From positions 1 to 41,723 of the forward strand of contig JAUYAG010000186.1 of the NCBI GenBank assembly GCA_030693575.1: a stretch of DNA of 41,723 bases. The letters are read 5' to 3'. Numbering within the stretch: position 1 is the first letter of the stretch; the number at the start of each line of letters is the position of its first letter. The notes below the pieces were generated by a model. That model did not search any database. It was not told where the DNA came from and saw only the letters and a program-made list of their open reading frames with translations. This DNA is from Brevundimonas sp. Lineage in GTDB: Bacteria; Pseudomonadota; Alphaproteobacteria; Caulobacterales; Caulobacteraceae. A program made the translations under genes and the position numbers. Shown here piece by piece: positions 1 to 41,723 of the stretch.

Positions 1-1
1 G

Positions 2-1495
<1,494 letters not shown>

Positions 1496-1501
1496 GGCGA
1501 C

Positions 1502-1936
1502 TCAGGCCGACGGGACCCGCGCCTCGACAAAGGCGCTGATCGTCGGCCAGTGCGGCGGATTGGCCCGCACCCCGTCGCAGGCGATCTCCTTCAGGATGCC
1601 CGGGATCGTCCCGTCCCGGGCGTTCAGCCAGTCGGCCTCGTCCGGATACCGTCCCGTCTCGACGCCGTCGGGGCCGTATTCCACCGACAGGGTGCTGCGC
1701 CACTGCTTCGGCCCGCACTTGAACTCATAGGTGTCGACCGTGTGGCTCATGTCCCCGGCCTCGCCCCGCAGCGGCACGATGGCCAGCTGGATACGGGTGA
1801 TGTCGCCCTCGACCACGATGCTGTCGACCTCGGCCATATAGGCCGAGTTGGCGCTGCGCGAGAACGCGTGCCAGGTTTCCGCCGCCGCCGGCGTCGCAAA
1901 CCCCAGAATCGCCAGCCCCGCCAGTACGAATTTCAT
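1502..1936 (-). CDS. Small secreted hypothetical protein (signal peptide MKFVLAGLAILGFATPAAA)
   Basis: Start chosen at ATG 1936, giving a clean signal peptide; the longer ORF start at 2053 is unlikely. Confidence 0.75.
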   Translation of the reverse strand: MKFVLAGLAILGFATPAAAETWHAFSRSANSAYMAEVDSIVVEGDITRIQLAIVPLRGEAGDMSHTVDTYEFKCGPKQWRSTLSVEYGPDGVETGRYPDEADWLNARDGTIPGILKEIACDGVRANPPHWPTISAFVEARVPSA

Positions 1937-1998
1937 GATGTCCTCCCCGGTTCCCCCGGGGACATGATGCGCCGCTGTGCGGCTTTGGCAAGGGGTCG

Positions 1999-3168
1999 TC
2001 AGGCGGCCCGGCGAAGCCCCGCCGGTGCCCCCGCCAGCGGTTCGATCAGCCACTGCGCCAGATGCCGCACCACCGGCACCGCCACTCCGTCCCCGGTCAG
2101 ATGGCAGGCCGCGCTGTACGAGCCGGGCAGTCGATAGCTGTCCGGCAGCCCCATCAACCGCGCGGTCTCCCGCGCCGACATCAGGCGGGACCGGACCTGC
2201 CCGTCCTCGACCACCAGCAGGGTCTGGCGGCTCGATCCGCCGCCCGGAGTCCGCAGGCAGCCGGCGACGTCGAACCGCACCTCGGCCCGCTGGATGCGCG
2301 CCCCGGACGCATCCCGCCGCGTCCGCCGGTACAGCCCCCCGACGCAGCGCTCCCCCGTCCGCCGCGCCGCCTCGACCTTGGCCAGGTTGGTCGGCGACAT
2401 GAGTGCGAGCAGCCGCCCGGTCTCCGCCGCCGAATGCCAGCGCACGCCCGACGGTTCAGCCTCGATCACCGATCCCAGGCTCGCATTGGAACGCCCCGGC
2501 TCCGGCAGCCGCCACCAGACCATCCGGCCCTGCAGTTCGACCGGCAGCCGCTCGACCGCCCGGCGCAGGGCCGGCGTGTGAAACGGCCCGTCCGCGGTTC
2601 CCGTTGTCAGGGCCGGATCGAGCCCTGCGTCGTCGCGCACGCCGATCACGAACAGGCGCGGTCGTGACTGCGGCACAAAGCGGTCGGCGTTGATGACCAG
2701 GGCGCCGCACCGGTAGCCGGCGTCCGCAAAGGTCCGGCAGATGACCTCGAAATCCCGTCCACCATGCGAGGTCAGGGCCCCGCAGACATTCTCGACGGCC
2801 ACGACGCGCGGTGCCCGACCGTCGTCCGCCAGCGCGCGCGCCAGGCCCCAGAAGTCGTGGAACGTCCCCGACCGCTTGCCGCCCAGTCCGGCGCCGACGC
2901 CGGCCAGCGACAGATCCTGGCAGGGGAACGAGCCCCACATCAGCGCCGCTTCACCCGGAAGGTCGGCGGCGCTCAGGGTGGCGATGTCGCCGACCTTGAG
3001 GTCCGCGTCGCCCCAGTTGGCCCGATAGGAGGCCGCCTTGGCCGGATCGAAATCGTTGGCGAACAGGCAGTGCCAGGCCGCCCCGAGGCCGGCGCGCACC
3101 ATCCCGCCCCCGGCGAAGAACTCGTAATAGCCCCCCGGCGCGGGCTCTCTGACGGTCGATTCGGCCAT
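1999..3168 (-). CDS. DNA (cytosine-5)-methyltransferase, C5-MTase family
   Basis: Motif I EFFAGGGMVRAGLG, motif IV GSFPCQDLSLAG, motif VI VAVENVCG, motif VIII QSRPRLFVIGVR, C-terminal motifs near SARETARLMGLPDSY. Start at ATG 3168 (MAESTVREPAPGG). Confidence 0.9.
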   Translation of the reverse strand: MAESTVREPAPGGYYEFFAGGGMVRAGLGAAWHCLFANDFDPAKAASYRANWGDADLKVGDIATLSAADLPGEAALMWGSFPCQDLSLAGVGAGLGGKRSGTFHDFWGLARALADDGRAPRVVAVENVCGALTSHGGRDFEVICRTFADAGYRCGALVINADRFVPQSRPRLFVIGVRDDAGLDPALTTGTADGPFHTPALRRAVERLPVELQGRMVWWRLPEPGRSNASLGSVIEAEPSGVRWHSAAETGRLLALMSPTNLAKVEAARRTGERCVGGLYRRTRRDASGARIQRAEVRFDVAGCLRTPGGGSSRQTLLVVEDGQVRSRLMSARETARLMGLPDSYRLPGSYSAACHLTGDGVAVPVVRHLAQWLIEPLAGAPAGLRRAA

Positions 3169-3290
3169 GCGCGAACGCTGACGCGGTGGCGGAGGGAAGT
3201 CCACAGATGGTCCGCCGCGGGTAATTTCGGGGGCGCTAAAGCTTGGGAAAGGGTCGCCGGGCCATGGTCGGCGGTCATCACGGAACCGAC

Positions 3291-5810
3291 ATGTCCCCAG
3301 TGAAGCTTGTTCTCGTTGCCGCCCTGCTGTTCGGCATCGCCATCGCCGGCGGCGCGGAGGCTGCGACCCAGTCCCGTGAGAGCCGGGTCGAGCTGGCCCA
3401 GCGTGTCGAACAGCGGGCCGCCGCCACCAGCTTCCCGGCCCTTGAGGCCTTCGGCGAGGCCGCCCTCAGCCATTCGGGCCGTGAAGGGCTGAACCGGCTC
3501 TACCACGTCATGTGGATCACCCTGAACCAGGGCGATTTCGAGCGGGCCGAGGTCTGGAACAATCGCCTCGCCGCCGCCGCCCTCGACCGTCGTGACGCGC
3601 GGTACCAGACGATCGCCCGGCTGAACGCCCTGACCATCCGCTACGACAGCGGCGACACCTCCGCATCAGCCGAGATGGACCGGATCGCCCGCACCACCAC
3701 AGACTGGTTCGTCAAGGCGCATGCCATGCGGATCACCGCGCTCGCACTGATGGATCAGGACCGCATCGGTGAGGGGCTCCGCCTCCTGACCGAAGCCGAC
3801 GCCGACATTCCGGATGATGCACCCTATGCCGACACCGCCCGGGCCGGACTCTGGGAGGTGACGGGCATCGGTCTGATGAAGCTCAATGACATTGAAGGTG
3901 CGACGACGGCCTTCCGCCGCTTCGAGATCGACTTCTCAAACCCCGCCTATCCCCGCCCCGATTTCGACGCCCTCTACAACCTGACGCGCCTGTCGGTTCA
4001 GGTCGGCGACCAGGATCTGGCCGACCGGCTCTATGCCGCCCATCATCGCCTGTCCCGGCGCGCCGGCCTCGAAAGCCTGATGGTCTATGACGCCAATCTC
4101 TGCGCCATGGTGGCCGAGGGCGGTGACGATCCCCGGGGCGTGCTGAACTGCCTGTCGCCCTATGGCGCGGACCTCGGTGCGGCGGACTTTCTGGCACCCC
4201 AGATGCTGCCGTCCCGGGCGCTGGCCTATGCCCGTACGGGCCAGCTCGGACTCGCCCGCCGCGACCTCGCCGAGATCCGCCGCCGCGAGGCCGCCGGCCT
4301 GTTCCGCGAAGAGGGCTTTTCGGAAGTCCCGCGGGTCGAGGCCGCGCTGCTGTTCGCCGAGGGCCGTACCCGGGAAGCCTTCCAGCGGCTGGAGGCCTAT
4401 CACAAGGCGCAGGATATCCAGACCGCACGCCGGTTCAGCGCCGGCATCGGACAGGTGACCGGCGACATGCAGGAGCAGCTGGCCGAACGCCGCCGCCAGC
4501 TCGACACGGCACGAACCAACACCCGGCTGCAAAAGGACGTCATCAGTTCGCAGCGATGGATCGTCGGCATCGCCATCGTCTTCTTCCTGACCGCGACGGG
4601 CCTGCTGGTCTGGCAGTGGCGGTCGGCGGGGCATCTGCGTCTGGCGCGTCGGGCCGCCGAGGAAGCCAGCCGGTCGAAGAGCGATTTCCTCGCCAATATG
4701 AGCCACGAAATCCGCACCCCCCTGAACGGCGTGGTCGCCATGGCCGACGCCCTGGCCCGCAGCGATCTGGGACCGCGCGAGCGCGAGATGGTCGATATCG
4801 TCCGATCGTCGAGCGATACCCTCGAACGCCTGCTCTCCGACATTCTCGACACCGCCAAGATCGAGTCCGGCCAGCTCACCATCGAACCGGCTCCGTTCCA
4901 TCTGGCCGATGTCGTGCGCGAGACCGCCGCCCTGTGGCGGCCCAAGGCCGAGGAAAAGGGCGTCGCCCTGGTGATCGAGATCGCCCCGACGGCGGAGCGG
5001 CGCGTCCATGGCGACGCGGTGCGCATCCGTCAGATCCTCACCAATCTGGTCAGCAATGCGCTGAAATTCACGGCGGAGGGCGAGGTCCGGCTGAGCGTCG
5101 AGGACGCGGCGGATGATCGCGTCCGCTTCTCTGTGACGGACACCGGCGTCGGCTTTGAACCGGATCAGAAGGCCCGCATCTTCGGGCGCTTCCATCAGGC
5201 CGACGGCTCGATCACGCGTCGTTTCGGCGGCACCGGACTGGGCCTGACCATCTCGCGCGAACTGGCCGAGCTGATGGGCGGCGGTCTCGACTGCGACAGC
5301 GAACCGGGCGTCGGCTCCCGCTTCTGGTTCGAGACTCCCCTGCCGCTCGCCGAGGCTTCCCAGCCGGGCGAGATCGCGGTTTCAGAGACCGGATCCGACG
5401 CCGGCCCGCTGCGCATTCTGCTGGCCGACGACCATCCGGCCAACCGCAAGGTCATCGAGGTTCTCTTGTCCGGCACCAGCGCCGAACTGGTCTGCGTCGC
5501 GGACGGCAGCGAGGCCCTGGAGGCCTTCCGGGCCGGCGGCTACGACCTCGTCCTGATGGACATGCAGATGCCGGTGATGGACGGCCTGACCGCCACCGCC
5601 GAAATCCGCGCCTTCGAGCGGCAGTGCGGCCGGGGCCGTACGCCGGTCCTCATGCTGACCGCCAACGCAATGCCCGAGCATATCGAGGCCGGACGCAAGG
5701 CCGGGGCCGACGGCCACCTCGCCAAGCCGGTGACCATGGCCACCCTGTTCGCCGGCATAGACCAGGTGCTCACCGCCGCCGCCCCCGCGGAGGACGCCCG
5801 GGCCGCCTGA
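3291..5810 (+). CDS. Hybrid sensor histidine kinase/response regulator with extracytoplasmic TPR-like helical sensor region
   Basis: N-terminal signal/TM, ~400 aa helical repeat region, TM (WIVGIAIVFFLTATGLLVWQW), HisKA SDFLANMSHEIRTPLNG, HATPase TDTGVGFEPD and GGTGLGLTISRELAELMGG, REC ILLADDHPANRKV...LVLMDMQMPVMDG. Confidence 0.93.
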   Translation: MSPVKLVLVAALLFGIAIAGGAEAATQSRESRVELAQRVEQRAAATSFPALEAFGEAALSHSGREGLNRLYHVMWITLNQGDFERAEVWNNRLAAAALDRRDARYQTIARLNALTIRYDSGDTSASAEMDRIARTTTDWFVKAHAMRITALALMDQDRIGEGLRLLTEADADIPDDAPYADTARAGLWEVTGIGLMKLNDIEGATTAFRRFEIDFSNPAYPRPDFDALYNLTRLSVQVGDQDLADRLYAAHHRLSRRAGLESLMVYDANLCAMVAEGGDDPRGVLNCLSPYGADLGAADFLAPQMLPSRALAYARTGQLGLARRDLAEIRRREAAGLFREEGFSEVPRVEAALLFAEGRTREAFQRLEAYHKAQDIQTARRFSAGIGQVTGDMQEQLAERRRQLDTARTNTRLQKDVISSQRWIVGIAIVFFLTATGLLVWQWRSAGHLRLARRAAEEASRSKSDFLANMSHEIRTPLNGVVAMADALARSDLGPREREMVDIVRSSSDTLERLLSDILDTAKIESGQLTIEPAPFHLADVVRETAALWRPKAEEKGVALVIEIAPTAERRVHGDAVRIRQILTNLVSNALKFTAEGEVRLSVEDAADDRVRFSVTDTGVGFEPDQKARIFGRFHQADGSITRRFGGTGLGLTISRELAELMGGGLDCDSEPGVGSRFWFETPLPLAEASQPGEIAVSETGSDAGPLRILLADDHPANRKVIEVLLSGTSAELVCVADGSEALEAFRAGGYDLVLMDMQMPVMDGLTATAEIRAFERQCGRGRTPVLMLTANAMPEHIEAGRKAGADGHLAKPVTMATLFAGIDQVLTAAAPAEDARAA

Positions 5811-5961
5811 CCGCCCGGAGACGCCCGTCATCGGCCTCATGGTGCCGCGCCACGGCCGCCTGTGAGGATCGCTCGCCCGATGAGTCTGTTCGCACTACGC
5901 GCGGGGCGCATTGCCCGGTGTTTTCGGCTAGGAACGCCGCCCACCGCTCGGAGCCTCGTGC

Positions 5962-7290
5962 ATGATCCCCGCAACCGCGCCGACAGTCGGCATCGATTTC
6001 GGCACGACAAACACCGTCGTCGCCATCACCGGTCCCGACGGCGAAGCGGTCGTTCTGCGCTTCGACGCACCCACGGGCGAGGTGACAGCGTTCCGCTCGA
6101 CCTTGAGTTTCCAGGTCCGGCCGGCCGTGGGTGGCCAGCCGGCGGAACGGGTCGTGGAAGCCGGGCCCTGGGCCATTGACGCCTATGTCGAGGACGCCCT
6201 GGAGACCCGCTTCATCCAGTCGTTCAAGACCTTCGCGGCCAGCGCCGCCTTCACCGACACCGTCATCGACAACCGGCGCTACAGGTTCGAGGACCTGCTC
6301 GGTGCCTTCCTCCTGCGCCTTCGCGCTCACGGCGGCGAACGGATGGCCGTCTTGCCGCCCCGTGTCATCGTCGGCCGGCCGGTGACGTTCGCCGGCGGCG
6401 CACCGGACGAACAGCTGGCGCTCGGACGCTATGAGGCCGCCTTCGCACGGCTGGGGTTCACCGACATCCGCTACGCCTATGAGCCCATCGGCGCGGCCTT
6501 CTTCTTCGCGCGGACCCTCAATGCGGACGCCAACGTCCTGGTCGCCGACTTCGGCGGTGGAACCAGCGACTTCTCGATCGTGCGCTTCGAGCAGTCCCCG
6601 GAAGGCCTTCGCTCGACCCCCCTGGCCCGCTCGGGTGTCGGCGTGGCCGGGGACGCCTTCGACTACCGGATTATCGACCATCTGGTGTCGCCGGAACTGG
6701 GCAAGGGCGGGGAGTACCGGTCGTTCGGCAAATCACTTCCAGTCCCGCAACGCTACTACGCCGCCTTTGCGCGCTGGGATCAGCTGGCGCTGCTGAGGGC
6801 GTCCAGGGAGATGCGCGACATCCGCGCCCTGGCCCGCACGGCACTCGAACCGGAAAAGCTGGACCGGATGATCGAGATCCTCGACGACAATCACGGCTAT
6901 GCGCTCTACCGCGCCGTATCTGCGCTGAAGATGGACCTTTCGAGCCGCGACGAAGCCACCTTCTCCTTCATTGCCGGGTCCATCCGCATCGAGAAGCCGG
7001 TCAGTCGCCCAGAGTTCGAAACCTGGATCGCGCCTGACCTCGCGGCCATGGAGAAGGCTGTCGATGAAGCGATGGAGCGATCGGGACTGGCGACCGATCA
7101 GATCGACCGGGTATTCCTGACCGGCGGCACTTCGTTTGTCCCCGCCGTGAGAGACATCTTCCATCGACGATTTGGCACCGAACGGATCGAGACGGGCGGC
7201 GAGTTTGAGTCCATCGCCTCGGGCCTGGCCCTGATCGGGCTTGAGCCGGACCTGGATGTATGGAGTGAGCGTCGATCGCCTTCGAGGTGA
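5962..7290 (+). CDS. Hsp70-family (YegD-like) protein, ATPase domain
   Basis: VGIDFGTTNTVVAI phosphate-1 motif, VADFGGGTSDFSIVRF phosphate-2, FLTGGTSFVPAVRDIF adenosine motif; too short for a full DnaK substrate-binding domain. Confidence 0.88.
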   Translation: MIPATAPTVGIDFGTTNTVVAITGPDGEAVVLRFDAPTGEVTAFRSTLSFQVRPAVGGQPAERVVEAGPWAIDAYVEDALETRFIQSFKTFAASAAFTDTVIDNRRYRFEDLLGAFLLRLRAHGGERMAVLPPRVIVGRPVTFAGGAPDEQLALGRYEAAFARLGFTDIRYAYEPIGAAFFFARTLNADANVLVADFGGGTSDFSIVRFEQSPEGLRSTPLARSGVGVAGDAFDYRIIDHLVSPELGKGGEYRSFGKSLPVPQRYYAAFARWDQLALLRASREMRDIRALARTALEPEKLDRMIEILDDNHGYALYRAVSALKMDLSSRDEATFSFIAGSIRIEKPVSRPEFETWIAPDLAAMEKAVDEAMERSGLATDQIDRVFLTGGTSFVPAVRDIFHRRFGTERIETGGEFESIASGLALIGLEPDLDVWSERRSPSR

Positions 7291-7665
7291 GCCGGCGCGT
7301 CGAGCGGACCATCCGTCAGATCCTGGCGCTTGCCGCGGTCTCACCCGGCTCAGCGCAGATCGTCAAAATGGCACCGAGGGCCGGCAGGGGGGCTATGACA
7401 CCTAGTCTCCCACGCTGGAGCCCGTCCGATCTGGGCAAGCCCCCTGTCATATTGCCTACGCTGACGACCGGCTTTTGGGCGGGATCGAAGAGGCGATGCA
7501 CCCGGCTCGAACCCGGCACCGGCTCCGAGCGTTCGGTGTCAGGGTACGGTCAGCTTCCAGGTCCAGACTTCCGCTTGAAGGAGCTCTCTATGTCAGCGGC
7601 CCCTCCCCGATCAGAACCATCAAGACCCGGGACCTGATCAGACCCTCGATGACGTAATTCGGGCC

Positions 7666-8133
7666 CTACTCGCTCAGGCCGATGGAGATGCGCATTTCGC
7701 GCAGGCGATCTGCAATGGCGCCGTCGTCGACGGCGGATCGACCCTGGGTCTGGGTCACGAGTTGCAAGGCACGGATATGAACCCGCAGCGCTTCACCATG
7801 CCATACCCCGAGGGTAAGGAGCCCGTCGACTATGTTGGCGATCCCGCGGGTGATCTCGCCAACGGCACCGAGTTTCGCGGCGGCGGCGACTTCGGCGACC
7901 TGCACCGCCGCGTCGGCGAGTGTCCGGCATTCGGCGAACAACCTGTCGTCACTGTGATCGGCGTACGGCAATATCAGTTGCACCTTGGCGGCGACGAACG
8001 TCTGTATCTGGTCGGTGAGCGCCTCGACGCGCTTCTCGGCCTCCGCCACCAGCTCGCCGGTCGTTGATCCCCCAAGCGAGTCGAGAATTTTGCCCAGACG
8101 ATTTTCTGGCGTGAAGATGCGGACGTCGCTCAT
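7666..8133 (-). CDS. Small helical protein, possibly CheE-like chemotaxis accessory protein
   Basis: 155 aa, predicted mostly helical; N-terminal 'PENRLGKILDSLGG' resembles the PNRL-x-KM motif recalled from alphaproteobacterial CheE-type proteins; sits beside a receiver gene. Confidence 0.55.
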   Translation of the reverse strand: MSDVRIFTPENRLGKILDSLGGSTTGELVAEAEKRVEALTDQIQTFVAAKVQLILPYADHSDDRLFAECRTLADAAVQVAEVAAAAKLGAVGEITRGIANIVDGLLTLGVWHGEALRVHIRALQLVTQTQGRSAVDDGAIADRLREMRISIGLSE

Positions 8134-8141
8134 CTTCGATC

Positions 8142-8627
8142 CTATCCAAACAGGGAGCTGACTTCATCTTGGGACATGACCCGGGTCGGGTCTGCAACGA
8201 GCGCTGCGGCAGAGGCCCTGCGCTCTTCGGCGTCTTCAGCGCGAGCCACAGTCTTGAACCGACGATCAGGTCCACAATAGCCGCTTGAACCGATGAAGTC
8301 GCGGTTGTTGCGGGCAATCCATTCGATGCGGCTCAGCAAGATCGTCGGAGCAATGGGCTTCTTGACGACCATGTTGGCACCCGCGTCGCGGGCCTTCGCG
8401 ACCATGTATTTGGTCGTCGAGCCGTTGAGCATGACAATCGGAGCGGTGTGGTTCGGCTGCTTTGTTTCTGAGCGGATATGTTCAACGAGTGACGGCCCGT
8501 CCTCGCCGGGCATCTCAAAATCGATCAGGATAAGGTCAAACCGATCTGTAGCGACCAGGGTGCGCGCCTCTTCAGCCGACCTGCACCCCTTGAGCGCTCG
8601 AACCGGTCGAGGCCGTGACGGCGGCAA
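8142..8627 (-). CDS. Single-domain response regulator, apparently N-terminally truncated
   Basis: Phospho-acceptor strand LILIDFEMPGEDGPSLVEHIR, VMLNGSTTK, KKPIAP; C-terminal IEWIARNNRDFIGSSGYCGPDRRF. The beta1 strand and acidic pair are missing; aa 1-11 are antisense to the CheA 5' end. Confidence 0.7.
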   Translation of the reverse strand: MPPSRPRPVRALKGCRSAEEARTLVATDRFDLILIDFEMPGEDGPSLVEHIRSETKQPNHTAPIVMLNGSTTKYMVAKARDAGANMVVKKPIAPTILLSRIEWIARNNRDFIGSSGYCGPDRRFKTVARAEDAEERRASAAALVADPTRVMSQDEVSSLFG

Positions 8628-11146
8628 TCGACACGCGCGCGCTGATCGAGCAGCTGGGCGGAGACGCGACCCTCGACGCCGCGGCGGAAGCCGTGCTGGG
8701 GCGGCTCCGGACCGAGGGCGATCTCGGAGCCCTGATCCACGGCGCGGATCAGGATCGCCTGCAGGCCGCGGTGCGGGACAGTCTGAGTGGTCTGGCCCGG
8801 AAGGCGACGGCGGGCGACGCCTTCAGCCGCGCCCTGTCGGACCTTGCGGGCCAACCGCTCACGGCCACGATGACCCAGGCTGCCTTCGAGACTGTCGCCG
8901 GTGCCTTGCGCGAGCTGGATGTGGAGAGCGCCGCCATTGACCGCCTGGGCGCGCTGATCCTGGCTGTGCCCCAACCGGAACCTGTCGCCCAAGCGGCCGA
9001 GACGCCTGCGGCGGAGGTGCGGGCGCCGGTCGCGCGACCGGCGCCGCCGGCGACCTCCGCCGCGCGGACCGAGGTCGAAGCGTCCGCGACCGGACAGACC
9101 ATCCGGGTCAGCGTCGATGCCCTTGAGCATCTGATGACCGTGGTCAGCGAACTCGTTCTGATCCGCAACCAGCTGATCCAGACCCTGCGTCTGGAGCCCG
9201 AAAGCCCCTTCGCCGCCCCCCTGAACCGGCTCAATCAGGTGACCAGCGAGCTGCAGGAAGGCGTGATGACCACGCGGATGCAGCCCATCAGCGGGGCCTG
9301 GGCCAAGCTGCCGCGTCTGGTGCGCGATCTGGCGCAGGACCTGGGCAAGAGTATTGAACTGGTGATGCTGGGCCAGGACACCGAGCTCGACCGCCAGGTG
9401 CTGGAGCTGATCAAGGATCCGCTGACCCACATGATCCGCAACGCTGCGGATCATGGCCTTGAGGCTCCCGAGGAACGCCGGGCCGCCGGCAAGGTCGAAA
9501 CCGGCCGCATCACCCTGCAGGCCCGCCACGAGGGCGGGGCGATCGTCATCGAGGTTTCGGATGACGGACGGGGCCTGCCGGCTGACAGGCTGCGGGCCAA
9601 GGCCCTGGCCTCGGGAATCGTCAGCCCGGCACAAGCCGAGCAGATGACCGACGTCGAGGCACGACAGCTGATCTTTCTTCCCGGTCTCTCGACCGCCTCC
9701 GAGGTCACCTCGGTCTCGGGGCGAGGCGTCGGCATGGACGTCGTCCGGACCAATATCGAGAAGATCGGCGGGGCCATCGAACTGGCCTCGGTCGAGGGCG
9801 GCGGCACCTGTTTCACCATCCGCATCCCCCTGACCCTGACCATCGTCTCGGCCTTGATCGTCGAGTGCTGCGGCGAGCGGTTCGCCATGCCGCAGTCCAG
9901 CCTGGTCGAACTGGTCAGCGCCAGCGACGGGTCCGGACGGACCATCGAATACATCGACGGGGTGGCGGTGCTGCGCCTGCGTGACCGACTGTTGCCACTG
10001 ATTTCGCTCCAGACCCTGCTCCAGCTGGAACCGGTCGGGGATCCGCCGCCGGAGACCTGCATCATCGTGGCGCGGGTCGGTGCCTTCACCTTTGGCGTCA
10101 TCGTCGACCGGGTGTTCGACACCGAGGAGATCGTGGTCAAGCCGGTCGCCTCCGTGCTGCGCCACCTCAAACTCTATTCGGGGGCCACCATCCTCGGCGA
10201 CGGATCGGTCATCCTGATCCTCGATCTCAAGGGGGTTTCGGTCGAGAGCGGTGCCGGCCAGGTCGCCGGCAGCTCCCAGGAGGAGGTCGATGCTACGGCC
10301 AAGGCGGAGACCTTGTCCGCGATCCTCGTGTTCCGCGCCGCCAACGACAGTCTGAAGGCGGCGCCCCTCGCCAATGTTGCTCGCATTGAGGAACTCTCGG
10401 CCGAACAGATCGAGTGGATCGACGGCCGGTCCGTGATCCAGTACCGCGGCAAGTTGATGCCCATCATCGGTTCGGACGCCGGTCCCGCGACGGGGTGGGA
10501 GGGTGGCGAGCGCAGGCCGCTTCTGGTGTTCGCCCGCGACGACCGCACCGTCGGCCTGCTGGTCAATGAGATTGTCGATATCGTCGAGAGCGCCGTGACC
10601 ACCGACATGCCTGGTGCTGGCGCCGGGGCCTTGGGCGGACTCATCATCGGCGGCGTGGCCACCGAACTGATCGATGTGGGATACTACTGGCGTCAGGCCC
10701 TGCAGGAAGGCGAAGAGGTCGCCCCCGCAACCGCCGCGGCGTCACCGATCACGGCGTCCCCCGCCGGCGGCCGGGTTGTCGGCGCCGGTGCCGGCAACAG
10801 CCGACGCCTGCTGCTGGTGGATCAGAGTCCGTTCTCCCAGCTGCTGCTCCAGCCGCTGCTGGCCCAGGCCGGCTATGAGGTGACGGTGGCGGTCGACCCG
10901 GCCGCGGCCCTCAGCCTTTACGACGCGGGCGAGCATTTCCATCTGATCATGGCCGACACGTCCGACCCCGCCGAAGCGCGGGACTTCGCGGCCGCCTTCG
11001 GCCGCGCCGCGAGCTGGCACAAGACGCCGCTTCTGAGTCTCGCGGTCCATGGTGCGCCGGCCCAGGCCGCGAGCGGCGGACTCGACCGGAAGACCCTTCT
11101 GGATGCGGTCTCCGACGCCCTGGCCGAGATGGAGCAGGCGGCATGA
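8615..11146 (+). CDS. cheA: CheA-like histidine kinase without HPt: N-terminal globin-like domain, P3, HATPase, two CheW-like domains, C-terminal degenerate REC
   Basis: P4 motifs [45 protein letters not shown]; CheW-like regions; RLLLVDQSP...[12 protein letters not shown] start at 8615, frame open back to 8594. Confidence 0.9.
8642..8968 (+). other. Putative truncated-hemoglobin-like (non-heme) domain encoded at the CheA N-terminus
   Basis: [49 protein letters not shown]...[30 protein letters not shown] follows the spacing of the bacterial globin pattern LGG..al...v..fy.rv..d..L..ff.gvd..rl...q..fl...lt...F..v...l...L...gv....i..i. His/Tyr heme positions not conserved. Confidence 0.55.
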
Positions 11147-11625
11147 CGGTGCGAACGAAAAGCGTCCTGATCGCCACCGAGTCCACGGCGGGCCTGGTCT
11201 CGGTCAAGGTCGGCAGCCAGACCTTCGGCGTACCGGTCCTGTGCGTTCAGGACGTGATCGCGGAGACCGTGATCAACCGGGTGCCGCTGAGCCCGCCCGA
11301 GGTCGCCGGGTCGCTCAACCTGCGTGGGCGCATCGTCACGGCGATCGACATGCGTTGCCGCCTGCGGATGCCGGCACGGGCACCCGACGACCACTTCATG
11401 AATGTCATCGTCGAGCACAACGGCGAACTCTACGCCCTGCTGGTCGACGACGTCGGCGATGTCCTCTGGCTGGAGCCCTCGGAATACGAGACCGGCCCCG
11501 TCACCCTGTCGCCGCACTGGCGGTCGGTGTGCAGTGGACTCTACCGGTTGGACGACGAACTGCTTCTGGTTCTCAATATCGAGCAAGTTCTCACCCTGGC
11601 TGGAGCAGCAAGCCTGGCCGCCTGA
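11143..11625 (+). CDS. cheW: Chemotaxis coupling protein CheW
   Basis: CheW fold pattern: [21 protein letters not shown]...[28 protein letters not shown]...[13 protein letters not shown]; overlaps the cheA stop (ATGA). Confidence 0.92.
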
Positions 11626-11684
11626 TTCATCTAGTCACCAGCATCGCTCCCGACTTCTTCGTCGGGCATCACAAAGGACACGAC

Positions 11685-13658
11685 ATGCCGACCGCCGCCA
11701 ACACCGCCTTGAAGGTCGACGAGACCGAAGACTTTGAAGCGCTCCTGGAAGATTTCCGGGGTCAGATCGACGCCATTCGCAAGTCTCAGGCGGTCATCGA
11801 GTTCGGCCTCGACGGGATCATTCTGGACGCCAATGACAATTTCCTGAACACGCTGGGCTATACGCTCGGCGAGGTCCGGGGTCAGCATCACAGCATGTTT
11901 GTTGATCCGATGGAGCGGCAGTCGCTGGAATACAGGGGGTTCTGGGAGCGTCTGGGCCGGGGCGAATCCGACGCAGGCCAGTACAGGCGGATCGGCAAGG
12001 GCGGTCGCGAAGTCTGGATCCAGGCCAGCTACAATCCGGTCCTGGACGCCGGCGGCAGACCGACGAAGGTGGTGAAATACGCCACCGATATCACAGGCGC
12101 GATGAATGAGCGGCGGGAGGGCCTCAAGGTCCAGCGCGCCGTCGATAACCTGACCAGCGCCGTCATGATGGTGGATCGTGATCTGAACATTACCTACGTC
12201 AACGCCAGCACCACCAAGCTCCTGAAGGGGATCGCCCCGGCGATCCGGAGCCTCTGGGCTGATTTCGACCCGGACCGGATCATCGGCGTCAGCATCGACA
12301 AATTCCACAAGGATCCGTCCCATCAGCGCCGCCTGCTCGCTGACCCTTCCCGGATGCCCTACAAGACCGACATCACCATCGCCGACCTCAAGATTCACCT
12401 TTGCGTCAATGCCACCTTCAATGAGGCCGGCGAACACGTCGGCAACTCCCTGGAATGGGCCAACGTCACGGAGGTCCGGGCAGCCGAAGCCCTGAACACG
12501 GATCTGGCGAACCAGATGGCGGCGATCAGCAAGGCCCAGGCCGTGATCGAGTTCGGCCTGGACGGCAGGATCGTCACCGCCAACGCCAATTTCCTGAGCA
12601 CGCTCGGCTATTCACTCGAGGAAATCCGCGGGCAGCACCACAGCATGTTCCTGGCGCCGGAGGAGCGAAATACTCCTGAGTACCGCGCCTTCTGGGAAAA
12701 ACTGAATCGGGGCGAGCACGATTCCGCCCAGTACAAGCGGATCGCCAAGGACGGATCCGAGGTGTGGATCCAGGCCAGCTACAATCCGATCTGCGACGCC
12801 AGCGGCAAGCCGATGAAGGTGATGAAATACGCATCCGACATCACCGCCCAGCGCAAGGTGGCCGAGCGGGTCAAGGAGATCTCCAACATCGTCTCCTCGG
12901 CCTCGTCCGAAATGCGGGCGACCGCCGAGGCGATGGCGCGGACGGCGTCCGAGGCTACCGTCCAGGCCGGTGCCGTGGCCAATGCCGCCCAGGTCGCGTC
13001 CAGCAATGTGCAGACGGTGTCGGCGGCCGGGGAGGAGCTCTCGGCCTCCATCTCCGAGATCGCGCGGCAGGTGGCGGAATCCACCAATATCACCCAGCGG
13101 GCCGTGTCCGAGACCGACACGACCAAGGCCGCCATCCAGACCCTGGCCGTCGCGGCGCAGAAGATCGGCAATGTCGTCACCCTGATCAACAACATCGCCG
13201 GTCAGACCAAGCTGCTGGCCCTGAACGCCACGATCGAGGCGGCCCGGGCCGGAGACGCCGGCAAGGGCTTCGCGGTGGTGGCGTCCGAGGTGAAGAGCCT
13301 GAGCGACCAGACCGCCAAGGCCACGCACGAGATCTCTTCCGAGGTCTCGGCCATGCAGGCGGCGACCTCGACCTCGGTGTCGGCCATCCAGGGGATCGCC
13401 GACACCATCGGCAAGGTGGCCGAGATCGCGGCCGCCATCGCCAGCGCCGTGGAGGAGCAGTCCGCCGCCACCGGCGAGATCTCGGCCAATGTCACCGAGG
13501 CCGCGGCCAGCACCCAGGAGGTCTCGGCCAATATCCAGGGGCTCAACGAAGGGGTGGCCCAGACAGGGGCCGCCTCGGCCCAGCTGCTGCAGGCCTCGGG
13601 CGAGCTGGCCCACCAGGCCGAAGCGCTCAGCAACGAGATGGAGAGCTTGCTCGGCTAG
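11685..13658 (+). CDS. Soluble methyl-accepting chemotaxis protein with three PAS domains
   Basis: PAS repeats ([76 protein letters not shown]) plus a diverged middle PAS; MCP hairpin [47 protein letters not shown]; no TM segment. ATG at 11685. Confidence 0.93.
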
Positions 13659-13687
13659 GGGCGAGGTCCGGCTCAACGCCGCGACAG

Positions 13688-13717
13688 ACGGCCCCGTGGC
13701 TTGTCCCACGGGGCCGT
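13688..13717 (+). terminator. Rho-independent-like terminator downstream of MCP
   Basis: Perfect 12-bp inverted repeat ACGGCCCCGTGG-CTTGTC-CCACGGGGCCGT followed by TCTGCTT. Confidence 0.7.
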
Positions 13718-14003
13718 TCTGCTTCCGGAAGACGGTCAAACGGCCGGGGCCTCGCGCCAGTCGACAATCCGGTTGACGGGTTCTGAGGGCGAGCCCGACT
13801 GCCGGGCGCAAACTTCCTAATTCCATGGGCAAAATACCTCCCGTCCAAGCGATTGACCTGCGAGGGATGGTATTGAGCGACCAGGTTTCAGGGGGGGCGG
13901 GCGCGCCTGGATCGGGCTCCGATTCGCGTCGCAGAGGCCCATTTGCAGAGGTCGCAAATCGCTTCATCAGTCAGGGGAAAACCAGTCGTGGGCGGATGTC
14001 AGG

Positions 14004-16031
14004 ATGGATAGAGCCGAGTCTGAAGAACCGCTTCCTCACGCGAATTCTCCCGTGTCTGCAGGTGGGAGCGCGGGCGTTCCGGTCGGGCAGGAAGAACTCA
14101 TCTGGCGGCTGAATAAGGCCCAGACCCTGGCGCATATGGGCAGCTGGGAATGGAACATCCAGACCGACGCACTGTTCTGGTCCGATGAGATCTACAGCCT
14201 GTTCGGCCTGCCGATCGAGGGCTTCGAGGCCAGCTATCCCGCCTTTCTCGAACGGATCCACCCGGAGGACCGCGCGCTTGTGGAGGAGGCCGTCAGGCGG
14301 GCCGTCGAGGACGGCGCCGACTATGCGGTCGACCACCGGATTGTGAGGCCGGACGGCGAAGTCCGCTTTGTTCACGAGTCCGGCGAGGTCGATCGCGACC
14401 CGGCGGGCGTTCCGCTGCGCATGCGGGGCATTGTCCAGGACATCACCCGGCAGAGGGCCGTCGAGCGATCCGCCAAACGCAGTCGGGACATGCTCTCGGG
14501 GATGTTGAGGATCTCGCCCGAAGCCATCATCGTGGCCAACGGTGAGGGACGGGTCGTCGTCTTCAGCGCGGGGGCCGAGGTCGTGTTCGGCTATGCCGCT
14601 CACGAGGTCGTCGGGGAGTCTGTCGAACGTCTCATGCCCGAGCGTTTTCGCGCCAACCACGGGCAACACGTCGCGCGGTTTGCCGCGGGACCGAACGACA
14701 GCCTGCAGATGGCCCAACGCACCCCTGTCCGGGGCCTGAGGAAGGACGGCCAGGAAATTCCGGTCGAGGCCTCGCTGGCCCGTATCGTGGCCGGTGGGGA
14801 GGTCCTCTTCACGATCATCGTGCGGGATCTGACCCAGCGATACGAAACGGAAGCCCTTCTGGTCGAGGCCAAGGAACATGCCGAACAGGCCAGCCGGGCC
14901 AAGTCGGTCTTTCTAGCCAATATGAGCCACGAACTCCGGACGCCGCTCAACGGTATTCTCGGCGTGGCTGAGGCCCTGGCCAGGTCGGCCACCGATCCCG
15001 CGCAGAAGGAGATGGTGGATCTTATCGTGACCTCGGCGGGTGCCCTTGAAGCCCTGCTGACGGATATTCTCGATCTCGCCCGGATCGAGGCGGGGCGCAT
15101 GGTTGTCGAGACCGAGCCCTTTGATCTTATCGCCAAGGTCAAAAATGTCGCGGCCCTCTTCGGGGCGAGTGCGGAGAGCAAGGGCTTGTCGTTCACCCTG
15201 GACCTGCCGGAGACCGCGTCGCTGGTCCTCGCGGGCGACCGCAAGCGCCTGCGGCAGATCCTCAACAATCTGCTCAGCAACGCGATCAAATTCACCGAGA
15301 CCGGCGGCGTAAGACTGGCCGTGGAGACGGAGTGCAGCAGCGGCGCCTGCCGGGTCCGGATCTCCGTCCAGGACAGCGGCATCGGCTTTGACGAAGAGAC
15401 CCGGTTGCGGCTGTTTCAGCCCTTCGTACAATCGGACAGTTCAATCACCCGTCGCTTTGGCGGCACCGGCCTGGGTCTGTCGATCTGCCGGAACCTGGCC
15501 GAACTCATGGGCGGGACGATCGAGGCCCGGTCGGTCCCTGGCCGAGGCTCAACCTTCACCTTCGAGGTCACGCTGGCGCAGGCCACGCTCGAGCCGGTCG
15601 AGGAGGCCGCGCCGGCCGCGTGGACCGCGCAGCCGCTTCGCGTCCTCCTGGCCGAGGATCATCCGGTGAACCGGCGCGTCGTGGAGCTCATCCTGGAGCC
15701 CATGGGGATCGAAGTCCGCTCGGTGGAGAACGGCGAACTGGCGGTCGCCGAGGCGTCGGCCGGATCGTTCGACCTTGTCCTGATGGACATGCAGATGCCC
15801 GTGATGGACGGCCTGGAAGCGGTCCGGCGGATCCGGGGCAGGGAACGTGAATGCGGCCTGCCGCCCGTGCCAATCTGCATGCTCACCGCCAACGCGCTGC
15901 CCCATTTCCAGACCGTGGCCCTCGAAGCCGGCGCTGACGGATTCCTGACCAAGCCCATCAGCGCCAAGGTGCTGATCCAGAAGATCGCTCACCTCACCTC
16001 GCCCGCCGACGTCCAGACTGCGGCCATGTGA
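14004..16031 (+). CDS. PAS-PAS hybrid sensor histidine kinase/response regulator
   Basis: PAS (MGSWEWNIQTDALFWSDEIYSLFGL; SPEAIIVANGEGRVVVFSAGAEVVFGY), HisKA SVFLANMSHELRTPLNGILG, HATPase GGTGLGLSICRNLAELMGG, REC VLLAEDHPVNRRV...LVLMDMQMPVMDG. Confidence 0.93.
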   Translation: MDRAESEEPLPHANSPVSAGGSAGVPVGQEELIWRLNKAQTLAHMGSWEWNIQTDALFWSDEIYSLFGLPIEGFEASYPAFLERIHPEDRALVEEAVRRAVEDGADYAVDHRIVRPDGEVRFVHESGEVDRDPAGVPLRMRGIVQDITRQRAVERSAKRSRDMLSGMLRISPEAIIVANGEGRVVVFSAGAEVVFGYAAHEVVGESVERLMPERFRANHGQHVARFAAGPNDSLQMAQRTPVRGLRKDGQEIPVEASLARIVAGGEVLFTIIVRDLTQRYETEALLVEAKEHAEQASRAKSVFLANMSHELRTPLNGILGVAEALARSATDPAQKEMVDLIVTSAGALEALLTDILDLARIEAGRMVVETEPFDLIAKVKNVAALFGASAESKGLSFTLDLPETASLVLAGDRKRLRQILNNLLSNAIKFTETGGVRLAVETECSSGACRVRISVQDSGIGFDEETRLRLFQPFVQSDSSITRRFGGTGLGLSICRNLAELMGGTIEARSVPGRGSTFTFEVTLAQATLEPVEEAAPAAWTAQPLRVLLAEDHPVNRRVVELILEPMGIEVRSVENGELAVAEASAGSFDLVLMDMQMPVMDGLEAVRRIRGRERECGLPPVPICMLTANALPHFQTVALEAGADGFLTKPISAKVLIQKIAHLTSPADVQTAAM

Positions 16032-16069
16032 CCGTCCAGGCGATCCGCCGCCAGTGTCTGGATCGCCCG

Positions 16070-16092
16070 GGCCCGTGGCTTGTCCACGGGCC
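16070..16092. terminator. Hairpin terminator between convergent hybrid kinase and cheR
   Basis: Perfect 9-bp inverted repeat GGCCCGTGG-CTTGT-CCACGGGCC. Confidence 0.6.
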
Positions 16093-16135
16093 GGTTCTGC
16101 GTCGGTGAGACGGCGGTCGTCGGTCCGGCCTGGCC

Positions 16136-16969
16136 TCAGGCGGAGCGCGCCAGCGGCGGCGCCGACCGGCGATACAGGCCGCGCATCCCGACGGCAGGTT
16201 CGATGGTCTGGCTCAGCCCCATGACGGTCTCGGCGCTGCCCAGGAACAGCGAACCGTCGAGGGCCATGGCCTGACTGAGTTGTTCGAGGATCTGGCGTTT
16301 GTGGTCGACGTCGAAATAGATCAGCACATTGCGACAGAAGATCACGTCCAGAACCCCCATCCCGGCGGTTCCCTTCAACAGGTTATGCGGCCGGAACCGC
16401 ACCATCTGCTGCAGCACCGGCGACACCTGCCAGGCGTCGCCGTGCGGCTTGAACCAGCGCGCCAGACGTTCGGGCGACAGACCGCGCCGGACCTCGAAAT
16501 CATTGTAGACGCCAGCCCGCGCCTTCTGCAGCACCGGCTCCGACATGTCGGTGGCGATGATCTCGATCCGCCAGCCCGCCAGCCTCGCCCCCATCTCCTG
16601 CAGGATCATGGCGATCGAATAGGGCTCCTGGCCGCTGGAGCAGGCGGCGCACCATATCCGCAGGCTGCGCGTGGCCTGTCGCGCCGCGATCAGTGACGGC
16701 AGAACCTCCGTGGCCAGCTGTTCGAACGGCGCGCCGTCGCGGAAGAAATAGGACTCATGGGTCGCCATGGCGTCGATGCAGCGCTGCACCAGGGCCTCCG
16801 GGGCACCGGCTCTCAGTCGGGCCAGCAGTTCGGGGACGCCCGCCAGTTTCTCGGCCCGCGCCACCGGCTCCAGCCGACCGGAGACCAGATAGGACTTGGC
16901 CGGCGTCAGGACGAGGCCTGACCGCTCCCGTGCAAGGCGGCAGAAATGATCATAGTCCGGACCGGTCAT
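16136..16969 (-). CDS. cheR: Chemotaxis protein methyltransferase CheR
   Basis: THESYFFRDGAPFEQL, RIWCAACSSGQEPYSIAMIL, IIATDMSEPVLQKARAGVYNDFEVRRGL, DVIFCRNVLIYFD. ATG at 16969. Confidence 0.95.
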   Translation of the reverse strand: MTGPDYDHFCRLARERSGLVLTPAKSYLVSGRLEPVARAEKLAGVPELLARLRAGAPEALVQRCIDAMATHESYFFRDGAPFEQLATEVLPSLIAARQATRSLRIWCAACSSGQEPYSIAMILQEMGARLAGWRIEIIATDMSEPVLQKARAGVYNDFEVRRGLSPERLARWFKPHGDAWQVSPVLQQMVRFRPHNLLKGTAGMGVLDVIFCRNVLIYFDVDHKRQILEQLSQAMALDGSLFLGSAETVMGLSQTIEPAVGMRGLYRRSAPPLARSA

Positions 16970-18063
16970 GCGGTGGCTCCAGTAGCGCGTCGGAGCCAGG
17001 GTCCGATCTCGTTCAAGGGAAGAATGCTTTCGGCGAGTCCGGTCGCGGCGGCGGCCCCGGGCATGCCCCATACGACGCTGGAGGCCTCGTCCTGGACGAT
17101 GAACCGGCCGCCGGCCCGGGCCACCGCCTCGCAGCCCTTGGCCCCGTCGGATCCCATGCCGGTCAGCACGGTGGCCAGCAGGCCGGTCCCGAACACATGG
17201 GCGGCGGTGCGCAGCATCGGATCGACGGCCGGGCGGCAGAAACTCTCGGGCGGCTCCTGGTTGAGCCGCAGCACCGGCAGCGCCCCCTGACGGTCGACCA
17301 CCATATGCCAGCCGCCGGGGGCGACATAGCAGCGCCCGCCCAGAATGGGCTCGCCGTCCTTCGCCTCGGCGCACGGCCGGTCGCCGGCACGGGTCAGCTG
17401 TTCGGCCAGCAGGGCGGTGAAGGTCGCGGGCATGTGCTGGGTCAGCAGGATCGGCTGGGATACCGCGCCGCGGAGGGATTCGAACAGGGTCAGCAGCGCC
17501 GGGGGGCCGCCGGTCGAGGCGCCGATGGCGAGGACCGTCGTCTTGCCCCGGACCGGGCGCGGGGGCGTCGCTGCCGACGGCGGCGAGACGGGCTGGGCCG
17601 GGGCTACGGGCCTCGACGCCGCCGCCCGGCCACGGCCGAACGCCTTGATCTTGGAGATCAGTTCCCGCTTGAATTCCTCGGCCCCGGCCAGGCCGCCTTC
17701 CGGCTTGGCGACATAGTCCGACGCCCCCAGATTCAGGGCCTTGAAGCTGATCTCGGCATTCCGGCGGGTCAGGGTCGAGGCCATGATCACGCGTACCCCG
17801 GGATGCCGGATCATGATCTCTTTCAGCGCGGTCAAACCGTCCATGACCGGCATCTCGATATCCAGCACGACGATGTCGATCTCGTTCCTCGCCAGCTGGG
17901 CCAGGGCCAGCTCGCCGTGGGCGGCCGTGGCGACCACGGTGATTTCGGGATCGGTTTCGAGCTGCCGCGAGATCAGACCCCGTACGACGGCGGAATCGTC
18001 GACCACCAGAACCCGGATCGGGGCAGGCTCCAGACGGGCGGCGGACGCGGTGATCATCGGCAC
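16966..18063 (-). CDS. cheB: Protein-glutamate methylesterase CheB
   Basis: REC VLVVDDSAVVRGLISRQL...IVVLDIEMPVMDG plus methylesterase IGASTGGPPALLTLFESL, LLTQHMP, VLTGMGSDGAKG. 4-nt overlap with cheR. Confidence 0.96.
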   Translation of the reverse strand: MPMITASAARLEPAPIRVLVVDDSAVVRGLISRQLETDPEITVVATAAHGELALAQLARNEIDIVVLDIEMPVMDGLTALKEIMIRHPGVRVIMASTLTRRNAEISFKALNLGASDYVAKPEGGLAGAEEFKRELISKIKAFGRGRAAASRPVAPAQPVSPPSAATPPRPVRGKTTVLAIGASTGGPPALLTLFESLRGAVSQPILLTQHMPATFTALLAEQLTRAGDRPCAEAKDGEPILGGRCYVAPGGWHMVVDRQGALPVLRLNQEPPESFCRPAVDPMLRTAAHVFGTGLLATVLTGMGSDGAKGCEAVARAGGRFIVQDEASSVVWGMPGAAAATGLAESILPLNEIGPWLRRATGATA

Positions 18064-18322
18064 AGAAATCTCTCATGGTCGGGTGTGGTCGCTGCACGGC
18101 GACCGGAGTCCGCGCGTTCGCGCCGAATCCGGTCAGGGAATTACAGCGGCCAGTCGTCGAGCGAGGGTTATCTGTTCATGGCTCCATTAAGATCGAGCAA
18201 ACAGCTTTCATGACGACAAGTCGTCGCACCGCGAAGCTTCAACCTACACGGACGCGAACAAATTATACCTCACGTATCGTCGAATATACTTCGAGGGCGT
18301 GTCCGGCGGCACCACCCTCGAG

Positions 18323-18348
18323 CGAGCGACTTGCCTCTTTGTCGCTCG
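18323..18348. promoter_or_regulatory. Perfect inverted repeat upstream of the fixL-like gene
   Basis: CGAGCGAC-TTGCCTCTTT-GTCGCTCG, about 50 bp before ATG 18399. Confidence 0.4.
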
Positions 18349-18398
18349 ATGAATTACCGTGTTTTTTGGGTAGGAATCAAATAGCTGTGCCGGGGACC

Positions 18399-19865
18399 AT
18401 GACTGCGATGACGGGCTGGCGTTGGCCTGCCTTGGTCCGACGGGACGGTCTCGCCTATCTGGCGGCGCTGGTCGCGCTGATCGCCTGTCTGGCCGCGCGG
18501 GCGGCCGCCGCGCCCCTGCTCGGGGACCGCAGCGGCCTCTGGCTGCTGGTGCCGGCGGTGTTCGTGGGGGCGACCCTGGGCGGGCTCGGCCCCGTCCTGC
18601 TCGTCCTCGTCCTCGGCACCTTGGCGACCGAGGCCATTGCGGGGGCGGCGGTCTTCACCCTCCCGGCCAACATTCTGGCGGTCGCGATATTCCTGGTGTT
18701 CGGCGTCGCCAGCGGACTCGCCGGCGATGGCCTGCGACAGTGGCGCCGCGAGCGGCGCGAAGCGGCCGAGGACATGCGGGCCCTTCTGGACGCCATGCCG
18801 GACGCCATGTTCGTCTTCGACGCGCAGGGCCGGCTGCATTCATTCAGTGCGTCGGCGGTCGCCCTGTTCGGTTGGTCCGAGCAGGAGATCACGGGACGCC
18901 CGGTGTGGGGTCTTTTTCCCGCGACCGCCCGCGACGAGATCCAGACCTGCATGAGGGCCGTCGAAGCTGACGGCGCGGAAGGGTGCTTCGGCGGCCTTCG
19001 CCAGTTGCAGGGGCAGCGGCGCGACGGGAGCCGCTTTCCGATGGAGCTTGCTGTGTCCCGGAGGGGCACGGCCAGTGAGCGGCTGTTCACCGGATTCGCG
19101 CGCGACCTGACCGAACGATTCGAGGAACAGCGAAGATTCCAGGCGCTTGAGGCCGACCTGATGCATCTGGCCCGGCTCAACGCCATGGGCCAGATGGCCA
19201 CGACCCTGGCCCATGAACTGAACCAGCCGCTGGCGGCCGCGACCAATTTCATGGCCGCATCGGAGCGGCTGCTGGACCAACCCTCTCCCGACCTCCCCGT
19301 GGTCACTGACGCCCTTCGCAGCTCCGTCAAGCAGATGAGGCGAGCGGGCGACATTATCCAGCAGATGCGGTCCTTCATCGCCAAACGAGAACCCGCCCGG
19401 ATCCGGGAAGACCTCGCCGAGGTGGTCATTGAAGCGGTCTCCCTGGCCATGGTCGGCGCCGATGGCATCTCCCTGAGCTACGATATCAAGCCGGACCTGG
19501 AGCCTGTTGTCATTGACCGGGTCCAGATCCAGCAGGTGGTGGTGAACCTCGTTCGCAACGCCCGGGAAGCGATGGTCGGGATCGAATGTCCGGCGCTCTC
19601 GATCGGCGTCCGCCGCGTCGGAAACCTGATGGTGGTGTCGGTCGCCGACACCGGCCCGGGGGTCGCGCCGGATATGGTCCCGCGCATCCTGGAGGCCTTC
19701 GTCACCAGCAAGCCCGACGGGTTGGGTGTCGGTCTGTCGATCTCGCGCGGCATCGTCGAATCCCACGGCGGAACCCTCTGGCTGGAGCCGGCAGGCGGGC
19801 CGGGCGCGGTCTTCAGCTTCACAGTGTCGGCGGTCGCCGCGGAGACTTCTGTTGATGCCTCCTGA
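18399..19865 (+). CDS. FixL-like membrane PAS sensor histidine kinase (likely non-heme PAS)
   Basis: Several N-terminal TM segments, PAS LFGWSEQEITGRPVWGLFP...GQRRDGSRFPMELAV...FTGFARDLTERFE, HisKA HLARLNAMGQMATTLAHELNQPLAAATNFM, HATPase. ATG 18399. Confidence 0.9.
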   Translation: MTAMTGWRWPALVRRDGLAYLAALVALIACLAARAAAAPLLGDRSGLWLLVPAVFVGATLGGLGPVLLVLVLGTLATEAIAGAAVFTLPANILAVAIFLVFGVASGLAGDGLRQWRRERREAAEDMRALLDAMPDAMFVFDAQGRLHSFSASAVALFGWSEQEITGRPVWGLFPATARDEIQTCMRAVEADGAEGCFGGLRQLQGQRRDGSRFPMELAVSRRGTASERLFTGFARDLTERFEEQRRFQALEADLMHLARLNAMGQMATTLAHELNQPLAAATNFMAASERLLDQPSPDLPVVTDALRSSVKQMRRAGDIIQQMRSFIAKREPARIREDLAEVVIEAVSLAMVGADGISLSYDIKPDLEPVVIDRVQIQQVVVNLVRNAREAMVGIECPALSIGVRRVGNLMVVSVADTGPGVAPDMVPRILEAFVTSKPDGLGVGLSISRGIVESHGGTLWLEPAGGPGAVFSFTVSAVAAETSVDAS

Positions 19866-20463
19866 GCCTGTGGTTCACGTCATCGACGACGACGAGGCGG
19901 TGCGCCAGTCGTTGGCCCTGCTGCTCACCAGCGCCGGGCTCCGGGCGCAGACCTATGACGGCCCCCGCGACTTTCTGGCGGCCCTGCCGGCCATGGCCCC
20001 GGGCTGCATTATCACCGACATGCGGATGCCGGGCATGAGCGGGCTGGAGCTCATGGTTCATCTCGGGACCCTGGGCAGCACCCGGCCGGTCATCCTGATC
20101 ACGGGTCACGCCGACGTGGCCCTGGCGGTCGAGGCCATGAAGCGGGGGGCGGTGGATTTCCTTGAGAAGCCGTTCGATGACGCCGCCCTGATCGCTGCCG
20201 TCCGCAAGGCCGTTCACGTCGGACCGGTCGATGTCGCGCAGGACGCCGACGCGAGGACGGCCAGGGCGGCCGTCTCGACGCTTTCGGCGCGCGAGAAGGA
20301 TGTTGTTCGCGGGCTTGTGGACGGCAAGACCAACAAGATGATCGCGCGCGATCTCGGCATCAGCGCCCGCACGGTCGAGGAATATCGCGCCACGGCCAAA
20401 AGCAAGCTGGGCGTCCGCACGCTTCCGGCCCTTGTGCGGATCGCCCTGCGGGCAGGCTTCTGA
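19855..20463 (+). CDS. FixJ-like response regulator (REC + LuxR-type HTH)
   Basis: VVHVIDDDEAVRQSLALLL...CIITDMRMPGMSGLEL...VDFLEKPFDD; HTH LSAREKDVVRGLVDGKTNKMIARDLGISARTVEEYRA. Overlaps the kinase stop by 11 nt. Confidence 0.94.
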   Translation: MPPEPVVHVIDDDEAVRQSLALLLTSAGLRAQTYDGPRDFLAALPAMAPGCIITDMRMPGMSGLELMVHLGTLGSTRPVILITGHADVALAVEAMKRGAVDFLEKPFDDAALIAAVRKAVHVGPVDVAQDADARTARAAVSTLSAREKDVVRGLVDGKTNKMIARDLGISARTVEEYRATAKSKLGVRTLPALVRIALRAGF

Positions 20464-20493
20464 ACCTGGCGTCGCCATTCATGGATGTGGAGC

Positions 20494-20519
20494 CCACCCC
20501 GGTATCCACCGGGGGGTGG
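20494..20519 (+). terminator. Probable hairpin terminator after fixJ-like gene
   Basis: CCACCCCGGT-ATCC-ACCGGGGGGTGG imperfect inverted repeat (2-nt bulge), no strong T tract. Confidence 0.4.
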
Positions 20520-20582
20520 CGGGATTCACGAATCGCCTAAGACACAAAGTCGTAATTCCCTCAGTAAGTGGAGTGGCTTGCG

Positions 20583-20906
20583 ATGTCCTACAGCGTGCCT
20601 ACCGGCGGACAGATTCGGGCCGCGCGCGCGCTGTGCCGGGTCGAGCAGGCGGAACTCGCCCAGGCCGCGAATCTCAGTGTCCAGACCATCAAACGCCTCG
20701 AGAGCTTCCAGGGGCCGGTGGACGCGACCACCCGCACTGTCAGCGCCCTGACGACGGCCTTCCATGCGTTTGGCGTCGTCTTCGACCTCGACGTCGGCGC
20801 GGGGCCGGGCCTGAGGCTCCTGGACCATCGGCTCGGTCGAGTGGATGAACCGGACTCCGGGAGAAGCCACCGTGGGCGGGGCGCTGACAGGTCACGCGAC
20901 TCATAG
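20583..20906 (+). CDS. Small XRE-family HTH transcriptional regulator
   Basis: GQIRAARALCRVEQAELAQAANLSVQTIKRLES helix-turn-helix; ATG 20583. Confidence 0.75.
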   Translation: MSYSVPTGGQIRAARALCRVEQAELAQAANLSVQTIKRLESFQGPVDATTRTVSALTTAFHAFGVVFDLDVGAGPGLRLLDHRLGRVDEPDSGRSHRGRGADRSRDS

Positions 20907-20924
20907 TCGAAGGTCGCCCCGCCC
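20874..20924. terminator. Long-loop GC-rich inverted repeat at end of the XRE gene / before phoH end
   Basis: Perfect 10-bp arms GGGCGGGGCG (20874-20883) and CGCCCCGCCC (20915-20924). Confidence 0.35.
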
Positions 20925-20993
20925 TGCCTCAGGTCAGGCAAACGCAGCCGCCCACGCAGAGGCCGTCCAGCGGAGACGAATGCGCGCTTGCGG

Positions 20994-21992
20994 CTATGCG
21001 GCGGCGCGGAGTTCGGGATCGTCCTCGCTTGAGTAGATCGCTTCGATCTTGGCGACAGTGGCGTTTCGGATGATCTGGTGGTTCTGGAACTGGTGAACCA
21101 GTGCAATGTCGGTCCCGGCGATGTGCTTGAGGATGTGGGGAAGGCCTGATGGTTCGTCCCCGCTCAGGGCGACCTGGGCAGGATCGCCGGTTACGACCAT
21201 GCGTGAGCCCCGCCCCAGCCGCGTCAGGGCCATGCGCATCATCTTCTTGCCCATGTTCTGCGCCTCATCGACGAGGATGAAACACTCGTTGAAGCTGCGT
21301 CCTCGCATCCGACCGAGCGGGGTTATTTCGAGAAGGCCGTGCTCGATCAGACGCTTGGTTTCATCCCGACCGATCAGTTCCCGAAGTTCATCTTCAATCG
21401 GCGTGAGTTGCTCGTCGTAGACGGTTTCCGCACGCAGGGCCGCCGTCATGATATCGCCCTCCAGCATGCCCCGCGGGCGGGTGACGACCATGCTCTTGAA
21501 ATGCTTGTCGGCAATCAGATTAAGGCCGGCGGCAATGGCCAGATGAGTTTTCCCCGTGCCGGTGGGGCCGATCCCGAAGATCAGGGGCCGGTCAGAAAAC
21601 AGCATCGCATTCATGAACGCGACCTGGCTGAGGGACATCGGGCGCACAGCCGAATGGATGCCGTTCAGGCGGAAGGCCAGTTCGTGTTTGAGCGCGTCCT
21701 GTACTGCGGAGACGGCCACCGAATTGACCATTGGCTCATTGATGGCATGGCCGGCCTTTGTTGCCTCTGTAATCCGCCGCATCATTTCGGCGACAAGCGA
21801 TACAGCGATCTCGTCACCAGTCAGGCGTACGCCGCCTGGCACAGGCGAGATGGCAACGCGAAACGGCTTTACAGCGCGTTGGATGTTGTGTCCGGCGGCG
21901 TCGGTACCGGCAAACAGGATTTGGGCGCTCTGGGCGGCCAACTCGATATCCTGCGTGACCGTCCCCTGGTTTGAGCACGGAACCGAATTCAC
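20994..21992 (-). CDS. PhoH-family ATPase
   Basis: GIGPTGTGKTHLAIAAGLNLI Walker A, VVTRPRG, ECFILVDEAQNMGKKMMRMALTRLGRGSRMVVTGDPAQVAL. Confidence 0.93.
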   Translation of the reverse strand: MNSVPCSNQGTVTQDIELAAQSAQILFAGTDAAGHNIQRAVKPFRVAISPVPGGVRLTGDEIAVSLVAEMMRRITEATKAGHAINEPMVNSVAVSAVQDALKHELAFRLNGIHSAVRPMSLSQVAFMNAMLFSDRPLIFGIGPTGTGKTHLAIAAGLNLIADKHFKSMVVTRPRGMLEGDIMTAALRAETVYDEQLTPIEDELRELIGRDETKRLIEHGLLEITPLGRMRGRSFNECFILVDEAQNMGKKMMRMALTRLGRGSRMVVTGDPAQVALSGDEPSGLPHILKHIAGTDIALVHQFQNHQIIRNATVAKIEAIYSSEDDPELRAAA

Positions 21993-22522
21993 CGCGAAAC
22001 TCCATCAAGGCGGGACCGGGTTTCCTTGGCGCAAGAACGCAGTCTCGCGTCGCTCCCCCGGAACTGCCGACAAGCTTTGCAGGAAAGGCTTCAACAGAGA
22101 TTTAACCGGGAATTTCAGGCTAGGACGACGCCTCTGGCTCCGGGGGCCTCCAGAGAAGGGGGGGTGGATACAGTGCGGATAGCGCCGGCCCGCAGCCTGA
22201 AGCATCCGTTTGTCAGCGGAACAGCGGCATGTATCAGACGGGCAGGTCCGCTTTGGGTCGGGATCGGCCAGAGGCATCGGACCGAGAAGCGCACCTTCCC
22301 AGGCTCAGGCGGCATGGCTGAATGTCGTGTTTCCGGCGCTCGGCAAATGACCGCTTCTGTCGCCAAGCGGACGATGCGAGTGCTCCCGCAACGCCAAGGT
22401 GGGGTCCACGGCGAAATTGCGCTCGGTTTCCCAAATCTCCAGGGAGAAGTTGGGACTGTGGCCGGTGCAGTCGCAGCTTCATCACCCCGAAAAGGGTGTA
22501 CGGCTTCCTGCGAGCTGCGTGA

Positions 22523-22563
22523 GACCTGGAGTTCGGCCTGGAGGCCGATTCTGTCTCCAGGTC
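22523..22563. repeat. Nested inverted repeat 11 nt downstream of tRNA-Arg (probable terminator/structured element)
   Basis: Outer perfect arms GACCTGGAG / CTCCAGGTC (22523-22531, 22555-22563); inner CGGCC-TGGA-GGCCG (22534-22547). Confidence 0.55.
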
Positions 22564-22573
22564 ATTGAGAAAA

Positions 22574-22650
22574 TGGCGCGCCCGGAACGATTCGAACGTC
22601 CGACCCTCAGATTCGTAGTCTGATGCTCTATCCAGCTGAGCTACGGGCGC
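22574..22650 (-). tRNA. tRNA-Arg (anticodon ACG), CCA encoded
   Basis: Reverse complement GCGCCCGTAGCTCAGCTGGATAGAGCATCAGACTACGAATCTGAGGGTCGGACGTTCGAATCGTTCCGGGCGCGCCA folds as a cloverleaf; anticodon loop CTACGAA. Confidence 0.96.
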
Positions 22651-22838
22651 GCTTGGCCGCGAACGGCGAGGGCGGGTATCTAGCGGAGGCCGGGGCAGGG
22701 GGCAAGGGCTGTCCGGCGGGTTTTCGGTGATCCTTTCTGTTCGGCCATGGAAGGCGGTGGGGAGCGGGGGGTTTCGTTCGCGTGGACGGCGGGCCAAGGT
22801 GCGGCGCCTTCCCGCTTTCGCCTTCCAGTGAGTCCGCC

Positions 22839-24662
<1,824 letters not shown>

Positions 24663-24723
24663 GCTTAGGGGGCCTCGAGATCAGCCGCAGTCTGGCTCTT
24701 CCCTGCTGCCTGCTGCCTGATCC

Positions 24724-25608
24724 CTACTCAGGCTTGATCGACAGCTGGAACGCAATCACGCCTTCGGACACGTCGGTGTCGACGCCCTCGCCGGCGCGCA
24801 GGCCCTCGACGCCGATCTCGCGATAGATGAGGCCGATCGAGCTCTGGACGGGCCCCCGCCGCATGGCCACGCCGAGCGAGGCGTCGCCCATGAAGGCGCC
24901 CGCGTCATGGCTGACGCCCGAGCGGGCGAATTCGCCGTCGCGATTGCGGGCCCAGTTGTAGCCGACGGCCCGGCCCGAGCCGGCCGCATACAGATACCAG
25001 CGCGGCCGCTGGCCGAAGGCCTCTTCGCCCTCGGGCACCAGCCGGTCGAGGTCGGGGCCGATGCGCAGGGTCGCTCCGGCCTCGGTCGAGCCGCCGCGCG
25101 AGCCGACGCCCACGCCGACATGGGGGGTCAGGGCGACATCGAGCCCCGACGCGGTCCGGCCCAGGATCTCGGTCCAGCCGCGGGTGTAGGTCAGGTCGTA
25201 GTGCTCGGCCTCATAGGCTGCGGGGTCCAGCGGTCCGGGCGGCAGGGGCGATCCATCGACCCGGCGCACGGGACCCTCGGTGCGCAGCCGCAGCCGGTCG
25301 TCAAAGGCGCTGGTCTCGAACCAGACGTCCCGGCTGGAGGCGACCCAGGGCGAGGTCCGGTCGCGCGAGGGCGGGGCATAGCCGCTCCAGCCCTCTTCGG
25401 GGCCGAAGGCCGGGCGGTCCGCCTCGGCGAAGCGATCCTCGCGGTCGATCCGCATCAGCAGGTCCGAGACCGTGGCGGCGGGTTCGCGCGCGACGACCCA
25501 GGGATTGGACAGGGCGACCTGGGTCCCGGGCGGGGATTCGGCGGCGAGCGCCGGGGCCGCACAGGCCACAGTCGCCAACACTCCGCACGCAACAACCGTC
25601 ATACGCAT
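24724..25608 (-). CDS. LpxR-like (lipid A 3'-O-deacylase family) outer-membrane protein
   Basis: Signal peptide MRMTVVACGVLATVACAAPALA; beta-barrel-like C-term with GWTEILGRTASGLDVALTPHVGVGVG...WYLYAAGSGRAVGYNWARN. Start at ATG 25608. Confidence 0.6.
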   Translation of the reverse strand: MRMTVVACGVLATVACAAPALAAESPPGTQVALSNPWVVAREPAATVSDLLMRIDREDRFAEADRPAFGPEEGWSGYAPPSRDRTSPWVASSRDVWFETSAFDDRLRLRTEGPVRRVDGSPLPPGPLDPAAYEAEHYDLTYTRGWTEILGRTASGLDVALTPHVGVGVGSRGGSTEAGATLRIGPDLDRLVPEGEEAFGQRPRWYLYAAGSGRAVGYNWARNRDGEFARSGVSHDAGAFMGDASLGVAMRRGPVQSSIGLIYREIGVEGLRAGEGVDTDVSEGVIAFQLSIKPE

Positions 25609-25747
25609 CAACGGCCCTCCCGACCCGTTAACGAATGCAACCCTGCACGATGCAGGTCGCCTCGCCAACAGACTTTTGCTCTCGCCGACCAACGTCAGCC
25701 GCAGAGCGAGGTTCCGGCGTCACAGCGTCGGCGGTGCTCCGGACGCC

Positions 25748-27631
25748 CTATTGGCAGGCCAGGCACTCGTCATAGTCGGTGGGAGCGGCGCTGAAGAGGT
25801 CCGGCTGGTTGGGATCGACTTCTTCCTCGACCTTGTCCTCGGCACCCGCGAAAGCGGCCCGCTGAACCGACTTCGAGCGCAGATAGTAGAGCGATTTCAC
25901 GCCCTTCTCCCAGGCCGACCAGTGCAGCATGTGCAGGTCCCATTTGTTCACATCACCCGGGATGAACAGGTTGATCGACTGGGCCTGGCAGATTTCCGCG
26001 GCGCGGTCGGCCGACAGTTCGACGACCCAGCGCTGGTCGAGTTCGAAGGCGGTCTTGAAGATCCCCTTTTCGTCGTCGCTCAGCTGTTCGAGATGCTGGA
26101 CCGACCCCTCGTGTTCGAGGATCGAGTTCCACACCGCCTCGGTGTCGATGCCCTTTTCGCCCAGGATCCGCTCCAGATAGGGGTTCTTGACCGCGAACGA
26201 GCCCGACAGGGTCTTGTGCGTATAGATGTTGGCCGGGATCGGCTCGATGCCGGCCGAGGTGCCGCCGCAGATGATCGAGATCGAGGCAGTCGGGGCGATG
26301 GCCAGCTTGTGCGAGAACCGCTCCATGACGCCGCGCTCGGCGGCGTCCTCGCAGGCGCCCTTCTCTTCCGCCAGGATACGGCTGGCCTTGTCGGCCTCGC
26401 GGCGCAGATGTTTGAACAGCCGCATGTTCCACGACTTGGCCATGGCGGATTCAAAGGCCACGCCCTGCTGCTGCAGGAAGGAGTGGAAGCCCATCAGGCC
26501 GAGGCCGACCGAGCGTTCGCGCTTGGCCGAATAGACGGCGGCGGCCATGGCCGGCGGGGCGCGGCGGATGAAGTCCTCGAGCACATTGTCGAGGAAACGC
26601 ATGACGTCCTCGACGAATTTCGGCTCCTCGCGCCACTCCAGGAACATCTCGGCATTGACCGAGGACAGGCAGCAGACGGCGGTGCGGTCGACGCCGAGGT
26701 GGTCGCGGCCGGTGTGCAGCATGATCTCGGCGCACAGGTTGGACTGTTTGACCGACAGGCCCAGCTCGCGCTGGTGCGGGGCCATCTGGCGGTTCACCGT
26801 GTCGGAGAAGATCAGATAGGGCTCGCCGGTCTGCAGGCGGATCTCGAGGATCTTCTGCCACAGGGTGCGGGCGTCGACGGTCTTCACGACCGCCTGGTCC
26901 TTGGGCGACAGCAGGTCGAACGTGCGTCCGTCGCGCACGGCCTCCATGAAGGCGTCCGAGATGTTGATGCCGTGGTGCAGGTTCAGGGACTTGCGGTTGA
27001 AGTCGCCCGAGGGTTTGCGGATCTCGAGGAACTCCTCGATCTCCGGGTGGTGGACGTCCAGATAGACGGCGGCCGAGCCGCGGCGCAGCGAACCCTGGCT
27101 GATCGCCAGCGTCAGGGAGTCCATCACGCGGATGAAGGGGATGATGCCCGAGGTCTGGCCGGCGCCCTTGACCTTCTCGCCGATCGACCGGACGCCGCCC
27201 CAGTAGGTGCCGATGCCGCCGCCGTTCGAGGCGAGGGCGACGTTCTCGTTCCACACCGACTGGATGCCGTCGAGGCTGTCGGCCACGGCGTTCAGGAAGC
27301 AGCTGATCGGCAGGCCGCGATCGGCGCCGCCGTTCGACAGCACCGGCGTCGAGGGCATGAACCACAGCTTCGACATATAGTCATAGACGCGCTGGGCGTG
27401 CTCGTGGTCGTCGGCATAGGCCGTGGCGACGCGGGCGAACATGTCCTGATAGCTCTCGCCGGGCAGCAGATAGCGATCTTCCAGCGTCTTCTTGCCGAAG
27501 TCGGTCAGCAGGTCGTCACGGGTCCGGTCGAGCTGGAGGGAGCGCACCACGGACAGATGGGGACGCGCAGCCACATCGCTGTCTGCAACCGACGGAAATT
27601 CCATCGTCTTCAACGCTTCACCGCCTGCCAT
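25748..27631 (-). CDS. nrdA: Ribonucleoside-diphosphate reductase, large (alpha) subunit, class I
   Basis: MPSTPVLSNGG, ISCFLNAVADSLDGI, NGGGIGTYWGGVRSIG, NLCAEIMLH, PTASISIICGGTSAGIEP, redox-type C-terminal CLACQ. Confidence 0.95.
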   Translation of the reverse strand: MAGGEALKTMEFPSVADSDVAARPHLSVVRSLQLDRTRDDLLTDFGKKTLEDRYLLPGESYQDMFARVATAYADDHEHAQRVYDYMSKLWFMPSTPVLSNGGADRGLPISCFLNAVADSLDGIQSVWNENVALASNGGGIGTYWGGVRSIGEKVKGAGQTSGIIPFIRVMDSLTLAISQGSLRRGSAAVYLDVHHPEIEEFLEIRKPSGDFNRKSLNLHHGINISDAFMEAVRDGRTFDLLSPKDQAVVKTVDARTLWQKILEIRLQTGEPYLIFSDTVNRQMAPHQRELGLSVKQSNLCAEIMLHTGRDHLGVDRTAVCCLSSVNAEMFLEWREEPKFVEDVMRFLDNVLEDFIRRAPPAMAAAVYSAKRERSVGLGLMGFHSFLQQQGVAFESAMAKSWNMRLFKHLRREADKASRILAEEKGACEDAAERGVMERFSHKLAIAPTASISIICGGTSAGIEPIPANIYTHKTLSGSFAVKNPYLERILGEKGIDTEAVWNSILEHEGSVQHLEQLSDDEKGIFKTAFELDQRWVVELSADRAAEICQAQSINLFIPGDVNKWDLHMLHWSAWEKGVKSLYYLRSKSVQRAAFAGAEDKVEEEVDPNQPDLFSAAPTDYDECLACQ

Positions 27632-27655
27632 GATCCGCCCCGAGTGCTTGTCGAT

Positions 27656-27702
27656 ACGCCAGATGTTGTGTGGTCAACATCATTACAGCGCTAAATGTGG
27701 TT
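27656..27702. promoter_or_regulatory. Candidate pair of NrdR-like boxes upstream of nrdA
   Basis: ACGCCAGATGTTGTGT (27656-27671) resembles acaCwATATaTwGtGT; a weaker match lies ~32 bp away around CTAAATGTGG. Confidence 0.3.
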
Positions 27703-27928
27703 CATGATTGGTTACTGGCCAAGCCCTCAAATTTTGAATGAGGGGCAACTTCATGGATGACATTTTCGTATCAGCCCTCGGTGTGAGTGATTCGATCTAG
27801 CCACAAACCTGCCGGATTCAGCCACCGTGGGGATTGCCGCCCCGACCAGCTTCCTGTGTGTGGTCCGACAGGATTGTGGAAATAAATTTGCGGTGGGAAC
27901 GTCCCACAAGCGTGACCGTTTGCGACCG

Positions 27929-28711
27929 ATGACTTCATCCCGGATTGTCCCCTTTGCTCGTCGGCTGTGGCGTATCGCCCGGACCGAAATCGTCGCGCTT
28001 GCCGCCCTGTTGATTGTGGCGGGAGGCATCATGACCTTTGTCGAACTGGCCGACGACATGACCGAGGCCGACGGCCGGGCGTTCGACGAGGCGGTTCTGC
28101 AGGCGATGCGACCCGGCGGCTCCGCGGACGGCTGGGGGCCGCCCTGGCTTGAAACCGCGGCGCTCGACCTGACCTCCCTGGGCGGGATCGCCGTCCTCGG
28201 CCTGTTCGCCGTGATCGTGGTGGTGTTCCTGATCCTGCAGCGCAAGCGGCTGTCGGCCCTGCTGCTGGTGCTGGGCCTCGCCGGCGGCGTGGCGATGAGC
28301 GAAGGCCTGAAGGCGCTGTTTGAGCGCGACCGGCCGCCGGAAGCCTTCCGGGCCGTGGAGACCATCAACGCCAGCTTCCCCTCGGGTCACGCCCTGCTGT
28401 CGGCGGTCTTCTATCTCAGCATCGGCGTCATGCTGACGCGGGCGTTCCCGCGGCGGCGGTTCAAGGCCTATGTGCTGGGCGTCGCCCTGCTGCTGACCCT
28501 GATCGTCGGCCTGACCCGGGTCTATCTGGCGGCGCACTGGGCCACGGACGTGCTGGCCGGCTGGAGCGTCGGGGCGGCCTGGGCCATGGCGCTGTGGCTG
28601 GTCGCCTATGCGGTGCAGCGCAGACAGGCGGTCCACACGGGCGGCCCGCACGACGAGACCTTGCCGGACGAGCTGATCGCCGATAGAGACCCGCCCGTCA
28701 TCGGGGAGTAG
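27929..28711 (+). CDS. PAP2-family phosphatase, membrane
   Basis: KALFERDRPPEAF, ASFPSGHALLSAVFY, RVYLAAHWATDVLAGW (PAP2 motifs C1-C3), multiple TM. ATG 27929. Confidence 0.93.
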   Translation: MTSSRIVPFARRLWRIARTEIVALAALLIVAGGIMTFVELADDMTEADGRAFDEAVLQAMRPGGSADGWGPPWLETAALDLTSLGGIAVLGLFAVIVVVFLILQRKRLSALLLVLGLAGGVAMSEGLKALFERDRPPEAFRAVETINASFPSGHALLSAVFYLSIGVMLTRAFPRRRFKAYVLGVALLLTLIVGLTRVYLAAHWATDVLAGWSVGAAWAMALWLVAYAVQRRQAVHTGGPHDETLPDELIADRDPPVIGE

Positions 28712-28977
28712 CCGCCCGCATCTCTCAGCGGGGTTCGCGTCAACACACTTCCTCTCGCCCGGAGAGGATGGCGCGGAAAGTTTCTTGTGGCCCTATGCCA
28801 CGCACGCGGTGCGCGGCGACTTGAGGGCGAGGTCCTCAAGCAGCGAGCGCCCGCGGCGCGAGCGATAGGACCCCAGGACATCACGGCAAGACCGCTGGCT
28901 TCGCAGGGTGCTTCCACGCGGGGGCCGGCTGCGGATGCCACTGGTCTGTCCGCCGAACCCCCGCGAACGATGATGTC

Positions 28978-29541
28978 TTGGAAGCCTTCCTTATCTCGAC
29001 CGGCCTCGTCTCCATTGCGGAGATAGGCGACAAGACCATGCTGCTGGCGATCATGCTGGCGGCGGCCTGGCGACGACCCCTGCCGATCCTGCTGGGCATA
29101 CTGGTCGCGACTCTCGCCAACCACGCCTTCGCCGCCCTGGCCGGCTCGTTGCTGGCGCGTTTCATGGACGGCGACTGGGTGCGCTGGGTCGTCGGCATCG
29201 CCTTCCTCGGCTTTGCGGCCTGGGCCCTGATCCCGGACCGGTTCGACGAGACGCCCGACAAGACCGAAAAGACCTTCGCCGGCGTCTTCTGGACCACGAC
29301 CGCCGCCTTCTTCGTGATCGAGATGGGCGACAAGACCCAGGTCGCGACCGCCATGCTGGCCGCGCAGTTCCAGAACCTGCCGCTTGTCGTGGCCGGCTCG
29401 ACGCTGGGCATGATGCTGGTCAACGGCCCGGCCGTCCTGCTGGGCGAGACGGCGGCGAAACGGCTGCCCCTGGGCTGGATCCGGATGGCGGCGGCGGCCG
29501 GTTTCGCCGCAACCGGGGTTTGGGTCCTGCTCGCGGGCTGA
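28978..29541 (+). CDS. TMEM165/GDT1 (UPF0016) family cation (Mn2+/Ca2+) exporter
   Basis: Two ExGDK[TS] motifs: SIAEIGDKTMLLAIMLA and VIEMGDKTQVATAMLA; TTG start. Confidence 0.92.
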   Translation: MEAFLISTGLVSIAEIGDKTMLLAIMLAAAWRRPLPILLGILVATLANHAFAALAGSLLARFMDGDWVRWVVGIAFLGFAAWALIPDRFDETPDKTEKTFAGVFWTTTAAFFVIEMGDKTQVATAMLAAQFQNLPLVVAGSTLGMMLVNGPAVLLGETAAKRLPLGWIRMAAAAGFAATGVWVLLAG

Positions 29542-29575
29542 TAGAACCCGGCCCTGCCTGAAAGTCCTGAATCGT

Positions 29576-29938
29576 ATGCGTCTGTTTCTTCGCCTTGCCG
29601 GTGCCCTGGTCCTTCTCGTGCTGGTCGCTCTGATGCTGGCACCCGGCGGCACGATCGAGGCCGAGACGCTGATCTGGGACAAGGCGGCGCATTTCATCGC
29701 CTTCGGCCTGATCCTCTGGAGCCTCGGCGTGCTGTTCCGGCGTCTGCCGCGAACCTGGGCCGCGCTGCTGGCCGTGGCGCTCGGAGCCGCCGTCGAGGTG
29801 GTCCAGCGGTATGTCGGCCGCGACCCCAGTTGGGGTGACCTCCTCGCCGACGTGCTGGGCGTGGCGACCGCGCTGCTGATCTGGCTGGTCTGGCGCGGGT
29901 TCCGGCCGCGACAGGCCTTTCAGACCTCGAACACCTGA
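29576..29938 (+). CDS. VanZ-like family membrane protein
   Basis: IWDKAAHFIAFGLILWSLG, AAVEVVQRYVGRDPSWGDLLADVLGV. Confidence 0.78.
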   Translation: MRLFLRLAGALVLLVLVALMLAPGGTIEAETLIWDKAAHFIAFGLILWSLGVLFRRLPRTWAALLAVALGAAVEVVQRYVGRDPSWGDLLADVLGVATALLIWLVWRGFRPRQAFQTSNT

Positions 29939-30006
29939 GGCCACCCGGCGCGTCTCGAGGCGTCCGATTTGTTTACGCCTTCACTGTAACAATCCGGACA
30001 TTGGAT

Positions 30007-32175
30007 ATGGCCGGAGGAAACCGGTTGCGGGGTCATTGGCGTCTTTTCAGGCATGAAGCAGGTCGCATCGCCGGCCCGCCGGCCTGGGTCTATGTGCTGC
30101 TGTTCGCCGCCTCGCAGCTGACCGGCCACTGGAGCGCGGTGACGTTCGACGCCATCGCGATCTGGCTATCAAATGGCATCCTCGCCGCGGCGCTGCTGCA
30201 ACTGCATCGCCGGCCCGCCTTGGCGGTGCTGACCGCCTGTTTCGCCATCAATCTGTTCAGCAATGTCATCCGCGGCGACGCCGGCATGCTGCTCTGGCTG
30301 AACGCGCTCATGAACATGGGCGAGGCCTTCCTGTGCGCCTTCCTGGCCCGCCGGGTCTGCGGCGCGGCGCTCGACATGCGCCGCCCGAAGCGCCTGCTGA
30401 CCTTTGTCGCCTTTTCCGCGGTCCCCGCCGTCGTCGTGACGACCGCCGTCGGCTTCAGCCTGGTGATGGGGATGCGGGGAATGGGTCTCAGCACCGCCGC
30501 CGTGTTCAAGATCTATACCTTTGTCAGCGTGGAACTGCTCGGCCTCCTGCTGGTGACGCCGGTCCTGCTGCTGGTGGCGCGGGCTCACCGTTTCGAGGGC
30601 ATGACCCGCGCGCGCGCGCCCGAGGCCATCGGTCTGTTCCTGCTGATGCTGGTCGTGACGACGGCGGTCTTCTGGCAGGACAATCTGTCCATCGCCTACC
30701 TGACCTTCCCGCCGATGCTGTTGATCAGCCTCCGCCTGTCGCCGACGAAGACCGCGGTCGCGCTGATCCTGCTCGCGGGTATCACCGGAGCGGCCACGCT
30801 CACCGGCCACGGCCCCGTGCATCTGACGCGACTGACCGAGGTCGCCGGCCTCGAGGGGGTCTCGCCCATGTTGCGGCGGCTGGGCATCTACAATCTGTAC
30901 CTGCTGGCCATGGTCGCCACCATCCTGCCGATCTCGACGCTGATGACCGAACGCCGGCGGCTGGAGGCGCGCCTGCGCGCCCGCACCCTCGCGGCCCAGG
31001 AAGCCCGGTGGGCCGCCGAGGACGCGGCGGCCGCACGCTCACGCTTCCTGGCGATGATGAGCCATGAGTTGCGCACGCCGCTGAACGGCGTCGCCGGCTT
31101 CGCCGATGTGCTGGCCAGCCGGCCCGGCCTGGACGCCGTCGCCGTGCGCCAGGCGCGCCAGATCCGCCAGTCCAGCGACGGCCTGCTGATGCTGGTCGAG
31201 GACATCCTCGACTTCGCCCGCGGCGACGACACCCTGACCACTGAGCCGCTCGATCTCGCCGCCGTGGCCCGCGAGACGGTGGCACCCGGTCTGGCGGCCG
31301 CCGAGGCCCGCGGCCTCAGCCTGATCATCGACGACCGGCTTCCGTCCCACGCCCGCTTCACCGCGGACCGGCGCGCCCTGCGACAGGCCCTGCACCCGCT
31401 GGTCGCCAATGCGGTCAAATTCACCGAACGAGGCGAGGTCGTGGTGCGGCTGGATCGCGCCGGCGACGGCGTCTGCATCCGGGTTTCCGATACCGGCTGC
31501 GGCATTGAGCCGTCGACCCTGCCCGATCTGTTCGAAGCCTTCGCCCAGGGCGACGCCTCGATCCGGCGCAATCACTCCGGCATGGGCCTCGGTCTGGCGC
31601 TCGCCGCGCGCCACGTGCGGCGCATGGGCGGGCGGATCGACGTGGACAGCCGCGTCGGCGAAGGCTCGACCTTCATCCTGAACCTGCCGTTCGAACGCAC
31701 AGCCGACGTCGTCGACGAGATCCGTCCCGCCGAGGCGTCCGCACCGGCCGAGGATTGCGGCCGGGCACCCTCCGTGCTCGTCGTTGACGATCACCCGGTC
31801 AACCGAGAGGTCGCCCGGATCATGCTGGAAGCCTTCGGCTGCGAGGTGGTCGAGGTCTACGACGGCCAGCAGGCGCTCGACGCCGTAGCGGAGCAGGTCT
31901 TCGATCTGGTGCTGATGGATGTTCGCATGCCGAACATGGACGGGCTGGAGGCGACGCGGCGCATCCGCGCCATGCCGGGTGCGGCCGGGGGCCTGTCCAT
32001 CGTGGCCATGACCGCCGACGCCATGCCCGAGGATGTGAACCTCTGCCTCGACGCGGGCATGAACGCCCACATGGCCAAGCCAATCAACCAGGCCGGCCTG
32101 CTGTCGATGGTGAACCTGGCCCTGTCCGGCGACCTCCCGGCCGCCCGCGTGGCTTTCGAGGCCGAGGCGGCCTAG
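30007..32175 (+). CDS. MASE1-type membrane hybrid sensor histidine kinase/response regulator
   Basis: Multi-TM N-terminus (AIAIWLSNGILAAALL...), HisKA SRFLAMMSHELRTPLNGVAG, HATPase SDTGCGIEPS and SGMGLGLALAARHVRRMGG, REC VLVVDDHPVNREV...LVLMDVRMPNMDG. Start TTG 30001 or ATG 30007. Confidence 0.9.
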   Translation: MAGGNRLRGHWRLFRHEAGRIAGPPAWVYVLLFAASQLTGHWSAVTFDAIAIWLSNGILAAALLQLHRRPALAVLTACFAINLFSNVIRGDAGMLLWLNALMNMGEAFLCAFLARRVCGAALDMRRPKRLLTFVAFSAVPAVVVTTAVGFSLVMGMRGMGLSTAAVFKIYTFVSVELLGLLLVTPVLLLVARAHRFEGMTRARAPEAIGLFLLMLVVTTAVFWQDNLSIAYLTFPPMLLISLRLSPTKTAVALILLAGITGAATLTGHGPVHLTRLTEVAGLEGVSPMLRRLGIYNLYLLAMVATILPISTLMTERRRLEARLRARTLAAQEARWAAEDAAAARSRFLAMMSHELRTPLNGVAGFADVLASRPGLDAVAVRQARQIRQSSDGLLMLVEDILDFARGDDTLTTEPLDLAAVARETVAPGLAAAEARGLSLIIDDRLPSHARFTADRRALRQALHPLVANAVKFTERGEVVVRLDRAGDGVCIRVSDTGCGIEPSTLPDLFEAFAQGDASIRRNHSGMGLGLALAARHVRRMGGRIDVDSRVGEGSTFILNLPFERTADVVDEIRPAEASAPAEDCGRAPSVLVVDDHPVNREVARIMLEAFGCEVVEVYDGQQALDAVAEQVFDLVLMDVRMPNMDGLEATRRIRAMPGAAGGLSIVAMTADAMPEDVNLCLDAGMNAHMAKPINQAGLLSMVNLALSGDLPAARVAFEAEAA

Positions 32176-32822
32176 CTGCCATAGCGGCCCACCAGCGGAA
32201 ATCGCTCGGCCCAGAACGCCGTCAGCTCCGGCAGGGTGTCGACGCGTCGCATGACCTCGCCCATGCGCGGGGCAACCTCATGGAACCGCGCGCGGTGCGG
32301 CGTCCAGCGGCTGGCGACCGAGACATAGAGGTCCAGAACCGTCAGCTCTGCGCCAAGAAGGAAACGCCCCGGCGTGATCTGGCTTTCCATCGCCGCCCAG
32401 CAGTCGGCGATGCGTTCGGCGGTGCGGACCTTGATCATCTCCTGCGCGGCCGGATCGTCGCCCGCCAGCCGCGACGGCTCGTCCCGGACCCAGAACATCG
32501 AATAGATCGCCGCCGGCACGAAGGTCATCCAGCGCAGGAACTGCGCCCGCCGCGGATCGCACGGCTCCGGTGCCAGCGCCGCCTCGGGATGCTGTTCCGC
32601 CAGCCAGATCAGGATCGCCGCGCTTTCGGTGATGGTCTCGCCATCCGGGGTGACCAGGGCCGGAATCTGCCGCATCGGATTGACCGGCGCGACCTTGTCC
32701 CGCTCGGCTTCGCCTTCCCAGGTCACGGCCTCGATCACGGTGTAGGGCGCGCCGATCAGGGTCAGGGCCGCCTCGACCGGGACCGATCCCGAGCCCGCCG
32801 CGCCATAGAGGGTATAGGTCAT
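32172..32822 (-). CDS. Glutathione S-transferase family protein
   Basis: MTYTLYGAAGSGSVPVEAALTLIGAPYTVIE...NPMRQIPALVTPDGETITESAAILIWLAEQHP. ATG 32822. Confidence 0.9.
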   Translation of the reverse strand: MTYTLYGAAGSGSVPVEAALTLIGAPYTVIEAVTWEGEAERDKVAPVNPMRQIPALVTPDGETITESAAILIWLAEQHPEAALAPEPCDPRRAQFLRWMTFVPAAIYSMFWVRDEPSRLAGDDPAAQEMIKVRTAERIADCWAAMESQITPGRFLLGAELTVLDLYVSVASRWTPHRARFHEVAPRMGEVMRRVDTLPELTAFWAERFPLVGRYGS

Positions 32823-32949
32823 GGATGCCTCCTTTTCCGTGGACCAGGCTAGGGCGCCGGCCGTCGCTCCGCGCCTGAGACCTGCGCCTGCACCCATAGG
32901 GAAGGCTTGGGCTTGTCCCCAGCAGCATCCCCAGCGACCTGCGGCGGAC

Positions 32950-32996
32950 ATACCATATCTAGCGATCGCGAAAAAAGTGATCGCAATATAGCCCTA
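32950..32996. promoter_or_regulatory. Candidate pair of NrdR-like boxes upstream of nrdB
   Basis: CCATATCTAG (32953-32962) and CAATATAG (32984-32991); ATAT cores 31 bp apart. Confidence 0.35.
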
Positions 32997-33072
32997 ATTC
33001 GGCTTGGCGCCGGGGCCATCCGCCCGCATGGTGAATCCTCAATCCCGGATTCGCTTCCAGAGCCCCGTACCG

Positions 33073-34116
33073 ATGAACGCGCACGTCTCGATCAAGCCCA
33101 CCACCCCCGGCCTGCTCACCGCCTCGGCGGCCTACAAGCCGTTCCGCTATCCGTGGGCCTTCGACATGTGGAAGAAGCAGCAGCAGGTCCACTGGATGCC
33201 CGAGGAGGTGCCGCTGGGCGAGGACTGCAAGGACTGGGCAGCCAATCTGACGCCGTCGGAACGCAACCTGCTGACCCAGATCTTCCGCTTCTTCACCCAG
33301 GCCGACATCGAGGTCCAGGACAACTACATGGAGCGCTACGGTCGGGTGTTCAAACCGACCGAGGTCAAGATGATGCTGGCGTCCTTCGCCAACATGGAGA
33401 CCATCCACATCGCGGCCTACGCCCTGCTGCTCGAGACCATCGGCATGCCCGAGAGCGAGTTCGGCGCCTTCATGGAATACGAGGCCATGCGCGACAAGCA
33501 TGACTTCATGGGCAAGTTCGGGGTCGAGACCAACGGCGACATCGCCCGCACCCTGGCCATGTTCGGCGGCTTCACCGAAGGGCTCCAGCTGTTCGCCTCC
33601 TTCGCGATGCTGATGAATTTCCCGCGCCAGAACAAGATGAAGGGCATGGGCCAGATCGTCAGCTGGTCGGTCCGCGACGAGAGCCTGCACTGCGACGGCA
33701 TCATCAAACTCTACCACGCCTTCAACAAGGAGACGGGGGCCGTCACCCAGGCCGTGGCCGACGACATCGTCGACTGCTGCCGGACCGTGGTTGAAATGGA
33801 AGACCGCTTCATCGACCTGGCCTTCGAGATGGGCCCGGTGCAGGGCATGACGCCCGACGACATCAAACAGTACATCCGCTTCATCGCCGACTGGCGCCTG
33901 CGCCAGCTGCACCTGCCCGAAGTCTACGGCGTCAAGGAAAACCCGCTGCCCTGGCTGCAGTCCCTGCTGTCGGGCGTGGAGCACGCCAACTTCTTCGAAG
34001 CCCGCGCCACCGAATACTCCAAGGCCGCCACCACCGGCGCCTGGCACGGCCCGGAAGGCGTCTGGGGCAGTTTCGACGCCATGATGAAGAAGCGGACCGA
34101 GGGCGCGGAGGCTTGA
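33073..34116 (+). CDS. nrdB: Ribonucleoside-diphosphate reductase, small (beta) subunit
   Basis: FFTQADIEVQDNYMERY, ASFANMETIHIAAYALLLETIG, VSWSVRDESLHCDGIIKLYH, YIRFIADWRLRQLHL. ATG 33073. Confidence 0.96.
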   Translation: MNAHVSIKPTTPGLLTASAAYKPFRYPWAFDMWKKQQQVHWMPEEVPLGEDCKDWAANLTPSERNLLTQIFRFFTQADIEVQDNYMERYGRVFKPTEVKMMLASFANMETIHIAAYALLLETIGMPESEFGAFMEYEAMRDKHDFMGKFGVETNGDIARTLAMFGGFTEGLQLFASFAMLMNFPRQNKMKGMGQIVSWSVRDESLHCDGIIKLYHAFNKETGAVTQAVADDIVDCCRTVVEMEDRFIDLAFEMGPVQGMTPDDIKQYIRFIADWRLRQLHLPEVYGVKENPLPWLQSLLSGVEHANFFEARATEYSKAATTGAWHGPEGVWGSFDAMMKKRTEGAEA

Positions 34117-34123
34117 TCGGCCC

Positions 34124-35695
34124 TCAGGTCCCCGGCTGAATATACGGTATCCGCCCGAAGAACCGCCGCTCGTCCCCACGCGGGTCGTTTTCCATACGGG
34201 GCGGCAGGTCCATGACCATGGTCTCGCGCCGCGCCAGCGAATAGGGCGTCCAGCGCGGCAGGCCGGCGTGGTTCGGATCGCCGGTGCGGGCGAAGGCCAG
34301 AAGGGCGTCGCTCATCCGGTCGGACATGGCCTGCGCCTCCGGTCCGACCGCCCCCGACCCCTCGGCGGCGACATTGTCCAGCATCAGCGGAATGTCCGAG
34401 GTGTGGAAGGCACCGGTCCGGCCGTTCGGCATGCGCGAGGCCCAGTCCAGTTGATAGACGAAGGCGGGCGAGCCCTGCGCCGCCCGCATCTCGGCCTCGA
34501 TCACGGCGGCGCGCCAGCTGCGGGCGGCGGTGGTGGCGCGGATCAGGACCTGATCCGGGCTCATCTCCGGATGCTCTCGCCGATACCAGGCCACGACCTC
34601 TTCCGGCGCCACATCGATCCGCATCTGCGACGGCGTCAGCCGGGCGGGCAGGGCGTCCCAGGTCAGGCCCGCATTGGCCGGGTCGCCGCCGAGGAAGGCC
34701 AGCGTCTCCTCGCGCGTGTTGCCAATCATCATCGGTATCGCCGCCGACTGCGGCGCGGCGTCCGGCCAGAACGGGTGCCGGGTCAGGCTGCGCCCGTCCA
34801 GCACCGGCCCGAAATACAGCGAACCGCCGAGGATGGGGTCGGTCGCCCCCGCGGCCTCGATCAGCCGCTCGACCGGCATCGTCCTGACCGCGTCGATCCG
34901 GTCGGGCGTCAGGCCCAGCGCTTCAAGCCAGACCTCGGCCCGACGCGTGGCGTTCAGCGGCCCCGAGGCCGTCACCTGCTGGCCGCTCATGGTCACGGCC
35001 CGGTGAAACAGGCCGACGGCGGCTGGCATGGCCATCAGGGTGGCGATCTTGGCCCCGCCGCCCGACTGGCCGACCACGGTCACGCAGCCGGGATCGCCCC
35101 CGAAGGCCGCGATATTGTCCCGCACCCACTGCAGCGCCAGCACCAGATCCAGCTGGCCCAGATTGCCGCTGTCCTCGAACCCCGGAGCCAGCCGCGCCAG
35201 CGAGGCATACCCCAGTGGCCCCAGCCGGTGGTTCACCGTCACGACGACCACATCGCCCTTCGCAGCCAGCCGCGCCCCGTGGGTCAGTGGACTGGACCCC
35301 GATCCGGTCGAATAGGCCCCGCCGTGGATATAGACGATCACCGGTCGCCGCCCGGCGTCCAGCTTCGGCGTCCAGACGTTGAGCCGCAGGCAGTCTTCGG
35401 ACTGGTCCGGCTCGTTCCCGCGTTGGGGGGAGGCGGGTCCGTACTCTACGCCGGGAAGGGGTTCGCGCCATGAGGCCGGCGGGATCGGCGGCTGGAACCG
35501 CCGCGGGCCCGTGTCCGCGCCGTACGGGACGCCCTTGAACGCCAGCACCTCGCCCTCGAACCGGGCGCTGACCGGGCCGTGACGGGTCGCCGCGAGTACG
35601 CTGATCGAGCGGGCTCTGGCCGGGATCGCCGGGGCGACAAGCGCCGCCCCCGCCGCCAGCCCCAGCCCCCGTCGGGTCAGATGCCCGCGTACCAC
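34124..35695 (-). CDS. Carboxylesterase (type-B esterase/lipase family), predicted Tat substrate
   Basis: LTRRGLGLAAGAALVAP Tat-like signal; FKGVPYGADTGPRRFQPP, SEDCLRLNVWTP, VIVYIHGGAYSTGSG, VTVVGQSGGGAKIATLM. GTG 35695 preferred; ORF extends to 35716. Confidence 0.88.
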   Translation of the reverse strand: MVRGHLTRRGLGLAAGAALVAPAIPARARSISVLAATRHGPVSARFEGEVLAFKGVPYGADTGPRRFQPPIPPASWREPLPGVEYGPASPQRGNEPDQSEDCLRLNVWTPKLDAGRRPVIVYIHGGAYSTGSGSSPLTHGARLAAKGDVVVVTVNHRLGPLGYASLARLAPGFEDSGNLGQLDLVLALQWVRDNIAAFGGDPGCVTVVGQSGGGAKIATLMAMPAAVGLFHRAVTMSGQQVTASGPLNATRRAEVWLEALGLTPDRIDAVRTMPVERLIEAAGATDPILGGSLYFGPVLDGRSLTRHPFWPDAAPQSAAIPMMIGNTREETLAFLGGDPANAGLTWDALPARLTPSQMRIDVAPEEVVAWYRREHPEMSPDQVLIRATTAARSWRAAVIEAEMRAAQGSPAFVYQLDWASRMPNGRTGAFHTSDIPLMLDNVAAEGSGAVGPEAQAMSDRMSDALLAFARTGDPNHAGLPRWTPYSLARRETMVMDLPPRMENDPRGDERRFFGRIPYIQPGT

Positions 35696-36435
35696 TCGTA
35701 CCCCCGGTCTTCCCAATAGCCACCCTTGCCGCCGCCTATGTGGGCGAAGCTTTCGACCGCCTCGATCCGCCGGATGTATTTGGCATGCTTGTAGCCCAGC
35801 TGCCGCTCGACCCTGAGCCTCAGCGGCGCGCCATGCGGGACCGGCAGTACCGCTCCGTTCATCGCCCAGGCGAGGATGGTCTGCGGGTGCCGGGCGTCGA
35901 TCAGGTCGATGCTCTCATAATAGCGCTCCCCGTCCTCGGTCTGGGTCAGGGCGTCGAAACAGTGGAAGACGATGTAGCGCGCCCCGGGCTTCAGCCCGGC
36001 CTCGTCCAGCAGCGTCTCCAGCCGCACCCCGGTCCATTCGCCGATCGAGGTCCAGCCCTCGACGCAGTCGTGTTTGGTGATCTGGCTCTGCGACGGCCGC
36101 GCGCGCAGCTCGGCCAGGCTCAGCGACAGGGGCCGTTCGACCAGGCCGTCGATGACCAGCCGGTAGTCGGCGAACTCATTGTCCCTGAGCGCCTTGTAGT
36201 CGGCGGCGGCGGGGCTGATGGAGCCGTTGGCCCTGAAGTCGGGCGAGATCTCCGCGCGGCTGTAGGTCGGGGCCAGGGCGTCGCGGGGGATCAACAGCCG
36301 TTGCGTCCGCCGCGTCAGGCCTTCGCCCATCCGTCGCGCCTGTTCAGCCAGACTGGTCCCCGCCTGACCGCAGGCCGAGAGCAGGGCGGTCGCGGCCGTG
36401 GCGACGGCGCCGGTCAGCCAGTGGCGGCGGTTCAT
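35677..36435 (-). CDS. Sulfite-oxidase/MsrP-like molybdopterin-dependent oxidoreductase
   Basis: MNRRHWLTGAVATAATALLSACG (Tat plus lipobox), Moco-ligand region ITKHDCVEGWTSIGEWTGVRLETLLDEAG, HGAPLRLRVERQLGYKHAKYIRRIE. Confidence 0.9.
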   Translation of the reverse strand: MNRRHWLTGAVATAATALLSACGQAGTSLAEQARRMGEGLTRRTQRLLIPRDALAPTYSRAEISPDFRANGSISPAAADYKALRDNEFADYRLVIDGLVERPLSLSLAELRARPSQSQITKHDCVEGWTSIGEWTGVRLETLLDEAGLKPGARYIVFHCFDALTQTEDGERYYESIDLIDARHPQTILAWAMNGAVLPVPHGAPLRLRVERQLGYKHAKYIRRIEAVESFAHIGGGKGGYWEDRGYEWYAGI

Positions 36436-37250
36436 GGCGCGTCTCCCGCATCGGTCGGCGGCTTGCGCCGCAGCTTCGGTCCGGCGGTGGAACCGGGCGG
36501 CTCGATCACGAACCAGCCGGTGATCATCGACCGCATGTTGTTGAACAGGCCGGTCCAGATCACCAGCCCGACATGGATGACGATGAAGCCGACGATCAGC
36601 CCCGCCGAGATGAAGTGCAGCGTCCGCGCCGACTGCCGCCCGCCCATCAGATCCAGCAATATGCCGCCGATGGCGTTGAAGCCCGGCGACATCGACAGGC
36701 CGGTGATCAGCATCATCGGCAGGACGATCAGGATCATGGCCAGATAGGTCAGCTTCTGGATGACATTATAGGTCCGGGCGTGGTCGTCGGTCGGGAAGTG
36801 GAAGCGCGCGTGCTCCGCCACCGAGGGACCGATGCCCTTCAGGTCCGCGCCCGTCGGCCACAGCCTGCGGCCGAAGCGGCGGGTGAACAGACCCAGCAGC
36901 AGATAGAGCAGGCCGTTCAGCACGAAGATCCAGGCGAACAGGAAATGGTAGTTCCGCGCCTCCGCGAGGTTTCGCCCCTGCGGGATCAGCAACCAGTTCG
37001 GAATCTGGGGAATGCTGAGCCAGGGGTCGGCGAAGGTCGACCGAATGCCCCAGTACAGATGCGGGTGCGCCAGCAGGATGTTGAGCCCGCTCATGATCAG
37101 CACGACGACCGCCACGACATTCAGCCAGTGCGCCAGCCGCACCCAGGCCGGATGACGCCATGTGTCCGTGCGGCCGCGCGGCAGTGCGCGGTCCGCGTGA
37201 CGTCTGGATGTTTGGGCCGAAGGCTCGTCGGCGATGTCGGTCATGGTCAT
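36432..37250 (-). CDS. Cytochrome b561 / Ni,Fe-hydrogenase b-type cytochrome-like membrane protein
   Basis: WVRLAHWLNVVAVVVLIMSGLNI, YHFLFAWIFVLNGLLYLLLG, ARTLHFISAGLIVGFIVIHVGLVIWTG; 4-nt overlap (ATGA) with the molybdoenzyme. Confidence 0.9.
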   Translation of the reverse strand: MTMTDIADEPSAQTSRRHADRALPRGRTDTWRHPAWVRLAHWLNVVAVVVLIMSGLNILLAHPHLYWGIRSTFADPWLSIPQIPNWLLIPQGRNLAEARNYHFLFAWIFVLNGLLYLLLGLFTRRFGRRLWPTGADLKGIGPSVAEHARFHFPTDDHARTYNVIQKLTYLAMILIVLPMMLITGLSMSPGFNAIGGILLDLMGGRQSARTLHFISAGLIVGFIVIHVGLVIWTGLFNNMRSMITGWFVIEPPGSTAGPKLRRKPPTDAGDAP

Positions 37251-37357
37251 CCCCCGGGGCCGGCGCCGCTCAGCCCGACGGTCTCATGACCATGGGCAGG
37301 GCGCAACGCCGCAGACCCTGTTACGAGGCGTCCGGCCTCAGGGTTTCAGACCCGGCG

Positions 37358-37861
37358 TCAATATCCCGGCGTGCGGGTCACGCAGGAGCGGGGCGAGCGC
37401 TGGCAGGCGGCAACCTCGGCGGCCCAGGCGGCGCGATCGCGTTCGTAGCGAAGGCGGGCGGCCTCCGCGGCGGCGGCGTCGGCTTCCCACTGGGCGCGCT
37501 GGGTCTCCAGCCGGGCGGTCTCGGCGCGCCAGCGGGCGTCCTCCGCCTGCCAGGCGGCCGTGCCTTCTATCTCGCGGCGTTCGGCGGCGTTGTTGCGGGC
37601 GGCGATCTCGGCGTTCAGGCGGATGGTCTCGGCGACCTCGGTCGGGTCCTGCTGGGTCTCCGGCGCGGCGCTGTAACTCTCGCCGCGCTGGCGCAGCCAT
37701 TCCTCGGAGCCCGGTGCCGGCGCCGCCGGCGGGGCGGCGGGTGTGGTGGTCTGCAGGGACGTCTTGCCCCGGACGGGCACCTGGGGCGCGGTCGTCTGGG
37801 CGACGACCGGCGCGGCCGCCAGCAGCAGGGCGGTCACGGCGGCGAGGGTGAAGCGGGTCAT
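37358..37861 (-). CDS. Secreted hypothetical protein with coiled-coil region
   Basis: Signal peptide MTRFTLAAVTALLLAAAPVVAQ; Ala/Glu/Arg-rich helix; C-terminal CQRSPRSCVTRTPGY. Confidence 0.7.
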   Translation of the reverse strand: MTRFTLAAVTALLLAAAPVVAQTTAPQVPVRGKTSLQTTTPAAPPAAPAPGSEEWLRQRGESYSAAPETQQDPTEVAETIRLNAEIAARNNAAERREIEGTAAWQAEDARWRAETARLETQRAQWEADAAAAEAARLRYERDRAAWAAEVAACQRSPRSCVTRTPGY

Positions 37862-37953
37862 GCGGGACCTCCAGAACGGAAAAGCATCAAGCGAAGCTGG
37901 GCGGCAGCGCCCGGCGGCGCCAGTGATAACGCCGATCGGGCGATTTGGTCTCG

Positions 37954-39417
37954 TCAGTGTGGCAGCCGCAGGGCGAAGGTCGTGCCCGTCGGCCCTGTCT
38001 CGACCAGGGTCAGCGAGCCGCCGTGGCTGGCGGCCAGTTCGCGCGAGATGGCGAGCCCGAGCCCGGCCCCTTCGGAGGCCCGGCCGCTGACGAAGGGTTC
38101 GAAGAGGCTTTCCGACAGTCGCGGTGGAATACCGGGGCCGTCGTCTGCGATCTGGATGACGCAGTCGCCGTCGCCGGTCGTGACGGTGACGCGGACCATG
38201 CCCTTGCGTCCGGCGCGGCGGGTCGGATCGCTTTCGATGGCCTGACGGGCGTTGCGCATCAGATTGACCAGCACGCGGTGCAGCTGGTCGGAGTCCGCGT
38301 GCAGGTTCAGTCGCGCCGGGATGGACTTCTTCAGGTGAACGCCCTCCGCCGTCAGCCCGGCGTCCTCGGCGGCCGCCTCGATCGCGGAGGCCAGCGGGAT
38401 GCGCACGCGCTGGGGCGGCGGTTCCTCGCTCTTGCCGTACTCCAGCACATTGCGCGACAGGGCGGCGGCGCGGCCCAGGGCCCGTTCCAGCCGCGGCAGG
38501 ACGCGGGCCACTTCAGGGTCGGGCGAATCGGCCAGTCGCTCGGACGCCATCTGGGCCGAGGTCAGCATGTTGCGCAGGTCGTGATTGATCTTGGCCACCG
38601 CCTCGCCCAGCGCCACCAGACGGGCGCGGGAGCGCAGCGAGACGCGCACCTCCTCCTGCATCCGGGCCAGTTCGCGCTCGACCCGGCCAATCTCGTCGTG
38701 ACGGTCACTGGGCGGATCGCCCTCCGCCTCGGGGTCGAGGGCGAAATGCTCGATCGAGCGGGTGACGCGCCGCAACGGCTGCAGGACCAGAAAGGCCAGA
38801 CCGCCGTACAGCAGCCCGCCGGCCACCAGCGAGATGAACAGCGACGTCAGCAGGCTGTTGAGCAGGAAGGCCCCCAGCTCGACCTTCAACGGCTCGGCGG
38901 GCGCCAGGATCTCGATGAAGTCGCCCGAACGATAGCGCGGCCGGGCCTGGACCCGGATGGACCGGTCGGGGTGGCCGAACAGGGTGCGCCAGGGATCGGC
39001 GATCCGCGTCAGCGGGCGGCTCTGGCGCAGGTCGATCAGGTCGGGCGTTCGGGGCAGGTTGGGGGCCTGCAACAGCAGCCGGCGCACGCCCTGGTCGCCC
39101 ACCACCACCGCCTGCACCCCGCCGATGGCCAGCAGCTGTTCGGCGGCGTCGTCCTCGACCGCGGAATAGGGCAGGGCTTCAACCCCGACCGAGGCCAGCT
39201 CCGCCGACTGCAGCCGGTCCAGCAGCCAGCGCTCGTGGAAGCTCGCCGCGCTGGGGACGATGATCAGGATCTCGACCACCACGGTGAAGATGAAGGTCAG
39301 GAGCAGCAGCCGCCAGGCCAGGGCGTCAGGGGCGTGGAACTTCAGCCGCTCGCGCCAGTCGGCGGGCAGGCGCAGTCCCCTGCGAAGGGCGCCAAGGAGG
39401 GGCCGGAACCGGTTCAT
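37954..39417 (-). CDS. Membrane sensor histidine kinase
   Basis: TM segments, HAMP-like LQPLRRVTRSIEHFA, H-box VALGEAVAKINHDLRNMLTS, HATPase LVNLMRNARQAIE, IADDGPGIPPRL, GAGLGLAISRELAASHGG. Confidence 0.92.
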   Translation of the reverse strand: MNRFRPLLGALRRGLRLPADWRERLKFHAPDALAWRLLLLTFIFTVVVEILIIVPSAASFHERWLLDRLQSAELASVGVEALPYSAVEDDAAEQLLAIGGVQAVVVGDQGVRRLLLQAPNLPRTPDLIDLRQSRPLTRIADPWRTLFGHPDRSIRVQARPRYRSGDFIEILAPAEPLKVELGAFLLNSLLTSLFISLVAGGLLYGGLAFLVLQPLRRVTRSIEHFALDPEAEGDPPSDRHDEIGRVERELARMQEEVRVSLRSRARLVALGEAVAKINHDLRNMLTSAQMASERLADSPDPEVARVLPRLERALGRAAALSRNVLEYGKSEEPPPQRVRIPLASAIEAAAEDAGLTAEGVHLKKSIPARLNLHADSDQLHRVLVNLMRNARQAIESDPTRRAGRKGMVRVTVTTGDGDCVIQIADDGPGIPPRLSESLFEPFVSGRASEGAGLGLAISRELAASHGGSLTLVETGPTGTTFALRLPH

Positions 39418-39457
39418 ACGGCGCTTGACGCAAGGCTCGGGCCAGGAGCTGCGCCGC

Positions 39458-40180
39458 TCATGTCAAACCCCTCGCACGGAAGAATTTCTGCATACCCTTC
39501 ATCGCAAACGGCAGCACCACCGCCAACACGAAGACGCCCGCCATCGGGGCCCAGAACTGGCCGAACAGGGCCTGGAAGTCCGGGTCGGGGTTGGTGGCCA
39601 GCAGTTGGTTCAAGCGCGCGCCGATCCAGCAATAGATGATGTGGGCCGGCAACAGGCCGATCACCGTGGCGACTGTGTAGGGGGTCAGCCGCACGGCCAT
39701 GACCCCTGCCGCGACATTGATCATATGGAACGGCACCACCACGGCGAGGCGGGACGCCAGCACATACCAGAAGGTGTCGCGGTCGATGGCGTCGCAGATC
39801 TTCTTCATCAGGCCCAGGTCACGGGCGGCCTTGCGGCGCAGCGCCTCTCCCAGCGCCGATCGTGCAACGGTATAGACAATCAGGGCGCCGGCCGTGGCGG
39901 CCAGGGATGTCGAGAGCCCGCCCACCCACGGCCCGAACAGATAGCCCGCCGTGATGGTGACGAAAAAGACGCCGGGCACAACGCTGGCCGTCAGGACGGC
40001 GAACACAGCCATCAGGATCAGCAGGCTGACGAGATAGTTCTGGGCGGTGAAGTCCCGGAAAGCCTGGCCATGGTCGCGCAGTGTCTCGAGCGACAGATAG
40101 CGGTTCCAGCCCATGGCGAAGATCAACGCGACGACGCCGGCCAGCAGTATCAGGGGCAGAAAGCGTTTGATCCGGTCCAT
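39458..40180 (-). CDS. TVP38/TMEM64 (DedA-superfamily) membrane protein
   Basis: VVPGVFFVTITAGYLFGPWVGGLSTSLAATAGALIVYTVAR, VVPFHMINVAAGVMAVRLTPYTVATVIGLLPAHIIYCWIG. Confidence 0.88.
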   Translation of the reverse strand: MDRIKRFLPLILLAGVVALIFAMGWNRYLSLETLRDHGQAFRDFTAQNYLVSLLILMAVFAVLTASVVPGVFFVTITAGYLFGPWVGGLSTSLAATAGALIVYTVARSALGEALRRKAARDLGLMKKICDAIDRDTFWYVLASRLAVVVPFHMINVAAGVMAVRLTPYTVATVIGLLPAHIIYCWIGARLNQLLATNPDPDFQALFGQFWAPMAGVFVLAVVLPFAMKGMQKFFRARGLT

Positions 40181-40298
40181 TGTCTCTCCGCAGACGGGCC
40201 GTCGGCGTTGACACCGTGGGCCCTGCCGCTTATACGCCCGCCCTTCCCGCGACGGACGCCTTCCGCCGCCTTTTTGTTTTCAGTCCCAGGAGCCGAAC

Positions 40299-40433
40299 GT
40301 GAAACGGACCTATCAGCCGTCGCGACTCGTGCGCAAGCGCCGACACGGCTTCCGTTCGCGGATGGCCACCAAGAACGGTCAGAAGATTGTTGCGCGGCGT
40401 CGCGCCAAGGGCCGCAAGCGCCGGACGGCCTGA
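40299..40433 (+). CDS. rpmH: 50S ribosomal protein L34
   Basis: [44 protein letters not shown] (44 aa), GTG start with AGGAG upstream; absent from the supplied ORF track. Confidence 0.98.
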
Positions 40434-40458
40434 TCGTCCGGCGCCCGGGTCCGGGCGC
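40421..40458 (+). promoter_or_regulatory. Two tandem perfect hairpins between rpmH and rnpA
   Basis: CCGGACG-GCCTGAT-CGTCCGG (40421-40441) and GCGCCCGG-GT-CCGGGCGC (40441-40458), the latter ending at the base before ATG 40459. Confidence 0.7.
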
Positions 40459-40860
40459 ATGAGCGACCCTTTCAAAATCGAACGCATGACTTCGCGGCCC
40501 CAGTTTCTGGCGGCCGCGAAGGGCGTTTCCGAGGCTCGCGGCGCGGTGGTTGTCCAGCGGCTGGACCGCCACGACGGCGTCTCTACGGTCCGGCTGGGCT
40601 TCACCGCCACGCGCAAGGTCGGCAACGCCGTGATCCGCAACCGCGCCAAACGCCGTCTGAGAGAAGCCGCCCGCGCCGCGGCGCCCCTGTTGGCGGTCCC
40701 CGGCAGCGACTATGTCTTCGTCGCCCGCATGGGCACGGCGGACCGTCCCTGGGACCGTTTGCTTGACGATGTGAAATCGGCGCTTACAAGGCTCGCGACC
40801 CCGCGACCGGCGCCCAAGACCGCGCCTTTGACGTCCGCCAACGCCGGCCAGGATTCCTGA
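40459..40860 (+). CDS. rnpA: Ribonuclease P protein component
   Basis: RLGFTATRKVGNAVIRNRAKRRLREAAR signature; position after rpmH. Alternative start at ATG 40486. Confidence 0.93.
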   Translation: MSDPFKIERMTSRPQFLAAAKGVSEARGAVVVQRLDRHDGVSTVRLGFTATRKVGNAVIRNRAKRRLREAARAAAPLLAVPGSDYVFVARMGTADRPWDRLLDDVKSALTRLATPRPAPKTAPLTSANAGQDS

Positions 40861-40865
40861 ACTCC

Positions 40866-41723
40866 ATGCCTCCACACGATAACAGCCGAAACACGATCCT
40901 CTTCGTCGTGATCGCCGGCATCATGCTGCTGGCCTACAGCTTCTTCGTGATGGAGCCCCAGGCCGCGAAGCGGAAAGCGGCCCAGCAGGCCGCGGCCGAA
41001 CAGACCGTCGCCGGCCCGACCGCCGGAACGACGGGCGCATCGCCCGCCGCCGTCGCCGTCTTCACCGAGGACCGGACCGTCGCCCTCGCCCGCGGCGGCG
41101 CCCGCATCCCGATCCAGACCGGAACGGTGACGGGTTCGCTGTCGCTGCGCGGCGCGCGCATCGATGACCTGTTCCTGACCGGCTACCAGGAAACCAACGA
41201 AGCCGGTTCGCCGCCGGTCGAGCTGTTCCGCCCCGAGGGTATGCGCCACGCCTATCAGGCCCAGTTCGGCTGGAACGGCCCCAACGTCCCCGGCGGCGTG
41301 CCCGGACCCCAGACGCCGTGGCGTCTGACCGAAGGCGCGACCCTGACGCCGACCACGCCGGTCACCCTGACATGGGACAACGGCGCGGGCCTGCGCTTCA
41401 CGCGCCGCATCGCCGTCGACGCCCAGTATCTGTTCACGCTCACCGACACCGTCGCCAACTTCAGCACCCAGCCGATCACCATCGCGCCTTGGGGCCGGAT
41501 CGAACGGCAGGGCGTTCCGGACGACCTGGGCCGCCAGCAGGTCCTGCACGAAGGGGGCATCGGCACCTTCGGTTCGGACGGAAAATACACGACCCAGCAG
41601 CTGAAATACCAGGCCTGGGCCAAGAAGCCGGTGCAGGAGCACACCTCGACCGGCGGCTGGATGGGCATCACCGACAAATCCTGGCTGGCCGCCCTGATCC
41701 CGCATCAGGACGAGCAGATCGAG
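40866..41723 (+). CDS. yidC: Membrane protein insertase YidC, N-terminal part (3' truncated by window edge)
   Basis: NTILFVVIAGIMLLAYSFFVMEPQ TM1 then periplasmic domain (GGWMGITDKSWLAALIPH); directly after rnpA. Confidence 0.93.
   Translation, partial: MPPHDNSRNTILFVVIAGIMLLAYSFFVMEPQAAKRKAAQQAAAEQTVAGPTAGTTGASPAAVAVFTEDRTVALARGGARIPIQTGTVTGSLSLRGARIDDLFLTGYQETNEAGSPPVELFRPEGMRHAYQAQFGWNGPNVPGGVPGPQTPWRLTEGATLTPTTPVTLTWDNGAGLRFTRRIAVDAQYLFTLTDTVANFSTQPITIAPWGRIERQGVPDDLGRQQVLHEGGIGTFGSDGKYTTQQLKYQAWAKKPVQEHTSTGGWMGITDKSWLAALIPHQDEQIE

Follow-up and report, generated by a model that had tools for sequence, protein, structure and literature searches.

A chemotaxis kinase gene in the window (the whole stretch of 41,723 nucleotides analysed here, which lies on contig C34 of a 2.78-Mb draft assembly of 211 contigs) raised the question of whether a CheA can dispense with its HPt domain and begin with a globin instead. 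The earlier note had read the ORF at 8615-11146 (+ strand) in this way, as P3, HATPase and CheW regions with no HPt, preceded by a globin that serves as the N-terminal input instead of the HPt, phosphate being passed on in trans or not at all. The coordinates and domain content of that reading were borne out. In this ORF of 843 aa, which opens on a GTG, the P3 dimerisation domain (H-kinase_dim; 9095-9271, +; residues 161-219, 8e-12), the P4 domain (HATPase_c; 9416-9835, +; residues 268-407, 6e-19) and the P5 CheW-like domain (Pfam CheW; 9851-10237, +; residues 413-541, 2e-28) follow one another in CheA order, all above Pfam cut-offs. A second, weaker CheW-like stretch was also matched, and the scan with the HPt model, which the note had proposed as a check, found no HPt in the ORF. 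The layout is thus a degenerate truncated-globin domain, P3, P4, P5/CheW-like and a weak C-terminal receiver-like segment, and no stop codon or other sign of further decay is evident in what remains of the gene. The receiver-like segment (10811-10960) is degenerate in the window CheA (Pfam 0.16) and intact in two other CheAs (L041, L048). The P3 of this ORF is the only CheA-type P3 found in the assembly, which contains no other CheA.

The nearest relatives of the window CheA are from Brevundimonas, and its close orthologs are about 150 residues longer at the N-terminus, where they carry a canonical HPt (IFRLIHTIKGTCGFLGL), a linker, the same globin-like segment and then P3. A normal HPt lies about 100 residues upstream of the globin-like domain in the three closest orthologs and in every examined ortholog with a complete 5' end, and an HxxKG-type motif is present in all of the latter. 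The HPts of L002 and L117 exceed the Pfam cut-off, and that of L013 is intact with the motif HMLKG. The earlier note had suggested an ortholog survey and had allowed that an upstream HPt, removed here by mutation or assembly error, would count against its reading; such an HPt is what we found, and the order HPt, globin, P3 overturns the proposal that the globin stands in place of the HPt.

Alignment to the orthologs placed a junction, marking a deletion or a misassembly, at 8600-8630, where about 1.57-1.61 kb is missing from the window. The three closest orthologs (G021/L117, G157/L118 and G152/L119) align on both sides of this junction and are 1.57-1.61 kb longer between the two sides; the ancestral state of the locus is taken from these relatives, at ~76-78% DNA identity. 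In the orthologs, the opposite strand upstream of cheA carries cheY, a CheZ-like gene, a receiver gene and a conserved gene of unknown function, and the stretch lost from the window comprises the N-terminus of the receiver gene, the CheZ-like gene, cheY, the promoter region and the HPt. What is left of the receiver gene in the window (8142-8627, -), the homologous part of which ends at ~8600, lacks its first ~36-40 residues, including an acidic pair (VVDD/LVDD in orthologs). The two genes that flank the junction, receiver and cheA, are truncated at the same point, with cheA starting within ~30 bases of the receiver end. Upstream of GTG 8615 the CheA frame meets a stop codon (TGA, 8591-8593) that lies on the receiver-gene side of the junction, and GTG 8615 is a codon of the linker, not a native gene start. 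Neither the missing 1.6 kb nor a cheY ortholog was found elsewhere in the assembly. The short CheZ-like protein between cheY and the receiver gene (110-122 aa; L002:2483-2851, -; L117:5623-5955, +) gave a weak CheZ Pfam match, below the cut-off, in L002 and none in L117. The gene beside the receiver gene in the window (7666-8133, -) encodes a conserved protein of 155 aa and unknown function that matches no Pfam family and is kept in the orthologous clusters; in the clusters that we read, the neighbouring receiver gene carries a YxGPDRR motif.

Because the orthologs have the order HPt-globin-P3, and because one and the same gap takes out the HPt, the CheZ-like gene, cheY and the receiver N-terminus, the HPt-less CheA is, by comparison of the sequences, not a real architecture: the front end of the gene is missing here. 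A survey of CheA histidine kinases likewise puts HPt-less CheAs down to faulty sequencing or assembly, or to an HPt encoded by its own gene within the operon (Berry et al. 2023, PMC10782961). We propose, with a probability of roughly 0.9, that the window gene is a broken globin-CheA, the 3' ~84% of a native HPt-globin-P3-P4-P5-(second CheW-like)-receiver-like cheA left by a single ~1.6 kb loss. One such event would have joined the interior of the receiver gene to the HPt-globin linker, with loss of the promoter region and the HPt along with cheY and the CheZ-like gene. The window product, if made at all, would lack the phospho-accepting His and would not be expected to transfer phosphate.

As to how the 1.6 kb disappeared, we put the chances at about even that the deletion is real and present in the strain or population, with loss of chemotaxis. 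The join is clean, without Ns, and the che region looks dispensable: the closest complete relative (G012, 90-94% DNA identity across both flanks) lacks, at this site, a 15.2-kb block (7314-22480) that holds the whole che/two-component cluster, and in that genome the HSP70-like gene is directly joined to tRNA-Arg, leaving an empty site. In the window the block ends just before the tRNA-Arg at 22574-22650 and has a G+C content slightly below that of its flanks (0.660 versus 0.688); the ORFs examined in it included no integrase, and no direct repeat of at least 10 bases was found flanking it. Against a real deletion, none of 131 congeneric genomes showed the same junction. A somewhat less probable account is that the junction is purely an artefact of assembly, so that the living strain has an intact HPt-globin-CheA from which 1.6 kb was dropped. 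The assembly is a draft in 211 pieces, the reading frames on either side of the junction show no further decay, and the genome retains flagellins and the remaining che genes, among them cheW (11143-11625, +; Pfam), a gene with MCP and PAS domains (ORF 11049-13658, +; Pfam; its true start lies further in, after cheW) and cheB (16966-18063, -). However, there are neither Ns nor a contig end at the junction, and no long repeat that would explain a misjoin; the matches found there were only short and partial.

A natural two-part CheA, in which an HPt-less globin-CheA works with a separate HPt protein, is very unlikely, even though bipartite CheAs exist, as parts of the same survey describe (PMC10782961), and a stand-alone HPt bearing the motif HTIRG is encoded on contig C73 of this genome and might act in trans. 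This lone HPt occurs in 31 of 31 genomes (the window's own and 30 relatives), in most of which nothing matched the globin segment; it shows no linkage to the che cluster, the split is seen in no relative, and cheY, the CheZ-like gene and the receiver N-terminus were lost at the same point as the HPt. No further HPt was found in the genome, and we rejected the C73 protein as a dedicated trans partner, since an HPt conserved in all 31 genomes searched is not special to this kinase. The broken globin-CheA that we prefer is mainly a warning that a deletion or an assembly gap can mimic a new architecture.

The domain that now stands at the N-terminus (~residues 7-120; 8633-8974, +) was the more durable part of the earlier note, which had called it degenerate and globin-like. 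Alone, the window segment has no Pfam hit, and a single-sequence search of the PDB returned nothing significant (cyanoglobin at E 0.5), which made a profile of the family necessary. One built from 17 Caulobacterales-type segments, all lacking the haem His, found truncated haemoglobins in the PDB at 6e-7; a wider profile reached 8e-17 to truncated haemoglobins but is less independent, as it includes His-bearing members. The comparison with Bac_globin (PF01152) that the note had suggested came out both ways: the window segment alone does not match, whereas homologous CheA segments do (9 of the 27 aligned). An AlphaFold2 model of residues 1-126 (pLDDT 93.7, pTM 0.86) has a 2-over-2 globin fold. 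In a Foldseek search of the PDB with this model, the first 33 matches were all haemoglobins, nearly all of them truncated, with TM scores mostly of 0.6-0.7 and probabilities of ~1.0, although E-values were modest (best only 0.03). Profile comparison and the predicted fold support the window domain as a truncated-globin homologue built into CheA that has lost its haem ligands. The note had also read the B-helix position as V-L and the proximal His position as Leu, and both readings are right: B9-B10 is V-L and F8 (residue 74) is Leu, so the window globin, with neither F8 His nor B10 Tyr/Phe, has no haem ligand. That the segment is instead a degraded HPt or a P2-type domain, as its lack of a Pfam hit and its location where P2 usually lies might suggest, is the least credible reading of all, given that profile, fold and fold search all indicate truncated haemoglobins, that homologous segments of other CheAs exceed the Bac_globin cut-off and that the orthologs have a separate intact HPt upstream.

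We surveyed the family by profile search of a sample of 385 alphaproteobacterial genomes; apart from the window's own group, at least eight family-level groups of Alphaproteobacteria have the globin domain within CheA reading frames. The native order of domains is HPt-globin-P3-P4-P5, the globin lying between HPt and P3, where P2 is normally found, and in each of six proteins (L128, L131, L132, L041, L048 and L148) the Pfam cut-offs for Hpt, Bac_globin, H-kinase_dim, HATPase_c and CheW are all exceeded. Globin-free CheAs of the same class occur in Azospirillum, Telmatospirillum, Sneathiella and others. The F8 His is kept in 11 of 45 CheA globin segments, belonging to ten proteins, several of which also have B10 Tyr and CD Phe; it is accompanied by B10 Tyr/Phe in L128, L129, L131, L132 and L133, and is also present in L041, L048, L148, L037 and L027. 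The other 34 segments have lost it, including those of the window, all Caulobacterales and Dongia, along with others. One of the ten proteins, L133, has two haem-type globin domains (ORF residues 13-108 and 501-619), the second inside the CheW domain. In a Dongia MAG, the CheA is split into two ORFs (L032, 4322-4921 and 4925-6505), possibly by a frameshift or premature stop.

A tree of the CheA core required five changes for globin presence and seven for the states haem, no haem and none, which indicates that the globin domain was lost or gained more than once. The tree gives no direction to these changes; from the nature of globins, we infer that the F8 His was repeatedly lost and not gained. 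In a tree of the globins themselves, CheA copies fall on one side of a branch from free-standing or otherwise fused globins (support 91, not starred), a result compatible with, but no proof of, a single origin of the CheA globins. Common to the CheA globins is a signature of two E-helix residues, Q50 and R54, and one B-helix residue, E25 (window numbering), that is absent or rarer in the seven free-standing truncated globins compared. Q50 and R54 persist in CheA globins after loss of the haem residues, and are kept in the window; a signature that outlasts the haem residues suggests that the domain retained a task independent of haem, probably that of touching the kinase or the HPt.

In intact relatives, MCP/CheW arrays would control P4, and P4 would phosphorylate the HPt, as in other CheAs. 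A globin between HPt and P3 could modulate the HPt-phosphorylation step or CheY docking. In Caulobacterales its most likely role would be that of a haem-free docking or allosteric module that shapes contact between HPt and P4 or with CheY, with the binding of haem and gas as a possible further function in the relatives that have the His. The CheAs L128, L129, L131, L132, L041, L048, L148, L037 and L027, with their F8 His, are candidate direct gas-sensing kinases. We tentatively suggest, at somewhat less than even odds, that alphaproteobacterial CheA senses O2, NO or CO through an internal truncated haemoglobin where the haem residues are kept, and that in several lineages, including that of the window, the domain was converted to a new use as a haem-free regulatory module of the kinase. 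The survey cited above describes CheA as a kinase that has no sensor domain itself and depends on receptors for its input (PMC10782961); if our suggestion is true, CheA itself may read gas or redox state, and the lineages that kept or lost the haem ligands would form a natural series that leads from a haem sensor to a module free of haem.

Compared with known systems, the globin-CheAs share with other CheA histidine kinases (Berry et al. 2023, PMC10782961) the P3-P4-P5 core, an HPt in intact relatives, a C-terminal receiver-like segment and a location in a che cluster, and differ in the globin between HPt and P3. The auxiliary domains named in portions of that survey are P2, receiver and CheC/CheX, and the word 'globin' is absent from its main text (PMC10782961). 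Our search, which was thin on subscription journals, found no paper on globin-CheA, and an earlier mention is possible; the HPt-globin-CheA combination is probably already displayed in domain databases without comment. These bacterial chemotaxis kinases with a built-in truncated globin form a widespread and apparently undescribed family, some of whose members look capable of haem binding.

The closest relatives of the domain itself are group 1 truncated haemoglobins (cyanoglobin GlbN, HbN and the trHbs of Chlamydomonas and Paramecium), which have the same fold, length, GG motif and helix pattern and, in common with some CheA globins, the B10 Tyr/Phe, CD Phe and F8 His. In contrast to these proteins, the CheA globin is fused inside a kinase and has its own E-helix Q/R signature, and the B10 and F8 residues are lost in the CheA globins of the window and of Caulobacterales. 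The N-terminal non-haem globin of the stressosome protein RsbR, to which the earlier note had compared the window domain, is described in parts of one source as a haem-free globin that acts as a signalling module (PMC6614362), and in this respect it resembles the Caulobacterales CheA globin. The likeness does not extend to sequence family, as none of 27 CheA globin members had a Pfam match to the RsbR N-terminal family; the kinase context differs as well, and the relatives of the CheA globin are the 2-over-2 truncated globins. HemAT and other globin-coupled sensors likewise tie a globin to chemotaxis signalling. In HemAT, however, a protoglobin-type globin forms the N-terminal part of a receptor or output protein, whereas in globin-CheAs, among which Protoglobin Pfam matches were weak and rare, the globin matches group 1 truncated haemoglobins and is internal to the kinase.
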